From contig NZ_CADCVZ010000046.1 in assembly GCF_902806265.1 (NCBI RefSeq), forward strand, positions 1 through 64,000: a DNA stretch of 64,000 bases, given 5' to 3'. This document shows positions 1 through 64,000 of this stretch, one piece after another. How positions within the stretch are numbered: the stretch's first letter is position 1; every line of letters starts with the position of its first letter. The translations under genes and the position numbers were made by a program. The stretch comes from an uncultured Sphingomonas sp. GTDB lineage: Bacteria > Pseudomonadota > Alphaproteobacteria > Sphingomonadales > Sphingomonadaceae. Below the pieces are notes generated by a model, which was not told the DNA's origin, ran no database searches, and worked only from the letters and a program-made list of their open reading frames with translations.

Positions 1-135
1 GCGGGTCAGCTGAGGGAATATGACCTCGGCGGTGTTCACTACATCGCCGGGGACGTCGATGGGGACAGGGTCTCCGACTTCGTCATCAAGCTGTCTGGCG
101 TGAGCAACCTTAGTGCAGGTGACTTGGTCCTCTAA
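1..135 (+). CDS. C-terminus of an RTX/serralysin-type secreted calcium-binding protein (partial)
   Basis: The first 44 codons are open from the window edge and end in TAA. The peptide has an acidic loop (DVDGDRVSDFVIKLSG) followed by LSAGDLVL at the very end. This layout of D-x-D-G-D, a DF-x-I-x-L strand and a final hydrophobic D-x-V-L tail is the usual end of serralysin/RTX proteins, where the C-terminus is the type I secretion signal. The 5' part lies outside the window, so the catalytic or repeat region is unknown. Base composition is lower in GC than the genes that follow. The family call rests on this short tail only. Confidence 0.6.
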   Translation, partial: AGQLREYDLGGVHYIAGDVDGDRVSDFVIKLSGVSNLSAGDLVL

Positions 136-172
136 GACGGGCAAGCAGTCAGTCAGCCGGGCGGTTCGGCCG

Positions 173-1687
173 CTACACCGGTCGCCCGATCAGAAGAGCA
201 GCCGCTCGCCTGACCCAGGCCGGCTGCCCGGCGATCGACCGCAGCAGCGCGCTTCGGTCATCGGTCACCAACCGTAAGGCAAGCACGGTGATGACTAGGA
301 ACGTCAGCGCGCCTGCAGCCCCGCCGAGCAACAGCCCGAGCAGGCCACGACCATGTGCTGCCAGGCAGGCGGCACAGCCCGCGACGACACTGGTGACCAG
401 GTAGCGGATGAACCAGCCGGGCTGGACTACTCCTGGCACTACTCGGTTGGCGGCGACGATGTTCATCGCGGCGACGGTTGACTGCGCTCCAAGCCGTCCG
501 ATGGCCGCGCCGATCAGGCCGAAGTGGGACACGAAGGTGAGTCCGAGCACCACCGTCAGGGCGGCGCCGACGATACCGCTCCTGACCAGGGAGGCATTCG
601 CGTCGGCGGCGTTCAACACTCCGCTGAGCACCAGCGTAATCGCCGAAGCGGCCGCCGCGCACCCCAGCAACGTCGCGGTCGGCCCTGCCCCCGCGAACTC
701 CGCGCCGTAAACCAGCTCGATCGCGTTGGGGGCGAGCGCGGCGCCGACGAAGCAGGCCGGCAGCAGGAGGAACATGCCGAAACGAGTGGTGATCGTGCTT
801 GCCCGGGAGGAAGCTTCCGGCTGTTCCGCGGCCGCCTGAAGGATGTTGGGCAACAAGGCGTTGCAAACCATCTGGCAGAGCTGAATTAGCAATGCCGCGA
901 CCGTGGCCGCCGCGGCGAACAGGCCGACAGCCTCGGCGCTGGCAATCTGGTCGACGATTAGGAGGTCGGCGCGGACCCAGAGCAATGGGGACAGAAGCGC
1001 CGCGACGTAGAAGCTGAGGGCGTAGCGACGCGTCGCCACCTGCTCGGGCGCGGGGAGGACGGCATCGGCCACCCGCAGGTAAGACAGCACCCACAATATC
1101 GGCAAGCTCCCCAGCAGGTACCCTGCAAGTGCTCCTACCACACCGAACTGCTGGCTTCCGGCGAATACGCCCGCGACCTGGAGGACGGCACCCATCACCG
1201 AATAACGACTGATGGCCTGGAACTGCAGCGAGCCGCGCAGATATTGGAAGGAGAAGGCGACCAGCATGTGCACGATGAAGCTAACGATGATCAGGGCGCA
1301 GATCAGCAGCGCTTCCTGCCTGTCGACGGCGTACTTCTCGACGATGTCCAACCAGTAGAAGGCCAGAAACACGCCCACCAACAGCAGGCCTCCGGCGATC
1401 GCCGCCAGGAGAAGCTTGAAGCGGTCCCAAACGAAGGTGCGCAGGCCCTCCCGCCCGCCGAGTTGGGCTTCACGGGTCATGAAGCGGGCGAGGCTGCCCG
1501 ATACCCCGACGTCGGCGATCGTGGTGGCGAAGAACACGATCAACAGGGCCATGGCGACGGCCGCCGTCCCGTGAACGCCTAGCGAGCGGGCCACGATCGC
1601 GGCCGACACGAAGCCTCCAGCAGAAATCGTCAGCCCGCCGATGACGCTGAAAGACGCATTCTTGATGAGACGCTCGACGAGGGTCAC
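173..1687 (-). CDS. Wzx/MATE-like polysaccharide flippase
   Basis: This 504-residue protein is almost entirely hydrophobic, with about 12-14 predicted membrane spans and short charged loops, as in oligosaccharide flippases of the MOP superfamily. Such proteins move undecaprenyl-linked sugar units across the inner membrane for capsule, O-antigen or exopolysaccharide assembly. It starts with GTG. The N-terminal region (ERLIKNASFSVIGG) is typical of these transporters, which start with a short amphipathic stretch before the first span. No glycosyltransferase is visible in the window; any polysaccharide cluster would lie to the left. The substrate cannot be read from the sequence. Confidence 0.8.
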   Translation of the reverse strand: MTLVERLIKNASFSVIGGLTISAGGFVSAAIVARSLGVHGTAAVAMALLIVFFATTIADVGVSGSLARFMTREAQLGGREGLRTFVWDRFKLLLAAIAGGLLLVGVFLAFYWLDIVEKYAVDRQEALLICALIIVSFIVHMLVAFSFQYLRGSLQFQAISRYSVMGAVLQVAGVFAGSQQFGVVGALAGYLLGSLPILWVLSYLRVADAVLPAPEQVATRRYALSFYVAALLSPLLWVRADLLIVDQIASAEAVGLFAAAATVAALLIQLCQMVCNALLPNILQAAAEQPEASSRASTITTRFGMFLLLPACFVGAALAPNAIELVYGAEFAGAGPTATLLGCAAAASAITLVLSGVLNAADANASLVRSGIVGAALTVVLGLTFVSHFGLIGAAIGRLGAQSTVAAMNIVAANRVVPGVVQPGWFIRYLVTSVVAGCAACLAAHGRGLLGLLLGGAAGALTFLVITVLALRLVTDDRSALLRSIAGQPAWVRRAAALLIGRPV

Positions 1688-1842
1688 TAGATCGGTCCGT
1701 CACTCTTCCGTTGACGGGCGCCCATCCGGAAGGCGATGTTTGTCGTCAACCGAAACTTTCCTGCGCCGCAGGCGATTACCCGCGCTTCGGCCTAGCGCGG
1801 ATGGGCTAAGACTTCGTTGCGGAGCGAGCGCCCGCCGCTGCC

Positions 1843-3309
1843 TTAGCAGCGCTCGAGATGGAGCACTCCATCCTCGATCCTGCCCAACCTCACCGCCGCC
1901 GTGTCCAGGGCGTAGTTCTGGTGCAGCCGCCACGGCGCCCGGCTGCCTTGCTTGGGCAGGATGGCCCGGGCCCGCTCCACGTAACCGGAGGTGAAGTCGA
2001 CAAACGGAACCTCCTCCACGCCCGGCCCGCGCCGGGCAACGGCCGTTCCGCAACCTTTGCGCGCCATGCGGTTGAGGATGCGGCAGAGATAGGCGGCGAT
2101 CAGGTCGGCCTTCAGGGTCCAAGATGCATTGGTGTAGCCGAAGCTGATCGACAGGTTGGGCACGTCGCTGAACATCATGCCCTTGTAGAGCAGCGCCTTG
2201 CTGAAGTCTTGCGGCTGCCCGTCGAGCGTCACCTCCGCGCCGCCCAGGAGCTGGATCCTGAGGCCGGTGGCGGCGATGATGATGTCAGCCGGGATCTCCG
2301 TTCCGTCCCTCAGCCGGATGCCAGCCTCTGTGAGGGTCGCGATGTGGCCGGTTGCAACGGCGGCCCGGTCCTCCCGCATGGCGGCGAACAGGTCGCTGTC
2401 GGGAACCAGGCACAGCCGCTGGTCCCATGGCTTGTAGTTGGGCGTGAAGTGGGTCGCGACGTCGTAGTCGGGCCCCAACTCCTTGCGCACGGTCTTGACG
2501 ATATTGCGCTTGACCGCTTCCGGCCATCGGCGGGCGGCGTTGAACATCAGCATCTGCAACAGGACGTTCTTCCATCGCACCAGCGCGTAAGCGCGGCGGT
2601 CGCCGACCAGCCGGCGGAGCGCATGGGCGATCCGGTCGCGGGCGGGCAGGCTCATGATGTAGGTTGGCGAGCGTTGCAGCATGGTAACATGGCTGGCCCG
2701 CTCCGCGAGCGCGGGGACCAGCGTTACCGCCGTCGCCCCGCTGCCTATCACCACCATCCGCTTGCCGGCATAGTCGAGGTCCCCGGGCCAGAACTGCGGA
2801 TGAATGACCGGCCCTCCGAATCGCTCGCGCCCCGGGAAGTCGGGCAGGTGGCCGGCGGCATAGTCATAATAGCCCGCGGCCATGTGCAGCCACTTGCATT
2901 GGAAGCGGAGCAGGTCCCCCGTGTCGGTCCGCTCGGCCGTGACCGTCCAGCACGCGTCCTCCGACGACCAGTCGGCGGCCTGAACGCGATGGGAGAAGCG
3001 CATGCGCCGATCAATCCCGTGCTTGGCGGCGACATCGCGAATGTAGCGCAGGATGGACGCGCCGTCGGCCAGCGCCTTCTTCCCCGTCCAGGGCTCGAAA
3101 CGATAGCCGAGCGTGTACATGTCGCTGTCGGAGCGGACGCCGGGGTAGCGGAACAGGTCCCAGGTTCCGCCGATCGCCGCCCGGCTTTCCAGAATCAGGT
3201 AGCTGCGGTCCGGGCAGAGCGTCTGCAGGTGGTAAGCCGCGCCAATGCCCGACAGGCCGGCGCCGACCACCAGCACATCGACCTCGGTCGGCGGACCGGC
3301 CGCGACCAT
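1843..3309 (-). CDS. Flavin-containing monooxygenase of Baeyer-Villiger type
   Basis: The 488-residue protein has an N-terminal FAD Rossmann motif (VVGAGLSGIG, about residues 14-23), the Baeyer-Villiger fingerprint F-x-G-x3-H-x3-W-P (about 164-175) and a second nucleotide-binding motif (VIGSGATAV, about 187-195) for NADPH. The GGTWDLFRYPGVRSDSDMY stretch near residue 47 is also standard for this group. Family members insert oxygen into ketones or oxidise soft nucleophiles. It lies 3 bases upstream of the AI-2E permease on the same side of transcription, which suggests chance co-transcription more than a shared pathway. Substrate is unknown. Confidence 0.85.
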   Translation of the reverse strand: MVAAGPPTEVDVLVVGAGLSGIGAAYHLQTLCPDRSYLILESRAAIGGTWDLFRYPGVRSDSDMYTLGYRFEPWTGKKALADGASILRYIRDVAAKHGIDRRMRFSHRVQAADWSSEDACWTVTAERTDTGDLLRFQCKWLHMAAGYYDYAAGHLPDFPGRERFGGPVIHPQFWPGDLDYAGKRMVVIGSGATAVTLVPALAERASHVTMLQRSPTYIMSLPARDRIAHALRRLVGDRRAYALVRWKNVLLQMLMFNAARRWPEAVKRNIVKTVRKELGPDYDVATHFTPNYKPWDQRLCLVPDSDLFAAMREDRAAVATGHIATLTEAGIRLRDGTEIPADIIIAATGLRIQLLGGAEVTLDGQPQDFSKALLYKGMMFSDVPNLSISFGYTNASWTLKADLIAAYLCRILNRMARKGCGTAVARRGPGVEEVPFVDFTSGYVERARAILPKQGSRAPWRLHQNYALDTAAVRLGRIEDGVLHLERC

Positions 3310-3312
3310 GTC

Positions 3313-4371
3313 TTACGACGCCGGGGAAGGTTCGGGCTGGTCCTCGCCCGGGATTGGCGTCGGCGTGCCCAGCGCTTCCCGCACGTAAAGCCGCTTGATC
3401 AGCACATAGGCCACCACCGTCAGCGGCGCCGCGAACACCACGCCCAGCGCCCCGAACAGCCCGCCGCAGGCGAGCAGCGCGAACAGCAGCACCGCGCCCG
3501 GCACCTCCACCGCCCAGGACTGAAGCAGCGGCTGCACCGCATAGCCTTCGACCTGCTGGATGACCACGTAGAGCAGAACCGTCCACAGGCCGAGCTGCGG
3601 ATCGATCGCGATCGCGATCAGGATGGCGGGGATCGCTGCGATGATCGGTCCGACATAGGGCACAAACTCCAGCAGCCCGGCCAACAAGCCCAGCGCCAGG
3701 GCGCTCGGCATGCCCAGCAGCCACAGGCCAAGCCCCGTCAGCGTGCCGATCAGCGCCATGGCGACCAGCTGCGCCTTGAGCCACAGCCGCAGCGCCTTGC
3801 CGCTGTCGCCCAGCGCTTCGAACATTAAGTGCCGCTTGGCGCCCGGCACCAGCTTGACGGCGCCGACCGTATAGAAGCGCGGACTGGCCGCGATGAAGAT
3901 GCCGCCCACGACGATCAGCAGGACGTTAGCCACGCCGCCGCCGAGCGACATCACGAACTGCCCGGCGCTGGCGGCGATGCTGCGGCTCAGCCCTGACGGC
4001 TGCACCTGCGAGAGGTCGATCGATACGCCCCAGCTCTGCAGCCGCACCTGCAGCGATTCCCAGGCCTTGGGCAATGCTTGGCTGAGGCTCTCGGTCTGAT
4101 CCGCGAGCTGCGCGCCGAACAGCGCCATCGCTCCGCCCACGATCGCGAAAATGGTGAGCACCGACATCGTCAGCGCCAGGCCGGGCGGCAGCCGCAACCG
4201 CTTGAACTGCTCGGCCAAGGACAGGAACAGCGTGGATGCAACCACCGCGCCGAAGACCAGCAGCAGCACGCTGCGCAGCGTCCACAGCAGCAGGGTCAAC
4301 GCGACCAGCGCGATCACGATCAGGACCCGGCGGATGAACTGGGTTTCGCTGAGCCCGGCGCGTTGTTCCAT
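3313..4371 (-). CDS. AI-2E family transporter (PerM-like)
   Basis: At 352 residues with an N-terminal hairpin of two membrane spans, a soluble helical middle part and a cluster of C-terminal spans, this matches the AI-2E transporter family. The GLLEFVPYVGPIIAAIPA segment is the family's most recognisable stretch. The name comes from the E. coli quorum-signal exporter; many alphaproteobacterial members have no proven substrate and some act as sodium/proton antiporters. The C-terminus is a short Pro/Glu-rich tail. The start is ATG, and the gene diverges from the histidine kinase at 4450 across a 78-base promoter region. Confidence 0.85.
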   Translation of the reverse strand: MEQRAGLSETQFIRRVLIVIALVALTLLLWTLRSVLLLVFGAVVASTLFLSLAEQFKRLRLPPGLALTMSVLTIFAIVGGAMALFGAQLADQTESLSQALPKAWESLQVRLQSWGVSIDLSQVQPSGLSRSIAASAGQFVMSLGGGVANVLLIVVGGIFIAASPRFYTVGAVKLVPGAKRHLMFEALGDSGKALRLWLKAQLVAMALIGTLTGLGLWLLGMPSALALGLLAGLLEFVPYVGPIIAAIPAILIAIAIDPQLGLWTVLLYVVIQQVEGYAVQPLLQSWAVEVPGAVLLFALLACGGLFGALGVVFAAPLTVVAYVLIKRLYVREALGTPTPIPGEDQPEPSPAS

Positions 4372-4449
4372 AACCTGCGAAACAACTGGGTTTCGCCACG
4401 TTGCGCAAGCGAAACTTGCGGTTTGGTCGGGCGCGGCTATCCCTCGGCC

Positions 4450-5937
4450 ATGCTCCAGCTGGACGACCGCCGGTTCAACCGGCTTGCGCTTCTCGCCCTT
4501 GCCTCGGGATTCGCCCTCGTCCTAATCGCGTTCGGGCTGATCATCGCCACCTCGATCGCCAATCAGCGTGCGGCCGACTGGGTGCAGCATACCTACGGAG
4601 TTACCGAGGAACTGGCGCAATTCAAGCTCGCCATGGAGCGGGCTGAAACCGCAACTCGCGGCTACCTCCTGGCACCCGACCCACGGCGATTGAGGACCTT
4701 CCGCGAGAACTCCGCCCAGGTGCTGCCCCGGCTCGCAAGGGTGCATGCGTTGACCCGCGACAACCCGCAACAGCAAGAGGCGCTTCGCTTGCTAATGCCA
4801 AAGGTCCGGGATCAGCTGGCGCTTGACGCTGACATGATGGCCCGTTCGGAGCGCGGCGAACTGGTGGCCGCCCGCAGCGAGTTCGTCCGCCGGGTTAAGG
4901 TCCGTCAGATCGAACAGATACGCATCCTTGCCCGCGCCATGCATCAGGAGGAGCTACGCCTGCTGGCCGAGCGGCAGATCCTGGAAGCCCGGCGCCGTTC
5001 GCAACTGCAATGGCTGCTCGCCATCGCGGGAACCCTGCTGCTGCTGCTGGGCGGCGCGACCTACTGGCTGGTCCGCCGCTACACGGACGACCTCACCCAG
5101 GCCCGCGACCGGCTGCACCTGCTGAATACCGATCTCGAAAGCCAGGTGCAACTGCGCACTGCCGACCTCACCCGCGCCAACGAGGAGATCCAGCGCTTCG
5201 CCTACATCGTGAGTCACGACCTGCGCTCACCGTTGGTCAACGTGCTCGGGTTCACCGCCGAGCTGGAGGCGGCCGACCAGGCGATTGGGCAGCTGATCGA
5301 CCGGGCCGAGGCGGAGGCGCCCCAGCTCATCACCGCCGAGGTCCGCCACGCCCGCGAGGACCTGCCCGAGGCAATCGGATTTATTCGTTCCTCTACCCAG
5401 AAGATGGATCGCCTGATCAATGCGATCCTGAAGCTCTCGCGTCAGGGCCGGCGGACCCTGAACCGGGAACCGCTGGCGATGAAGCTGCTGCTGGACGACA
5501 TCGCGGCCACGCTTGAGCAGCGGCTCAAGGACGCGGGCGCGGCGCTGACGATCGACCCGCAGGTGCCCGACCTGGAGAACGACCGGCTGGCGGTCGAGCA
5601 GATCTTCTCCAACCTCCTGGAGAATGCCATCAAGTATCTGCAGCCCGGACGTCCGGGCCGCATCGAGGTGCGCGGCAGCCTGACGGGCGATCGGGTGCTG
5701 TACGAGGTCGAGGACAACGGCCGCGGCATCGACCCGGCCGACCATGAACGGGTGTTCGACTTGTTCCGCCGCGCCGGCCGGCAGGATCAGCCAGGTGAAG
5801 GCATCGGCCTCGCCCACGCTCGCGCGCTGGTGCATCGATTGGGCGGAAAAATCGAACTGCACTCGACACTTGGCGAAGGCACGACATTCCGCCTACAGCT
5901 ACTGCGGCGGCTCAGCGACGGGGGAGGAGCGGATTGA
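4450..5937 (+). CDS. CHASE3-domain sensor histidine kinase
   Basis: The 495-residue protein starts at the ATG giving MLQLDDRRFNRL; reading further upstream runs into the divergent promoter. It has a membrane span near residues 14-36, a periplasmic CHASE3 domain (with the characteristic ERAETATRGYLL) to about 185, a second span near 192-212, a HisKA domain with phospho-acceptor His in IVSHDLRSPL near residue 255, and an HATPase domain with N box (NLLENAIKYL) and G boxes (VEDNGRGID, GEGIGLAHAR). It overlaps the next gene, a single-domain response regulator, which is its probable partner. The signal sensed by CHASE3 is not known. Confidence 0.9.
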   Translation: MLQLDDRRFNRLALLALASGFALVLIAFGLIIATSIANQRAADWVQHTYGVTEELAQFKLAMERAETATRGYLLAPDPRRLRTFRENSAQVLPRLARVHALTRDNPQQQEALRLLMPKVRDQLALDADMMARSERGELVAARSEFVRRVKVRQIEQIRILARAMHQEELRLLAERQILEARRRSQLQWLLAIAGTLLLLLGGATYWLVRRYTDDLTQARDRLHLLNTDLESQVQLRTADLTRANEEIQRFAYIVSHDLRSPLVNVLGFTAELEAADQAIGQLIDRAEAEAPQLITAEVRHAREDLPEAIGFIRSSTQKMDRLINAILKLSRQGRRTLNREPLAMKLLLDDIAATLEQRLKDAGAALTIDPQVPDLENDRLAVEQIFSNLLENAIKYLQPGRPGRIEVRGSLTGDRVLYEVEDNGRGIDPADHERVFDLFRRAGRQDQPGEGIGLAHARALVHRLGGKIELHSTLGEGTTFRLQLLRRLSDGGGAD

Positions 5938-6374
5938 ACGACCAACGGCCGGTGAACATCGTCATGATCGAAGACGATGAAGGGCACGCACGCCTTATCG
6001 AAAAGAACATCCGGCGAGCCGGCATCTCCAACGCGCTGTGCCATTTCCTGAACGGTAGTGACGCGCTCGGATATCTGTTCGATCATCCTGACGGGCCCGG
6101 GCGCAACGGCCCGGCGCTGGTCCTGCTCGACCTCAATCTGCCGGACATGAGCGGCACGGACATCCTCGCCCGGATCAAGGGCGACGAGCAGCTCCGGCGC
6201 ACGCCGGTAGTGGTGCTGACGACTACCGACGACAAGCAGGAAATCCAGCGTTGCTACGACCTTGGCGCTAACGTCTACATCACCAAGCCGGTCAACTATG
6301 AAAGCTTTGCCGACGCGATCCGCCAGCTCGGCCTGTTCCTGGCGGTGATGCAGGTGCCCGACGCCGAGGCCTAA
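5934..6374 (+). CDS. Single-domain response regulator (Rcp1-like)
   Basis: This 146-residue protein is a lone receiver domain with no output domain. It has the acidic pair EDDEGH near the N-terminus, the phospho-acceptor Asp in LLDLNLPDMSG (about residue 66), a Thr in VVLTTTDD and the Lys in ITKPVN. Such proteins shuttle phosphate between kinases in a relay. The start is TTG, chosen because a strong ribosome site (gggggaggag) sits just upstream and the codon overlaps the kinase stop (TTGA). Translation is therefore coupled to the histidine kinase, and the next gene overlaps its stop by one base. Confidence 0.9.
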   Translation: MNDQRPVNIVMIEDDEGHARLIEKNIRRAGISNALCHFLNGSDALGYLFDHPDGPGRNGPALVLLDLNLPDMSGTDILARIKGDEQLRRTPVVVLTTTDDKQEIQRCYDLGANVYITKPVNYESFADAIRQLGLFLAVMQVPDAEA

Positions 6375-7408
6375 TGGATCAAGCCCGCGAGATTCTGTAC
6401 ATCGACGACGACGCCGGCCTTCGCAGGCTGGTGGAAAAGTTGCTCATTCGGCGGGGGCACAAGGTCGTCACCGCGGCAAGCGGCGCGCAAGGCATCGAGG
6501 CCGCGCGCTCCGGGCAATTCGATATGATCGCGGTGGACCATTACATGCCGGGAATGGACGGGCTCGCGACCCTGGCTGAGCTTCGCAAGCTGCCGCACTG
6601 CCCCCCAGTCGTCTACGTGACCGGATCGGAGGAAAGCCGAATTGCGGTCGCCGCGCTCAAGGCTGGCGCGCTTGATTATGTGGTGAAATCCACCGGCGAC
6701 GATTTCGTCGACCTGCTCGAGCGCTCCTTTTCGCATGCGCTTGCCACCTTGCGGCTCCAGCAGGCCAAGGCCGAAGCGGAGGAGGCGCTCAAGGCTTCGA
6801 ACGAGCGGCTGCAGACGCTGCTGCACGAGGTCAATCACCGCGTCGCCAACTCATTGCAGATCGTGTCCAACATGGTGGGGATGCAGGCGCGGCTAGTCCC
6901 CGAGGGCCCTGCCCGCGACGCCCTGGCCGATACCGAACGGCGCGTGCTCGCCATCGCCCAGGTGCACCGCCGCCTTTATGCTTCCGATGATGTGCAGAGC
7001 GTCGCCATGGACGAATATCTGGCCGCCCTGGTCGCACAGCTGGAGGAAACCTGGTCGAGCCAGCAGGCGCCGCGCGACATCCGCCTCACTGCCGAGCCGG
7101 TCAAGCTCCACGCGGAGAAGGCCATGAGCCTAGGGGTGATCGTTAGCGAGCTGGTCAGCAATGCTTGCAAATACGCTTATGCCGAGGACGAGCCGGGGGA
7201 AATCCGGGTCGACTTTCGGCGGGCAGGTGAGGCCGCCTTCCGCCTGTCGGTGGAAGACGACGGCTGTGGCTTCGACCAGTCGGCCGAGCCGCAAGGAACG
7301 GGGCTCGGATCGCGCCTGATCAACGCCATGGCCAAGGCGCTCTCAGCCAAGGTCGACTACGCGCCCGCGCCTCGCGGCGTCCGCGCTTCGCTGGAAGCGG
7401 CGATCTAG
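6374..7408 (+). CDS. Response regulator-histidine kinase hybrid (REC-HisKA_2)
   Basis: The 344-residue protein has an N-terminal receiver domain (IDDDAG, phospho-acceptor in MIAVDHYMPG near residue 55, Lys in YVVKST) joined by a coiled linker to a HisKA_2-type kinase with the H box HEVNHRVANSLQIVSN (His near 153) and an HATPase domain (ELVSNACKYAYA, EDDGCGFD, GTGLGSRL). HisKA_2/HWE kinases are typical of alphaproteobacteria and often feed the general stress response. It lacks membrane spans. The start overlaps the preceding stop (TAATG). The receiver is probably controlled by the CHASE3 kinase upstream, making this a two-kinase relay. Confidence 0.9.
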   Translation: MDQAREILYIDDDAGLRRLVEKLLIRRGHKVVTAASGAQGIEAARSGQFDMIAVDHYMPGMDGLATLAELRKLPHCPPVVYVTGSEESRIAVAALKAGALDYVVKSTGDDFVDLLERSFSHALATLRLQQAKAEAEEALKASNERLQTLLHEVNHRVANSLQIVSNMVGMQARLVPEGPARDALADTERRVLAIAQVHRRLYASDDVQSVAMDEYLAALVAQLEETWSSQQAPRDIRLTAEPVKLHAEKAMSLGVIVSELVSNACKYAYAEDEPGEIRVDFRRAGEAAFRLSVEDDGCGFDQSAEPQGTGLGSRLINAMAKALSAKVDYAPAPRGVRASLEAAI

Positions 7409-7411
7409 GCC

Positions 7412-8188
7412 TTAGTTTGATCCGCTGCCGGGTTCTGCCTGCTGGCGGTGCATGGCGGCCGTGGCAGCCTCAGGCAGAATGCCCGACGCCCAGACCTGCG
7501 CCTTGTTCTTGAGGCCGTAGACGACGCTCTCCTTGCCGTCCTTCATCGCCTCCCAACCGGTCTTGGCGACGTCCGCAGCGTCATCCTTCTTGGCCTGGCC
7601 GACCTTGGTGTCCTCCATGCCCGCGCGCTCGAAGAACTCGGTCTCGGTCGCGCCCGGCTTGAGGCAGGTAACGGTGACGCCCGTATCCTTGAGCTCGTTG
7701 TTCAGTGCCGCGGCGAAGCTGTCGATGAACGCCTTGGTGCCGTTGTACACCGCCTGGAACGAGCCCGCGAGGTGGCCGGCAATGGAGCCGACAATCAGCA
7801 CCTTGCCCTCGCCGCGCTGCACCATCTTCTTGGCCACCGGCTGGATCAGCAGCAACGTGCCGGTGACGTTGGTATCGACCACATGCCGCCACTCCTGCGG
7901 GCTTTGATCTAGGAAGGCGCCGCCCAACCCGTGCCCGGCGTTCGCCACCAGCACATCGACCTGGCGCTCACCCACCAAGTCGAGCAGTTGCCGGACCCCT
8001 TGCTCGGTCGCGAGGTCGGCCTCGATCGACTGCACGGACGCACCCGTCTCCTTGAGCCCGGCGCCGGCGTCGACCTGCGGCGTGTCCGACGCGACGATCA
8101 GGTCGTAGCCCTCACCCGCCGCCAGCTTGGCGAGCTCGAGGCCGATGCCGGACGACGCTCCGGTGACGATAGCAAGCTTGTTGGCCAT
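7412..8188 (-). CDS. SDR-family NAD(P)-dependent oxidoreductase
   Basis: The 258-residue protein shows the classical short-chain dehydrogenase layout: cofactor motif TGASSGIG (about residues 9-16), NAG motif (VLVANAGHG), catalytic Ser in VGSIAG and Y-x3-K in AVYNGTKAF. It carries out an NAD(P)-linked oxidation or reduction; the substrate is not deducible. It is the last gene of a three-gene unit, 12 bases after the zinc alcohol dehydrogenase, and its end lies only 3 bases from the end of the convergent histidine kinase gene. Its place behind a stress-type promoter fits a role in carbonyl detoxification, which is inference. Confidence 0.85.
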   Translation of the reverse strand: MANKLAIVTGASSGIGLELAKLAAGEGYDLIVASDTPQVDAGAGLKETGASVQSIEADLATEQGVRQLLDLVGERQVDVLVANAGHGLGGAFLDQSPQEWRHVVDTNVTGTLLLIQPVAKKMVQRGEGKVLIVGSIAGHLAGSFQAVYNGTKAFIDSFAAALNNELKDTGVTVTCLKPGATETEFFERAGMEDTKVGQAKKDDAADVAKTGWEAMKDGKESVVYGLKNKAQVWASGILPEAATAAMHRQQAEPGSGSN

Positions 8189-8200
8189 GATATGCTCTCC

Positions 8201-9421
8201 TTACGCCGTCGCCATCGCCGGCCGGGCGGGTTCCGCCCGCGGCTTGGCCATGTCCGGCTTCAGCACGATCTTGGTGTAGGTGTCCTGTTCGTCGTGCCAG
8301 TGGCGGTACATCTCCGCCGCCCGCTCCAGTGGCTCGCGGTGCGAGATCAGGAAGGTGGTATCTAGCTTGCCTTCCCCGATCAGCTCCAGCAGCGGCCGGA
8401 GGTAGCGCTGCATATGGGTCTGTCCGGTCTTCACCTGCAGCCCCTTCTCCATCAGCTGGCCAAGCGGGAACTTGTCCGCGAACCCGCCGTACACGCCCGG
8501 GATTGAGACCCGTCCGCCCTTGCGGCAGGCGATGATCGCCTGCCTCAGCGCATGCGGCCGCTCGGTCGTCAGATAGGCGTGCGCCTTGATCGTATCGATG
8601 ACGTTGTCGATCGCCATGCCGTGGCTTTCCATGCCCACGCAGTCGATCACCGCGTCCGGGCCGATGCCGCCGGTCATCTCCTTCAGGGCTTCGAGCACCT
8701 CGACTTCGCGGTAGTCGAGGATGTCGGCGCCCATCTGCTTGGCGAGCTTCAGCCGGCTCGGATAATGGTCGATGGCGATCACCCGGTGCGCACCGAGCGC
8801 GAAGGCGCTCTGGATGGCGAACAGGCCGACCGGGCCGCAGCCCCAGACGGCAACGGTGTCGCCTTCCTCGATGTCCGCCTGCTCGGCCGCCTGCCAGCCG
8901 GTCGGGAGGATGTCCGACAGGAACAGCACCTTGTCGTCTTCCAGCCCGTCGGGAATGACGATCGGACCCACGTCGCTGAACGGCACCCGGACATATTCGG
9001 CCTGCCCGCCGGCATAGCCGCCGGTAAGGTGGGCATAGCCGAACGCCGCCCCCATTGTGTGGCCCATCAGCGTCTCGGAAGCATCGCTGGTTTCTGCCGG
9101 GTTGGCGTTGTCGCAGCAACTGAACTGCGTCTTCTTACAGAAGAAGCAGCTGCCGCAGCTGATGGTGAACGGCACCACCACCCGCTGCCCCTTCTTCAGC
9201 GTCGACTTGGCGCCGGTCTCGACCACTTCGCCCATGAACTCGTGGCCCAGTATGTCGCCCGACCGCATGGTCGGGATGTAACCGTCATACAGGTGCAGGT
9301 CGGACCCGCAGATGGCGGTGGAGGTGATCTTCAGGATCGCGTCGCGCGGGTTGACGATCTCGGGATCGGGCACCGTCTCCATGCGAACGTCATGACGGCC
9401 GTGCCAGGTGAGTGCACGCAT
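8201..9421 (-). CDS. Zinc-dependent alcohol dehydrogenase (formaldehyde-dehydrogenase-like)
   Basis: The 406-residue medium-chain dehydrogenase has catalytic-zinc ligands Cys38 (ICGSDLH) and His60-Glu61 (GHEFMGEV) and the structural-zinc cysteine cluster between residues 89 and 103 (CGSCFFC...CC). The Rossmann region holds [13 protein letters not shown]. The length and the extended loop after the structural zinc resemble glutathione-independent formaldehyde dehydrogenase relatives rather than short ADHs. It oxidises or reduces an alcohol/aldehyde with NAD. It lies 11 bases after the SRPBCC gene and 12 before the SDR gene, so the three are probably one transcript. Confidence 0.85.
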
Positions 9422-9432
9422 CGGAAAACTCC

Positions 9433-10320
9433 TTAAACTCGAGCTTCGGTCGGGGATTCGGACTTGCGGCCCGAGGGGGAGGCGTTGACCGGGATCTCTC
9501 CCGTTTCCATCAGCTGCTTGAAGCGGCGGAGGTCGCGGCGCGCCTGCACCTGCGGCTCACGCTGCATGACCTTGGCGATCATCTGGCCGAATGTGCCCGC
9601 GGGCGGCTTGTAGCGGATCAGCAGTCGCACATAGGTGCCGCGGCCCGGCGGTGCGTCGGCGAACTCGACCCGGCCGTCCGTCTCTATCTGGCTGTCGGGT
9701 TCGCTGACCCAGGCGATGGTCTCGCCCGGCACATCCTCGACGATCCGGGTCGCCACCTTGACCGTTGCCCCGGCCGGAGCCTCGATGGTCCATTCGGACC
9801 GCACATCGTCCAGCTTGGTAATCTCCCGGACGTTGTCCATGAACTTGGGAAAGCCGGTGAAGTCGCGCCACACGGCGTAGAGTTCCTGCTTCGGCTTATC
9901 GATGGTCACCGTGCGGCCGACCAGCGCCTTGCCGTCCTGGTTGTTGCGCGAGTTCTCCTTGGCCTTGCCCCGCAGCACATGGTCGGGCGCGTCAGAGATG
10001 AGCGGTCCCTGGTAGCCATTGCTATCGGCGCCCTTGCCCCGGCCCTGCCGCGAGTCCTTGTTGCCGGTGAAGTAATAGGCCGCCCCCGCGCCCGCGGCGA
10101 CCAGCCCGAGGCCAAGCAGAGTCTTACCCGCGCCGCCGCCGCTCTTGCCGCCCGCACCCGACGCGCCGCGCTTGTCGCGTTGGGCATTCGCTTGACTGGT
10201 CCGCTTGCGGTCGTCGCCCGGCCCCTTCGCACGGGCGCGTTCGACCTCTTCCTGGTTGTTGCGGACAACTTCGTCCTCGACCGCTTCGGTGCGATCGTCG
10301 TCGTGGGTCTGGTTGGCCAT
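9433..10320 (-). CDS. SRPBCC-family protein with disordered N-terminus and one membrane span
   Basis: Of its 295 residues, the first 60 or so are charged, low-complexity and probably disordered. They are followed by a hydrophobic Gly/Ala-rich segment ([16 protein letters not shown]) and then, from about residue 130, an SRPBCC/START-like fold ([25 protein letters not shown]). Such domains bind hydrophobic ligands. Proteins of this shape are frequent next to dehydrogenases in stress-induced operons of alphaproteobacteria. It is first in the unit with the ADH and SDR and has an EcfG-like promoter just upstream. Ligand and localisation are unproven. Confidence 0.75.
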
Positions 10321-10348
10321 GGCGCCGCTTCTCCTGTCTGCCCCCGTT

Positions 10349-10374
10349 AACGAAAGCGGCGGTCAGCGGTTGCC
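10349..10374 (-). promoter_or_regulatory. EcfG-like (general stress sigma factor) promoter
   Basis: On the minus strand GGCAAC (10374-10369) is separated by exactly 16 bases from CGTT (10352-10349). The alphaproteobacterial EcfG consensus is GGAAC-N16/17-CGTT, so there is one mismatch in the -35 box. It sits about 30 bases upstream of the SRPBCC start. The same GGCAAC-N16-CGTT pattern occurs upstream of the alpha/beta hydrolase at 55700. Confidence 0.45.
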
Positions 10375-11600
10375 TATGTTTTTGGCCAGTTCTCCAGCAC
10401 TTCGACAAAGCGGGTGAGCCAAGCGTTGGTCTGGTGCCCATCCACCACCCGATGGTCGATGGTCAGGGTAACATAAGCCATCGGCCGAACGAGAATCGCG
10501 TCCTGTCCGCCGACCTCGCGCACCACCACTCGCTTCTCCAGCTTGCCTACGCCCAGAATCGCCGCCTGGCCCTGATGGAGGATGATCGGGGTGGCGAGCA
10601 GGCTACCCGATACGCCATGGTTGGAGATGGTGAAGCTGCCGCCTGAAACGTCCGCGCCGGTGAGCTTGCCCTCGCGCGCCCGTCGGGTGAGATCGTCCAG
10701 CTTAGCCCCGATCTCCTCTAGGCTGAGTGCCCCGGCGTTCTTTGCCACCGGCACCACAAGCCCCTTGTCGCCGAGCGCGGTGCCGACCCCGATGTCGATC
10801 GTCGGGGACACGGCGATACGGTCCTCCGCCCAGCGCCCGTTGATGGCTGGAGCGACGGCCATCGCCTCGGCTGCCGCCTTGATGAGGTAGGCGGTGTAGC
10901 TGAGCTTCTTGCCCCGTTCCGCTGCGGCCGCCTTGTGCGCGGCGATGGCCGAGAAGTCGGCTTCGAAGAGCGCGGTAACGTGCGGCGCCTCGCCCACGGC
11001 GCGCACCATGTTCTCGGCAATCTTCAAGCGCATGCGGTCGTGCGGGATGTCCTGCGCCGCCCAGTTGCTTTCCGCGATGCGCGGTTGCGCGATCGGCTTC
11101 TCGCCCGCGTCGACATGGCTGACGGTCGCCAGCTCGACTGCACGGTCCACGTCCTCGCGGGTGATCCGCCCGTTGCGCCCGGTGCCCTGAACGCGATCGG
11201 GGTCGATGTCGTGCTGGAGCAGCGCCCGGCGGACAGAGGGGGATAGCCTCGTCTCCACTTCCGCGCCGCCCTGAGCTTGTAGAAGGGCTGAGCTTCCCTC
11301 CTGCGATGCCGGTGAGGAGAAGGGCGATCCTTCGACAGGCTCAGAACTACGGCGTTCCTCATTAGCGGCAGCAGCGATCCGCCCAAGCACCGCGCCTGGT
11401 ACCGCCTCCGCATCCGTGTCGAGCAGGATTTCGCTCAGCACCCCCGCCGCCGGCGCCGGCACTTCCTGGGTCACCTTGTCGGTCTCGAGCTCCACCAGCG
11501 GGTCGTTCTCCGCCACCGTGTCGCCGATCTGCTTCAGCCAGGCGCGGACCACGGCCTTGGTGCCTTCCTGCTCAGCGGGAACGCGAACCTCGACGCTCAT
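10374..11600 (-). CDS. Dihydrolipoamide acyltransferase (E2 of a 2-oxoacid dehydrogenase complex)
   Basis: The 408-residue protein has one lipoyl domain with the lipoylated Lys42 (ELETDKVT), a linker, a peripheral-subunit-binding domain near residues 115-150 (LSPSVRRALLQHDIDPDRV) and a catalytic domain ending in the HRVVDGHQ motif. It passes the acyl group from E1 to CoA. The start overlaps the E1 stop by one base. The linker (about residues 86-111) is encoded by a repetitive inverted element rather than the usual Ala/Pro-rich sequence, giving SEPVEGSPFSSPAS and ALLQAQGGAE. No E3 gene is in the window. Sequence is of branched-chain type; the acyl substrate could also be phenylacetyl. Confidence 0.92.
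   Translation of the reverse strand: MSVEVRVPAEQEGTKAVVRAWLKQIGDTVAENDPLVELETDKVTQEVPAPAAGVLSEILLDTDAEAVPGAVLGRIAAAANEERRSSEPVEGSPFSSPASQEGSSALLQAQGGAEVETRLSPSVRRALLQHDIDPDRVQGTGRNGRITREDVDRAVELATVSHVDAGEKPIAQPRIAESNWAAQDIPHDRMRLKIAENMVRAVGEAPHVTALFEADFSAIAAHKAAAAERGKKLSYTAYLIKAAAEAMAVAPAINGRWAEDRIAVSPTIDIGVGTALGDKGLVVPVAKNAGALSLEEIGAKLDDLTRRAREGKLTGADVSGGSFTISNHGVSGSLLATPIILHQGQAAILGVGKLEKRVVVREVGGQDAILVRPMAYVTLTIDHRVVDGHQTNAWLTRFVEVLENWPKT
11268..11344. repeat. REP-like inverted repeat inside the E2 linker
   Basis: The plus strand carries gccctgagcttgtagaaggg (11268-11287) and, 41 bases on, ccttcgacaggctcag (11329-11344). The inner 16 bases of the arms pair at 14 of 16 positions. This is the 'ctgagc-ttgtcgaagg' palindromic element common between sphingomonad genes, here in frame within the E2 coding region. 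A related pair sits at 23969-24010. Confidence 0.7.
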
Positions 11601-13642
11601 CAGAAGCCCACCAGCCGGTCGATCTCCGCCCTGATCCGCGCCACGCTCGGCACCGCAGCTTCCAGCAGCGAGGGGTGATGCGGCGAGGGGATGTCCGGCA
11701 TGGTGACTCGCGCGACCGGCGCGTCGAGGTCGAGGAACGCCTCGTCGGCGACCACCGCCGCGATCTCCGCGCCGAAGCCGCCGGTACGCAGGTCCTCGTG
11801 CACGATCAGGCAGCGGCGGGTGCGGCGGACGCTGTCCAGCACGGCTTTCCGGTCCCACGGCATCAGCGTGCGCAGGTCAATCACGTCCGCGCTGATGCCC
11901 TCGGCCGCTGCCTCGCACCGCGGCACCATCGCGCCCCAGGTCACGATCGTGATCTTGCCGCCTTCGCGAGTCTTCTTCGCCCGCCCGAACGGCAGCACAT
12001 AGGCGTCGCCCGGCCACGGCCGCCGCGCCCAGCTGTCGTCCAGCATCGCACGATGCTCGAAGAACAGCACCGGATCGTTGCCGCGCAGCGCGCCGCGCAG
12101 CAGCCCGACCGCGTCCTCCGCGTTACTCGGCACCGCCACCCGCCAGCCTGGATTGTGCACGAACTGCACTTCGTTGGTCTGGCTGTGCCACGGATCGCCG
12201 CACTTGAAGAAGCCGCCCGGCACCCGCAGCACCATCGGCGCTGCGAAATGGTTGGCGGTGCGCCAGCGCATGGTCCCGCAGTCGTTGATCTGCTCGGTCG
12301 CCGGCTCGGCATATTTGCGGAACTGGATTTCAGGCACCGGCATCAGCCCGGCCAGCGCCATGCCGACGGCCCGCCCGACGATCCCTTCCTCGTTGAGGCT
12401 GGTGTCGAACACGCGGTCGTGGCCGAACTTCTCCTGCAGCCCGAGCGTCACCGCATGGACGCCGCCCTTGGGCCCGACGTCCTCGCCGAACACCAGCACC
12501 CGGGGGTTCGCCTCCAGCTCCCCGTCGAGCACGCGGCGGATGGCGGTCACCATGTTGATGCGCTGGCCCTCGGGCCGAGGCACATCGACGACCGGAGTGT
12601 CCAACCCGGCGCGACCGCCTACGGTAGCATGCTCACCCGAGAAGAAGACGTTATCGGCGACCTTCTCGATCGGCAGCACCGGCCGCGCCTCGGCCTCCTC
12701 GCGAGCACGCCCGACCTCCCAGGCGACTGCCTCTTCGAGCTGGGTCCACTCGCTGTCGCCGATCTGCCGCGCCGCGCAGTGCGCCTTGAGCTTCGGCAGC
12801 GGATCACGCGCCCACTCCGCCGCGATCACCTCTTGCGATTTGTAGGTCTGCGTGTCCTGATAGCTGTGCCCTTCGAGCCGCGGGACCGTGAGCCGCAGCA
12901 GCGCCGGCCTCCCCGCCCGGACATGCGCGACCGCCTCATCGACCAGCCGCGCCGCCTCGACCGGGTCAGTCCCGTCGCCGTTGAAGATCGTCAGCCCGCG
13001 GAAGCTCGCGAGATTGGCGGCGATGTCCTGCCCCGGCGTCTGATAGGTCGAGGGCACCGAGATGCCGTAGCCATTGTCCTCGACGTACAGCAGCAGCGGC
13101 AGCTGCTGCGTGGTGGCGACCGTCAGCGCCGACCAGAAGCCGCCGGTTGCGCAGCTCGCGTCCCCGCCGAGCACCACCGCAAGGGCGCCATCCCGGCCTT
13201 CGCCCAGCACTTCGTGCTTGTACTTGGCCGCCTGCGCCCAGCCGACCGCCGGAGTGTACTGCGCCCCCACCCCGCCGCTCATCGGCAGCGCGTGGCAGCC
13301 GCCCGGGTTGGGGTAGTTGAATACGACCCCAATGTCGCGCCCATCGGAGTAGCCGCCGGCCCGCCCCATGCCCGAGCCCAGCGCATCCGCCAGCGGCACG
13401 CCGAGCGCCAGCAGCAGCGGCCGCGAGCGGTAGTAGCCGCACGCCGCATCCCCATCGCGCAGCTTTAGGCCGAGCAGCACCTGCGCCAAGTCGTGCCCGC
13501 GCGCGCTGAACTGGTACATGACCTGCTTGGCGGGAACGAGCTCCTCTTCCTCGATCCGGTCCAGCTCCCGGCTGGTCAGCACCAGCCGCGCCACCTCCCG
13601 CCAGTCGAGATCGGTGGTAAAATGCGGGTCGGCGTCAGCCAT
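11600..13642 (-). CDS. 2-oxoacid dehydrogenase E1, fused alpha and beta subunits
   Basis: The 680-residue protein joins both E1 chains. The first half is alpha-like, with the thiamine diphosphate motif GDASCATGGFWSAL ending in DNGYGIS; the second half is beta-like (VFGEDVGPKGG, DTSLNEEGIVGRAVG, EIQFRKYAEP). It decarboxylates a 2-oxoacid and acylates the lipoyl group of E2. Separate alpha and beta genes are the textbook case; the fusion is known in several bacterial groups. The start overlaps the end of the aminotransferase gene by 8 bases and its stop overlaps the E2 start, so the three are translated together. Branched-chain 2-oxoacids are the default substrate guess; phenylpyruvate is a context-based alternative. 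Confidence 0.9.
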   Translation of the reverse strand: MADADPHFTTDLDWREVARLVLTSRELDRIEEEELVPAKQVMYQFSARGHDLAQVLLGLKLRDGDAACGYYRSRPLLLALGVPLADALGSGMGRAGGYSDGRDIGVVFNYPNPGGCHALPMSGGVGAQYTPAVGWAQAAKYKHEVLGEGRDGALAVVLGGDASCATGGFWSALTVATTQQLPLLLYVEDNGYGISVPSTYQTPGQDIAANLASFRGLTIFNGDGTDPVEAARLVDEAVAHVRAGRPALLRLTVPRLEGHSYQDTQTYKSQEVIAAEWARDPLPKLKAHCAARQIGDSEWTQLEEAVAWEVGRAREEAEARPVLPIEKVADNVFFSGEHATVGGRAGLDTPVVDVPRPEGQRINMVTAIRRVLDGELEANPRVLVFGEDVGPKGGVHAVTLGLQEKFGHDRVFDTSLNEEGIVGRAVGMALAGLMPVPEIQFRKYAEPATEQINDCGTMRWRTANHFAAPMVLRVPGGFFKCGDPWHSQTNEVQFVHNPGWRVAVPSNAEDAVGLLRGALRGNDPVLFFEHRAMLDDSWARRPWPGDAYVLPFGRAKKTREGGKITIVTWGAMVPRCEAAAEGISADVIDLRTLMPWDRKAVLDSVRRTRRCLIVHEDLRTGGFGAEIAAVVADEAFLDLDAPVARVTMPDIPSPHHPSLLEAAVPSVARIRAEIDRLVGF

Positions 13643-14843
13643 TGGCCGGCGGGCTATCCATCGTCTCGATCACCGCCGCACAGAAGCGGTCGATGGCCTC
13701 GTCGGCGATCCCGACCACGTTGAAGCGCCCGCTGTCCGCCATGTAGACGGCGTGGCGCTCGCGCAGCGACACCACCCGGGCGCGGCTGAGCGGCAGCATG
13801 GAGAACATGCCATACTGGTCGGCGATGAAGGCCAACCGCTCGTCGGAGGCGGCGATCCGCTCGCGCACCGTGGCGATACGCAGCCGCATCTCCTCTAGCT
13901 CGGCCTGCCACTCTGCGGTCAGCTCCGCGTCCTCCAGCACTGTCCGCACCGCCGCGGCGCCATGGTCGGGCGGCATCGACCAGGCTTCGCGCGCGATCTG
14001 CAGCACGTGCGCCATCGCGGTCGCGCTGCTCTCGGCTGAGCGGGTCTTGAGGAAGAAGCAGCCGACCCGGTCGCGGTACATGCCGAAGTTCTTGTCGCAG
14101 CTTTGCGCCACCAGCGCTTCGTCGCACGCGTCGAGCATCAGGCGGACGCCGACCGCATCTTCGTCGAGCCCGCGGCCGAACCCCTGGTAGGCAATGTCGA
14201 TCAGCGGCAGCAGGCCGCGCTCGGCGACCACGTCGACCACCGCGCGCCACCCCGCCTCGTCCAGGTCCGCGCCGGTAGGATTGTGGCAGCAGCCGTGCAG
14301 CAGCGCGATGTCGCCCGGCCGGGCCGCACCGAACGCGTCCATCATCGCAGGGAAGTTCAGCTGCGTCTGGTCGCGGTCGTAGTAGGGATATTCCACGATC
14401 TCGAGCCCCGCTCCGTGCGTCAGGGCCGGATGGTTGGGCCAGGTCGGAACGCCCATGATCACCCGTGCTTCCGGGTTGGCAACGGCGGCCAGCCGCAGCG
14501 CGAGATAGACCGCGCCCGTGCCGCCCGGCGCCTGCACGCCGGCGACTCGCTCGTCCGCCGCGTGGGCCCCAAGCACCAGCGGCCGCAGCAGCTCGGCGAA
14601 GCGCACGTCGCCGGCCCCGCCGAGATAGCCTTTGCTGTCCTGTTCCTCGAGCAGCCGCCGCTCGGCCGCCTTGATCGCCCCGAGCACCGGCGTGCGGCCC
14701 TCGCCGTTGCGGAATACGCCGACGCCCACGTCGATCTTCTCGGGCCGGCTCTCGGCCTTGGCGAGCGCGATCAGGGCCAGCAGCGAGTCGCTTCTCACCG
14801 GCGGCAGGGCGGACAGCGCGGGCGCTGCGGTGCGGGTCAACAT
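13635..14843 (-). CDS. Aspartate/aromatic amino acid aminotransferase (class I, AspC/TyrB type)
   Basis: The 402-residue PLP enzyme has the substrate-side motif GVGVFRNGEG, the PLP-binding region HGCCHNPTGADL and the Schiff-base Lys in SCDKNFGMYRDRVG, and ends with the Arg of GRFNVVGI that binds the alpha-carboxylate. These place it in the AspC/TyrB subgroup, which includes aromatic aminotransferases making phenylpyruvate from phenylalanine. It starts 53 bases after the paaE stop and overlaps the E1 start, so it links the paa genes to the 2-oxoacid dehydrogenase genes. Specificity for phenylalanine over aspartate cannot be told from the sequence. Confidence 0.85.
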   Translation of the reverse strand: MLTRTAAPALSALPPVRSDSLLALIALAKAESRPEKIDVGVGVFRNGEGRTPVLGAIKAAERRLLEEQDSKGYLGGAGDVRFAELLRPLVLGAHAADERVAGVQAPGGTGAVYLALRLAAVANPEARVIMGVPTWPNHPALTHGAGLEIVEYPYYDRDQTQLNFPAMMDAFGAARPGDIALLHGCCHNPTGADLDEAGWRAVVDVVAERGLLPLIDIAYQGFGRGLDEDAVGVRLMLDACDEALVAQSCDKNFGMYRDRVGCFFLKTRSAESSATAMAHVLQIAREAWSMPPDHGAAAVRTVLEDAELTAEWQAELEEMRLRIATVRERIAASDERLAFIADQYGMFSMLPLSRARVVSLRERHAVYMADSGRFNVVGIADEAIDRFCAAVIETMDSPPANG

Positions 14844-14895
14844 GGCCTCGGCTTAGACCCAGGCCTCCCGTTCCCGCAAGAGACCGAAGCTTCGC

Positions 14896-15969
14896 TCAGG
14901 CGTCGTAATCGACCGCCACGCCCGCGCCCTTAGGCACGGCCTGGCACGTCAGCACATAGCCCGCCGCGACCTCCTCGTCGGTGAGGCCGTAGTGCACCGC
15001 CATGCTGACCTCGCCCGCGGTCACCCGGGCGCGGCAGGTGGCGCATACCCCCGCTTTGCACGCGAAGGGCGCGGGCAGCCCGGCGCTGCGAGCACTGTCC
15101 AAGATGTTGCTACCGTCGAATGCCACCCTCCGCGTCCGGCCATCTATGGTGACGGCAATCGTCAGCCCCGACGCCGCCTGCTGCAGCTGCGCCATTTCCG
15201 CCGCCAGCGCAGCGGACGGCCGCCCGGCGGTAAAGCGCTCGACATGGATTCGGTCATGGCTCACGCTGCGCTCGACCAGCGCAGCCTCGGCCGAGTTCAT
15301 CATCAGGCCGGGTCCGCAGATAAACCAGGCGTCGACCTCACGGGGCTCGGACACGAAGGCGTCAATCGCCGCCCCCGCAGTCGGCTGGTCGAGCATGCCG
15401 TTCAGCAACTCGACGTCGCCTGCCTCGTCCGACAGGAAGTGGAACAGCTCGAACCGGCCGAGATAGCGGTCCTTCAATGCCGCCAACTGCTCCAGGAAGA
15501 TAATCGATCCGGCGTCGCGGTTGCCGTAGAACAGGGTCAAGCGGCTGTCCGGCTCCGTGCCCAGCGCGGTGCGGATCAGCGACATGATCGGGGTGATCCC
15601 CGAGCCGCCGGCGAAGCCGACATAGCGGCCGCTGCGCGCGGGATTGAAGTCGACCGTGAACGAGCCATGCGGCGGCATGACGTCGAGTTCGTCACCCGGC
15701 TTCAGCTCGCGCGCGACCCAGTTGCTGAACGCGCCGCCAGCGATCTGCTTCACCGTGACCTTAAGCTCGCCGTCCTGCGGCGCGGTGCACAGCGAGTAAT
15801 TGCGCCGTACTTCCTCGCCGCCGATGAAGGTACGCAGGGTGAGGTGCTGGCCTGCGCGAAAGCGGTAGGTGTCGGCAAGCTCGGGCGGGACGGCGAAGCG
15901 GATCGAGCGCGCTTCCTCCGTTTCCGGCACGATCTCAGCAATGGTGAGCCGGTGGAAATCCTTGCTCAA
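14896..15969 (-). CDS. paaE: Phenylacetyl-CoA epoxidase reductase subunit PaaE
   Basis: The 357-residue protein has a ferredoxin-NADP reductase part (FAD motif RRNYSLCTAP, NAD region GFAGGSGITPIMSL, later WFICGPGLMM) and a C-terminal plant-type [2Fe-2S] domain with C-x4-C-x2-C (CKAGVCATC) and a fourth Cys in VLTCQA. It passes electrons from NADPH to the di-iron PaaA. I chose the TTG start giving LSKDFHRLTIAEI because the family begins here; it lies 7 bases after the paaC stop. That tight spacing leaves no room for paaD, which separates paaC and paaE in E. coli. Confidence 0.92.
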   Translation of the reverse strand: MSKDFHRLTIAEIVPETEEARSIRFAVPPELADTYRFRAGQHLTLRTFIGGEEVRRNYSLCTAPQDGELKVTVKQIAGGAFSNWVARELKPGDELDVMPPHGSFTVDFNPARSGRYVGFAGGSGITPIMSLIRTALGTEPDSRLTLFYGNRDAGSIIFLEQLAALKDRYLGRFELFHFLSDEAGDVELLNGMLDQPTAGAAIDAFVSEPREVDAWFICGPGLMMNSAEAALVERSVSHDRIHVERFTAGRPSAALAAEMAQLQQAASGLTIAVTIDGRTRRVAFDGSNILDSARSAGLPAPFACKAGVCATCRARVTAGEVSMAVHYGLTDEEVAAGYVLTCQAVPKGAGVAVDYDA

Positions 15970-15976
15970 CGGGCGC

Positions 15977-16798
15977 TCACCACTTCGCGTCCGGATAGGT
16001 CCTCGGCAGATACTGCATGATCGCCAGCAAGTGGCCGAGGTGCTCGCTATGGTGCCCACGCCGGCCGCCCAGGATCGGGCGCTGGTCGTCCGGAACCGGC
16101 AACCCCGCCTCCCCCAGCGCCCGGGTGATTTCAGCCCGATACTCCGCCTCGAAGTCGCGCGGATCGACCGCGATCCCGGCCGAAACCGCCGCCTCGACCT
16201 CTGCATCTACCTCGAACAGCTCGGGCACGAAGCGCCAGCACCAAGCCAGGCCGTCGAGCGTGCGCTTGGTGCTTTCCTCAGTGCCGTCGCCCAGGCGAAT
16301 CACCCACTCGGCCGCAAGCTCGCGATGGTAGGCGACTTCCTTGACCGCTTTGGCCGCGATCCCGGCCAGCGCCTCGTCGCGGCTCGCCGTCAGCCGCTGA
16401 TAGAGCATGTGCTGCCAAGTCGAGAACAGCAGCTGGCGGACCATCGTCCGCGCGAAATCGCCGTTAGGCTGCTCCACCAGCCAGCAGTTGCGGAAATCGA
16501 GCACGTCGCGCTTGAATGCCAGGGTATCGGCATCGCCGGCCTCGTTCAGCAGCAGCGTCGCCTGCCCGATCAGGTCCAGCGCCACGTTGGCCAGGCTGAG
16601 GTCCACCTCCACGCTCGGCGCGTGCCCGCACCATTCGCTGAGCCGCTGGCCCAGGATCAGCGCATCGTCGCCAAGCCGCATCAAGTAACCCGCCCGCACC
16701 GGATCATGCGCATCGGACGGCGGGTCGAACGCGCCGTGTGGGCGGGTCTTCTCGGCGACTGCAACGTCTTCGGGGCGGATCGGCGGAAGAGAAGGCAT
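15977..16798 (-). CDS. paaC: Phenylacetyl-CoA epoxidase structural subunit PaaC
   Basis: The 273-residue ferritin-like protein has the family's LMRLGDDALILGQRLSEWCGH and DLIGQATLLLNEAGD helices and a Trp-rich C-terminal half. PaaC resembles PaaA but has lost the iron centre and serves as its structural partner in the PaaAC core. The start overlaps the paaB stop (ATGA), and the stop is 7 bases before paaE. Length is slightly above the E. coli protein. It ends shortly after the GRRGHHSEHLGHLLA motif that typically closes the family. Confidence 0.92.
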   Translation of the reverse strand: MPSLPPIRPEDVAVAEKTRPHGAFDPPSDAHDPVRAGYLMRLGDDALILGQRLSEWCGHAPSVEVDLSLANVALDLIGQATLLLNEAGDADTLAFKRDVLDFRNCWLVEQPNGDFARTMVRQLLFSTWQHMLYQRLTASRDEALAGIAAKAVKEVAYHRELAAEWVIRLGDGTEESTKRTLDGLAWCWRFVPELFEVDAEVEAAVSAGIAVDPRDFEAEYRAEITRALGEAGLPVPDDQRPILGGRRGHHSEHLGHLLAIMQYLPRTYPDAKW

Positions 16799-17079
16799 CA
16801 GATGTGCTTCACCTCGTCCGGGATCTCGTAAAAGGTCGGGTGCCGGTACACCTTGTCCGCCGCCGGCTCGAACAGCTGCCCGGCGTCATCCGGATCGCTG
16901 GCGACGATATCGCTTGAGCGTACGACCCACAGGCTCACGCCCTCCATCCGCCGCGTGTAGGTATCCCGCGCATGCCGCAGCGCGATCTCGGCGTCGGGCG
17001 CGTGGACGCTGCCGAAGTGGCGATGCGCCAGCCCGCCCTTGGAGCGGACGAAGACTTCCCACAACGGCCAGTCGCTCAC
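16798..17079 (-). CDS. paaB: Phenylacetyl-CoA epoxidase small subunit PaaB
   Basis: The 93-residue protein begins at a GTG giving [20 protein letters not shown], which is the conserved N-terminus of PaaB. The GTG overlaps the paaA stop (GTGA). Further family marks are [20 protein letters not shown] and a C-terminal [19 protein letters not shown]-type tail. PaaB bridges PaaAC units in the epoxidase. Upstream in-frame codons exist but lie inside paaA and code for unrelated sequence, so they were not used. Confidence 0.92.
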
Positions 17080-18065
17080 GCCGCGACCTTGGCCCGCCGC
17101 TTCGCCTCGTGCGCCGCCGCTGCCTCGCGCACCCAGGCGTTGCTCTCCCAAGCCTCGCGCCGTGCCGTGATCCGCTCCCGGGCAACGGGGCCCTCGCCGC
17201 GTACCACCGCGTAGAACTCGTCCCAGTCGATCTCACCGAAGTCGTAGCCGCCCTTGGCTTCGTTCCACTGGAGGTCGGGATCGGGCACCGTCAGCCCAAG
17301 GAACTCCGCCTGCGGCACGGTAATGTCGACGAACTTCTGCCGCAGCTCGTCATTGGTCTCGCGCTTGATCCGCCAGCGCAGCGACTGCGCGGTGTTGGGC
17401 GAGTTCTCGTCGGGCGGACCGAACATCATCAGTGAGGGCCACCACCAGCGGTTGAACGCGTCCTGCGCCATCTGCTTCTGCTCGGGCGTGCCGTTCGCAA
17501 GGCTCGTCATCGCCTCATAGCCCTGGCGCTGATGGAAACTCTCTTCCTTGCACACCCGGACCATCGCGCGCGCATAAGGCCCGTACGAAGTCCGCTGCAG
17601 CGGCACCTGGTTCATGATCGCCGCACCGTCGACCAGCCAGCCGATTGCCGGAATGTCGGCCCAAGTTAGCGTCGGATAGTTGAAGATTGTCGAGTACTTG
17701 GCCTTGCCCGAGTGCAGCGCCTCGATCATCTCTTCGCGGCTGGTGCCCAGCGTCTCGGCCGCGCAGTAGAGGTACAACCCATGCCCCGCCTCGTCCTGCA
17801 CCTTGGCGAGCAGGATCGCCTTGCGCCGGAGCGAGGGCGCGCGCGTGATCCAATTGCCCTCCGGCAGCATGCCGACGATCTCGGAGTGCGCATGCTGGCT
17901 GATCTGCCGGGTCAGCGTGCGCCGATAGGCCTCGGGCATCCAGTCCTTGGGCTCGATGAACTCGTCCGCCGCCACCCGCGCCTCAAAAGCGGCGAGCCGC
18001 TCCGGGTCCTCCGCGGGACCGATCGGCTGGACGTTGGGCTGCTTGGAAAGCTCGGTCGTGTACAT
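17076..18065 (-). CDS. paaA: Phenylacetyl-CoA epoxidase catalytic subunit PaaA
   Basis: The 329-residue protein is the di-iron oxygenase subunit that forms the ring 1,2-epoxide of phenylacetyl-CoA. Iron-ligand motifs are visible at DEAGH (about residues 91-95) and EESFH (about 174-178). The start was set at the ATG of [10 protein letters not shown], since upstream codons run into the divergent paaG region. It is first in a unit paaA-B-C-E followed by an aminotransferase and E1/E2. It diverges from paaG with only 51 bases between the two starts, which must hold both promoters. Confidence 0.95.
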
Positions 18066-18116
18066 AGACGTTAGATAGCGATTGACGGGCAAAGGTTCCA
18101 CCCCGACGGAAGCGGC
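18066..18116. promoter_or_regulatory. Divergent paaA/paaG promoter region
   Basis: The 51 bases between the ATG of paaA (minus) and paaG (plus) must contain two promoters and any operator. I see no clear palindrome for a PaaR/TetR-type repressor and no confident -35/-10 pair. The paaG ribosome site is weak (cggaagcggc before ATG). The position alone supports the call; boundaries are the gene starts. Confidence 0.4.
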
Positions 18117-18896
18117 ATGACCTACGAGACCATCCTGCTCGATCAGCGCGAAGGCATCGCCCGCGTCACCCTGAACCGGCCCGACCGGCTGAACAGCTTC
18201 ACCCGGCAGATGCACGCGGAGCTGACCCAGGCGCTCGACGAAGCCGCCGACGCCCGCGTGATCATCCTCACCGGCGCCGGCCGCGGGTTCTGCGCGGGTC
18301 AGGACCTCAACGACCGCGCGGTTGCGCCGCGCGAGGCCGTCGATCTCGGCGAGACGGTAGAGCAGAGCTGGAACCCGCTCGTCCGCCGCCTCGCCACCCT
18401 GCCTCAGCCGGTGATCGCCCGCGTGAACGGCGTGGCCGCCGGCGCCGGCGCCAACATCGCGCTCGCGTGCGACCTGATCGTCGCCGCACGCTCGGCCAAG
18501 TTCATTCAGAGCTTTTCGGCGCTAGGGCTCATTCCGGATAGCGGCGGCAGCTGGCACTTGCCCCGGCTGGTCGGCCAGGCCCGCGCCCTCGGCTTGGCGC
18601 TGACCGGCGAGCCCCTGCCGGCTGACCAGGCCGCCGAATGGGGCCTCATCTGGAAGTGCGTCGAGGACGAGCAACTCGACACTGAGGTCGACGCGCTTGC
18701 TCACAAGCTTGCCGGCCTGCCGCCGCTCGGCCTTGCCGCCATCAAGCGCCTAGTCCGCACCACCGACGAGCGCACTCTGGATCAGGAACTCGACCTGCAG
18801 CGCGACGAGATGCGCCGGCTCGGCTTCACCGCGGACTATCGCGAGGGCGTGGCGGCGTTCCTGGAGAAACGCGCGCCAAGCTTCACCGGCCGCTGA
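18117..18896 (+). CDS. paaG: 1,2-epoxyphenylacetyl-CoA isomerase PaaG
   Basis: The 259-residue crotonase-fold protein has the CoA-binding and oxyanion motifs [15 protein letters not shown] and [17 protein letters not shown], with the [22 protein letters not shown] stretch seen in PaaG. It converts the ring epoxide into oxepin-CoA and also acts later in the beta-oxidation steps. Location beside paaA and the N-terminal match ([12 protein letters not shown]) support PaaG rather than a general enoyl-CoA hydratase. It stands alone on its strand; the next gene is convergent and 5 bases away. Confidence 0.9.
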
Positions 18897-18901
18897 CGCC
18901 C

Positions 18902-19342
18902 TTAGTAGCTCGTCCCGGTCGTGGCCGCGCGATCCGCATCACTGTCCCGCCGCATGAACCCGAAGTAGAGCGCTGGAACCGCCAGGATCAGGTGCAGCCA
19001 AACGTCGTGGCCAAAGATCGGCACCAGTCCGAACAGCGTGTTGATGCCCGGAATGAGACCAAGCACCGTCAGCAGCGCGTAGCTGACGCCCACCACCTTG
19101 GCGTAGGTCCGCGCCCCGCTCCAGCTGCGCGAAGCGGCGATGCCCCACAGGCCGTAGAGCAGGTGCAGGACGGAGTGGATGACGTTGACGGGGAATAGCC
19201 CAAGCGCGTCGCCGTAGAGCGTGTCGACCGCCATGTCCGGATGCCCTGGCCCAGCCGGCTGGAGCAGCCCGGGGATGAACCCGGAAGCGGCAATCAGCAG
19301 GAACAAGATGCCCCAGACCAGTGCGAAAGTGCGCGTGTTCAA
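18902..19342 (-). CDS. DUF4383-type four-helix membrane protein
   Basis: The 146-residue protein has four hydrophobic segments: residues 5-25, about 50-75 (with NVIHSVLHLLYGLWGIAA), 85-107 and 110-130 (FGHDVWLHLILAVPALYFGF). The HxxLHLxxG and W-L-H motifs in membrane spans are typical of DUF4383. No function is established for the family. It converges on paaG and diverges from the cold-shock gene; nothing ties it to phenylacetate use. Confidence 0.75.
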   Translation of the reverse strand: MNTRTFALVWGILFLLIAASGFIPGLLQPAGPGHPDMAVDTLYGDALGLFPVNVIHSVLHLLYGLWGIAASRSWSGARTYAKVVGVSYALLTVLGLIPGINTLFGLVPIFGHDVWLHLILAVPALYFGFMRRDSDADRAATTGTSY

Positions 19343-19585
19343 CCCAGCCTCCTACGGCAACCGGTAGCCAAACAGGAACCAGTCACCGAGGCTAACGGGT
19401 GCCCATGGAAAAGGTTCATCGTGAGAAGAGGCGCCGCCCTTGTAATCCATCCCCTGCCGCCCACATGCATGTAGCTACTAGTCGCAAATGACGGTCTACG
19501 GCGCTTTGCGGCTCCATGTTCCTTCTCTCGCCTCTCCTAGCCACCGGAGGGCCGATTGGCGGCTCGCCACCGAAGGAAACATCCC

Positions 19586-19792
19586 ATGATCACCGGAACC
19601 GTAAAGTTCTTCAATGCCGACAAGGGCTATGGCTTCATCCAGCCCGAGGACGGCACCAGCGACGCTTTTGTGCACATCAGCGCGGTGGAAGCCGCCGGCA
19701 TGCGCACGCTCGACCGCGACCAGCGCGTCCAGTACGAGCTCCAGGAAGATCGCCGCGGCCGCGCCAGCGCAGTGAACCTGCAAAGCGCGTAA
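19586..19792 (+). CDS. Cold-shock-domain protein (CspA family)
   Basis: The 68-residue protein is a single cold-shock domain with RNP1 (KGYGFI) and RNP2 (DAFVHIS). It binds single-stranded nucleic acids and acts as an RNA chaperone. The start at MITGTVKFF follows a ribosome site (gaaggaaac). The 243 bases upstream contain no other gene and probably hold a promoter and 5' leader; I see no specific element there. A strong hairpin follows the gene at 19802-19833. Confidence 0.93.
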   Translation: MITGTVKFFNADKGYGFIQPEDGTSDAFVHISAVEAAGMRTLDRDQRVQYELQEDRRGRASAVNLQSA

Positions 19793-19801
19793 CCGATCGG
19801 T

Positions 19802-19833
19802 GTCCGCCTTTCGCTTCGCAGCGGGGGGCGGAC
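19802..19833 (+). terminator. Stem-loop after the cold-shock gene
   Basis: As RNA, gtccgcctttcgct (19802-19815) pairs with agcggggggcggac (19820-19833) over 14 positions, three of them G-U, around the tetraloop ucgc. No long U-run follows, so it could be an attenuator or an RNA-stabilising hairpin rather than a full terminator, given that a small gene starts 25 bases later. Confidence 0.55.
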
Positions 19834-19858
19834 CTTCCACCAGCGCCAAGGAGAGCCC

Positions 19859-20050
19859 ATGTCGACCCTGATGTTCTACACCGAACGCGCTGCCGAGTGC
19901 CGCCGCGACGCGGAAGAGGCGACCCTGACCAACGTCCGCGATCGGTGCCTCAGTGCCGCGGAGGCCTGGGAAAACATGGCCGATCGTGCTCGGCGCACGC
20001 AATCTTATCGCGACGCCCATGTGGTCGAAAAGGACCCGCCTGGCGAGTAA
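19859..20050 (+). CDS. Small conserved hypothetical protein
   Basis: The 63-residue helical, charged protein (FYTERAAECRRDAEEATL, AAEAWENMADRARR) has two cysteines, and its short amphipathic helices resemble small proteins found widely in Rhizobiales and sphingomonads. The function is unknown. A clear ribosome site (caaggagagccc) precedes the ATG. It sits after the cold-shock gene and its hairpin, so read-through would co-express the two. Confidence 0.65.
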   Translation: MSTLMFYTERAAECRRDAEEATLTNVRDRCLSAAEAWENMADRARRTQSYRDAHVVEKDPPGE

Positions 20051-20276
20051 TCACCCAAGGACAACTACCATCTCCCTTATTGCACGAAACAAGCGACCGA
20101 CCCTTTCCCTCAACTTCCGCGCCGAACGCGGACCTCAGCGGCCGCACCCGATGCCGCCTACGCGCGACCCCATTGCGCTCGCCGCCGTGCTGGAGGTGCT
20201 GGGCTAGCCGCCTTCCAAGAAGCGATTGCGTTTTCAACCCTGCTGGCCGCAATGACGGGGGCAAAGAGGTGAACGC

Positions 20277-22301
20277 ATGAAGACTGCCCAACTGCTCAAC
20301 TATGCCCGCGACCGCTGGCTGCCCGGCGACGCGGTCAGTCTGGTCGAGCTGCCTTCGGCCATCGACGGTTCGCCCGTCGCGCTGACAGGGTCGGGCGGCC
20401 TCGATTTCGCGGGCATGGCAACCTATGCCCGCGAGGTCGGCGGCCCGGCGCTCCGGCGCATGACCTTTCACGATCGCGCCCGCATGCTTAAGGCATTGGG
20501 CCTGGCGATCCTCGCCCGCAAGGAAGAGCTGTACGAGCTCAACTACGCCACCGGCTGCACCCGCAAGGACGGCTGGATCGATATCGAGGGCGGCGCCGGC
20601 ACCCTCCTTTCCTTCTCCTCCAAGGGTCGCCGCGAGCTGCCCGACGCGCATGTGCTGCTCGACGGCCAATTGGAGCCGCTGAGCAAGTCGGGCGCCTTCG
20701 TCGGCCAGCACGTCTTCACCTCGCTGCAGGGTGTCGCGGTCCACATCAACGCCTACAACTTCCCGGTCTGGGGCATGCTGGAGAAGCTCGCGCCGACCCT
20801 GCTCGCCGGTGTTCCCGCGATCGTCAAACCCGCCAGCGCCACCGCCTGGCTGACTGAAGTTGCCTTCCGCGTGATGATCGAGGCAGGCGTGCTCCCGCCG
20901 GGTGCGGTGCAGTTGGTGGTCGGCGGCGTCGGCGACCTGTTCGATCATCTCACTCTGCAGGACATCGTCAGCTTCACCGGCTCGGCGGCGACCGCGCTCA
21001 AGCTCCAGACCCATCCGGTGATCGCGCGCGAGTCGGTCCGCTTCGTCGCCGAGCGCGACAGCCTTAATGCTTCGGTGCTTGGTCCTGACGCAGCGCCGGG
21101 CACGCCCGAATTCGACCTGTTCGTCCGCGAGGTCGTTACCGAGATGACGGTCAAGGCCGGGCAGAAATGCACCGCCATCCGCCGCGCGCTCGCTCCGGCC
21201 GAGCACCTCGACGCGGTTGAGGCGGCGATCCGCGATCGGCTGACCAAGATCATAGTCGGCGACCCGCGGGAAAAAGGCACCCGCATGGGCGCGCTGGTCA
21301 ACGTCGGCCAACGCGAGGACGTAAAGAAGCGGATTGCCGAGATCGCCGCGGCGGGCGCCCGCGTGGTGGCAGGCGATCCCGAGGCAAGCGTCGGCCCGGA
21401 CGGCGGGGCCTTTCTCCAGCCCGTGCTGCTCCGCGCCGATGATCCCTGGGCCTGCGCTGCCGCCCACGATGTGGAGCCGTTCGGCCCGGTTTCGACCGTC
21501 ATGCCCTACCGCGACCTCGACGATGCGGTGAAGCTCGCCAACCGCGGCCGGGGCAGCCTGGTGCTGTCGCTGTTCACCCACTCACCCGAAGCGGCGCGCG
21601 ATTTCGTGCTCGGCGCGGCGGCCTTTCATGGCCGCATGCTGGTGATCGACCGTACCAACGCCCAGGACTCGACCGGTCACGGCTCGCCCCTGCCCGTCCT
21701 CACCCATGGCGGCCCCGGCCGCGCGGGGGGCGGCGAGGAGATGGGCGGCGTCCGCGGTGTCATGCACTACATGCAGCGCACGGCGGTTCAGTCCTCGCCG
21801 GGAATGATCGCGGCCATTACCGATCAGTACATCCCCGGTGGCCCGAAGCACGAGATCGGGGTCCACCCCTTCCGCTGCCGCATGTCGGAACTGAGCATCG
21901 GCGACACGCTCAAGACTGCCAGCCGCACCGTCACGCTCGAGGACATCGAGCACTTCGCCCATTTCACCGGCGACACCTTCTACGCCCACATGGACGAGGA
22001 GGCGGCCAAGGCCTCGCCGGTGTTCGAAGGCCGGGTCGTCCACGGCTACCTGATCCTGAGCTTCGCCGCCGGCCTGTTCGTCGATCCCGACCCCGGCCCG
22101 GTGTTGGCCAACACCGGCCTGGAAAGCCTCCGCTTCCTGACGCCGCTTTACCCGGGCGACAGCATGCGGGTGGAGCTGACCGTGCGGGCCAAGTCATTGA
22201 AGAGCGGGGACACGGGCGTGGTCCGCTGGGCGGTGGAGATTTTCAATCAAAATGACGAGATGGTCGCGACTTACGACCTCCTGACGGAGAATGTGCCGTA
22301 G
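20277..22301 (+). CDS. paaZ: Bifunctional ring-opening enzyme PaaZ
   Basis: The 674-residue protein joins an aldehyde dehydrogenase domain (about residues 1-515, catalytic Cys298 in KAGQKCTAIRRA) to a MaoC hotdog hydratase domain (from about 530, with DTFYAHMDEEAA and FEGRVVHGYLILSFAAGLF). The hydratase opens the oxepin-CoA ring and the dehydrogenase oxidises the resulting semialdehyde. It lies 1.4 kb from paaG with a cold-shock gene in between, so it has its own transcript. Both active sites look intact. A ribosome site (aaagaggtg) precedes the ATG. Confidence 0.95.
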   Translation: MKTAQLLNYARDRWLPGDAVSLVELPSAIDGSPVALTGSGGLDFAGMATYAREVGGPALRRMTFHDRARMLKALGLAILARKEELYELNYATGCTRKDGWIDIEGGAGTLLSFSSKGRRELPDAHVLLDGQLEPLSKSGAFVGQHVFTSLQGVAVHINAYNFPVWGMLEKLAPTLLAGVPAIVKPASATAWLTEVAFRVMIEAGVLPPGAVQLVVGGVGDLFDHLTLQDIVSFTGSAATALKLQTHPVIARESVRFVAERDSLNASVLGPDAAPGTPEFDLFVREVVTEMTVKAGQKCTAIRRALAPAEHLDAVEAAIRDRLTKIIVGDPREKGTRMGALVNVGQREDVKKRIAEIAAAGARVVAGDPEASVGPDGGAFLQPVLLRADDPWACAAAHDVEPFGPVSTVMPYRDLDDAVKLANRGRGSLVLSLFTHSPEAARDFVLGAAAFHGRMLVIDRTNAQDSTGHGSPLPVLTHGGPGRAGGGEEMGGVRGVMHYMQRTAVQSSPGMIAAITDQYIPGGPKHEIGVHPFRCRMSELSIGDTLKTASRTVTLEDIEHFAHFTGDTFYAHMDEEAAKASPVFEGRVVHGYLILSFAAGLFVDPDPGPVLANTGLESLRFLTPLYPGDSMRVELTVRAKSLKSGDTGVVRWAVEIFNQNDEMVATYDLLTENVP

Positions 22302-22343
22302 GCCGCGCGTTGTGCAGGCGAGTTTCCTTGAGGGAGAACCGCC

Positions 22344-22811
22344 ATGCCCAAGATTAGCGAAGTGATGAGCCGCGATGTCCAGACCGTCACCCCCGAGTCA
22401 ACCGCGCAGGAAGCCGCCGGCTTCATGCTCCAGGCCGACGCCGGCGCCATTCCCGTGACCGAAGGCGAGCGGGTGATCGGCATGATCACCGACCGCGACA
22501 TCGCAGTTCGCGGCGTCGCCGAAGGGCGCGGGCCCGACACGCCGGTGCGTGAGCTGATGACAGACGGCGTGGTCACCGCGCGCGAGGACGACGACATCGA
22601 AGACATCGCCATCCGCATGAGCGACGAGCAGGTCCGCCGCATGCCGATCGTCGATCAGAACGAGAAGCTCGTCGGGATTGTCAGCCTCGCGGACGTGTCC
22701 CGCTCGGACCAGGGCGAAGCGGCCAGCGTGGCGCTGGGCGGCGTCACCGATCCCGGCGGCCAGCACAACCAGAGCGAAGAGCAGGGCGGCGCCGAGCGCC
22801 AGCCGAGCTAG
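22344..22811 (+). CDS. CBS-domain protein
   Basis: The 155-residue protein consists of two CBS motifs (about residues 8-60 and 73-128: MSRDVQTVTPESTAQEAA, ITDRDIAVRGVAEG, and MTDGVVTAREDDDIEDIA, IVSLADVSR), followed by a polar tail. CBS pairs bind adenosine nucleotides. Stand-alone CBS proteins of this kind are common in alphaproteobacteria and often stress-linked; the partner is unknown. A good ribosome site (gagggagaacc) precedes the ATG. It converges on the atp operon with a large hairpin between. Confidence 0.85.
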   Translation: MPKISEVMSRDVQTVTPESTAQEAAGFMLQADAGAIPVTEGERVIGMITDRDIAVRGVAEGRGPDTPVRELMTDGVVTAREDDDIEDIAIRMSDEQVRRMPIVDQNEKLVGIVSLADVSRSDQGEAASVALGGVTDPGGQHNQSEEQGGAERQPS

Positions 22812-22814
22812 TTG

Positions 22815-22893
22815 CGTCTTTCCGGCGGAGGCCGGGACCAGACGACAAGCGGAGTGCTGGTGACCTGAGGTCCCGGCCTCCGCCGGGACGACG
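22815..22893. repeat. Long inverted repeat between the CBS gene and atpF
   Basis: Arms at 22815-22839 and 22869-22893 match at 23 of 25 positions and enclose 29 bases. The core is 'ccggcggaggccgggacc'. It begins 3 bases after the CBS gene stop and ends exactly at the stop codon of atpF on the other strand, so it can act as a bidirectional terminator for the convergent transcripts. A sister copy lies at 33871-33954. Confidence 0.8.
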
Positions 22894-23457
22894 TTATTGA
22901 ACCCGGCCGATCCCGGCGATCGCCTGATCGATCAGCGCGCGGTCCGTCGAGCCGTCGTTCCGCTCGACGATAATCCGCGCTGCGGCCCGCGCCGCCGCAT
23001 CGGCCGCAGTGGCCCGCAGCTGCTGCACCGCCGAGCGCTCCTCGGCGGCAATCTTGTCTTCAGCCATGCGGGTCCGCCGCTCGACCAGCGCCTGCGCGTC
23101 CGCCTCCGCCTTGGTCCGGATAGCGTCGGCCTCATGCCGTGCGCGCTCGACCATGGCCGCGGCATCGGCCTCGGCGGCCCGCGACTTCGCCTCATACTCG
23201 GACTTGAGCTGCTCGGCCTCCGCCCGTAGCGCCGCGGCTTCGTCGAGCTGCGCGCGGATGGCCGCGATCTTGGCGTCCAGGCTCTTGCCGATCGCGCCGG
23301 GCACCTTCTTCCACAGCATGGCGAGAACCACGATCAACATCGCCAACCCGACCAGCATGGTCGCGTCGAAGCCGAGCGCCTTCGGGTCGACCTGGTGCTC
23401 GATCCCGGCCTCGACCTGAGTGTGCGTCTCGCGTTGGATCTCAGCGGCCACGGGCAA
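22894..23457 (-). CDS. atpF: ATP synthase F0 subunit b
   Basis: The 187-residue protein has one membrane span near residues 33-50 (MLVGLAMLIVVLAMLWKKV) and a long Ala/Glu/Arg-rich coiled coil (about 55-165), the stator stalk of F0. It is last in the I-a-c-b'-b operon and overlaps the b' gene by 17 bases. A polar N-terminal extension of about 30 residues precedes the span, which is usual for alphaproteobacterial b. Together with b' it replaces the b2 homodimer of E. coli. Confidence 0.93.
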   Translation of the reverse strand: MPVAAEIQRETHTQVEAGIEHQVDPKALGFDATMLVGLAMLIVVLAMLWKKVPGAIGKSLDAKIAAIRAQLDEAAALRAEAEQLKSEYEAKSRAAEADAAAMVERARHEADAIRTKAEADAQALVERRTRMAEDKIAAEERSAVQQLRATAADAAARAAARIIVERNDGSTDRALIDQAIAGIGRVQ

Positions 23458-23938
23458 GCTCCTGCTGAACGGCGACCTGCGCTACAGCCGGTTCAACCGT
23501 CATCCCCGCCACCCGCTGCACCATCGCCGCTGCAGCTTCCGAAGCGACAGTCTCGATTTCGGCCTTAGCGGAGGAGCGCGCTTCGGCGATACGACGACTC
23601 GCCAGCTCGAGCTTGCCCGCCGCGAACCGATCCGCTTCCGATACCCGCGCCTCCGTCGCCCGTGCCGCTTCGGCCTTGGCCTCCGCCGCTAGCTTGGCAG
23701 ACTCCGCCCGGCTGCGATCCATCTGCTCACGATATTGCTCTTCCAGACGGTCGGCCGTCTCGCGAGCGGTTGCCGCTTCCTGGAGGTCGGCCGCGATCCG
23801 AGCGTCGCGCTTGTCCACTGTGCCCTGGATCTTGGGCACCATGCCCAGACCCACGATCAGGAAGATCGCGCCAAAGACGATCGCCAGCCAGAACAGCTGC
23901 GAAGCGTAGATCTCACCGATCTGTGCAATTTGAGGCAT
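23441..23938 (-). CDS. atpG: ATP synthase F0 subunit b'
   Basis: I started this 165-residue protein at MPQIAQIGEIYASQLFWLAIVF, where family members begin. The reading frame stays open 22 codons upstream, but that stretch encodes a repeat element (SRRLRTPSDRLQ), so the longer start is unlikely. One membrane span (about 12-32) is followed by an Ala/Glu/Arg-rich coiled coil. It pairs with subunit b in the peripheral stalk. A weak ribosome site (ggaagcc) precedes the ATG. The symbol atpG is also used for the gamma subunit; atpF' or atpX are alternatives. Confidence 0.9.
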   Translation of the reverse strand: MPQIAQIGEIYASQLFWLAIVFGAIFLIVGLGMVPKIQGTVDKRDARIAADLQEAATARETADRLEEQYREQMDRSRAESAKLAAEAKAEAARATEARVSEADRFAAGKLELASRRIAEARSSAKAEIETVASEAAAAMVQRVAGMTVEPAVAQVAVQQELARGR

Positions 23939-23968
23939 TGGCTTCCCGCTTGATCCACCGCTCACCTG

Positions 23969-24010
23969 GAGCCTGTCGGAGGGTGTCCGGAGACGCCTCG
24001 ACAAGCTCAG
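23969..24010. repeat. REP-like element between atpE and the b' gene
   Basis: gagcctgtcggaggg (23969-23983) faces gcctcgacaagctcag (23995-24010), an inverted pair with one unpaired base. It belongs to the same family as the element in the E2 linker. It occupies much of the 98-base gap between the c and b' genes on their common transcript. Confidence 0.6.
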
Positions 24011-24036
24011 CGTGAGCGCCTGTGTGGAGGCTGTCC

Positions 24037-24264
24037 TTACGCGACGAACAGCAGGATCATTGCCACCACGAACGCCAGCAGGCCGAGCAACTCGGCCGCG
24101 GCGAAGCCGATGAACAGGCGACCCTGCTGGCTGTCGGCAGCGGCCGGATTACGCAGCGCGCTCTCCAGGAACGAGCCGAACACGTTACCCACGCCCAGCG
24201 CGGCCATACCGACGCCGATCGCGGCGAGACCGGCACCGAGCAGCTTTGCGGCTTCTGCGTCCAT
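24037..24264 (-). CDS. atpE: ATP synthase F0 subunit c
   Basis: The 75-residue hairpin protein has two membrane helices joined by a polar loop (RNPAAADSQQGR). The ion-carrying carboxylate is the Glu in FAAAELLGLLAF. The extra polar ligands that mark sodium-type rings (Gln in helix 1, Ser/Thr after Glu) are not evident, so a proton-driven ring is expected. The start follows a ribosome site (gggag before TTTTCATC ATG on the coding strand). It forms the rotor ring and must be made in many more copies than its neighbours. Confidence 0.95.
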   Translation of the reverse strand: MDAEAAKLLGAGLAAIGVGMAALGVGNVFGSFLESALRNPAAADSQQGRLFIGFAAAELLGLLAFVVAMILLFVA

Positions 24265-24294
24265 GATGAAAACTCCCTTTGTGTTATCTTGTGG

Positions 24295-25086
24295 TTAGTG
24301 AAGGTTGATCGCGTCGTTGAGGTACAGGCTCGTCAGCAGTGCGAAGACATAGGCCTGGATGGCGGCAACCAGCAGCTCCAGCGCGCTGATGCCGATCATC
24401 AGGATCAGCGAAGGCAGGCTCACCACCGGCGCCACCCATAGCGCCTCGGCATTGAGCCCGTTGATCACGAAGCCAGCCAGCACCTTCAGGAGGATATGCC
24501 CCGCCGTCATGGCCACGAACAATCGCAGCGCCAGGCTGAACGGCCGGACCATGAAGGACACGAACTCGACCGGCACCAGGATCGGCATCATCCACCAAGG
24601 CGCGCCGTGCGGCACGAACAGGCTGAAGAAGTGAAAGCCGTGCTTGGCGAAGCCGACGACCAGCACGATCGCAAACGAAACCACAGCCAGGACCGCGGTA
24701 ACTGTCAGGTGGCTAGTGACGGTGAAGGGGTGCACGCCCGGGATCACGCCCAGCGGCAGCAGACCGAGCAGGTTGGCAAACAGGATGAACATGAACAGCG
24801 AGAAGACGTAGGGCACGAACTTGCGCCCGGCCGGGCCGATGTTCGTCTCCATCATGTTGGTGATGAAGCCGGTGACGCCCTCGACGGCCATCTGCCAGCG
24901 GCCGGGGACCAGCTGCCGCTTCATCCCGCCTAGCATGAACAGCCACACGGCCACTAACGTGAGCAGCATCCATAGCGAGCTGTTGGTAAAAGCGATCGAC
25001 TGTCCCGCAATCTGCCAGTCCTGGCCGAACAAAGGTTCGACCTGAAATTGGTGCATCGGATCAATCTTGCCCGATTCAGCGGCCAC
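24295..25086 (-). CDS. atpB: ATP synthase F0 subunit a
   Basis: The 263-residue membrane protein carries the essential Arg region of subunit a (FSLALRLFVAMTAGHILL) and the C-terminal helix ALELLVAAIQAYVFALLTSLYL. It forms the proton half-channels against the c ring. The start is GTG, giving MAAESGKIDPMHQF, the usual alphaproteobacterial N-terminus, and overlaps the atpI stop by 11 bases. Confidence 0.95.
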   Translation of the reverse strand: MAAESGKIDPMHQFQVEPLFGQDWQIAGQSIAFTNSSLWMLLTLVAVWLFMLGGMKRQLVPGRWQMAVEGVTGFITNMMETNIGPAGRKFVPYVFSLFMFILFANLLGLLPLGVIPGVHPFTVTSHLTVTAVLAVVSFAIVLVVGFAKHGFHFFSLFVPHGAPWWMMPILVPVEFVSFMVRPFSLALRLFVAMTAGHILLKVLAGFVINGLNAEALWVAPVVSLPSLILMIGISALELLVAAIQAYVFALLTSLYLNDAINLH

Positions 25087-25411
25087 TTAAGTCGTCCTTC
25101 GTCTTCGCCATCGACAATTTGATGATGCTCCAAAAGCCGCCGACCGTGCCAAGCACCAGACCTACGACCAAGAGCAGGTGCCCCGTATCGAATAGCTCAT
25201 CGAGCAACCATCCGATCAGCGCACCACCAAGCAAGCCCCCCAGGAGATAGGACAGTACGCGATTGCCGAGCTGCTCGTTCGCATCGGCCGTCGCCCCCTG
25301 TCCGGTCCTGACCGCTTCCTCGCGCTGCGCCCGCTCGAGCCGCTGTTCCAGCCGGTCGAGCCGCGCGTCGGGGGGAAGCTTCGGATCCTGCCCGGGCTCC
25401 TCTTCCGCCAT
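25076..25411 (-). CDS. atpI: ATP synthase accessory protein I (AtpI/AtpZ-like)
   Basis: The 111-residue protein has a charged N-terminal half (RLDRLEQRLERAQREEAV) and two membrane spans (about 50-70 and 78-98). It heads the F0 operon, as AtpI does in related bacteria, where it aids c-ring assembly or magnesium supply. Its stop lies inside the atpB start region. The 148 bases upstream separate it from the ydbL stop and should hold the F0 promoter. Confidence 0.85.
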   Translation of the reverse strand: MAEEEPGQDPKLPPDARLDRLEQRLERAQREEAVRTGQGATADANEQLGNRVLSYLLGGLLGGALIGWLLDELFDTGHLLLVVGLVLGTVGGFWSIIKLSMAKTKDDLSGR

Positions 25412-25503
25412 GACCTACTCTCCATGTGCGCGGCGACGCTCGGGAATGAGCGCCTGTCCGCGAAAGGCAAGGGACATGGCGGCGTGAGAGCCCGCCAAGG
25501 CGC

Positions 25504-25522
25504 CGCCCCTTTAGAAAGGGCG
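25504..25522 (-). terminator. Hairpin after the ydbL gene
   Basis: cgccccttt (25504-25512) and aaagggcg (25515-25522) form a short GC/AU stem with one bulged base in the gap between the ydbL stop and the atpI start. It could end the YdbH-YnbE-YdbL transcript before the F0 operon. The stem is short, so confidence is low. Confidence 0.35.
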
Positions 25523-25559
25523 TGCGGGCGCGTCAACCGTGCGGCGACTGGCGAGCGGC

Positions 25560-25943
25560 TCAGCCGCCGCGGCAATACTCCGGCACTGGCGCGCGCTGGC
25601 CGGCAAGCCGCCGCTGCCATACCCCGTCGCTCAGCAGATATGATTCGCCCACCGCCACCCGCCCGAGCAGTGTGCAGCCAGCGGTGATCCCCACTTCCTG
25701 CGGGCTCACACCGCGGCGCCCGGCCAGGCGGGTGAAGAGCGCACGGCGGCGGATGTTCACCGCTTCGGTCTGCGAGCGCACAAGACCCGACGAGGGCTGC
25801 GCGGCATAGCCGAGATAGCCATCGTAGCGCTCGCCGACCACACCCGCCGCTCGCGCCTGCGCCAGCCCCGCCGGGCCCTGCGCGCTCACCGGCGGCGCCA
25901 TGCCCAGCACGGCCGCCAACAGCATCAGCCGCCACTGCTTCAT
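25560..25943 (-). CDS. ydbL: YdbL-family (DUF1318) periplasmic protein
   Basis: The 127-residue protein has a signal peptide (MKQWRLMLLAAVLGMAPPVSAQ) followed by a DUF1318-like region (ARAAGVVGERYDGYLGY, VNIRRRALFTRLAGRRGVSPQEVG). It overlaps the ynbE stop by 4 bases. In E. coli YdbL acts as a chaperone-like partner of YdbH and YnbE in phospholipid transport to the outer membrane. The two cysteines late in the chain could pair in the periplasm. Confidence 0.85.
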   Translation of the reverse strand: MKQWRLMLLAAVLGMAPPVSAQGPAGLAQARAAGVVGERYDGYLGYAAQPSSGLVRSQTEAVNIRRRALFTRLAGRRGVSPQEVGITAGCTLLGRVAVGESYLLSDGVWQRRLAGQRAPVPEYCRGG

Positions 25944-26173
25944 CGGGTCGAACCCGGGTTGGGAGGAGTCGTTGGCGTTGTGCCCGGAAAGGCATCCGGA
26001 TTCTGGTTGATGAGTTGCTCCACGTCACGCTGCAGCCGCACCAGCACTTCCTGCCGGATCGTCACGTTGAGGTTGATCTCGATCGGCTTTTCCGGAGTCT
26101 TCACCGAAATGCATCCCGTCAGCGCCGGCATGAGCAGCGCGGCAACAAACAGGCGCAAGGGAGTGACTTTCAT
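25940..26173 (-). CDS. ynbE: YnbE-family lipoprotein
   Basis: The 77-residue protein has a lipoprotein signal peptide with lipobox LTGC (Cys near residue 20). The mature part begins with the beta-strand-forming KPIEINLNVTIRQEVLVRLQ. In E. coli YnbE multimers extend the YdbH bridge to the outer membrane by beta-strand addition. The C-terminal tail is Pro/Thr-rich. It overlaps both neighbours by 4 bases, so the three proteins are translated together. Confidence 0.88.
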   Translation of the reverse strand: MKVTPLRLFVAALLMPALTGCISVKTPEKPIEINLNVTIRQEVLVRLQRDVEQLINQNPDAFPGTTPTTPPNPGSTR

Positions 26174-29100
26174 GGGCGGGACCTCGTGCTGGGCTCGGGG
26201 GTGACTTGTTCGTCGACGGGCGTCTGCGTCTGGCTGGTTGCTTCCTCGCGGCGGCGGACCTCTGTGGTGATGCCGGGGATCTCCTCCAGCGGCCGGTCCA
26301 GCGTGGTGGAGATGATCGCGCGGGGATCGCGCATCGACTTGGCGGTGGCGATCAGGGCGCGGAACGGTCCGCGGATCGTCACATTGAGCCGGATCGGCAA
26401 CTTGCTGGTGACGCTTCGGATCAGCCGCTGCGTACGGGTCGTGCCGCCCAGTGCCACGCCGTCGATGGTCAGCCGCGTCGCGAACTCGCCCGCCAGATCG
26501 CCGTCCAGCCGGATGATCATGGAGCGGAAGCGCAGGTCGCGCAGCGCATTGAACGCGATGTTGCCCATCAGGCCGAGGTTGGCCCGGTTCACCACCCCAT
26601 TGTAGCTGAGGCTGCCACCCGGCGCCCGCGAGTCGAGCTTGCCGCCGACGATCCGTCCGCCGCTCTCATCGAAGGTCATCGGCAGCACGCCGTCGAACAC
26701 GCCAGTCGCGCCGATCTCCTTGAAGCCGAAGCTCTGGACGAAGCGGTTGGCGTCGAGCCCGACAACCTCGAAGGTCAGCCGCTTGGCCGAGGGCCGGCCC
26801 AGGCTGAGCAGCGTTTCCTGCAGGACCAGCTGGCCGCCCATGAAGGGCCAGCGTCCGCTTTCGACCCGGACCTGCTGGCCGGGCAACAGCTGGTAGGTGA
26901 TAATCCCGTTCTCGACGAGGATGCCGGGGTTGATGCTGGCGACTTGCATCGTCTGCCCGGGCGCGGTCTCGAGCGCCAGCAGATCGGTGAACCGCATGGT
27001 GCCCTTGAGGCCCGTCACCGGACCGAAGGCTGCGGCAAGGTCAAGGTCGTCGGTGCTGAATTCGCCGGTCGAGGTCACCCCCTCGCCGTACCAGGCGATC
27101 CGCCCCTGGCCGTAAATCGTGCCGTCGATCAGCGCGATCTGGCCTTCGGTGAGACGGGTGAGCTGCTCGGGCTGGAGGCGCGGACCAAAGGCGATGCCCG
27201 GAACGTCGAGTGTCGCACCGCCGGTCCCTGTCGACAGCCGGTGATCGATCGCGACCTCCGTCACCCGCGTTCCGGTGGCCGGGTGGCGCAAGGTGCCGGT
27301 AGCGCGGATGCGGTCGTCGCCCAGTGTGAAGCGCGCGTCCTCAGTGCGCAGCGGGTAGAAGCGCGGCGCCTCCAAGCGGTCGGATGCGGTCAGCGCCCCG
27401 TCGACGGTCAGCCGCGACTTGTACAGCAACCAGTTACCCGACATCTCGCTGAGCGCGATCGGAACGCGGCCGATCACCCCGTCCGCGCCGTCGAAGCGGC
27501 CACGGATGCCGCTGCCGCCAAAGGTCCCGGTCGCCGCATTGGCGTTGAGCAGGATCGGCGATTCGGGCCTCCCCATGCGCACGTTTACCCCGGCCAGCCG
27601 GAAGTCCTCCGGGCCGGTGAACGTCGCCCGCTCCGAGCGCAGCGCGAAGGGCGAGGCGCCGAGCCGGCCGTTCAGCACTAGGTTGCTGGTCCCCGCACCG
27701 ACCCGCACTGCACCGCCGGGCGCACGATAGACGATGGCGTGTCCGGTTGCGCACACCGGCAGGCTAGTGCTGCCCAGCCGCAGCCCGCCCAGCCGCAGCG
27801 AAGCGAAGCGCACGTCGCTGCAGCCACGGCCGAACTCCAGGGCGCCGCCGCGACCTACCCGGCCATTGATCGGCACGCGCAGGCCGCGCACCTCGCCGCC
27901 CGAGACCGGCCCGTCGAGCAGCGCCACCGTCTGGATGTTGGTCGACCCGTCGCGGGCCGCGGCGAAGTTGATCGGCGCCAGCGCCAGCCGCGCACCGTCG
28001 GCGGCATAGGGCGCCACCCGCACCGTTCCGCTTATCGGCGCCCCGCTTCGGGGCTGATTGAGCGCGATGCGGGTGGTCGGAAGGCCGCCGCCCTGCGTCG
28101 CGATGTCGCCGTCGATCCGCAGCCGGTTGCCGGGCCAGTAGTAGGTGATCCCGTCGCCCCCGCCGACCTGGATGCGCGCTCCCGAAGCGGTTCGGACGTT
28201 GGCGGTCTCGATCCGCACCGCTCCGCCACCGGGAAAGTTGACCAGCCGCAGGCTGCCAGCAGCGTTCATGTCCCTGGTCGCGCCCTCGAGACCGCGGCGC
28301 AGCGCCGCCGCGAGCGGTTCCAACGGCGTATCGTTTGTGCCGCGGAGCGCATCGGTGAGGCCCGCCGTCAAGGAGGGCGCCAGGTCTGCGTTCTGCGCCG
28401 CATAGTCGGCCACCAGTGTGATGTTGCCCTGGGCCGCGTTCAGCAGGTAGCTCCCGTCGAGTCGCGTCCTCTCCGCCTGGATCTCACTCAGGCGCGCGCC
28501 ACGGGCGGCGAGCTTGACCGTGCCCAGGATGCGGGTCGGCTCGCCGGCGAAGGTCAGGCCCGCGTTCAGGCCGGCCAGCCCATTCACCCCCGCAGTCAAG
28601 GCGGTCGCGCTCATCCGGCCGCGACCAGTGAAGCGCTCGAATGCCTCGCTGAAGCGGCTGTCGATCTCGAACCGCGGCTGAGCGATCGCGATGTTGCTCG
28701 ACGGACAACGGAAGCTGCTGGCCGACAGCGGTCCGCTGACCCGCGGCCGCCGCGCGCTGACCGAAACGCGCACGTTCGCGCGCATGTCGGCCAGGGTGCA
28801 GCGGCCCGCGTCCAGCTGCGGGCTCGCGGCCGCAAGCCGTCCTCGGAAGCCGCCGGTCAGGTTGCCCGCGCCCTCCACAGCCACCCCCAGCGGACCGTAC
28901 GGCGTAGCCAAGGCGATGGAGGTATCCGCCACGTCGACGGTGACATCCGGCAGGGTAAAGGGCTTGCCGCTGGGCGGCGGGAGCAGCCGGTCGAGCTGTC
29001 CCCAGCTGACCCGGTTGCCGACCACCCGGCCGTTCAGCCGCACCCCGCGCGCGACCACCCGAAAGATCTCCACCCGGCCCGTCAGGTGGATGCGCATCTG

Positions 29101-29397
29101 CACCTGGGCGACGCGCGCAGTCAGATCAGGGTTGGCGGGATCGCCGATCACCAGGTTGCTGAGCTGCTGGGTGCGCAGGCCGACGCGATCAAGCCGGTAG
29201 CTGGCCTGCACGCCGCGGCGCTCCATCTCGCGCGCGAGGATGTCATTGGCGAGCGGCCGGCGCTGGGTCCACAAGACGCCCAGCGCGACGATCAACAGGC
29301 CCAGGAACCCAAGCAGCCCCCAGCCGAGCGCGCGTGGCCAGCGACGCCGAACTACGACCTCCTGGTGGGGAGCTTGCTCACCCGTCAGTTGGTCCAT
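26170..29397 (-). CDS. ydbH: YdbH-like intermembrane phospholipid transport protein (AsmA-like)
   Basis: The 1075-residue protein has a short cytoplasmic N-terminus, one membrane anchor (about residues 22-45: LGWGLLGFLGLLIVALGVLW) and a very long, repeat-like beta-rich periplasmic part, as in AsmA/YdbH proteins that form hydrophobic grooves spanning the periplasm. The C-terminal part, with VLPMTFDESGGRIVGGKLDS and LSYNGVV, matches the YdbH domain. With YnbE and YdbL it should move phospholipids to the outer membrane. An additional polar tail (TPVDEQVTPEPSTRSRP) lies in the periplasm. The start is ATG and the gene diverges from radC across 78 bases. Confidence 0.88.
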   Translation of the reverse strand: MDQLTGEQAPHQEVVVRRRWPRALGWGLLGFLGLLIVALGVLWTQRRPLANDILAREMERRGVQASYRLDRVGLRTQQLSNLVIGDPANPDLTARVAQVQMRIHLTGRVEIFRVVARGVRLNGRVVGNRVSWGQLDRLLPPPSGKPFTLPDVTVDVADTSIALATPYGPLGVAVEGAGNLTGGFRGRLAAASPQLDAGRCTLADMRANVRVSVSARRPRVSGPLSASSFRCPSSNIAIAQPRFEIDSRFSEAFERFTGRGRMSATALTAGVNGLAGLNAGLTFAGEPTRILGTVKLAARGARLSEIQAERTRLDGSYLLNAAQGNITLVADYAAQNADLAPSLTAGLTDALRGTNDTPLEPLAAALRRGLEGATRDMNAAGSLRLVNFPGGGAVRIETANVRTASGARIQVGGGDGITYYWPGNRLRIDGDIATQGGGLPTTRIALNQPRSGAPISGTVRVAPYAADGARLALAPINFAAARDGSTNIQTVALLDGPVSGGEVRGLRVPINGRVGRGGALEFGRGCSDVRFASLRLGGLRLGSTSLPVCATGHAIVYRAPGGAVRVGAGTSNLVLNGRLGASPFALRSERATFTGPEDFRLAGVNVRMGRPESPILLNANAATGTFGGSGIRGRFDGADGVIGRVPIALSEMSGNWLLYKSRLTVDGALTASDRLEAPRFYPLRTEDARFTLGDDRIRATGTLRHPATGTRVTEVAIDHRLSTGTGGATLDVPGIAFGPRLQPEQLTRLTEGQIALIDGTIYGQGRIAWYGEGVTSTGEFSTDDLDLAAAFGPVTGLKGTMRFTDLLALETAPGQTMQVASINPGILVENGIITYQLLPGQQVRVESGRWPFMGGQLVLQETLLSLGRPSAKRLTFEVVGLDANRFVQSFGFKEIGATGVFDGVLPMTFDESGGRIVGGKLDSRAPGGSLSYNGVVNRANLGLMGNIAFNALRDLRFRSMIIRLDGDLAGEFATRLTIDGVALGGTTRTQRLIRSVTSKLPIRLNVTIRGPFRALIATAKSMRDPRAIISTTLDRPLEEIPGITTEVRRREEATSQTQTPVDEQVTPEPSTRSRP

Positions 29398-29475
29398 TAC
29401 GTCCGCGCCACCATCGTTGTTTTAACCTCGAATCATTACGGCCGTTCCGCCCCCGGCACGAAGGAGTACCACCGC

Positions 29476-30186
29476 TTGCCGTCCGTTCAGCCTAACCTGT
29501 TGCCGGGAGACAACAAGCCGGCCGGGTCCGACGGGCACCGCGCGCGCCTCCGGCAACGGCTGCTGGACGGCGGCGGCGATGCTCTACTCGACCATGAGCT
29601 GGTTGAATATCTGCTGACTTTGGCCATCCCGCGCCGGGACACCAAGCCCTTGGCCAAGCGGCTGATTTCCAGCTTCGGCGGGGTCGGGCCGCTGCTTTCC
29701 GCCTCGCCCGACGCGCTCCGGCGGGAAGGCCTGACCGACGGGGTGATCGGCGCGCTGGCGATCGCCCGGGCGACGGCCCTGCGGCTGCTCGAGACCCGGA
29801 TCGAGGGCCGCCCACTGATCGCGAGCTGGGACGCGCTCGGCGACTACCTTCAGGCGACCATGGCGCACGATCCGGTCGAGGAGGTCCGCGTGCTGTTCCT
29901 CAACGCCAAGAACCTGCTGCTCGCCAACGAGGCGATGTGGCGCGGCTCGGTCGACGAAGCCTCGGTCCACGTCCGCGAAGTCATCAGCCGCGCCATCGCG
30001 CTCGGCGCCACCGCCATCATCATCGTCCACAACCACCCGAGCGGCGATCCCACCCCCAGCCAAGCCGACATCCGCCTCACCCGCGACCTGGTCGACGCCG
30101 GGCGGCACATGAAGGTCACAGTGCACGACCATGTGATCGTCGGCGCAACGGGGCGGACGAGCTTGCGGGCGCAGGGCTTGATCTAG
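29476..30186 (+). CDS. radC: RadC-family JAB/MPN protein
   Basis: The 236-residue protein has a helix-hairpin-helix-like N-terminal part and a C-terminal JAB1/MPN domain with the metal-site motif HNHPSGDPTPSQAD. I placed the start at TTG (LPSVQPNLLPG) because a full ribosome site (aaggag) lies 9 bases upstream and no ATG or GTG fits. RadC proteins were once tied to DNA repair; their true function is not settled. It is a single-gene unit, divergent from ydbH. Confidence 0.88.
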   Translation: MPSVQPNLLPGDNKPAGSDGHRARLRQRLLDGGGDALLDHELVEYLLTLAIPRRDTKPLAKRLISSFGGVGPLLSASPDALRREGLTDGVIGALAIARATALRLLETRIEGRPLIASWDALGDYLQATMAHDPVEEVRVLFLNAKNLLLANEAMWRGSVDEASVHVREVISRAIALGATAIIIVHNHPSGDPTPSQADIRLTRDLVDAGRHMKVTVHDHVIVGATGRTSLRAQGLI

Positions 30187-30245
30187 ACGGTTGATGTCAG
30201 CTCACGACCATTGCGGACGTTCGCGAAGGCGCTAGGCTTTGCTGA

Positions 30246-30380
30246 GTGGGAAATGAAAACCCGTGGTTTCTGATTGTGGGAGCGGCGTTATCGCTTCTGC
30301 TATTCGCGGTCATGATCTTCATTCCTGTCAAACTCGTGCTGCTGGCTGTCCGACAATGGCGCGATCGATCTCGCGATTGA
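30246..30380 (+). CDS. Possible small single-span membrane protein
   Basis: A GTG-started frame of 44 codons gives a short polar N-terminus, a strongly hydrophobic run of about 26 residues (LIVGAALSLLLFAVMIFIPV then KLVLLAV) and a basic end (RQWRDRSRD). The pattern obeys the positive-inside rule with the C-terminus inside. The ribosome site is weak. It lies in the 273-base gap between radC and purB, in lower-GC sequence, where no other gene is seen. A chance frame cannot be excluded. Confidence 0.4.
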   Translation: MGNENPWFLIVGAALSLLLFAVMIFIPVKLVLLAVRQWRDRSRD

Positions 30381-30459
30381 CGATCTGCTTCCCACCCACA
30401 GCAGACACAAGCCCACCGTTCGTTGCAGCCTTGAGTGGGCCCTGCTAGCCGCCCCCCGC

Positions 30460-31782
30460 ATGGTTCCTCGCTATTCCCGCCCCCCCATGTCGGCCATCTG
30501 GTCGGCCGAAAACCGCTTCCGCATCTGGTTCGACATCGAGGTCTACGCCGCCGAGGCGATGGGCGAGATCGGGATGATCCCGGCGGAGGATGCGCGAAAG
30601 ATCGTCGACGCGCACGCCCGCGGGGTGATCAACCCGGTGGACGTGCCCGCGATCGACGCGATCGAGGCGGTCACCAAGCATGACGTGATCGCCTTTCTCA
30701 CCTGGATCGGCGAACGGCTCGGGCCCGAGAAGCGCTACCTTCACCAGGGCATGACCAGTTCGGACGTCCTCGACACCGCGCTATCGGTCCAGCTGACCCA
30801 GGCCGCCGACATCCTGCTCGACGACCTCGACCAGCTGCTCGCCGTACTGGAGCGCCGCGCCTTCGAGCATAAGCTCACCCCGACCATCGGCCGCAGCCAC
30901 GGCATCCATGCCGAGCCGCTGACCTTCGGCCTCAAGCTCGCCCAGGCCCATGCCGAGTTCGCCCGCAACCGCGAACGGCTCGCGCGTGCCCGCGATGACA
31001 TCGCCACCTGCGCCATCTCCGGCGCGGTCGGCACTTTCGCCAACATCGATCCGCGTGTGGAGGAACATGTCGCCCGGCGCCTCGGCCTCACGCCCGAGCC
31101 TACCTCCACCCAGGTCATCCCGCGCGACCGCCACGCGATGTTCTTCGCCACCCTCGGCGTGATCGCTTCCTCGATCGAGCGGCTGGCGACCGAGGTCCGC
31201 CACCTCCAGCGCACCGAAGTGCTGGAAGCGGAAGAGTATTTCTCGCCCGGGCAGAAGGGCAGTTCGGCCATGCCCCACAAACGCAACCCGGTGCTGACCG
31301 AGAACTTGACCGGCCTCGCGCGCATGGTCCGCAGCGCCGTCGTCCCCGCGCTGGAGAATGTAGCCCTGTGGCACGAGCGCGATATCAGCCACTCGTCGGT
31401 CGAGCGTTTCATCGGCCCCGACGCAACGATTACCCTCGACTTCGCGCTGGCGAGGCTGACGGGCGTGGTCGACAAGCTGCTCGTCTATCCCGAACGTATG
31501 CAAAAGAACCTCGACCGCATGGGCGGCCTCGTCCACTCGCAGCGCGTGCTCCTCGCGCTCACCCAGGCGGGCCTCAGCCGCGAGGACAGCTATGCGCTCG
31601 TCCAGCGCAATGCGATGAAGGTATGGGAGTCCGACGGCCGGCTATCGCTGCTCGACCTGCTTAAGGCCGATCCACAGGTCACCGCCGCGATCCCGGCCGG
31701 GCGGCTCGAGGAGAGCTTCGACCTCGGCTACCACTTCAAGCACATCGGCACGATCTTCGAGCGGGTGTTCGGCCGCACCTAG
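30460..31782 (+). CDS. purB: Adenylosuccinate lyase
   Basis: The 440-residue protein carries the fumarase/aspartase superfamily signature GSSAMPHKRNPVLTEN and the N-terminal MVPRYSRPPMSAIWSAENRF of the short bacterial PurB type. It acts twice in purine synthesis, cleaving SAICAR and adenylosuccinate. The TSSDVLDTALS and SHGIHAEPLTFGLK motifs supply other active-site residues. It is unlinked to other purine genes here and converges on a metallo-hydrolase with 4 overlapping bases. Confidence 0.95.
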   Translation: MVPRYSRPPMSAIWSAENRFRIWFDIEVYAAEAMGEIGMIPAEDARKIVDAHARGVINPVDVPAIDAIEAVTKHDVIAFLTWIGERLGPEKRYLHQGMTSSDVLDTALSVQLTQAADILLDDLDQLLAVLERRAFEHKLTPTIGRSHGIHAEPLTFGLKLAQAHAEFARNRERLARARDDIATCAISGAVGTFANIDPRVEEHVARRLGLTPEPTSTQVIPRDRHAMFFATLGVIASSIERLATEVRHLQRTEVLEAEEYFSPGQKGSSAMPHKRNPVLTENLTGLARMVRSAVVPALENVALWHERDISHSSVERFIGPDATITLDFALARLTGVVDKLLVYPERMQKNLDRMGGLVHSQRVLLALTQAGLSREDSYALVQRNAMKVWESDGRLSLLDLLKADPQVTAAIPAGRLEESFDLGYHFKHIGTIFERVFGRT

Positions 31783-32684
31783 CGCCGCTTGGCCTTGAGC
31801 TCGTCGTACATGGTCTCGATGAAGCGATCGGGCTTGATGAAGCCGTCCGCGGCAACGGTCGCTGCGTAAGGCGCCGCGGGCTTGGAGGCCACCACCGCTG
31901 CCCTCGTCCGTCCGGCTGCGACGCCCGCCGCGACCTTGCTGCGCACGTCCACCAGCATGTCATGGTAGGCCTTCAGCTCCTCGCGGGTGGCGACCGGACC
32001 GTGTCCGGGGATGACCTTGCCGCCGGGCTTCACCAGCGCCAGGCCGCGCTTGGCCGCTTCGATCATGCCGTCGATCGAACCCCCGCTCTCCCGATCGATG
32101 AAGGGGAAGGTCACCCGATGGAAGAAGGTGTCGCCCATGTGGACGACATCGGCGCCGGTCCAATAGACCAGCGCATCGCCGTCCGTGTGCGCATTGGGTA
32201 CATGCACCACCTGGATGCGATCGCCATTAAGATGAAAGTTCACCCCGCCGGCGAAGGTCACCACCGGCAGGCCGGCCTTGGGCGTCGCCTTGATGGTCTG
32301 ATTCATCTGCTTGGAAAAGGTCTCGACCGACATCCGGCGGCGGACATTGTCATGCGCGACGATAACCGCCCCGGCCTGGCCCAACCGCTCGTTCCCGCCG
32401 GTATGGTCGCCGTGCCAATGCGTGTTGATCAGAAACCGGATGGGGTCCGGGTCGACGCTGCTCACCGCCGCGACGATCTTCGGGACCAGCGGCGCGAACT
32501 GGTCGTCGATCAGGACATTGCCGTCCTCGCCGTGGCTGAGGCCGATATTGCCGCCCTGACCGAACAGCACCGCCACGCCCGGCGCGACGCGCTCCACCCG
32601 CACCTCGACTTTCGAGAAGTCCTGCTGCTGCGCCGCAGCCGGCACGGAGGCGGCAACAAGAAGGGCGTAGGCAAGTCGGCGCAT
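31779..32684 (-). CDS. Exported metallo-beta-lactamase-fold hydrolase
   Basis: The 301-residue protein starts at MRRLAYALLVAASVPAAAQ, a clear signal peptide, behind a good ribosome site (aggagacaacc). The zinc motif HWHGDH (about residues 89-94) and later HTDGDALV, VHMGDTFF and PGHGPV are those of the MBL fold, close to subclass B3 and Quin/cyclase-like periplasmic members. A hydrolytic role in the periplasm follows; a true beta-lactamase activity is possible but cannot be asserted from the motifs. Confidence 0.85.
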   Translation of the reverse strand: MRRLAYALLVAASVPAAAQQQDFSKVEVRVERVAPGVAVLFGQGGNIGLSHGEDGNVLIDDQFAPLVPKIVAAVSSVDPDPIRFLINTHWHGDHTGGNERLGQAGAVIVAHDNVRRRMSVETFSKQMNQTIKATPKAGLPVVTFAGGVNFHLNGDRIQVVHVPNAHTDGDALVYWTGADVVHMGDTFFHRVTFPFIDRESGGSIDGMIEAAKRGLALVKPGGKVIPGHGPVATREELKAYHDMLVDVRSKVAAGVAAGRTRAAVVASKPAAPYAATVAADGFIKPDRFIETMYDELKAKRR

Positions 32685-32736
32685 GGTTGTCTCCTGTTGC
32701 GGAGCGAACCCTAGCGCCAGCACCCGCTAGCGCAAT

Positions 32737-33855
32737 CTAGCTGCCGAGCTTTTCCTTGATCCGGCTGAAGAAGCTTCTGCTCGCCGGACACTCCTCGCCC
32801 GTCTCGGTGTCGCGGAACTGCCCGAGCAGCTCCTTCTGCTTGGCCGTCAGCTTGGTCGGCGTCTCCACCAGCACCCGCGTGACCAGGTCGCCGCGGCCGC
32901 GGCCGTTGAGCACGCTCATGCCCTGCCCGCGCTGGCGCAGCGTCTCGCCCGACTGGATACCCGGCGGGATCTTGATGTCGATCGGGTTGCCGTCGATCCC
33001 CGGCACGGTGATCTGACCGCCCAGCGCAGCGGTGGTGAAGGTCACCGGGCACTCGGCCACCAAGGTCGTCCCGTCGCGCCCGAACAGCGGGTGGCGGGCC
33101 ATGTGCACGAACAGGTAGAGGTCGCCGTTCGGCGCGCCGCGCACGCCCGCTTCGCCCTCACCGCCGACGCGGATGCGGGTGCCTTCATCTACCCCGGCGG
33201 GAACCTGAATCGACAGATTGCGGCGCTTAAGTACCCGGCCTTCGCCCTCGCATTGCGGACAGGGATCGGCGATGGTGACGCCGTGGCCGTAGCAGGCGGG
33301 GCAGCCCCGCTCGACCATGAAGAAACCCTGCTGCGCCCGCACCTTGCCCACGCCGTTGCAGGTGCGGCAGGTCTGCGGCTTGCTGGTCCCGCGTGAGCCG
33401 TCGCCCTCGCACGGCGCGCACGGCTGCAGCGTTTCCACCTCAATCTCCGCCTGCTTGCCGGAAAAAGCTTCCTCCAGCGTCAGCTCGAGATCGTAGCGCA
33501 GGTCGGCGCCGCGGGCAGCGTTCTGGCGCGCGCCGCGCGAGTCCATGAACTCGCCGAAGATCGACGAGAAGATGTCGGAAAAGCCGTCGAAGCCCTGGCC
33601 GTTGCCGCCGCCGAACCCGCCGCCCCCGTTCTGGAACGCCGCCTTGCCGAAGCGATCGTAGGCCGCCCGTTTCTGCGGGTCCTTGAGGCAATCGTAAGCC
33701 TCGTTGATCGCCTTGAACTTGGCTTCCTGGTCGGAGCAGCCGCCGTGGCGGTCGGGATGGCACTCCATCGCCAGCCGGCGATAGGCCGCCTTGATGGTTC
33801 GGTCGTCGGCTGTCCGCTCGACCCCGAGCAGCTCGTAATAGTCGGTCTCAACCAT
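32737..33855 (-). CDS. dnaJ: Chaperone protein DnaJ
   Basis: The 372-residue protein has the J domain with the HPD motif (residues 33-35), a Gly/Phe-rich linker (QNGGGGFGGGNGQGFDGF), four C-x-x-C-x-G-x-G zinc repeats (CAPCEGDG, CRTCNGVG, CPACYGHG, CPQCEGEG) and the C-terminal substrate-binding domains. It stimulates DnaK. It lies downstream of dnaK, separated by 113 bases that hold a long inverted repeat. No separate heat-shock promoter was seen for it. Confidence 0.96.
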   Translation of the reverse strand: MVETDYYELLGVERTADDRTIKAAYRRLAMECHPDRHGGCSDQEAKFKAINEAYDCLKDPQKRAAYDRFGKAAFQNGGGGFGGGNGQGFDGFSDIFSSIFGEFMDSRGARQNAARGADLRYDLELTLEEAFSGKQAEIEVETLQPCAPCEGDGSRGTSKPQTCRTCNGVGKVRAQQGFFMVERGCPACYGHGVTIADPCPQCEGEGRVLKRRNLSIQVPAGVDEGTRIRVGGEGEAGVRGAPNGDLYLFVHMARHPLFGRDGTTLVAECPVTFTTAALGGQITVPGIDGNPIDIKIPPGIQSGETLRQRGQGMSVLNGRGRGDLVTRVLVETPTKLTAKQKELLGQFRDTETGEECPASRSFFSRIKEKLGS

Positions 33856-33870
33856 GACGTGCCCCCCAGC

Positions 33871-33954
33871 GCGTCACCCCGACGGAGGTCGGAGTCTCAG
33901 GCAACGAGCATATCGCTATTTTGCCTAAAATCCCGACCTCCGCCGGGATGACGC
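33871..33954. repeat. Long inverted repeat between dnaK and dnaJ
   Basis: Arms at 33871-33892 and 33933-33954 match at 20 of 22 positions. The 40-base loop has a secondary aggcaa/ttgcct pair. The core 'cctccgccgggatgac' is shared with the copy at 22815-22893. It lies in the intergenic part of the dnaK-dnaJ transcript and could lower read-through or stabilise dnaK mRNA. Confidence 0.75.
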
Positions 33955-33968
33955 ACGAGGTCATCCCT

Positions 33969-35930
<1,962 letters not shown>

Positions 35931-36001
35931 AGTTTTCAACTACCTTCCAATAGCCCCCGGACGCCCTTCCAGGCACGCCCGTCCTTGATGTTTCGGAGGC
36001 G

Positions 36002-36029
36002 ATATAGGGGTGAGTTCATCGGCGACAAG
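36002..36029 (-). promoter_or_regulatory. Sigma-32-like heat-shock promoter of dnaK
   Basis: On the minus strand CTTG (36029-36026) is followed after 17 bases by CCTATAT (36008-36002). The alphaproteobacterial RpoH consensus is CTTG-N17/18-CYTATNT. The start codon of dnaK is about 70 bases downstream, leaving a leader of about 60 bases. Confidence 0.65.
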
Positions 36030-36082
36030 GAGTCGCAAGATACGCTGTTGCAGGCTGGTTCAGCGTCTGTTGCAACGACGCC

Positions 36083-36826
36083 TCAGAGCATCGCCATGCC
36101 GCCATTCACGTGCAGCGTCTGACCGGTGACGTAGCCCGCCTCGCGGCTGGCGAGGTAGACCACCGCCGCGCCGATGTCCTCGCCCGAGCCCATCGCACCC
36201 GCCGGGATCTTGGCTAGGATGGCCGCCCGCTGCGCCTCATTCAGCGCGTCGGTCATGGCTGACGTCATGAAGCCAGGCGCGACGCAATTCACGGTGATGT
36301 TGCGGCTCGCCAGCTCCTGCGCCGCCGCCTTGCTCATGCCGATCAGCCCGGCCTTGGACGCGACATAGTTGGCCTGCCCCGGATTGCCGGTCACGCCCAC
36401 GACGGAGCTCACCGAGACGATCCGGCCGAAGCGCGCCTTCATCATCGGCTTAGCCGCTGCCCGCATCAGCCGGAAGGCGGCCTGCAGGTTGATCTGAAGG
36501 ACTTCCGCGAACTCCTCGTCCTTCATCCGCATGAGCAGGTTGTCGCGGGTCACCCCGGCGTTGTTGACGAGGATGTCGAGCTTGCCGCCGAGCGCCTCCA
36601 CCGCCTGGGGCACGAGCCGGTCCACCGCCGCACCGTCCGCCAGGTTGCATGGCAGCGCCACATGCTCGCCGCCAAGCTCATCGCGGAAAGCACTAAGCTT
36701 CGCAGCATTGCTCCCGCTGACGGCGAGCCGCGCACCCTGCGCCGCAAGCGCCCTGGCGATCGCCGAGCCAAGCCCGCCCGAAGCGCCGGTCACCAGCGCG
36801 GTCATCCCAGTCAGACCGAACATCAT
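36083..36826 (-). CDS. fabG: 3-oxoacyl-[acyl-carrier-protein] reductase
   Basis: The 247-residue SDR has TGASGGLGSAIA for NADPH, NNAGVTRDNLLMRM, the catalytic Ser in SVSSVVGVTGNPGQANY and Y-x3-K in YVASKAGLIG; these, with VNCVAPGFMTSAMTDAL, are hallmarks of FabG. It reduces 3-oxoacyl-ACP in fatty acid elongation. Its start overlaps the fabD stop (ATGA). An in-frame second ATG directly follows the first. Confidence 0.94.
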   Translation of the reverse strand: MMFGLTGMTALVTGASGGLGSAIARALAAQGARLAVSGSNAAKLSAFRDELGGEHVALPCNLADGAAVDRLVPQAVEALGGKLDILVNNAGVTRDNLLMRMKDEEFAEVLQINLQAAFRLMRAAAKPMMKARFGRIVSVSSVVGVTGNPGQANYVASKAGLIGMSKAAAQELASRNITVNCVAPGFMTSAMTDALNEAQRAAILAKIPAGAMGSGEDIGAAVVYLASREAGYVTGQTLHVNGGMAML

Positions 36827-37761
36827 GCGATCTCCTTCGCCAGCGCTTCGATGTCGTCGATCGACAGGAGGCTGGTCACCTTCGCATCCGGCGCGATGCG
36901 CTTGACCATGGGCCCGAGCACCTTGCCGCCCAGCTCAACGAACTCGTCGACGCCCGCCTCACGCATCGCCGCCACGCTCTCGCGCCAGCGGACCATGCCG
37001 GTGACCTGCTCCACCAGCAGCTCGCGGATGCGCTGCGGCTCCTGCTCTGGCCCAGCGGTCACGTTTGCGAACACGGGCACCGCAGGCGAGGCAATCTCGG
37101 TCTCGCCTAGCGCCTCGGCCATGGCGTTCGCCGCGGGCTGCATCAGCGAGCAGTGGAACGGGGCCGAGACCGGCAGCAGCACCGCGCGTTTCGCCCCCAT
37201 CTCCTTGGCGAGGCCGATCGCCCGTTCAATCGCGCCCTTGTGTCCCGACAGCACCACCTGGCTCGGATCGTTGTCGTTGGCGACCGCGCAGACTTCGCCC
37301 TGAGCCGCCGCTTCGGCGATCGTCCGCGCCTTGTCGAGATCGGCGCCAAGCAACGCCGCCATGACGCCCTGCCCGACTGGCACCGCAGCCTGCATCGCCT
37401 GCCCGCGTCGCTTCAGCAGCTTCGCGGCGGTCGGCAGATCGAACGCGCCTGCCGCGCACAATGCACTATATTCACCAAGCGAATGCCCGGCCACGAACTG
37501 CGCGGCCCGCCCGAGCTCAATTCCGCAATCGCGCGTCAGCACTTGGAACACCGCCAGCGCATGCGCCATGATCGCTGGCTGTGCATTCTCCGTCAGCGTA
37601 AGCTGGTCCTCCGGCCCTTCGCGCATCAGCCGCGACAGGCCCTGCCACAGCGCCTCGTCCACCTGCTCGAAGGTATCGCGGGCGGTGCGGCTCGCCTCCG
37701 CCAGCGCGGCTCCCATGCCGACGCTCTGGCTGCCCTGCCCCGGAAATAGAAACGCGCGCAT
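36823..37761 (-). CDS. fabD: Malonyl-CoA:ACP transacylase
   Basis: The 312-residue protein starts at MRAFLFPGQGSQSVGMG, the standard FabD N-terminus, and has the nucleophile motif GHSLGEYSAL and the catalytic His in VSAPFHCSLMQPA. It loads malonyl onto ACP. It is translationally coupled to fabG. A 59-base gap with a hairpin separates it from folE upstream. Confidence 0.95.
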   Translation of the reverse strand: MRAFLFPGQGSQSVGMGAALAEASRTARDTFEQVDEALWQGLSRLMREGPEDQLTLTENAQPAIMAHALAVFQVLTRDCGIELGRAAQFVAGHSLGEYSALCAAGAFDLPTAAKLLKRRGQAMQAAVPVGQGVMAALLGADLDKARTIAEAAAQGEVCAVANDNDPSQVVLSGHKGAIERAIGLAKEMGAKRAVLLPVSAPFHCSLMQPAANAMAEALGETEIASPAVPVFANVTAGPEQEPQRIRELLVEQVTGMVRWRESVAAMREAGVDEFVELGGKVLGPMVKRIAPDAKVTSLLSIDDIEALAKEIA

Positions 37762-37799
37762 GCTTCTCCCCTGCTGTTCGTGCGAGCGGTTAGGCGGCG

Positions 37800-37822
37800 A
37801 GCCCGCCGATGCCAAGCGGGCT
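37800..37822 (-). terminator. Hairpin at the end of folE
   Basis: agcccgc (37800-37806) and gcgggct (37816-37822) form a 7-base GC-rich stem that includes the folE stop codon. No U-run follows. It may weakly separate folE from fabD transcription. Confidence 0.35.
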
Positions 37823-38432
37823 AGTACCCCATCAGCGCCAGCACCTCGCGCCGGCTGCGTTCGTCCTTGCGGAAGGTGCCCATCATTCGGCTGGTGGTCA
37901 TCATCACGCCGGGCGTGTTGACCCCGCGCGCCGACATGCAGGCATGGCTCGCTTCCACCACCACCGCCACCCCCTGCGGCTCGAGATGCTCCCAGATGCA
38001 GTCGGCGACCTGCGCGGTCAGCCGTTCCTGCACCTGCAGCCGCCGGGCGAAGCCGTGCAGCACCCGCGCCAGCTTGGAGATGCCGACCACCCGCGTGCCG
38101 GGGAGATAGGCGATCGCCGCCTTGCCGATGATCGGTGCCAAATGGTGCTCGCAATGCGACTGGAAGGGGATGTCCTTGAGCAGCACGATCTCGTCGTAGC
38201 CGCCGACCTCGTCGAAGGTGCGGGTGAGATGGACCGCCGGATCCTCGCCGTATCCCCGCGCATATTCCTTCCAGGCGCGCGCCACCCGCACCGGCGTATC
38301 GAGCAGTCCTTCGCGCCCGGGATCGTCCCCCGCCCAGCGGATCAGCGTGCGAACCGCCTCCGCGACCTCGTCGGGCACCGCGATCTTTGGTGGGGAAGCG
38401 ACCAGGTCGCCGTCTTCCGGACTGCCATTCAT
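37821..38432 (-). CDS. folE: GTP cyclohydrolase I
   Basis: The 203-residue protein begins at MNGSPEDGD and has the family's EGLLDTPVRVARAW, the zinc site CEHHLAPIIGKAAIAYLP and GISKLARVLHGFARRLQVQE. It makes dihydroneopterin triphosphate for folate. The start overlaps the stop of the FAD oxidoreductase gene (ATGA). The C-terminal SRMMGTFRKDERSRREVLALM matches the usual end of the protein. Confidence 0.95.
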   Translation of the reverse strand: MNGSPEDGDLVASPPKIAVPDEVAEAVRTLIRWAGDDPGREGLLDTPVRVARAWKEYARGYGEDPAVHLTRTFDEVGGYDEIVLLKDIPFQSHCEHHLAPIIGKAAIAYLPGTRVVGISKLARVLHGFARRLQVQERLTAQVADCIWEHLEPQGVAVVVEASHACMSARGVNTPGVMMTTSRMMGTFRKDERSRREVLALMGY

Positions 38433-39736
38433 CTTGTCAGCTCCCGCACGATGTCGGCCGCGACCGCTTCCGCCTGCCCGCGAATATCCGGAACGGCGAC
38501 GATCTCCCAAAAGCAACCCTTGGTGAGCGGCCCGACCGCCCAGGCGTTCGACCCGGCGCGCGAGCGTTCATCGACTGCCAGCCCCATTCCCAGTTCGTCC
38601 GGCCGAACGAGGCCCCCGCTCAGCATCTGCCGCAGCAGCGGGTCGCGCGTGCGCTTGATGTCGCCGAGCGGGCCGGTGCAGTTGAAGGTGGCCGCGAAGC
38701 GCCGGTGCAGCGGTTCGATGCTGCCCCGCGGCATGATGGTTGCTGCCAAGCCATCACCGTCCGCCTGCAAGAGTCTCAGCCGGCCAGCGACGATCTCCAA
38801 GCCCCAGTCGGCGACGCGCGTCGCGAGCTGTTCTCCGATCTGGGGGGCGATGCGATGGCGGTGCACGTCCCACCAGGGCCGCGCGTGGCGGAGGAAGCGG
38901 CGCTGCTCGGCCGGCGGGAACGCCTGCCACAGCGCCTGGCTGTGCGGCCGCAGCGAGTCCACCGCGGCCCGGAACCCCACGTCGGCGCTTCGCCGCCGCA
39001 GCCAGCGCCACAACGGCAGCACCTTGCCCGCGGGCACCTCCTCCATCGCCGCCGCAAACGGCTGGTGCGGCGCATGTGAGCGCGGAAGCAGCCCCCGCCG
39101 CGACAGCGCCAGCACCCGGCCCTTGTGACCCGCGGCCGCGAGTGACAGCACCGTGTCGATCATGGTGAGCCCGGTGCCGAGGATCAGCACGTCGCCGCCG
39201 TCCTCCGCTATCCGGGCGACGACCGCGGCTGCCTCCTGGCTCCACGGATTGTTGACGAACAGCGCGCCAGCATCCTCGGCAACCCGCATGGGCGCAGGCG
39301 GCTGGTTGCCGCTCGCCAGAACCAGCGCCGACGCCTGGACGACCGATCCGTCCGCAAGTTCGATCTGCCAGCCGCCGTCCGCCGGGGACGCCGCCGAAGC
39401 GCCTTGCTCGCGCCGTTCTATCAAGGCGTCATGTGCCAGGGCGATCCCCTCCACGTACCGCCCGAAGCCCCGTCGCTCAGCGAAACTTGTTCCGTCGTCG
39501 CCCAGCCATTGGGCGAAGTGGCCGGCCCGGTCGGGCCAGGCGCTCATCTTTCCGCTGGGCACATTCAGCAGGTGCGCCGGCTCGGCTGTGGAATAGGCAA
39601 CGCCGCGATGCATCCGCCCGCCGCCATCCAGCAGCACGCTTCGCACGCCGCGCCGCGCCAACTGCACGGCCGTCATCGTGCCCGAGAAGCCGCCGCCGAC
39701 AATCGCCACCGGAAGCCCGGCGGCGTCAGATCTCAT
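38429..39736 (-). CDS. FAD/NAD(P)-binding oxidoreductase (FAD_NAD_binding_9 type)
   Basis: The 435-residue protein starts at MRSDAAGLPVAIVGGGFSGTMTA, giving an immediate Rossmann motif. The RGVAYSTAEPAHLLNVPSGKMSAWPD region and the second dinucleotide site VLILGTGLTMIDTVLSL identify the group related to flavin amine/thiol oxidoreductases of unknown substrate. It is coupled to folE downstream and overlaps the DUF6356 gene upstream by 11 bases. No heme or iron-sulfur motif is present. Confidence 0.8.
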   Translation of the reverse strand: MRSDAAGLPVAIVGGGFSGTMTAVQLARRGVRSVLLDGGGRMHRGVAYSTAEPAHLLNVPSGKMSAWPDRAGHFAQWLGDDGTSFAERRGFGRYVEGIALAHDALIERREQGASAASPADGGWQIELADGSVVQASALVLASGNQPPAPMRVAEDAGALFVNNPWSQEAAAVVARIAEDGGDVLILGTGLTMIDTVLSLAAAGHKGRVLALSRRGLLPRSHAPHQPFAAAMEEVPAGKVLPLWRWLRRRSADVGFRAAVDSLRPHSQALWQAFPPAEQRRFLRHARPWWDVHRHRIAPQIGEQLATRVADWGLEIVAGRLRLLQADGDGLAATIMPRGSIEPLHRRFAATFNCTGPLGDIKRTRDPLLRQMLSGGLVRPDELGMGLAVDERSRAGSNAWAVGPLTKGCFWEIVAVPDIRGQAEAVAADIVRELTR

Positions 39737-39980
39737 AGTCTGGCCAGCCCTCGGGATTGGTCGCGCCCGCCCGGCGGCGCTGCATATGGTCGTGGAGGCG
39801 AACCACCGTGCGCCCCGCGGTTTCGGTGAACCAGCCCGGCACGACCGCATGAACCAGGCATGCAGCACCCGCCCCGATCATCTGCGCGCCGATCCTGGCC
39901 GCGCCCGTGCCATGATCGAGCCAGCTCATCCCGAGCGCGCGCGGGTGCGAGGTGAACAGCGATGCCAGCCTTCCGTTCAC
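39726..39980 (-). CDS. DUF6356-family small protein
   Basis: The 84-residue protein has one hydrophobic segment (MIGAGAACLVHAVVPGWF) flanked by basic residues and a C-terminal TVVRLHDHMQRRRAG. This layout fits the DUF6356 family found in sphingomonads. The function is not known. It overlaps the FAD oxidoreductase gene, and its start is 26 bases from the tRNA-Arg gene, on the same strand. Confidence 0.7.
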   Translation of the reverse strand: MNGRLASLFTSHPRALGMSWLDHGTGAARIGAQMIGAGAACLVHAVVPGWFTETAGRTVVRLHDHMQRRRAGATNPEGWPDYEI

Positions 39981-40005
39981 CTAATCCTCCCGCCTGCCGC
40001 AACGA

Positions 40006-40082
40006 TGGTGACCCCGACAGGATTCGAACCTGTGGCCTACAGATTAGGAATCTGCCGCTCTATCCTGCTGAGCTACGGGGCC
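40006..40082 (-). tRNA. tRNA-Arg (anticodon CCU)
   Basis: The 77-base gene reads, on the minus strand, from GGCCCCGTAGCTCAG to a genome-encoded CCA. The acceptor stem GGCCCCG/CGGGGTC has one G-U pair, the T arm holds GGTTCGAATCC, and the anticodon loop TTCCTAA between GCAGA and TCTGT gives anticodon CCT, which reads the AGG codon. No integrase or att repeat is seen beside it. Confidence 0.96.
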
Positions 40083-40126
40083 GTCGCCCACCGCCCTACA
40101 GGAGGGGCGGGCAGCAAATCAACGTC

Positions 40127-40960
40127 TCAGCCGGGCACGACCTCGACCGCGGGCATCGGGCGCCGGTGCGTCAGCGCCGGAACCCGGCCGCGCACCTCCA
40201 TGATACGCGCGAGGTCCACCTCGGCGAACGCCAAGCCCGGCTCGCCGTCCATCTCCAACAGCAGTTCGCCCCACGGACCCGCGACCAGGCTGTGGCCGTA
40301 GGTCTCGCGGCCGTCCTCATGCTGCCCGGCCTGCGCGGCGGCGACCACGAACAGCCCGGCCTCGATCGCTCGAGCCCGCAGCAGCACCTGCCAATGCGCC
40401 TGACCCGTCGGCACGGTGAAGGCCGCCGGAACCGCGATCGTCTCGGCCCCGGCCTCCGCCAGCGCCGCGAACAGCGCGGGGAAGCGCAGGTCGTAGCAGA
40501 TCGACAGGCCGAGCCGCCCCATCGGCGTCCCCTCCACCACCACCAGCCGCTCGCCCGGGCGGTACGCCGCCGACTCGCGCCAGCTCTCGCCGGTGGGCAG
40601 GTCGACGTCGAACAAATGAATTTTGTCGTAGCGCGCCCGGAGCTCGCCGCCGTCGTCGATCACGAAGCCGCGGTTGGCCAGCCGCTCTTGATCCGTCTTG
40701 ACCGCCAAGCTTCCCAGGTGGACCCAGAGGCGATGCTCCCTCGCCGCCGTCCGCACCGCGGCGAGGACTTCGTCATCTTCTTCGGTGCGCAGGTGAGCCG
40801 CCGCCCGCTGGCGATCCCGGTCGAGCAGCCCCGACATCTCGGGCGTGAACAGCATGGCCGCACCGCCGCCCTTCGCACTTCGCACGGCCCCGACCAGGGC
40901 AGCGGCGTTGCGCGCCGGGTCGATGCCGCTCCGGGCCTGGAACAAGGCGATCCGGGTCAC
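40127..40960 (-). CDS. Carbon-nitrogen hydrolase (Nit1/deaminated-glutathione amidase-like)
   Basis: The 277-residue protein has the catalytic triad of the nitrilase superfamily: Glu in FTPEMSG, Lys in RYDKIHLFDVDL and Cys in GLSICYDLRFPALFAAL. The KIHLFDVDL and LSICYDLRFP strings are those of the Nit branch that hydrolyses deaminated glutathione. The GTG start (VTRIALFQARSG) overlaps the grxC stop (GTGA), so it is co-translated with a glutathione-linked protein, in keeping with this call. Confidence 0.85.
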   Translation of the reverse strand: MTRIALFQARSGIDPARNAAALVGAVRSAKGGGAAMLFTPEMSGLLDRDRQRAAAHLRTEEDDEVLAAVRTAAREHRLWVHLGSLAVKTDQERLANRGFVIDDGGELRARYDKIHLFDVDLPTGESWRESAAYRPGERLVVVEGTPMGRLGLSICYDLRFPALFAALAEAGAETIAVPAAFTVPTGQAHWQVLLRARAIEAGLFVVAAAQAGQHEDGRETYGHSLVAGPWGELLLEMDGEPGLAFAEVDLARIMEVRGRVPALTHRRPMPAVEVVPG

Positions 40961-41226
40961 GCGGCCAGCAGGGTGTCCAGCTTGCCCGCACGTTCCAGCG
41001 CGTACAGATCGTCGCAACCCCCGACGTGCCGCCCGTCGATGAAGATCTGCGGCACCGTCATCCGTCCCGCCCGCTCGATCATCTCGTCGCGCTTAGGGCC
41101 ACCGGCGTCGATGTTGTAGATCTCGGGCGCGATGCCTTTCTGCTGCAGCAAGTGCTGCGCGCGGATGCAATAAGGGCAGGTGGTCTTGGAATACATCTCG
41201 ACGCGGGGCACTCGTGGTTCCTCCAT
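40957..41226 (-). CDS. grxC: Glutaredoxin 3
   Basis: The 89-residue protein has the CPYC active site in MYSKTTCPYCIRAQ, the cis-proline TVPQIFIDG and the GGCDDLYALE glutathione-binding end. It reduces protein disulphides and ribonucleotide reductase with glutathione. It lies between comF (16 bases upstream) and the amidase gene, and the comF-grxC-nit order is common in sphingomonads. Confidence 0.93.
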   Translation of the reverse strand: MEEPRVPRVEMYSKTTCPYCIRAQHLLQQKGIAPEIYNIDAGGPKRDEMIERAGRMTVPQIFIDGRHVGGCDDLYALERAGKLDTLLAA

Positions 41227-41242
41227 GGCTTGAGCCGCGGCT

Positions 41243-41974
41243 CTAGCGGATGGTCGTCGGGCGGACTACCCTCGCCCAAGTCAACAGTTCGACGCTCGCA
41301 GCGCCGTTCCGTTTCAGCATCCGGGCACAGGCCGCGGCAGTGCTCCCATTGGTGTACACGTCGTCCACGAGGATGATGTCGCGCCCGCGCACAGCTCCTT
41401 CGTCCCGCACCGCCAACGCCCCCTGCACCGCTCGCCGCCGCTCCGACACGCTCATGCCCTTGAGCCGCGGGGTGTGGCGGGAGCGGCGGAGCAAGAGCGG
41501 GTCCGCTTGGCCCCCACTCTTGCGGGCCAGCTCGGCCGCGATCAGCGCCGCCTGGTTGAACCCGCGGCCCCACAAGCGCCGCCGATGGAGCGGCACCGGG
41601 ACCAGCAGCGCGCCCGGCGTCAGCTCGCCCAGCGGTCGCCGCATAGGGGCCATGGTCCGCGCGAGCGCCGTCTTGCGCCCGTACTTGAGCCGCAGCACCA
41701 GGCTCCGCGCGGTATCGCCGTAGGCTACGGCCGACCGGATCCGCGCCAGCGGCGGCGGTTCGGCCAGGCAGGCGCCGCAGGTCTCCGCGTCCGTTGCCTC
41801 CAGCGGCAGCCCGCAGGTGGTGCAGCCGCCGCCCAGGAACTCCACCTCGCCCCAGCAGCCGTCGCAGAACAAATCCACATCGGCCGTGATCGCACCGCAC
41901 GCCGGGCAGCGCGGCGGAAGCGCGAAGTACAGCCCGAAGCGGCCTGCCCGGCGAATAGTGGCGCTGAAGCTCAT
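41243..41974 (-). CDS. ComF-family phosphoribosyltransferase
   Basis: The 243-residue protein begins at MSFSATIRRAGRFG and carries N-terminal zinc-ribbon cysteines (CPAC, CDGC, CTTC, CGAC) followed by a phosphoribosyltransferase domain with PVPLHRRRLWGRGFNQA and the PRPP site DIILVDDVYTNGST. ComF proteins are linked to DNA uptake in competent bacteria, but many are retained without known competence. It diverges from the methyltransferase-like gene with 41 bases between. Confidence 0.88.
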   Translation of the reverse strand: MSFSATIRRAGRFGLYFALPPRCPACGAITADVDLFCDGCWGEVEFLGGGCTTCGLPLEATDAETCGACLAEPPPLARIRSAVAYGDTARSLVLRLKYGRKTALARTMAPMRRPLGELTPGALLVPVPLHRRRLWGRGFNQAALIAAELARKSGGQADPLLLRRSRHTPRLKGMSVSERRRAVQGALAVRDEGAVRGRDIILVDDVYTNGSTAAACARMLKRNGAASVELLTWARVVRPTTIR

Positions 41975-42015
41975 GCCGCCTTGTTCCGCGTCTCCCCGGG
42001 CGGCACAAGCGAAAG

Positions 42016-42774
42016 ATGACCGGACCGATCTTCGACGACCAGGCACTTGCCCTCCGGCGGCAGCGCGCCGTTTGGCAGGGTCCACGCCTGTTCCTGGCCG
42101 AACGCGCGGTCGAGGACCTGGCCGACCGGCTGAGCCTGGTGCAGCGCCGCTTCGGGCGCGCGCTGCTGGTCGGCTGTCTGGACCCGCGGCTGGCGGAGCC
42201 GCTGACGGGCGCGGCTGAGCAGGTGATCATCGCTCCAACCCTCAACGATGTGGCGCGCTTCCCGCCGGGGAGCTTCGACCTGCTGTTGGTGCTTGGCCAG
42301 CTGGACACCGCCAACGAGTTGCGCGCGGTGCTGCATATCCTGCGCGCGGTGCTGACGGAGGAAGCGTTGTTCGTCGGTGCCTTTCCCGGCAACAACAGCC
42401 TTCCTGCCCTGCGCGCCGCCATGCTCGCGGCCGACCGCGCGGGCGGCGCCGGTGCCGCCCCGCGCGTCCATCCGCGGATCGAAGCCTCGGCTATCGGCGG
42501 GCTGCTGCAGGACGCGGGCTTCGTCATGCCGGTGGTCGACATCGATCGCGTCCGCCTTAGCTACCGCACTCTCGACGACCTCGTTGCAGATCTTCGCGGG
42601 ATGGGAGCGACCAACGTCTTGTCTGGCCGCTCCCGGACGCCGTTGCTCCGGACTGCCCTGGCGACGGCTCGAACCGAGTTCGCACAGCTCGGCGCCGGCG
42701 AGCGAACCGTCGAAACCGTGGAGCTAATCCACTTCGCGGCGTGGACCCAGCCCGCATCCCTAACGGCGGCGTAA
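42016..42774 (+). CDS. Methyltransferase-fold protein (BioC/NDUFAF5-like)
   Basis: The 252-residue protein begins MTGPIFDDQALALRRQRA and shows class I methyltransferase topology: FGRALLVGCLDPRL at strand 1, DLLLVLGQLDTANELRAVLHILRAVL at strands 4-5 and GAFPGNNSLPALRAAM after. The placement next to comF and the N-terminal region match alphaproteobacterial relatives of the complex I factor NDUFAF5. The SAM motif I (VGCLDP) lacks the usual G-x-G-x-G, so normal SAM binding is uncertain. Confidence 0.7.
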   Translation: MTGPIFDDQALALRRQRAVWQGPRLFLAERAVEDLADRLSLVQRRFGRALLVGCLDPRLAEPLTGAAEQVIIAPTLNDVARFPPGSFDLLLVLGQLDTANELRAVLHILRAVLTEEALFVGAFPGNNSLPALRAAMLAADRAGGAGAAPRVHPRIEASAIGGLLQDAGFVMPVVDIDRVRLSYRTLDDLVADLRGMGATNVLSGRSRTPLLRTALATARTEFAQLGAGERTVETVELIHFAAWTQPASLTAA

Positions 42775-42849
42775 CCCCGCACTCCGCACGATCTGTTAAC
42801 TTTCTGTAAGTACACCTGTCCTCGTGGACGTGGACCAGAGGAGGGTGGC

Positions 42850-43032
42850 TTGGACGCTATCCGATCGTTTTTTCGCATGTTGCGGCGCGACCAGGGCGGC
42901 GCAACGGCCATCGAATATGGGCTGATCATCGCCCTCATCTCCGTTGCCGCGATTGGCGCCTTGTCGTCCATGGGCGGCGGCAACAATGGCATGTGGACCC
43001 GCATCAGCAGCAACGTCAGCAACGCGATGTGA
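42850..43032 (+). CDS. Flp/Fap-type pilin
   Basis: The 60-residue protein has the class III prepilin signature: a short basic leader, then G-G-A-T-A-I-E-Y and a hydrophobic helix (GLIIALISVAAIGALSS). Cleavage by a TadV-like peptidase is expected before the ATAIEYG helix, with the Glu as the +5 residue. The start is TTG behind gaggaggg. No tad/cpa assembly genes are in the window, so it is an isolated pilin here. Confidence 0.9.
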   Translation: MDAIRSFFRMLRRDQGGATAIEYGLIIALISVAAIGALSSMGGGNNGMWTRISSNVSNAM

Positions 43033-43085
43033 CAAGCGCCGCCCGGAGGGCGGTAAGCCTTCCGAAACCACCGCCGAATTACGGC

Positions 43086-44558
43086 CTAGCGCGCCCGACT
43101 GCCGTGAACGACGAGCTTGAGCCGCTGCCCGGGGACCAGTCGCGCATTGCCGGACAAGCCGTTCAAGGATAGAAACCGTTCCACCCGGAAGTCGCGGTAG
43201 GCCATCCGGCTCGCCAGCGATTGCACCGTCTCCCCGGGCCGAACGGTCACCACATTGATCACCCGCGGCCGGATGTTGGCCGCTTCCGCCGGCGAGATGC
43301 GGCGAAGCGAATTGACCATGGGCGCGAACTGGCCGACGCCGCGGCCGCCCTGCGTTAGCGCAACGAAGTGGTAAGCCTGGCTCCGGCCAAAGGCATAGGC
43401 GAACACGCTCACGTCCACCGCCCCCGACGAGGTGTTGGCCCGCGCCACCACATAGGACGCCGGGATGCCGTTGATCGTGGTCCGGTTGCGATCCAGCACC
43501 TGGATCGGCACCCGCCCGCCGGTCAGCGACTGCAGCACCCCGGCAATGTAGCTGTCGAGATTGCCGTTGAAGCGCGCGGTGCTGAACTGCGCCTTGCCTG
43601 CCGAGCCGGAGATCGTCACCGCGTCGGTGCCGTTCTGCATCAGATAGCCGACCGGCACGGTGAACTGCAGCCGCAAGTCCGGATGGGTGAAGGTCCGCCC
43701 ATCGATGATGCCCTGCGCGGGATCGTCGTCGACCACCACTCCGTCAAGCTGGTTTAGAAAGGCCTCGCGGTTGCGCACACCCTGCCCGGCGCGGCCGGTT
43801 TGCTGGGACATGCCGGCGGCCTGCCGGACCCGGTTCTCGGAGTTCGGGTGGGTCTGCGCCCATTCCGGCGTCGAGCGATTGTCCTGCCCCTGCACCCGCG
43901 ACTCCAGCGCCGACGAGCGCGCCAGCGCCGCCAGCATGGTGGCGCTGGCCGCAGGGTCGTAGCCGGCGCGCGTCAGATAGCCGATGCCCAACCGGTCGGC
44001 GTCATACTCCTGATTGCGGCTAAAGCTCAGCGTGCGCAGCTGCGAACTGGTCTGCAGCATGTTGCCTAGCGCGCTGCCGATCCCACCGCCAATCACGCTT
44101 CCCAGAATGGCGCCAAGAATGCCACCGATCGCGTTGGTGCGGCTCGCTGATTGGCGCGCCTGCGCGTGGTTGGCCGCGACGTGCCCGACCTCATGCCCGG
44201 TGACAAAGGCGAGCTCGGCCTCGTCGTTCATGATGCTCATCAACTGGCGGGTAATGTAGATGTAGCCGCCCGGCACCGCGAACGCATTCTCCACTGCGGA
44301 GTTCAACGTGGTGAAGCGGAACGCCCCTGGGTTGACGCCCGACTGCGCGGCCATCCGCCGGCCGATCTGATCGACGTACGCGGCGCGGCTCCCGGTCTCG
44401 GCCCCGCCGAACTCGGCCACCAGCTCAGTATGCTGCTGCTGCGCTTCCTGCACATAGCGGGGTGACAGGTTGCGGTAAGCCGACTGCGCGGCGGCCATGC
44501 CCGGCGCCATCGCGGTCGCCGCAGCCGATAGCAGAAGAAAAGTGTTACGCATAAACAT
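43086..44558 (-). CDS. Secreted M48-family metalloprotease with C-terminal LysM
   Basis: The 490-residue protein has a signal peptide (LLLSAAATAMAPGMAAAQ), the zinc motif HEVGH (residues 122-126) within VTGHEVGHVAANHAQ, a Gly/Ala-rich region, the third-ligand segment RNQEYDADRLGIGYL and a C-terminal LysM-like domain (VRPGETVQSLASRM to LVPGQRLKLVVHG). It resembles BepA/YfgC-type periplasmic proteases that check outer membrane proteins, with the LysM in place of TPRs. Two ATGs are possible 6 bases apart; the first is used. Confidence 0.88.
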   Translation of the reverse strand: MFMRNTFLLLSAAATAMAPGMAAAQSAYRNLSPRYVQEAQQQHTELVAEFGGAETGSRAAYVDQIGRRMAAQSGVNPGAFRFTTLNSAVENAFAVPGGYIYITRQLMSIMNDEAELAFVTGHEVGHVAANHAQARQSASRTNAIGGILGAILGSVIGGGIGSALGNMLQTSSQLRTLSFSRNQEYDADRLGIGYLTRAGYDPAASATMLAALARSSALESRVQGQDNRSTPEWAQTHPNSENRVRQAAGMSQQTGRAGQGVRNREAFLNQLDGVVVDDDPAQGIIDGRTFTHPDLRLQFTVPVGYLMQNGTDAVTISGSAGKAQFSTARFNGNLDSYIAGVLQSLTGGRVPIQVLDRNRTTINGIPASYVVARANTSSGAVDVSVFAYAFGRSQAYHFVALTQGGRGVGQFAPMVNSLRRISPAEAANIRPRVINVVTVRPGETVQSLASRMAYRDFRVERFLSLNGLSGNARLVPGQRLKLVVHGSRAR

Positions 44559-44629
44559 GACCCGTAAGTTGGATTGCTTTTCGCAAATCTGAACGGGCCG
44601 GTGCCGAAACGGGTTCCGGGGCGATCGTG

Positions 44630-45571
44630 CTAGCCGATGGCCAGGAACTTCTCCCGCCTGTGGTGCAGAATTTCTTCCGGGCTCCTGCCGGACAGACTGT
44701 CCAATTCCTGGACAACCGCCTGCTTGAGAGACGCGATCGCGTCCATGGGGGCTCGCTGCGCGCCGCCGACCGGTTCCGGGATGATCCGGTCCACCACGCC
44801 AAGCGTCACAAGGTCCGCCGCCGTGATCCGCATCGCTTCCGCGGCTTCCGGAGCCCGGTCGGCGGTGCGCCACAGGATGGACGCGCAGCCTTCGGGTGAG
44901 ATCACCGAATAAACCGCGTGCTCGAACATCAGCACCCGGTTCGCCGCAGCAATCGCCACCGCGCCGCCCGAGCCGCCCTCGCCGACCACCGCGGCGACCA
45001 GCGGCACGCGCAACGCTAGGCACTGCTCGGTCGATCGGGCGATCGCCTCCGCCTGTCCCCGCTCCTCGGCTTCCACGCCGGGGAAGGCGCCGGGCGTATC
45101 GACCAGGCTCACCACCGGCAGCCCGAAGCGGTCGGCCAGCTGCATCAGCCGGATCGCCTTGCGGTAGCCTTCGGGCTTGGCCATGCCGAAGTTGTGGCGC
45201 AGCCGGCTGACCGTATCGTCGCCCTTCTCGTGCCCGATCAGCACGACCCGCCGCCCCTCGATCCGCGCCAGCCCGCCGACAATCGCCCGGTCGTCGGCAA
45301 AGCCGCGGTCTCCGGCTAGCGGCATGAACTCGTCGGTCAGCCCGGCCGCATAGTCCTTGAAGTGTGGGCGATCCGGGTGACGTGCGACCAGCGCCTTCTG
45401 CCAGGGCGTCAGCCTGCCGTAGGTTTCCTTGAGCAGCCGCGCCGCTTTGGCCTCCAGCCGCTCGATTTCGGCGTCGATGTCGATCTCGCCCGAGCTCGCC
45501 GTTTCGCGCAGCTCGGCGACCCGCGTCTCCAGCTCCGCGATCGGCTTCTCGAAATCCAGAAAGGTCTTCAT
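44630..45571 (-). CDS. accA: Acetyl-CoA carboxylase carboxyltransferase subunit alpha
   Basis: The 313-residue protein matches AccA from its start ([19 protein letters not shown]) through [25 protein letters not shown] and [39 protein letters not shown], to the C-terminal [15 protein letters not shown]. It transfers the carboxyl group from biotin to acetyl-CoA. It lies 12 bases after xerD on the same transcript side. accD and accBC are outside the window. Confidence 0.96.
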
Positions 45572-45583
45572 TGGCCGCGCGGA

Positions 45584-46471
45584 CTAGGCACTGCGGCCTT
45601 CAGTGGCAAGCGGATGGCGCTGGTTGACCAGCTCCACCAGCCGCGCGCTGTCGACGTGGGTGTAGATCTGCGTAGTCGCGATGTCGGCATGGCCGAGCAG
45701 CGCCTGCAGCACCCTGAGGTCAGCGCCGCCGGACAGCAGGTGCGTCGCGAAGGCATGGCGCAGCACGTGCGGGCTGACGCGGTCGGGCGCGATCCCCGCC
45801 GCCCCCGCCATCTCCCGCACCAGCTGGAACAGCCGCACCCGCGAGAGGTGATTCTTGCCGCCGGGGAACAGCCACGCCGACTTGGCCGGCACGTGCGGCA
45901 GCCATCCGCCGACCGCCGCATGCGCCCGCTCCGAGATCGGCACCAGCCGCTCCCTGGCGCCCTTGCCGCGCAAGATCAGGAACGGCTCGCTCCGCCGCAA
46001 GGCGCCGCGCGGCAGGCTGACCAACTCCGTCGCGCGCAGGCCCGATCCGTACAGCAGCTCCAGCAAGGCGAGGTTGCGCAACGCCGTCGGCTGGCCGCTC
46101 GCCGCCCGGCCCTCCGCTTCTCCGAACATCGCCTCAACTTCGTTCGGGTCTAGGATGCGCGGCAGCGGGCGCTCGGTCGCCGGTCGGGGCAGGGCGGCGG
46201 ACGGATCGTCGGGACGCAGCCCCTCATCGTGGAGGAAGCCGTAGAAGCGGCGAAGTGCCGCGGCGCGGCGCGCGACAGTCGCCGGCGACAGCCCCGCCCA
46301 TGCGCGCCCGAGCTCGCCAAGCCTGTCGGAATTGGCGGTGCCCAGCTCGGCAACAGCCGCCGCTGCGGCCAGGTCGCTGCGATACGCCATCAGCGTGTTG
46401 CGCGAGGCGCCTGCCTCCGCCGCCATCATGTCGAGGAAACGGTCGACCAGCGCCCGGTCCTCAGGCGTCAC
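45584..46471 (-). CDS. xerD: Tyrosine recombinase XerD
   Basis: The 295-residue protein has an N-terminal SAM-like core-binding domain and the catalytic residues Arg in LYGSGLRATELVSL, Lys in RGKGARERLVP, H-x-x-R in HVLRHAFATHLL, His in LLGHADIATTQIYTHV with the nucleophile Tyr. These with the length point to the chromosome-dimer-resolving XerD rather than a phage integrase. It overlaps the unknown exported protein gene by 4 bases and precedes accA. Confidence 0.93.
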   Translation of the reverse strand: MTPEDRALVDRFLDMMAAEAGASRNTLMAYRSDLAAAAAVAELGTANSDRLGELGRAWAGLSPATVARRAAALRRFYGFLHDEGLRPDDPSAALPRPATERPLPRILDPNEVEAMFGEAEGRAASGQPTALRNLALLELLYGSGLRATELVSLPRGALRRSEPFLILRGKGARERLVPISERAHAAVGGWLPHVPAKSAWLFPGGKNHLSRVRLFQLVREMAGAAGIAPDRVSPHVLRHAFATHLLSGGADLRVLQALLGHADIATTQIYTHVDSARLVELVNQRHPLATEGRSA

Positions 46472-48282
46472 GTCCGCGCTAGCGCCTCGGCCGCGATCAT
46501 CCGCGCGGCGTAGTCCAGCCCGCTCCGCCGCATTGCGGATAGGCCACGCAACAGCTGCGCCGCCGGCACCTGCGCAAAGCTCGGCGCCTGCATCCCGATC
46601 GCCGCGAGCAGCACCGCCGAGCCGGCCTGCCGCCGGCGCCCGGCGTCATCGGCAATCCGGCTCCATACCGAGGTCCGGCCCAGCCCCAGCCCGTGCCGCT
46701 CGTCCAGCCGCGCCGCCGTCGCCGTATCGATCCGCCCGGTTCCCGCCAGCCCCGCCACCAAGAGCTTGCTGCGCTGCTGTCCGCGGCTGTTGTCCCGACT
46801 TATAAAGGAGTCGATCCGCCCGAAGCTCACGTCCATCGCCTCCGACGTCGTGCCGAGCGCCAGCATCGCCCAGGCGCGGTCGGCCGGCTCGGCGTCCATC
46901 TGCCCAACTGCTGCCGACCACCGCGCGGCCTCCCGGTCGTAGCCGCCGGCCAGCATTGATGCGATCAGTTCGGGCGCGTCGCGGGCCAGCTCCGGATCCG
47001 GCCGGACCCGCGTCGCCGCGAACGCCAGCATCGCCCGTGCTGCCTGCTCCTCGACCTCCCCGTCAGCCGCTTCCCACAGCTGCCGCATCGCCCCGAGCCG
47101 AGCCCCGCGATCGCGGCCGAGCACGGCGGTACGCAGACGCCAGGCGTCGGTGCCGGGCAGGTCGGACGCATCGGTTGCGTCGTAGATCAGCGCATAGAGT
47201 TCGTTCAGCGCGCCCGACGAGAGCACGCCCAGACCCGCCGCGTATCGCGCGGCCGGCAAGCGCTGCTCGGGCGACAGGAGCGGCGCCCGCGCTTGCCACG
47301 CCCGCACCTGCGGCGAGGCGCGTTCCATCAGCCGGTCGGGAGGAATCGCCCCCGTCGCGGTAGCCAAGCCGAAGCGCCAGCTCGTCAGATAGTTGACCGG
47401 CTCCCATTCCACCGTCACCGCCCGGCTGGTGTCGGCGCCCGCGCCGACCACCTTCTGCGCCAGCACCAAGTCGATGCCGCGCACCCGGCCGCGGCGGCGG
47501 GCCTGGTCGATCTGCGCCGCGGCGCTGGCCGACTCGCCTTCCAGCGCGGCGCACATGGCGTCCGTCAGCGGCAGGATGCGCGGCTCCACCTCGCCCAACC
47601 CGCCGGCCCGCAAGGGACACAGCCCGGCCGGATCGCCATTGGCCAGCGCGCTCTGCACCGCCACCTGGGTCATCTTGGGCGTGAAATTATCGACATCGAC
47701 TGCGGCCACCACCATCCGCGCCGCCGCCGCCTCGCCCATGCGCAGCAGCAGCCAGGTGCGCTCGGCCGCCCAGTCGACCGGATTGATCTGTGGCGGCGCC
47801 TCGCCCCTAGCCAGCAGGGCGTTGCGCAGCGTCATGTGCAGCCAGCGCGAGGGTAGCGGGGTCGATTGCCGGCGCAGCAGCCCTGACAGGAAGCTGCCGT
47901 TCGCGCTGCCCCACGGCTGCTGCCCGAAGCTCCAAGCGACCGGGTCGATCGCCCCGGCGAAGCGCGGGTCCCGGCGGGACTCGTCGGGGATCTCGACCGG
48001 AGGCGGGGGCGGCTCGAGCGGTTCGCCGTCGGCCAGCTCGCCTGCGATCACCTCGGCTAGTTCGCCCGCGCTGGCGTCCGGGCGGGGTCGCGGCCGCGGA
48101 GCCTCGCGACGCGGCGCCGGCGTTACCGTATTGCCCGTCGATGGCTGGTTCTGGGTCTCGGCCGGCGGCGGCGTAGCCTCGTTGCCGAAGCCGGGCGGCA
48201 GCAGGACCTCCTGCGCCACTGCCGGCAGCGCCAGGGCAAGCGCCGCGCCGCCCGCCAAGAGCAGCTTAGCTCGACTGGTCAC
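46468..48282 (-). CDS. Uncharacterised exported protein with Pro-rich N-terminus
   Basis: I do not recognise this 604-residue protein. From a GTG start it has a signal peptide (LLLAGGAALALALPAVAQE), about 110 residues rich in Pro, Glu and Arg, probably disordered (TPPPAETQNQPSTGNT, EPPPPPVEIPD), and then a long Ala-rich helical region (LLLRMGEAAAARMVVAAVDV, ARAMLAFAATRVRPDPELARDAPELIASMLAGG) that reads like TPR/HEAT-type repeats. It overlaps a 53-residue membrane protein gene upstream (17 bases) and xerD downstream (4 bases). A periplasmic scaffold role is a guess. Confidence 0.7.
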   Translation of the reverse strand: MTSRAKLLLAGGAALALALPAVAQEVLLPPGFGNEATPPPAETQNQPSTGNTVTPAPRREAPRPRPRPDASAGELAEVIAGELADGEPLEPPPPPVEIPDESRRDPRFAGAIDPVAWSFGQQPWGSANGSFLSGLLRRQSTPLPSRWLHMTLRNALLARGEAPPQINPVDWAAERTWLLLRMGEAAAARMVVAAVDVDNFTPKMTQVAVQSALANGDPAGLCPLRAGGLGEVEPRILPLTDAMCAALEGESASAAAQIDQARRRGRVRGIDLVLAQKVVGAGADTSRAVTVEWEPVNYLTSWRFGLATATGAIPPDRLMERASPQVRAWQARAPLLSPEQRLPAARYAAGLGVLSSGALNELYALIYDATDASDLPGTDAWRLRTAVLGRDRGARLGAMRQLWEAADGEVEEQAARAMLAFAATRVRPDPELARDAPELIASMLAGGYDREAARWSAAVGQMDAEPADRAWAMLALGTTSEAMDVSFGRIDSFISRDNSRGQQRSKLLVAGLAGTGRIDTATAARLDERHGLGLGRTSVWSRIADDAGRRRQAGSAVLLAAIGMQAPSFAQVPAAQLLRGLSAMRRSGLDYAARMIAAEALART

Positions 48283-48427
48283 GGGCGACGTCGACCTCGA
48301 TAGTGCGGGTTGGCACTTCTTTGGCAGAGCCGGAAATGAAGTACACTGCGCCAAGTAGAACAAGCAGCAGGACAACAAGGATGAGCGGTCCGCGTAGCGG
48401 GTGAGGCGGTCTGCGGTGAATGGCCAT
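48266..48427 (-). CDS. Small single-span membrane protein
   Basis: The 53-residue protein has a basic N-terminus (MAIHRRPPHPLRG), one membrane span of about 20 residues (PLILVVLLLVLLGAVYFISG) and a short charged outside tail with KEVPTRTIEVDVA. It diverges from aroK and overlaps the start of the exported 604-residue protein, so the two are likely co-translated partners. No ribosome site is clear ahead of the ATG. Function unknown. Confidence 0.6.
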   Translation of the reverse strand: MAIHRRPPHPLRGPLILVVLLLVLLGAVYFISGSAKEVPTRTIEVDVARDQSS

Positions 48428-48473
48428 GACGCGGCCTTTTGCCGAGTGGCCGCGCCGCTGTATAGCCCTCGCG

Positions 48474-49034
48474 ATGAGCGTTCGCGACGATGGCCAGCTG
48501 ACCGCGCGGCTTGACCGGCCGGTGGTGCTGGTCGGGTTGATGGGCGCGGGCAAATCCACGGTCGGCCGCCGGCTTGCACGCCGACTGCGCCTGCCGTTCG
48601 TGGACAGCGACACGGCGATCGAGGACGCGGTCGGCCTACCCGCGGGCGAGGTCTTCCAGCGCTACGGCGAGGCCGAGTTCCGCGACGGCGAGCGGCGGCT
48701 GGTCGCTCGGCTGGTGGACGGCGGGGTGCGGGTGATCGCAACAGGGGGCGGCGCCTACGTCAACGAAGAGACCCGCCGGTTGCTCAACGAGCGGGCGATC
48801 ACCGTATGGCTCGATGCGCCGGTCGACCTGCTCGCCCAGCGGACCGCGCGGCGGCCGGAGACCCGGCCGATGCTCAAGGACGGCGACCGCACGGAGACGC
48901 TGGAGCGCTTGATCGGCGAGCGTGGGTCGAAATATGCCGAAGCGCACATCCGCATCCCCAGCAGCGGGGGCAGCCACGCGGAGGTGGTCGAGGCGATCAT
49001 CACCGCCCTTCAGGAGCATGTTGCAAGCGCATGA
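48474..49034 (+). CDS. aroK: Shikimate kinase
   Basis: The 186-residue protein has the P-loop GLMGAGKST (about residues 21-29), the substrate-binding DSDTAIEDAVG and FRDGERRLV, and ATGGGAYVNEETR. It phosphorylates shikimate. I used the ATG giving MSVRDDGQLTARLD; an earlier in-frame start at 48420 would overlap the divergent small gene. Its stop overlaps the aroB start (ATGA). Confidence 0.94.
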   Translation: MSVRDDGQLTARLDRPVVLVGLMGAGKSTVGRRLARRLRLPFVDSDTAIEDAVGLPAGEVFQRYGEAEFRDGERRLVARLVDGGVRVIATGGGAYVNEETRRLLNERAITVWLDAPVDLLAQRTARRPETRPMLKDGDRTETLERLIGERGSKYAEAHIRIPSSGGSHAEVVEAIITALQEHVASA

Positions 49035-50101
49035 TGAACTTTACCGTGGACGCTGCCGGGTGCCGCTACGAAGTGGTGGTCGGGCCCCTGGCCAAGGCCG
49101 GCCGCCGCCTTGGCGACCTTGCACGAGGCCGTTCCGTGCCGGTGGTGACGGACGAGCGCATCTGGGCCCTGCACGGTGCCACTCTTTCCGATCTGCTGCA
49201 TGTCGAGCCGATATTCGTTCCGGAGGGCGAAGCGGCCAAAAGCTGGGGACAGTTGCAACGGCTGATCGCGCGCTTCGCCGAGCTCAACCTGGACCGCACG
49301 AGCCCGTTGCTGGCGTTCGGCGGCGGCTCCGTCGGCGACCTCACCGGGCTCGCCGCCAGCCTGTTCAAGCGGGGCTGCCCCGTCGTGCACGTGCCCACCA
49401 CCCTGCTCGCCCAGGTGGACAGCGCGGTCGGCGGCAAGACCGCGATCGACGCCGAGGGGCAGAAGAACCTGGTCGGCACCTTTCACCAGCCCGCGCTGGT
49501 GCTGGCGGACGTCGCCCTGCTCGACACGCTCGACGAACGCCAGCTCCGCGCTGGCTATGCCGAGGTCGTCAAATATGCGCTGATCGGACATGAAGTGCTG
49601 TTCGACTGGCTGGAGGACCATCGGGAGGCAATCCTGTCGGGCGACCGAACCATGCGGGAGGAAGCCGTCAGCCAGTGCTTTATGGCCAAGGCGCGGCTGG
49701 TGGAGGCGGATCCCGAGGACCGCACCGGCCTCCGCGCGCTGCTCAACCTCGGCCATAGCTTTGGCCATGCGATCGAGTCCGCCGCGGGCCTGGGCACGGT
49801 GCTGCACGGTGAGGCGGTGGCGGTCGGCATGGCCTTGGCCTTCGACTTCTCGGTGGCATTCGAACTCTGCCCGGCCGACGACGCCGCCCGCGTCCGCCGC
49901 CATCTCGCGTCGGCGGGCCTGCCCACCACCATCGGCGAAACCGGCGTCGACCGCAGCGCGCTCCTCCCGCTGATAGGTGCCGACAAGAAGAACGAGGGCG
50001 GCCGCCTCCGCCTGGTCCTGACCGGCGGGATCGGCAATGCCTTCCTGGCGCCCGACGTGGAGCCGGAGCGCCTCGCCGGCTTCCTCGCCAACGCTGGCTA
50101 G
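49031..50101 (+). CDS. aroB: 3-dehydroquinate synthase
   Basis: The 356-residue protein has the NAD-binding LAFGGGSVGDLTGLAASLFKRG, VPTTLLAQVDSAVGGKTAID, the zinc-binding RALLNLGHSFGHAIE and LHGEAVAVGMALAF. It catalyses the second step of the shikimate pathway. It is coupled to aroK, the common bacterial order. Its TAG stop overlaps the TAG of the convergent kef gene within the palindrome ctagctag, sharing 4 bases. Confidence 0.95.
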   Translation: MMNFTVDAAGCRYEVVVGPLAKAGRRLGDLARGRSVPVVTDERIWALHGATLSDLLHVEPIFVPEGEAAKSWGQLQRLIARFAELNLDRTSPLLAFGGGSVGDLTGLAASLFKRGCPVVHVPTTLLAQVDSAVGGKTAIDAEGQKNLVGTFHQPALVLADVALLDTLDERQLRAGYAEVVKYALIGHEVLFDWLEDHREAILSGDRTMREEAVSQCFMAKARLVEADPEDRTGLRALLNLGHSFGHAIESAAGLGTVLHGEAVAVGMALAFDFSVAFELCPADDAARVRRHLASAGLPTTIGETGVDRSALLPLIGADKKNEGGRLRLVLTGGIGNAFLAPDVEPERLAGFLANAG

Positions 50102-51864
50102 CTAGGCTCCCTGACCGGCTGCTCGTCCGGCAGGGACCGCTCCGCCCCGAAACTGCGGTCCTTGCCTGCATGGAGATCGCCCGACTCGCTTTGCAGCTGC
50201 AGCCGCTCGCTATCCCGGGTGCGGTACTCCCGTTCGACTCGGCCCACCTCGCGCTCGGCGATGCCCAGCTGCCGCAGCGCCGCGCTGCCCATCACCACCG
50301 CGCTCTCGAACACCTCCCGCTGCATCAATGGAATGCCGAGCCCGTCCAGCGCGATCATCTGCCGCCGGTCGAACACCCGCACCATGATCAGCGCATGCGG
50401 GAACGCTTCCATGATCGGCCGCAGCCGCTCCGGCCCGAGCTCCGGATCGGCGTGGCAGAACAGGATCGCCTCCGCACTCTCGGCCCCCGCCTGCCGCAGC
50501 AGGTCGAGCCGCGTGCCATCGCCATAATAGACCTTGGTGCCGAATTCGCCCGCGCGCTCGATCATCTCGGCGCCCAGGTCGATCAGGGTGAGGGGAATGC
50601 GCTTGGCCTGGAGCATCTGCGCCACCGTCTGCCCGAAGCGGCCGTAGCCGACCACGATGGCGTTGGTCTCGGGCGAGAACTCCGGCCCCTCCAGATCGAC
50701 TTCACCGGCGGGCTGGCGGCGGGCGAGCCATTCGATCAGGCGCATCAGGAACGGCGTCGAGACCATCGACAGGGTGACCACTGCGCCGAACAGGCTGGCG
50801 GTCGCTGCGTCGATCAGCTGAACCGACCGGGCCTGGGCGAACAGCACAAAGCCGAACTCGCCCGCCTGGCTCAGCAGCAGGGCCAGGCTGATCGAGCGTC
50901 CGGGCATCATCCTGAACGCGCGGGCCAGCGGGTAGAGCAGCGCGGCCTTGACCCCGATCACCGCCACCGCCAGCCCCAGCACCAGGAAGGGCCGCTGCGC
51001 GATCACGCTGAGGTCGAGCAACATGCCGACCGACATAAAGAACAGGCCGAGCAGGATCGAGCGGAACGGCTCCACGTCGCTTTCCAGCTCATGCCGGTAA
51101 GGCGACTCGGCCAGCATCACCCCCGCGACGAATGCGCCCAGCGCGACCGACAGGTGCAGCCAGTGCATCAGCGCGGAGGCGGCGATCACCGTGAACAGCC
51201 CCGCGACCACGAACAGCTCGCGTTCGCTCAAGCGGCCGATCAGCCGGAATAACGGGTTCAGCAGGTAGCGGCCGGCGACCACCAGGCCGATCACCGCGCC
51301 CACCGTGTAGGCCGCCAGCTCCCAGCCGACCGGGTCCTCCGGCCGCGGCGCCCGCGCCATCGCGGCCACCGCCGTGATCAGCGGGATCAGCGCCAAATCC
51401 TGGAACAGCAGGATCGAGAATGCCCGCTCGCCGTAGGGCGTGTTGAGCTCGCCGGTGGAGCGGAGCATCGGCAGCACCTGCGCGGTCGAGGACAGCGCCA
51501 GCGGGAAGCCGAGCGCAACGCTGACCTGCCAGCTGACGCCCAGCCCGAAGTGGACGATAGCCGCCAGCGCCGCCCCGGCCAGCACCACCTGCGCACCGCC
51601 CAGCCCGAGGATGTCGTGTCGGAGCCGCCATAGCCGGCTCGGCTGCAGCTCCAGCCCGACCAGGAACAACAGCAGTGCGATGCCGATCTCCGACACGCTC
51701 ATGATGGTCTCGGGCTGGCCGACCAGCCCCAGCACCTGCGGCCCGACTACCGCCCCGCCGACGATGTAGCCCAGCGTGGCGCCGAGCCCCAGGCGGCGGA
51801 AGATGCCCACGAAGAGCAGCGCCGCCCCCAGCATTACTGCCATGCCGGTGAGGAGCTGGGTCAT
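50098..51864 (-). CDS. Monovalent cation:proton antiporter (KefB/KefC-like, CPA2)
   Basis: The 588-residue protein has about 12-13 membrane helices in the first 385 residues, with the CPA2 signatures FLVGLELQPSRLW and GFPLALSSTAQVLPML, and then a TrkA-N/RCK domain starting NAIVVGYGRFGQTVAQML. The tail beyond 555 is polar. KefB/C-type systems release potassium under electrophile stress, gated by glutathione conjugates. Its start overlaps the NifU-like gene stop (ATGA), making it last in a five-gene unit. Confidence 0.9.
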   Translation of the reverse strand: MTQLLTGMAVMLGAALLFVGIFRRLGLGATLGYIVGGAVVGPQVLGLVGQPETIMSVSEIGIALLLFLVGLELQPSRLWRLRHDILGLGGAQVVLAGAALAAIVHFGLGVSWQVSVALGFPLALSSTAQVLPMLRSTGELNTPYGERAFSILLFQDLALIPLITAVAAMARAPRPEDPVGWELAAYTVGAVIGLVVAGRYLLNPLFRLIGRLSERELFVVAGLFTVIAASALMHWLHLSVALGAFVAGVMLAESPYRHELESDVEPFRSILLGLFFMSVGMLLDLSVIAQRPFLVLGLAVAVIGVKAALLYPLARAFRMMPGRSISLALLLSQAGEFGFVLFAQARSVQLIDAATASLFGAVVTLSMVSTPFLMRLIEWLARRQPAGEVDLEGPEFSPETNAIVVGYGRFGQTVAQMLQAKRIPLTLIDLGAEMIERAGEFGTKVYYGDGTRLDLLRQAGAESAEAILFCHADPELGPERLRPIMEAFPHALIMVRVFDRRQMIALDGLGIPLMQREVFESAVVMGSAALRQLGIAEREVGRVEREYRTRDSERLQLQSESGDLHAGKDRSFGAERSLPDEQPVREPS

Positions 51865-52313
51865 CGCTTCTCCTCGTCATCCCGGCGCAGGCCGGGATCC
51901 CGAGCGGCGGAGTCCAAAGCCGCGATCAGCGCATCGAACGACAACAGCATCGCCCCATGCCGCCCGGTCTTGGCGCGGGCGGGGACAAGGACAGCGAAAC
52001 CTTCCGGCGGGTCGCCTTGACCGCCGAGCCACGCCGCCAGCGCCGCGCGGTCAGCTCGCATATCCTCGGCCGGTCGTCCCAGCGCAGAGCCCTGCACCAG
52101 AGCCGCGCTCGCCTGCCCAAAGGCGCAGGCCTGCACCTGCTGCGCAATCTCTGCCACCCGACCCTGCCCGTCCAGCCGCACCTCGGTCCGGATCACGCTC
52201 CCGCAGGTCGCGGACCTCTTCTCGCCTCGCCCATGCGGTTCCGCGAGGCTGGTCCCAGGTGGCAGGGACGCGGCCAGCCGCAAGATCTCGGTCGTATAGA
52301 GCGGAGCGTTCAT
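51861..52313 (-). CDS. NifU-like iron-sulfur scaffold protein lacking the third cysteine
   Basis: The 150-residue protein aligns with the IscU/NifU fold: Cys37 in RSATCGSVIR and Cys63 in QQVQACAFGQAS hold the places of IscU Cys37 and Cys63. The third site, usually H-C in IscU, reads RHGAML here (Gly120), so no third cysteine ligand exists. The last dozen residues (RDPGLRRDDE) are encoded by a REP-like palindrome. It is coupled to cysS upstream and kef downstream by 4-base overlaps. It may be an assembly factor or a degenerate scaffold. Confidence 0.75.
   Translation of the reverse strand: MNAPLYTTEILRLAASLPPGTSLAEPHGRGEKRSATCGSVIRTEVRLDGQGRVAEIAQQVQACAFGQASAALVQGSALGRPAEDMRADRAALAAWLGGQGDPPEGFAVLVPARAKTGRHGAMLLSFDALIAALDSAARDPGLRRDDEEKR
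51879..51898. repeat. REP-like palindrome coding the C-terminus of the NifU-like protein
   Basis: atcccggc (51879-51886) and gccgggat (51891-51898) form a perfect 8-base stem around gcag. The sequence 'cgtcatcccggcgcaggccgggatcc' resembles a dispersed sphingomonad element; it is read in frame as ARDPGLRRDD on the minus strand. Confidence 0.65.
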
Positions 52314-53728
52314 GCCCGCCGCCAATTGGTGCCGGAGGGCCCATCTTCCAACAGGATGCCGTCGGCTTTGAGCTCGTCGCGGATGCGGTCAGCTTCCGCG
52401 AAGTCGCGGCGCTTCTTAGCTTCCGTTCGCACATCAACGGTGGCCTGGATAACTGCATTGGCGACTTGGTCACTGAACTTGGCCGGGTTCAGGAAGTCCT
52501 TCAGTTCCACTGTCATGTTCATCGTGGCCGAGATCGGGCGCATCAGCGATCCGAAACCGAGCAACTGACCGGCAACGTGCATGTGATGCTTAGCTTTCCC
52601 GACTGCGTCCTCGTTGTTCGCGGTCGTAAGCGTCTTTCTAATTCTACCCAAAGCCGTAATGGCTGCAGGCGTGTTCAGATCGTCTTCTAGTGCGTCGGTC
52701 AGTTCAGACGGCGCCTCGTCTTCTATGTACGAGACTTCTTGCACTTTGCGCAGGGCGTTCTGCAGGCCTTCCAGCGTCGCCTTGCTCTGGACGATCAGGC
52801 TCTCCGTCCACGGCAGCGGCTGCCGATAGTGCGCGCTCAGCAGCGCCAGCCGCAGCACCTCGCCGCGGTGCCCTTGGCTCAGCAATTCGTTCACCAGCAC
52901 CGTGTTGCCCAGGCTCTTGGACATCTTCTCCGAGCCGAAATCCACAAACCCGTTGTGCATCCAATAGCGCGCCAGCGGCTTGCCCCCGTGCGCGCAGCGG
53001 CTTTGCGCGGCCTCGTTCTCATGGTGCGGGAAGACGAGGTCGATGCCGCCGCCGTGGATGTCGATCGTCTCGCCCAGGTGCTGGCGGATCATCGCCGAAC
53101 ACTCGATATGCCAGCCCGGCCGTCCCCGCCCCCATGGGCTCTCCCAGCCGATCACGTCGGTCGCGCTCGGCTTCCATAGCACGAAGTCGCCGGGGTTCCG
53201 CTTGTAGGGCGCAACCTCGACCCGCGCGCCGGCCAGCATCGCCTCGCGGTCGCGGCGGCTGAGCACGCCATAGTGGGGGTCCGAGCTCACGTCGAACAGC
53301 ACATGGCCTTCCGCGGCATAGGCGTTGCCCGACGCGACCAGCTCGCCGATCATCGCCCCCATGGCCGCGATCTCCTGGGTGGCATGAGGCGCGATGTCCG
53401 GGTCCTCGACGCCGAGCGCGCGCATGTCGTCGAGGTAGGCCGCCTCGTAGCGCGCGGTGATCACCTCAGGCGCGACGCCCTCGCTCCGCACCGCTTCGAT
53501 GATCTTGTCGTCCACGTCCGTGATGTTGCGGGCGTAGGTGAGCTGATGCTCGGGGTAGCTGTGCTTGAGCAGTCGCCGGAGCACGTCGAACGCTACGGCG
53601 GGCCGCGCGTTGCCGATGTGCGCGCGCCCGTACACCGTCGGCCCGCACACATACATGGTGATGCGGCCAGGCTCGCCGGGCGTGAATTCCCGCTTCTCGC
53701 GCGTCATAGTATCGTACAGGCGGATCAT
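52310..53728 (-). CDS. cysS: Cysteinyl-tRNA synthetase
   Basis: The 472-residue class I synthetase starts at MIRLYDTMTREKREF and has the zinc Cys28 (YVCGPTVYGRA), HIGN (residues 37-40), the second zinc segment WHIECSAM and HHENEAAQS, and KMSKS (268-272). All catalytic parts are intact. The last third, after about residue 330, is coded by DNA near 54% GC against about 65% or more around it, and its codon use is visibly different. It overlaps cvpA and the NifU-like gene by 4 bases each. Confidence 0.95.
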   Translation of the reverse strand: MIRLYDTMTREKREFTPGEPGRITMYVCGPTVYGRAHIGNARPAVAFDVLRRLLKHSYPEHQLTYARNITDVDDKIIEAVRSEGVAPEVITARYEAAYLDDMRALGVEDPDIAPHATQEIAAMGAMIGELVASGNAYAAEGHVLFDVSSDPHYGVLSRRDREAMLAGARVEVAPYKRNPGDFVLWKPSATDVIGWESPWGRGRPGWHIECSAMIRQHLGETIDIHGGGIDLVFPHHENEAAQSRCAHGGKPLARYWMHNGFVDFGSEKMSKSLGNTVLVNELLSQGHRGEVLRLALLSAHYRQPLPWTESLIVQSKATLEGLQNALRKVQEVSYIEDEAPSELTDALEDDLNTPAAITALGRIRKTLTTANNEDAVGKAKHHMHVAGQLLGFGSLMRPISATMNMTVELKDFLNPAKFSDQVANAVIQATVDVRTEAKKRRDFAEADRIRDELKADGILLEDGPSGTNWRRA

Positions 53729-54234
53729 CGGTTGGCTTCGGTCCCGCGATAGGATTGCACCCCGTCCACGATCGCGCGGGCGGTGGCGTTCAGGAGCGGA
53801 AAGGTCTGCGACCGCCGCATCCACTCGGGCCGCTCGGCCGTCGCGCCATACACCATGTCGGTGCCGAGGTTCGCCAGCAGGAACACCAGCGTCGCCCCGA
53901 CCAGCCCCTTGAGCATCCCGAACCCGCCGCCCAGAAACCGGTCAACCGGCCCCAGCACCGACTTGCGGGACCGTTTGCCCAGCGACCGCGCGAGCAGCCG
54001 GAACAGGATGAACACCGGCAGGAAGATGACTGCAAACCCCAGCGCCGCCGAAGCCGGAGCGCTCGACGTCCACCCCGCGACGCCCGCGCTCACCGGCTCG
54101 TGGAACAGTAGCAGCGCAACGATCCCCGCAAGCCATGCGCCCAGCGCCAGCAGCTCATGCACGAACCCGCGCACGAACCCCACCAGCGCTCCGCCGGCGA
54201 GCATCAGGATGACGAAGATGTCGAGCGCGCTCAC
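53725..54234 (-). CDS. CvpA-family membrane protein
   Basis: The 169-residue protein has four hydrophobic segments in the first 135 residues and starts at GTG with MSALDIFVILMLAGGALVGFVRGFVHELL, the typical CvpA N-terminus. The E. coli relative is linked to colicin V production and bile-salt tolerance; the molecular role is unclear. It lies 9 bases after radA and overlaps cysS by 4 bases. Confidence 0.88.
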   Translation of the reverse strand: MSALDIFVILMLAGGALVGFVRGFVHELLALGAWLAGIVALLLFHEPVSAGVAGWTSSAPASAALGFAVIFLPVFILFRLLARSLGKRSRKSVLGPVDRFLGGGFGMLKGLVGATLVFLLANLGTDMVYGATAERPEWMRRSQTFPLLNATARAIVDGVQSYRGTEANR

Positions 54235-54243
54235 GGGTGCGGG

Positions 54244-55608
54244 CTAGCGCCCGAGGATGCGATCGACAAGCTGACGCAGCTGCCCGAAGCGTGCGGTCTT
54301 GATCCCGTTCGACTTGTCCGCCCCACCCGGCACCCAGGCCTCCTCGAACCCCAGCTTGGCCGCTTCCTTAAGCCGCAGCGCGGTATGCGCCACGGGCCGA
54401 ACCTCGCCCGACAGCGCAACCTCGCCCAACACTACCGCCTCCGCCGGCACCGGCCGCTCGGCCAGCGCCGACACCAGCGCCGCCGCGACCGCCAGGTCGG
54501 CCGCGGGGTCCTGCAGCCGGTACCCGCCCGCGACGTTCAGATAGACCTCCGCATTGGCAAAGCTCACCCCGCAGCGTGCCTCCAGCACCGCCAGCAGCAT
54601 TGCCAGCCGCCCGCCGTCCCAGCCCACCGCCGAGCGCCTGGGCGTCGCCCCGCTCGCCAGCCGCATGGTCAGCGCCTGTATCTCAACCAGCACCGGCCGG
54701 GTGCCCTCCAGCGCCGGGAAGATCGCCGTTCCGCTCACCGGATCGTCGCGCTTGGTCAGGAACAGCGCGCTCGGGTTTGGCACCTCCGCCAGGCCAGCGC
54801 CTTCCATCGCGAACACGCCGATCTCGTCCGTCCCGCCGAACCGGTTCTTCACCGCGCGCAGGATGCGGTACTGATGGCTGCGCTCGCCTTCGAAGTTGAG
54901 CACCGCGTCGACCATATGCTCCAGCACGCGCGGCCCCGCGATGCTGCCGTCCTTGGTGACGTGCCCGACCAGGATCAGCGCCGTGCCTCGCTCCTTGGCG
55001 AAGCGGATCAGCTCCAGCGCGCTCGCCCGCACCTGGCTGACCGTCCCCGGCGCACCCTCGATCAGGTCGGAATGCATGGTCTGGACGGAGTCGATCACCA
55101 GCAGCGCCGGCGCCGGCCCGCTGCCCACGGTCGTGAGAATGTCCCGCACCGAAGTGACCGCTGCCAGCTGGACGGGCGCTCCGCCGAGCCCCAGCCGCAG
55201 CGCCCGCAGCCGCACTTGGTCGACCGCTTCCTCGCCCGAGATGTACACTGCGCCTCGCCCCGCCGCCGCGACCTTGGCCGCGGCCTGCAGCAGCAGGGTC
55301 GACTTGCCGATCCCCGGATCGCCCGCCAGCAGCATCGCCGAGCCCGGCACAATCCCGCCGCCGATCGCCCGGTCGAGCTCGGCGATCCCACTCGGCACCC
55401 GCTCCGGCAGCGGGATGTCCGCGTCCAGCCCGACAAGTTCCACCGCCCGCCCGCCCGCTGACAGGTCGTGCTTGGCCGAGAAGACAGTAACGTTGCTCGC
55501 CTCCGCCACCAGCGTGTTCCACTCGGCACAGTCCGGGCACTGCCCCTGCCAGCGGGACTGGACCGACCCGCAGGCCTGGCAGATGTAACGCGATTTGAGC
55601 TTGGCCAT
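54244..55608 (-). CDS. radA: DNA repair protein RadA (Sms)
   Basis: The 454-residue protein has an N-terminal four-cysteine zinc finger (Cys10, 13, 24, 27), the Walker A GDPGIGKST (about residues 96-104), the RadA-specific KNRFGGTDEIGVF motif and a C-terminal Lon-like peptidase-fold domain. It drives branch migration in recombination. It heads the unit radA-cvpA-cysS-(NifU-like)-kef and diverges from the alpha/beta hydrolase gene, 91 bases away. Confidence 0.95.
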   Translation of the reverse strand: MAKLKSRYICQACGSVQSRWQGQCPDCAEWNTLVAEASNVTVFSAKHDLSAGGRAVELVGLDADIPLPERVPSGIAELDRAIGGGIVPGSAMLLAGDPGIGKSTLLLQAAAKVAAAGRGAVYISGEEAVDQVRLRALRLGLGGAPVQLAAVTSVRDILTTVGSGPAPALLVIDSVQTMHSDLIEGAPGTVSQVRASALELIRFAKERGTALILVGHVTKDGSIAGPRVLEHMVDAVLNFEGERSHQYRILRAVKNRFGGTDEIGVFAMEGAGLAEVPNPSALFLTKRDDPVSGTAIFPALEGTRPVLVEIQALTMRLASGATPRRSAVGWDGGRLAMLLAVLEARCGVSFANAEVYLNVAGGYRLQDPAADLAVAAALVSALAERPVPAEAVVLGEVALSGEVRPVAHTALRLKEAAKLGFEEAWVPGGADKSNGIKTARFGQLRQLVDRILGR

Positions 55609-55641
55609 CGGTCACTTCACCTAATGTGCGGTCTTCGGGAC

Positions 55642-55667
55642 GGCAACGTTCGTCCGTACGGCTCGTT
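55642..55667 (+). promoter_or_regulatory. EcfG-like promoter of the alpha/beta hydrolase
   Basis: GGCAAC (55642-55647), 16 bases, then CGTT (55664-55667), 32 bases ahead of the ATG at 55700. The spacing and -10 match the EcfG consensus; the -35 has the same single difference as the site at 10349-10374. Confidence 0.45.
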
Positions 55668-55699
55668 TAGCCGCCGACCTCCACCCGAAAGGACCCACC

Positions 55700-56581
55700 A
55701 TGCCCTACGCCACGGCCAAGGACGGCACCAAGCTCTTCTACAAGGATTGGGGCCGCGGCGACCCGGTGGTCCTCCTGCACGGCTGGCCGCTCACCGGCGA
55801 CACCTTCGACGATCTCGCCATCAAGCTCGTCGAGGCCGGCAAGCGCTGCATCATCCCCGACCGTCGGGGCTTCGGCCGCTCGGACCAGCCGTGGAATGGT
55901 TACGACTACGACACCTTCGCCGACGACGTCGCGGCGGTGCTGGAGGAAGCCCGCATCGCGCAGCCGGTGGCCCTGGTTGGCTTTTCCATGGGCGGCGGCG
56001 AGGTCGCGCGCTTCCTTTCCAAGCAGGGCCGGCAACGCGTCAGCCATGCCGTGCTGCTCGGTTCGGTCGTGCCCAAGGTCGCGCAGTCCGACGACCACCC
56101 CGACGGCGTGCCCCAGGCGAAGCTTCAGGAGATCACGCAGCAGATGCAGAGTGACCGCTACGGCTTCCTCCAGACCTTTCTTAAGCAATTCTATGGCGTC
56201 GGAATCATCAGTCATCCCGTCAGCCAGGGCGTGCTCGACGCGAGCTTTCAGCAGGCGAGCATGGCCGGTGCGCGTCCGACCTATGCGGCGGCGCAGGCCT
56301 GGGCGACCACCGACTTCCGTCCCGATCTGCCGGCCTTCCAGGGTGTGCCGACGCTGATCATCCACGGCTCGAGCGACGCCAACGTGCCCGCCGCCGGTAC
56401 CGGTCGCAAGGCCGCCGAAGCGATCCGCCACGCACAATATATCGAGTATGACGGCAGCCCCCACGGCTTGTTCGAGACCGACAAGAAACGACTCGCCCGT
56501 GACGTGGTCGAGTTCCTCACGGCCGGCAGCCGCGGTACCACCGCCGACACCAGCGCCAGCGCGATCCCGCTGACGCGCTAG
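55700..56581 (+). CDS. Alpha/beta hydrolase (non-heme haloperoxidase-like)
   Basis: The 293-residue protein has the oxyanion motif LLHGWPLTGD, the nucleophile elbow GFSMGGGE (Ser about residue 99), the acid in HGSSDANVPA and His in DGSPHGLFETDK. With the N-terminal YATAKDGTKLFYKDWG this is the cofactor-free haloperoxidase/arylesterase branch. It follows a clear ribosome site (gaaaggaccc). The substrate is unknown; an EcfG-like promoter suggests stress expression. Confidence 0.88.
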   Translation: MPYATAKDGTKLFYKDWGRGDPVVLLHGWPLTGDTFDDLAIKLVEAGKRCIIPDRRGFGRSDQPWNGYDYDTFADDVAAVLEEARIAQPVALVGFSMGGGEVARFLSKQGRQRVSHAVLLGSVVPKVAQSDDHPDGVPQAKLQEITQQMQSDRYGFLQTFLKQFYGVGIISHPVSQGVLDASFQQASMAGARPTYAAAQAWATTDFRPDLPAFQGVPTLIIHGSSDANVPAAGTGRKAAEAIRHAQYIEYDGSPHGLFETDKKRLARDVVEFLTAGSRGTTADTSASAIPLTR

Positions 56582-56582
56582 C

Positions 56583-56625
56583 CGTTATTGCGAGCCGCAG
56601 GCGAAGCCTGCGGCTCGCAATAACG
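56583..56625. terminator. Perfect 20-bp inverted repeat between convergent genes
   Basis: cgttattgcgagccgcaggc (56583-56602) and its exact reverse complement (56606-56625) flank the 3-base loop gaa. It starts 2 bases after the hydrolase stop and ends 5 bases before the stop of the next gene on the other strand. It should terminate both transcripts. The absence of mismatches suggests a recent or selected element. Confidence 0.75.
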
Positions 56626-56630
56626 AGGCC

Positions 56631-56870
56631 TCAGACCGCCCGCGCCTTCAACCGCCCGCCCGCATCCACCGGATCGTTCCCGGTGATCGCATGCCAGCCC
56701 TTGCGGAAGCCGTACTGCACCGCCCAGCCGAGCGCATAGGTTGCGACCAGCGGCGCAATCCCGCGGATCGCCTTCTCCGCAACGGTGCCGACGATCAGGC
56801 CCTTGATCCCGCTGTCGCCGTCGCCTCGATCGACCGCGTAGCCGATGAGCGCGCCTAGTAGATTGGCCAT
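56631..56870 (-). CDS. Small conserved hypothetical protein with Gly/Ala-rich membrane segments
   Basis: The 79-residue protein begins MANLLGALIGYAVDRGDGDSG and has a hydrophobic middle (IRGIAPLVATYALGWAVQYGF) followed by a basic tail. It looks like a small membrane-associated protein of a type found in sphingomonads. No function is known. A ribosome site (aaggag) precedes the ATG and an EcfG-like promoter with a full GGAAC box lies about 30 bases upstream. Confidence 0.6.
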   Translation of the reverse strand: MANLLGALIGYAVDRGDGDSGIKGLIVGTVAEKAIRGIAPLVATYALGWAVQYGFRKGWHAITGNDPVDAGGRLKARAV

Positions 56871-56899
56871 CTTTCAACTCCTTAGCTTGTCGCAGGGTC

Positions 56900-56924
56900 A
56901 GCGGACGCGGAGCGCAGGAGTTCC
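56900..56924 (-). promoter_or_regulatory. Possible EcfG-like promoter of the small gene at 56870
   Basis: On the minus strand GGAAC (56924-56920, preceded by GG) is followed after 16 bases by CGCT (56903-56900). The -35 box is perfect; the -10 differs from CGTT at one base. It lies 30 bases ahead of the start codon. Confidence 0.4.
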
Positions 56925-56935
56925 CCGGGCACTAC

Positions 56936-57763
56936 TCAGTAGGTCGGCTGCAGCAGCCCCTCGATAACATGATGTTGCTCGATCATCTCGACCTGCTCCA
57001 CTACGCGGCAAGTCAAGTGGTCCCGCACCCGCGCCGGCAGACCGGCAAGATACTCGGGCGTCACCTGCAGGTCGTGATGATGCGCGTTGATTCCGTCCGG
57101 CGCATCTACCCCCACCACCAGCACCGGCCGCGGCTCGTTCGAGCGGTTGGCGGTACCACGGTGGATGGTCAGCGCCGAGCGGGCCGAGATGTCGCCGCGC
57201 TGCGGCAGCTTTTGCTGCGCCTTTTCGATGTACCGCCCCCATAGCTCGCGCGCCGGAAACATGTCGTCCTTGGCGCCGCTAATATCGTCCCACTGTGTGC
57301 CGGGCGCGACCTCGAACGGTCCATGTTCGGGCCGCGTGTCGACGGTGGTCAGATTGAACGCCAGGCTGTTCAGCCGCCGCCCGACCAGAGTCTCGGGCGG
57401 CGAAGGGAAATCGCGGTGCCACGGCTGGTCCTCCGCGCCCGGGAACGGGATGTCATAGCCAACCTCCACGATCCGGTAGTCCGGTCCCAGCACCGCCTCG
57501 CATACCGCCACGAACCAGGGGTGCGTGACAATGTCGACGAAGCCGCTGATCTTCTCCGGCGAAACCTCGACATAGAAGCGGTGCGGCCCCCGGGGCAGCG
57601 CTCCGCCGGGCCGGTCCTTGACCTCGTCGAACGAGCGCCAGATGTCCGCCGCCAGCGCGTCCGCCCACTCGCGCGGGAAAGCGCCCTTCAGCCCGATGAC
57701 CCCGTCGCCGTACAGCCCGCCCATGATGGCGGCGGCGTCATATTGCTCCGCTTGCACAACCAC
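56936..57763 (-). CDS. Phytanoyl-CoA dioxygenase-family protein
   Basis: The 275-residue protein has the Fe(II)/2-oxoglutarate facial-triad pattern: H-x-D in QPWHRDFPSP, and a distal His in ALTIHRGTANRS followed by the Arg of NEPRPVLVVGVD. The N-terminal GVIGLKGAFPREWADALAAD fits the PhyH family. It probably hydroxylates a small molecule; the substrate is unknown. I used GTG (VVVQAEQYDAAA), with ggag 7 bases before it, since no ATG precedes the conserved region. Confidence 0.8.
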   Translation of the reverse strand: MVVQAEQYDAAAIMGGLYGDGVIGLKGAFPREWADALAADIWRSFDEVKDRPGGALPRGPHRFYVEVSPEKISGFVDIVTHPWFVAVCEAVLGPDYRIVEVGYDIPFPGAEDQPWHRDFPSPPETLVGRRLNSLAFNLTTVDTRPEHGPFEVAPGTQWDDISGAKDDMFPARELWGRYIEKAQQKLPQRGDISARSALTIHRGTANRSNEPRPVLVVGVDAPDGINAHHHDLQVTPEYLAGLPARVRDHLTCRVVEQVEMIEQHHVIEGLLQPTY

Positions 57764-57925
57764 TTGCCTACTCCGGTTCAGCGCGGAACTAGTCTGCTCC
57801 GGTCGAGAACTGAAGTCGAGGTAGAACCGTCCCCAGCACTGCCGGGCCCTCGCCCTCGACCACGGCACAGGTGAGGGCCGCTGCGCCTATTGCAGACACC
57901 GGGCGACGGTGGCACCGCCCAGTTC

Positions 57926-58354
57926 ATGAACATCAGGATCAGGAGCGCCGTCGACGCGGACGTCGGCGCCATGCATCGTCTACGAAACAGGGTGCGCGAG
58001 AACCGCCTTGCCGACTTTACGCGGATCACTGAAGCATCCTATCCGCCGTACATCGCGGCGGGCAGCGCCTGGGTTGCGGAAGCAAAGGACGGCATTCTCG
58101 GGTTCGCGATCATCGATGCGCCGGCCACCAGTGTCTGGGCGTTGTTCGTCGACCCCAACACCGAGGGTGCTGGGATCGGACGAGCGTTGCACGTCACCAT
58201 GCTGGACTGGGCCCGAAAGCAGGGGATCGCCCATCTCTCCTTGAGTACGGAGGAAGGCAGTCGCGCAGTTCGGTTCTACCAACGCGCAGGATGGACGCAG
58301 ACCGCCATTCTTCAGGACGGAGAAGTGGTCTTTGAAAGATCGCTACTGATGTGA
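57926..58354 (+). CDS. GNAT-family N-acetyltransferase
   Basis: The 142-residue protein shows the GNAT fold: MNIRIRSAVDADVGAMHRLR at the N-terminus, VWALFVDPNTEGAGIGRALH with the acetyl-CoA pyrophosphate-binding loop (G-x-G-x-G/A), and LSLSTEEGSRAVRFYQRAGW. It moves an acetyl group to an amine of an unknown acceptor. The ATG at 57926 was preferred over a TTG 36 bases upstream. Base composition is lower in GC than the genes around it. Confidence 0.85.
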   Translation: MNIRIRSAVDADVGAMHRLRNRVRENRLADFTRITEASYPPYIAAGSAWVAEAKDGILGFAIIDAPATSVWALFVDPNTEGAGIGRALHVTMLDWARKQGIAHLSLSTEEGSRAVRFYQRAGWTQTAILQDGEVVFERSLLM

Positions 58355-58423
58355 GAACTGCAGATCATTGCAGACCTCACCATCGGCCAACTCAACCAGA
58401 GCCTTACAAGATCGGAGATCAAT

Positions 58424-58735
58424 TTGTCCTTCAAGGATCCAAGCTTCCAAGACCGGATCGGCAATGCTGCGCGGGCGAAAAAGGAAGCGCTGGAGCAGCT
58501 GCGATCAAAGCCACCACTCGACGAGCGGGCCCTCGCTGAGCGGCAGGCCGCCCGCGCAGACCGAGAAAGAAAGGATGCCGAGAAGTCCGCCGCCAAGAAG
58601 GCGGCCCAGCAAGCCGCGAAGGACGCCAAGCTCGCCGCGGCTGCAGCAAAGGCCGCGGTCCCCGCACCGCCTACCGAAGCGGAGCGCAAGGCCGCGCGGG
58701 ATGCGCGCTATGCCGCGAGAAAGGCGCGCAAGTAA
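58424..58735 (+). CDS. DUF6481-family charged helical protein
   Basis: The 103-residue protein is rich in Ala, Lys, Arg and Glu (AERQAARADRERKDAEKSAA, KKAAQQAAKDAKLAAAAAKA) and probably a long helix or coiled coil. It begins MSFKDPSFQDRIGNAARAKKEALEQL, the DUF6481 start. The start is TTG behind cggaga. Its strong positive charge would allow nucleic-acid binding, but no function is established. Confidence 0.7.
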   Translation: MSFKDPSFQDRIGNAARAKKEALEQLRSKPPLDERALAERQAARADRERKDAEKSAAKKAAQQAAKDAKLAAAAAKAAVPAPPTEAERKAARDARYAARKARK

Positions 58736-58765
58736 GTTGCACATCCGGGGCCGACCATAGTTGAC

Positions 58766-60093
58766 TTGGCCCAGGCTCGGTTGCCCCCCGCCCTACCGAC
58801 CGCTAAGCGCCGGCAAGTGCCCACTTCTCCCCTAGCGATCCGCGACTTCCGGCTGTTCTGGATCGCGCGCTTTTGCGCCGTGCTGGCGACCATGGGGATG
58901 GTGGTGATCATCGGCTACCAGGTCTACGACGTTGCTCGCGCCGACTATGGCATGTCGATCCGCGAAGCCTCGTTCATGCTGGGGCTGCTCGGGTTGGTGC
59001 AGTTCGTGCCGCTTGCTATCCTCACTCCCGTTGCGGGTTGGACTGCCGACCGTTTCGAGCGGCGAACGGTGGCGCGGTTCGCCAATGCCATCGATATGAC
59101 GGTGGCGCTGGCGCTCGGCTGGTTCACTCTGAATGAGCAGTTGACCCTACCGCTCCTGTTCACCCTGGCGGCGCTGCACGGGGTGGCACGGGTGTTCGTC
59201 GGCCCCTCCATGTCGGCGATTACCCCGAACATCGTGCCGCCCGAGCTGCTGCCCAAGGCCATCGCACTGTCGTCCATCGCCTGGCAGTCGGCGTCGGTAG
59301 CAGGACCAGCGCTCGGCGGCTTCCTCTACGCCGCCGAGCCCTCTGCGCCTTATTGGACCGCCGCTGCGCTGATGCTGGTGCCGATCGTTGCTTTGACCCC
59401 GATCCGCCGCATCGTGCCCCCCGCCATGGCGCGGGACGTCCACCCGGTGCGGCAGATGGTCGATGGCCTAAGCTATGTCCGCGGTCACCGCTTCCTCTTC
59501 GGTGCAATCACCCTGGATCTGTTCGCCGTGCTGCTCGGGGGCGCCACTGCCATGCTGCCGGTGTTCGCCCGCGACATCCTCCACGTCGGCACCGAAGGCC
59601 TCGGCCTGCTCCGCGCCGCGCCCGCGGTCGGCGCCGCGCTGGTCGCCAGCGTGTTCGCCGTCCGGCCGCTCAGGCACAATGTCGGCGTCAAGATGCTGCT
59701 GGCGGTGGGCGCGTTCGGCGTACTGACGGTGATCTTCGGCGTGTCGCGCTCGCTGCCGCTGTCCTTGTTCGTGCTGGCGCTGCTCGGCGCGGCGGACATG
59801 CTGTCCGTTTACGTCCGCTCCAGCCTGGTCCAGCTGCACACGCCCGACATGATGCGCGGCCGGGTGTCGGCGGTGTCGGGCCTGGCCATCTCCGCCTCCA
59901 ATGAGCTGGGCGAATTGCAGTCCGGCCTGTTCGCCGCCGTGCTCGGCCCGGTCGGCGCGGTGGTATTCGGCGGCGGCGCGGCGGTCGTAATCGCCGGGGC
60001 CTGGTCCTATCTCTTTCCCGAACTCCGGCGGACGCGAACCTTCGACCCGCCATCACAGATGCTCCCTCAGGCCCTCGAAGAGGAGAAACCTGC

Positions 60094-60097
<4 letters not shown>
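58766..60097 (+). CDS. MFS transporter (EntS-like exporter)
   Basis: The 443-residue protein has about 12 membrane spans. After a short basic leader the conserved part begins [20 protein letters not shown]; the loop [16 protein letters not shown] is the MFS loop 2-3 signature. It belongs to the MFS_3 group with the enterobactin exporter, but the substrate is unknown. The start is a TTG with no good ribosome site; a GTG at 58817 is an alternative. It overlaps cysK by 4 bases (ATGA). Confidence 0.85.
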
Positions 60098-61026
<929 letters not shown>

Positions 61027-61109
61027 GCGCTCATCAACCTTCCGGATGAAGGGTTGCGTTAACGGCTTGGCGGCTAAGCCTGTCCCACTCGGTTTCAGGC
61101 GGGATTGCT

Positions 61110-63794
61110 ATGCGTCGGGCGCGCTTCGATAACGCGATGGAGGGGCAGGCAGCAGCCAGCCGCACCTCCATTCGCGAAGCGTTGCTGTTCGACGTTGCCC
61201 ATCCCGAGTCGGAAAGCGACCAAACGCTTGCCCGCCGGCGGTTGGGCATGTTCACCTATGCCCCTTGGCTACTCGCCGCGACGAACGCGATAGTTGGGCT
61301 GTCGCTCCTGGTGCAGGGCTTCCGGCAGGACTCGGGCTGGACGGGCGTTTTCTCCACCGCCCTCCCGCTGCTGCTGGCGATGCTGCTCGACTTGCTGGCG
61401 GCAGGATTGCACCACCTCCGCGAACGCCTGCAGCTGTCGGCGCACACCGTTGCCCGACTGCTGCTATGCTATCTGCTTGGGTCAAGTGCCCTTTGGATGC
61501 TGTTCGCCGTCGCGGCGCGCAGCTTTGCCGACCTGGACCAAACCTTTCTGCCGCTGGTGCTTGGCGCAGGAGTCACGATTAGAAGTTTGATGGCGATTGG
61601 TTCGCCGCCCCTCACCGTCGCGAATGCCCTGGCATCGTCCGTGGGCGCTGCCTTGTTCTCCGCCGAGGCGCTGGTTACCTGCACCATCTCGGCGTTGAGC
61701 CTCCTCTCGGTCGCCTACAGTGTCGCGGTAACGCGTACGATGTTGGCCAACTCACGCCGCCGCCTGCAGCTCGATTATTTCGCGAAGAAGGCCGAGAACT
61801 TCGTTGCGGAATTCGAAGCATCCGGACGGGGCTGGTTCTGGGAAACCAACTCGGCCGGGACGCTGTCTTACGTATCCCAGCAGCTTGCAGACGACTTCAA
61901 GACCACACCTGAACAGCTGCTCGGCCGGCAGTTCACCGATTTGCTCTCCGTCGACAAGGGCTGCAGCGACACTTTCCGAGAGGAGCGCACGCTCGGTTTT
62001 CACCTGTCCGCCCGCTTCCCTTTCTCCGATGTGGTCGTCCGCCCGGCCAGCGACGGGGACGTGCACTGGTCGTTGTCGGGCAACCCGATCTTCGACGAGC
62101 ACGGCCGCTTTCTGGGCTTCCGCGGGATCGGTACGGATCTGACCGAGCAGCGCCGATCGGAACAGGAGATCACCCGGCTGGCGCGGTTCGACTCGCTGAC
62201 CAGCCTGCCGAACCGCGCGATGATGCGGCAGACTCTGGACGAAGGTCTGCGCAACGCCGCCCGGCGGCAGCGGGGCTGTTCCTTGTTCCTGATAGATCTC
62301 GACAGATTCAAGAACGTCAACGACACCCTCGGCCATCCAGTCGGCGACGCGCTGCTGAAGCAGGTGGCCCAACGCCTGACCTCCGTGATGGGCGAGCACG
62401 GAAAGATCGGTCGGCTCGGTGGCGACGAGTTCAAGGCGGTGCTGCCCGGAACCGTGGACATCGGCCTATTGGAGTCGCTCGCCAAGACCTTGATCAGCGA
62501 AGTAAGCAAACCTTACGAGATCGAAGGCCACAAAGTCAGCATCGGCGCATCGGTCGGCATCACCATCGGCGATCCCGGCCGGAGTTGCGCCGACAGCATG
62601 ATCCGCAATGCCGACCTCGCCTTGTACGCCGCCAAGGCGGCGGGCCGCGGCAAGCACGTCTTCTACGAGCCCGCTATGCATTCGGAAGCAAGCGACCGCC
62701 AGTTGCTCGAAAATGATCTCCGGCAGGCGCTCGAGCGCGGCGAGCTCAGCGTCAACTACCAGCCAATCATCCGCACGGCGGGTGAGGAGGTGGACGGCTT
62801 CGAGGCACTGGTTCGCTGGCAGCACCCGCACCGCGGACAGATCTCACCGGCCAAGTTCATCCCGCTTGCCGAGGAATGCGGCATGATCGGACGCATCGGC
62901 GAGTGGGTGCTCCGTACGGCGGTTCGGGAGGCAAGCCAGTGGCCCGACAACGTCCGGGTAGCGGTGAACCTGTCGCCCATCCAGTTCAACGATCCGGGGG
63001 TCATTGGGATGGTGGAGGACGCGCTGCGTGACGCGGGGATAGCCGCTAACCGGCTTGAACTCGAGATCACCGAGGGTGTCTTCCTGGCCGATAACGATGC
63101 CACGGAAGGAACCTTCACCAGCCTGAAACAGCTCGGCGTCCGCCTAGCACTGGACGATTTCGGCACCGGATATTCATCGCTTGGTTATTTGAAGAGGGCG
63201 CCGTTCGACAAGATCAAGATCGACCAGAGCTTTGTCCGCGGCGCAGCCTCGGTGTCGACCCGCAACGCGGCCATCATCCGGGCCATCGTCACCCTGGCCG
63301 ACAGCCTGCAGATGGACACGGTGGCCGAGGGGGTGGAGACGCACGACGACCTGGCCCTCATCCGCGATCTCGGCGTCAGCCAAGTGCAAGGATACATCTT
63401 CGGCCGGCCAGCCGACGCCGAGCAAGCGCGGGCGCTTGCCGCCAGCCGCTCGGTGGAGGCCGACGGACTCCAATGCACCCGCGAGCCGCGGCAGCGGCTC
63501 ATGCGCCGGGCTCTGGCCGCGATCGGCGGTTCGGTGGTCGAAGTCCGCCTGCGCAACATCTCGGTCATGGGCGGACTTGTGGAATGCAGCCGCCCGGTCA
63601 CGCCCGGCAAGCAGCTGACGCTCGACATCATCGGGGTGGGGCCGGTCTCCGGAACGGTCCGCTGGGCTCAGCGCGACCGCTTCGGGATGCAGTTCGACCA
63701 AGGCTTCGACCTCGGGCGGCTCGCGTCCAAGCCGGTCAAGCCAAACCCAGTGCCGGTGGCCAAGCCGTGGCACATCCAGACTGCGCTGGCCTGA
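61110..63794 (+). CDS. Membrane c-di-GMP enzyme: PAS-GGDEF-EAL-PilZ
   Basis: The 894-residue protein has a membrane-embedded N-terminus with about 5-6 spans (residues 45-205), a PAS domain (about 225-345), a GGDEF domain with intact RLGGDEF (about 435-441), an EAL domain with intact EALVRW (about 565) and DDFGTGYSS, and a PilZ domain at the end (R-x3-R near 790 and NISVMGG). No inhibitory R-x-x-D site precedes GGDEF. Both catalytic halves look active and the PilZ could read the product, so it may switch between making and breaking c-di-GMP. Confidence 0.93.
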   Translation: MRRARFDNAMEGQAAASRTSIREALLFDVAHPESESDQTLARRRLGMFTYAPWLLAATNAIVGLSLLVQGFRQDSGWTGVFSTALPLLLAMLLDLLAAGLHHLRERLQLSAHTVARLLLCYLLGSSALWMLFAVAARSFADLDQTFLPLVLGAGVTIRSLMAIGSPPLTVANALASSVGAALFSAEALVTCTISALSLLSVAYSVAVTRTMLANSRRRLQLDYFAKKAENFVAEFEASGRGWFWETNSAGTLSYVSQQLADDFKTTPEQLLGRQFTDLLSVDKGCSDTFREERTLGFHLSARFPFSDVVVRPASDGDVHWSLSGNPIFDEHGRFLGFRGIGTDLTEQRRSEQEITRLARFDSLTSLPNRAMMRQTLDEGLRNAARRQRGCSLFLIDLDRFKNVNDTLGHPVGDALLKQVAQRLTSVMGEHGKIGRLGGDEFKAVLPGTVDIGLLESLAKTLISEVSKPYEIEGHKVSIGASVGITIGDPGRSCADSMIRNADLALYAAKAAGRGKHVFYEPAMHSEASDRQLLENDLRQALERGELSVNYQPIIRTAGEEVDGFEALVRWQHPHRGQISPAKFIPLAEECGMIGRIGEWVLRTAVREASQWPDNVRVAVNLSPIQFNDPGVIGMVEDALRDAGIAANRLELEITEGVFLADNDATEGTFTSLKQLGVRLALDDFGTGYSSLGYLKRAPFDKIKIDQSFVRGAASVSTRNAAIIRAIVTLADSLQMDTVAEGVETHDDLALIRDLGVSQVQGYIFGRPADAEQARALAASRSVEADGLQCTREPRQRLMRRALAAIGGSVVEVRLRNISVMGGLVECSRPVTPGKQLTLDIIGVGPVSGTVRWAQRDRFGMQFDQGFDLGRLASKPVKPNPVPVAKPWHIQTALA

Positions 63795-63809
63795 CCGACG
63801 GATGACGGA

Positions 63810-64000
63810 TCAGAACGCTTCGGCCGGCAGGGCCATCAACGTCTCGGCGCCTGCCTCGATCTCGCTCCGTAGCCCCGCCGTCTTGCCGAGTTCCCGCGCC
63901 GCGTAGAACCGGGCAGTGGCGACCTTGGCCTCGTGGAACGCGCAGTCCTCGCCAGCCTCGTTCAGCAGACGGCTGCTAGTCCCGGCCATCTTGAGCCACA
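63810..64000 (-). CDS. C-terminus of an acyl-CoA dehydrogenase (DmdC-like; partial)
   Basis: The minus-strand frame open from the right edge ends at TGA (63810-63812). The 62 visible residues (FHEAKVATARFYAARELGKTA, EAGAETLMALPAEAF) match the C-terminal extension of long acyl-CoA dehydrogenases of the 3-methylmercaptopropionyl-CoA dehydrogenase type. The active part is beyond the window. The role cannot be narrowed from this piece. Confidence 0.75.
   Translation of the reverse strand, partial: WLKMAGTSSRLLNEAGEDCAFHEAKVATARFYAARELGKTAGLRSEIEAGAETLMALPAEAF

Follow-up and report, generated by a model that had tools for sequence, protein, structure and literature searches.

A gene run in Sphingomonas that may lead phenylalanine directly into the phenylacetyl-CoA epoxidase pathway through a candidate phenylpyruvate dehydrogenase complex

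Introduction

How can the phenylacetyl-CoA epoxidase pathway be supplied in a genome where its usual activating enzyme is not found? The question is raised by a run of genes in a 64,000-nucleotide stretch of DNA from an uncultured Sphingomonas sp. (the window). Entry into the pathway is taken to be the ligase PaaK, at least in the available text of recent accounts (PMC9493321; a 2026 pathway survey, PMC13186573). A preliminary description of this DNA reported no PaaK in the window, in agreement with a tblastn search at E<=1e-3 that gave no match, and proposed that an aminotransferase and a fused 2-oxoacid dehydrogenase together make phenylacetyl-CoA from phenylalanine. Comparative genomics, in the form of co-occurrence, linkage and substitution for PaaK, supports this proposal, and the run is read here as a probable direct route (probability roughly 0.83) from phenylalanine into the epoxidase pathway by way of a dedicated phenylpyruvate dehydrogenase complex.

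Gene content of the run

The features are as follows.

17076..18065, minus strand: paaA, catalytic subunit of phenylacetyl-CoA epoxidase (TIGR02156, 525 bits; cut-off 280)
16798..17079, minus strand: paaB, GTG start read from the sequence (TIGR02157, 145 bits; cut-off 85); the profile scan began at 17076 and left the start codon out
15977..16798, minus strand: paaC (TIGR02158, 274 bits; cut-off 133)
14896..15969, minus strand: paaE reductase, TTG start (TIGR02160, 394 bits, full-length; cut-off 421)
14844..14895, minus strand: gap of 52 bases between paaE and the aminotransferase gene, the widest in the run (from the sequence)
13635..14843, minus strand: class I aromatic amino acid aminotransferase (NF006719, 465 bits; cut-off 377)
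11600..13642, minus strand: fused E1 alpha-beta, proposed phenylpyruvate dehydrogenase E1, a subfamily of its own (PF00676, PF02779, PF02780)
10374..11600, minus strand: E2 acyltransferase with lipoyl and E3-binding domains (PF00364, PF02817, PF00198)
11271..11344, unstranded: palindromic repeat pair within the E2 linker coding sequence (2 matches to CTGAGCYTGTCGAAGG)
18117..18896, plus strand: paaG isomerase, divergent from paaA (TIGR02280, 383 bits; cut-off 345)
20277..22301, plus strand: paaZ bifunctional ring-opening enzyme (TIGR02278, 983 bits; cut-off 563)

Profile and sequence checks confirm that paaA-B-C-E, the aminotransferase, fused E1 and E2 genes are collinear, all seven on the minus strand. 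The short gaps and overlaps described earlier are also present, but the largest spacing is 52 bases and not 53. The junctions comprise a GTGA overlap at paaA/paaB, TGATG overlaps at paaB/paaC and E1/E2, a 7-base gap from paaC to paaE and an 8-base overlap between the aminotransferase and E1 genes. No terminator-like or promoter-like match was found in the 52-base gap. The run is presumably co-transcribed.

A curated NCBIfam cut-off is passed by four of the seven products (PaaA, PaaB, PaaC and the aromatic transaminase). PaaE lies 27 bits under its cut-off yet covers the whole model, and its Fer2, FAD and NAD domains score above theirs; the four Paa proteins of a phenylacetyl-CoA epoxidase are thus encoded together. 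Neither E1 nor E2 reaches an NCBIfam cut-off; both take their identity from Pfam domains over cut-off. The 680-residue single chain of E1 combines the E1_dh domain (PF00676) with transketolase-like domains (PF02779, PF02780), and E2 has lipoyl, E3-binding and catalytic domains, as in a 2-oxoacid dehydrogenase complex. Genes for an SRPBCC protein, a zinc dehydrogenase and an SDR lie downstream and were left out of the pathway because few close relatives (8, 7 and 2, respectively) have them next to E2.

The rest of the pathway in the window genome

Across the whole window-genome assembly (97% complete), PaaK gave no match at E<=1e-60, and the same search was negative in all three genomes of the genus examined (G000, the window genome, with G077 and G145). 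Otherwise the gene set resembles the E. coli-type Paa pathway, with PaaABCE, PaaG, PaaZ, PaaD and PaaJ; it differs in lacking a PaaK match and in having paaD and paaJ on another contig. The gap left in the run by paaD could be mistaken for a broken pathway. This reading is ruled out because PaaD is encoded elsewhere (G000:C61:29073-29468; 169 bits, cut-off 108), and because its profile exceeds the cut-off in exactly the 15 of 149 same-family genomes that carry PaaA.

Both paaD and paaJ adjoin HPPD and phhA, which belong to the breakdown of aromatic amino acids; this placement counts in favour of a direct route from phenylalanine. The presence of phhA itself, which converts phenylalanine to tyrosine, counts against it; phhA was found in 8 of 25 genomes searched, and an argument for the direct route from its absence fails, the window genome having the gene.

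A distinct E1 subfamily

Within the 149 same-family genomes, members of the E1 subfamily are 68-100% identical to the window E1, and the next full-length match is at 38%. The five best solved relatives are a mixture of pyruvate and branched-chain beta chains (255-227 bits). Branched-chain E1s are not its closest relatives, and a tree sets the family apart from the two that were compared. Two segments serve as fingerprints in an alignment of 90 family sequences.

12290..12319, minus strand: first fingerprint, E1 residues 442-451, RKYAEPATEQ
12185..12214, minus strand: second fingerprint, E1 residues 477-486, GFFKCGDPWH, ending at a conserved His

In the first, R442, K443, Y444, P447, A448, E450 and Q451 are conserved in 90/90 sequences, with A445 in 88, E446 in 70 and T449 in 55; the two branched-chain E1s carry ADYIYPGYDQ at this segment. 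In the second, nine of the ten positions are identical in all 90 sequences and F478 is found in 87. The conserved His and Glu positions of E1, which we take to be catalytic, are retained throughout the 90. Proteins of this subfamily are at present labelled pyruvate dehydrogenase or transketolase-domain protein, and an orthologue is located on pSymB of the laboratory strain Sinorhizobium meliloti 1021 (NC_003078, 27348-29372).

These comparisons bear on the possibility that the complex is a branched-chain 2-oxoacid dehydrogenase adjoining the paa genes by chance. Identity between the E1 beta part and the branched-chain E1 beta chain of the window genome is 47%, and the window E1 shares domains, chemistry and the conserved His and Glu positions with the branched-chain E1s of Pseudomonas (1qs0/2bp7) and Thermus (1umb). 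Moreover, of the eight upstream neighbours of E1 or the aminotransferase that were scanned, six are Lrp/AsnC genes (L114, L123, L137, L139, L151, L155), and Lrp regulators are typical of branched-chain operons too. Lrp is not a constant neighbour, as the other two scanned genes encode an HTH_3 protein (L070) and an ArsR-methyltransferase fusion (L068). Against a branched-chain role, a canonical branched-chain complex is encoded separately in the same genome, with its E1 operon on another contig. Its E1 scores 554 bits (beta) and 494 bits (alpha) against the Pseudomonas 2-oxoisovalerate dehydrogenase, whereas the window E1, in which alpha and beta are fused, reaches only 234 bits with its beta part against the same enzyme (2bp7). 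The residues preceding the conserved His also differ from those of the branched-chain E1s in all 90 family sequences. Together with the distribution described below, this makes a branched-chain function very improbable.

Co-occurrence and linkage with the paa genes

Distribution was followed in a family set (149 same-family genomes from 96 genera) and a class set (385 genomes). PaaA is present in 15 and E1 in 14 of the family set, and 13 genomes have both (Fisher 9e-16, kinship ignored). By genus, again ignoring kinship, PaaA occurs in 10/10 E1 genera and E1 in 10 of the 12 PaaA genera. At class level E1 is rare (4/385) and always accompanied by PaaA, which itself occurs in 48 genomes.

In the family set, each of the seven PaaA genomes that lack PaaK has E1, and the two PaaA genomes that lack E1 both carry PaaK. 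The distance from E1 to paaA is no more than 10 kb in 7/7 of the PaaK-less genomes versus one of six with both PaaK and E1 (p 0.005); in three of the five others of this group linkage is still possible, because paaA and E1 are on different contigs. The complex thus apparently replaces PaaK as the source of phenylacetyl-CoA. Two observations count against the direct route: E1 stands alongside PaaK in those six genomes and in two of the class set (G161, G293), and six of the 48 class-level PaaA genomes lack PaaK and E1 alike. Five of these six, however, encode a full-length fused indolepyruvate oxidoreductase, an enzyme of the type that performs the phenylpyruvate step in Phaeobacter, and this counts in favour of the direct route.

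A further point against the direct route is a KorAB pair in the window genome (G000:C46, about 74 kb). Phenylacetyl-CoA could come from KorAB acting on phenylpyruvate, or from a decarboxylase, an aldehyde dehydrogenase and an unrecognised ligase, with E1/E2 in an auxiliary role. The window genome has no fused indolepyruvate ferredoxin oxidoreductase; its sole PF01558 match is a KorA-type gene (TIGR03710, 660 aa), and the fused enzymes of the Ior1-type family inspected have 1154-1163 aa. Judged by open-frame length, no fused Ior-type enzyme occurs in the seven PaaK-less E1 genomes either. KorA-length frames (assigned to a family only for the window-genome gene) also occur in PaaK genomes and so do not follow the loss of PaaK. 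Judged by these Ior- and KorA-type genes, another such source is considered improbable.

Gene order in relatives

Conservation of the gene order in relatives had been set as a test of the proposal, and the exact order recurs at 24 of the best 80 named loci of a longer list, each viewed over up to 10 kb on either side. Paa genes in several arrangements are in view at 54 of these 80 (a count that omits L140, where the end of paaZ at the contig edge falls under the coverage threshold), and PaaK at six. The preliminary description had offered a chance join of branched-chain genes to the paa genes as the alternative. This is contradicted, since linkage recurs in more than one order, E1 co-occurs with PaaA in 13 of its 14 genomes, and the branched-chain complex is separate.

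No paa gene is in view at the remaining 26 of the best 80 named loci, 16 of which, including rhizobia and Pseudomonas, could be viewed over the complete 10 kb in either direction; the complex may have another job there. These 16 loci are consistent with a broad aromatic 2-oxoacid dehydrogenase that also, or mainly, uses indolepyruvate or 4-hydroxyphenylpyruvate, with phenylacetyl-CoA as part of its output. The window genome has HPPD and phhA, so 4-hydroxyphenylpyruvate is probably made in the cell. The close linkage of E1 to paaA in every PaaK-less sphingomonad genome argues against such breadth, which we regard as unlikely, though less so than the other alternatives.

The aminotransferase is the weaker part of the direct-route reading. 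Its best solved relative is an aromatic aminotransferase (1ay4), and it would convert phenylalanine to phenylpyruvate. A specialised enzyme is not supported: relatives at E<=1e-60 occur in 96/149 genomes, as a single copy in 94 of the 96, and the gene is out of view in 32 of the best 80 named loci.

Relation to known systems

PglB/PglC is a pyruvate-dehydrogenase-like enzyme. In the available text it is named the 'phenylpyruvate dehydrogenase' of pristinamycin biosynthesis (PMC10685826), and by this description it resembles the window complex in its named substrate; it differs in belonging to Streptomyces antibiotic biosynthesis, in an operon with phenylglycine enzymes. Ior1 of Phaeobacter is described, in the text available, as converting phenylpyruvate to phenylacetyl-CoA and feeding PaaABCE without PaaK (PMC5577590, PMC7497051), the same net step that the window genes suggest for E1/E2. 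By description, not by comparison with the Ior1 sequence, it is set apart as a 2-oxoacid:ferredoxin enzyme without a lipoyl E2. No description of a phenylpyruvate dehydrogenase E1/E2 beside paa genes was found in the open-licence literature, and the available text of the GapMind paper (PMC9007349) mentions no such phenylpyruvate step. With Ior1 and PglB/PglC as known analogues, the lipoyl-based variant beside paa genes appears new within the open-licence literature, where we found no paper on it.

Proposed route

The E1/E2/E3 mechanism is established for the 2-oxoacid dehydrogenase class, and phenylpyruvate would be the substrate here. Following transamination, assigned from the enzyme family, the fused E1 would decarboxylate phenylpyruvate on thiamine diphosphate and pass the phenylacetyl group to the E2 lipoyl arm; E2 would transfer it to CoA with no free phenylacetate. 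A shared putative E3 would then reoxidise the lipoyl group with NAD+; in S. meliloti, according to the available text, E3 is common to the complexes and likely interchangeable (PMC12542648). PaaABCE would epoxidise the phenylacetyl-CoA, and PaaG and PaaZ would continue. Because no PaaK was found in the three genomes of the genus, their phenylacetyl-CoA would come mainly or solely from the complex, which would carry the flux into the pathway.

Implications

If this is true, the E1/E2 subfamily would fill the missing first step of PaaK-less genomes, and a function would be gained for proteins now carrying pyruvate dehydrogenase or transketolase-domain labels. On established biochemistry and the route proposed here, the ATP spent by PaaK would be saved and free phenylacetate bypassed. 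After PaaK and Ior, the fused E1 and E2 would then probably constitute a third supply of phenylacetyl-CoA, NAD-linked and lipoyl-based. The range of this complex would take in sphingomonads, Caulobacterales, Hyphomonadaceae, rhizobia (Sinorhizobium meliloti among them) and some Pseudomonas, and where PaaK is lacking the Paa pathway would serve phenylalanine only and not free phenylacetate.

Gene run and proposed route

The window covers positions 1-64000 of contig C46 (85.7 kb), which belongs to an assembly of 2.33 Mb in 64 contigs that is 97% complete; seven genes of the window form the run considered here.

Genes of the paa run in the window
18065-17076, minus strand, paaA
17079-16798, minus strand, paaB
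16798-15977, minus strand, paaC
15969-14896, minus strand, paaE
14843-13635, minus strand, class I aminotransferase
13642-11600, minus strand, fused E1
11600-10374, minus strand, E2

From paaA to E2 each junction is an overlap or a gap of at most 52 bases, which confirms the tightly collinear, single-strand run of the preliminary description. The widest gap, the 52 bases between paaE and the aminotransferase gene, holds no terminator-like or promoter-like match, and the three terminator-like matches and one promoter-like match across 9300-18500 are not above the number in shuffled sequence. A search of the window also bore out that the phenylacetate-CoA ligase PaaK is missing from it.

The identities and linkage of these genes are observed directly; for substrate and flux, we infer that the aminotransferase would convert phenylalanine to phenylpyruvate, that E1/E2 with a putative shared E3 would turn this into phenylacetyl-CoA, CO2 and NADH, and that phenylacetyl-CoA would then pass through the epoxidase PaaABCE, PaaG and PaaZ. 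Phenylalanine can probably also be degraded through tyrosine in this genome because phhA is present; phhA was not found in genomes G053, G129, G055 and G465 of the survey sets.

Around the run, paaG is divergent from paaA, with its start 51 bases away, and paaZ lies further along; a DUF4383 protein between paaG and paaZ (18902-19342) has a relative in only two of the loci compared. The strand of E2 carries an SRPBCC protein gene 53 bases further downstream, with a zinc dehydrogenase next, and these adjoin E2 in only eight and seven compared loci, respectively, all close relatives. A palindromic repeat pair of the CTGAGCYTGTCGAAGG type (11271-11344) lies within the part of the E2 gene that encodes the interdomain linker. 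This palindrome has four matches in the window at up to two mismatches (0.07 expected by chance). Among the named loci it is present in 6 of 76 E2 genes and in none of the E1 (n = 80), aminotransferase (n = 49) or paaA (n = 48) genes compared.

Displaced PaaD

Outside this genus, the 12 PaaA genomes of the family set (149 evenly sampled genomes of the same family) carry paaD between paaC and paaE; all three members of the genus have it elsewhere. Here paaD is on contig C61, directly after HPPD and paaJ and close to phhA. The genome thus encodes the full epoxidase, and some of the pathway's genes sit together with aromatic amino acid genes. The group of phhA, HPPD, paaJ and displaced paaD spans 25491-29468 of C61 (4453-8475 of locus L169).

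Identity of E1 and the aminotransferase

E1 is a single chain of 680 aa with alpha and beta parts fused; the five solved chains nearest to it are E1 beta chains of pyruvate and branched-chain type (227-255 bits). The genome also carries a canonical branched-chain operon on contig C10 (E1 alpha, E1 beta, E2), whose E1 matches Pseudomonas 2-oxoisovalerate dehydrogenase at 554 (beta) and 494 bits (alpha), and a pyruvate dehydrogenase on contig C2; the window complex is therefore an additional one. Glu 418, His 259 and His 486 are invariant in 90 distinct E1-family sequences. The family has RKYA(E/D)PAxEQ and GFFKCGDPWH, the latter ending at His 486, where two branched-chain E1s compared have ADYIYPGYDQ and GGGI(F/Y)GGQTH, respectively; judging from the enzyme class, both stretches may line the substrate pocket. 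In a tree from a quick search with very long outgroup branches, 87 E1-family rows stood apart from branched-chain and pyruvate E1.

The aromatic transaminase model recognises the aminotransferase; among solved structures it scores highest against the aromatic aminotransferase 1ay4 (328 bits), with aspartate aminotransferase variants next (315). With a relative at E<=1e-60 in 96 of the 149 family genomes, single copy in 94 of these 96, it is probably a general aromatic aminotransferase recruited into the run and no special enzyme.

Gene order in relatives

A scan of GTDB-species contigs gave 304 relatives of E1, of which the best 80 (70-95% identity), the top of the list rather than a random sample and partly overlapping the family set, were analysed with up to 10 kb each side in view. 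They include sphingomonads, Caulobacterales, Hyphomonadaceae, Rhizobium/Sinorhizobium/Ensifer and Bosea, as well as Candidimonas, several Pseudomonas and marine gammaproteobacteria. E2 follows E1 in 77 of these best 80, and the remaining three contigs end within E1 or less than 90 bases from it. Among the same best 80 of 304, paa genes are in view in 54, an aminotransferase of the run's type in 48 and PaaK in 6. Conservation of gene order, one of the checks named in the preliminary description, was found as the exact same-strand order paaA-B-C-E-aminotransferase-E1-E2 in 24 of the best 80, forming one supported clade that includes the window, with other orders elsewhere.

Other gene orders around E1
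Allosphingosinicella (L115): aminotransferase-E1-E2, then paaZ-paaG and the paaA operon
Hyphomonadaceae (L153, L154): E1-E2-aminotransferase, then paaZ-paaG-paaA
Pseudomonas sp. RIT-PI-S (L138): paaK, paaABCE, paaZ, E1-E2
Some Sinorhizobium (L145, L149): paa genes flank E1-E2 on one side

No paa gene is in view in 26 of the best 80; for 16 of them the whole 10 kb of flanking sequence was available in each direction, and the rest are cut by contig ends. Since paa and E1/E2 genes have been joined repeatedly in different orders, their linkage argues for function, and the alternative that branched-chain degradation genes joined the paa genes by chance is contradicted.

Eight genes upstream of E1 or the aminotransferase were scanned, giving six Lrp/AsnC regulators and two other proteins, and Lrp/AsnC is annotated at the same place on Paracoccus, Shinella and S. 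meliloti plasmids. E1 orthologues occur in 92 plasmid records, 76 from Sinorhizobium; in S. meliloti Ak57, paaA and E1 are 42 kb apart on the same replicon. The S. meliloti 1021 orthologue (NC_003078 27348-29372) is presumably SMb20020. In a table of PMC12542648, SMb20020 appears as the E1 component of a 2-oxoglutarate dehydrogenase. On plasmid pAK1 of Paracoccus sp. AK26 (L177 5850-15224), E1/E2 are preceded by genes for a VOC-family protein, an FAD-binding oxidoreductase, an aldehyde dehydrogenase and an aminotransferase, and an Lrp regulator lies in between; the same complex may serve another aromatic or amino acid pathway there.

Co-occurrence with PaaA and PaaK

In the family set, 14 of 149 genomes have E1, matching along most of its length with 68-100% identity; the next long matches reach at most 38% and beta-only matches up to 48%. 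PaaA is above its cut-off in 15 genomes. PaaK is found at E<=1e-60 in eight, seven of them above the curated cut-off as well, whereas the window genome and its two genus-mates give no PaaK match at E<=1e-60. E1 and PaaA occur together in 13 genomes (Fisher 9e-16, kinship not corrected), and PaaA is present in all 10 genera with E1. Only one E1 genome, G124, has no PaaA; its assembly is fragmented, and the contig breaks off within E1. The strongest argument for the direct route is the apparent substitution of E1 for PaaK: all seven PaaA genomes without PaaK have E1, six of the eight with PaaK have it and two do not, and none of the 15 lacks both. Moreover, E1 and paaA are no more than 10 kb apart in 7/7 PaaK-less genomes against 1/6 with PaaK and E1 (p 0.005), the other five having the genes far apart on one contig (two) or on different contigs, where distance is not readable (three).

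The class set comprised 385 genomes (E1 limit E<=1e-120; stricter PaaK limit, E<=1e-150), with PaaA above its cut-off in 48, PaaK in 59 and E1 in 4, all four with PaaA. PaaK accompanies PaaA in 40 of the 48, two of which (G161, G293) also have E1. Of the eight PaaA genomes without PaaK, the window genome and G465 carry E1, and the other six, four of them from one family, have neither; E1 is therefore not a general answer to PaaK absence. Five of these six carry a full-length fused indolepyruvate ferredoxin oxidoreductase, Ior (NF009588/NF009589, 1157-1163 aa). In the sixth, G174, the sole oxidoreductase match is partial and close to a contig end, and the source of phenylacetyl-CoA in G174 is either unexplained or lost in assembly gaps. 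Judged by open-frame length, no fused Ior-type enzyme was seen in G465 or in the seven family-set genomes with E1 and no PaaK, where oxidoreductase frames measure 620-672 aa (none in G055); that of the window genome, the sole one assigned by family, is KorA-type TIGR03710. Three genomes with both PaaK and E1 (G085, G056 and G052) do have frames of fused-oxidoreductase length.

Implications

Parts of a review and a 2026 survey place PaaK at the start of the pathway (PMC9493321, PMC13186573), and passages elsewhere describe direct conversion of phenylpyruvate to phenylacetyl-CoA by Ior1 of Phaeobacter (PMC5577590, PMC7497051) and name PglB/PglC of pristinamycin biosynthesis a phenylpyruvate dehydrogenase (PMC10685826). 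Searches of an open-licence library found no description of E1/E2 paired with Paa. As far as these searches go, E1/E2 with Paa would thus newly combine an enzyme class and a reaction that are each already known, and the subfamily is undescribed in the literature searched. The preliminary reading of the aminotransferase and E1/E2 as a direct phenylacetyl-CoA supply is supported by independent comparative evidence from sequence. As a pattern, not proof, and with the fused enzyme surveyed in PaaA genomes, such genomes may draw phenylacetyl-CoA from PaaK, Ior or E1/E2.
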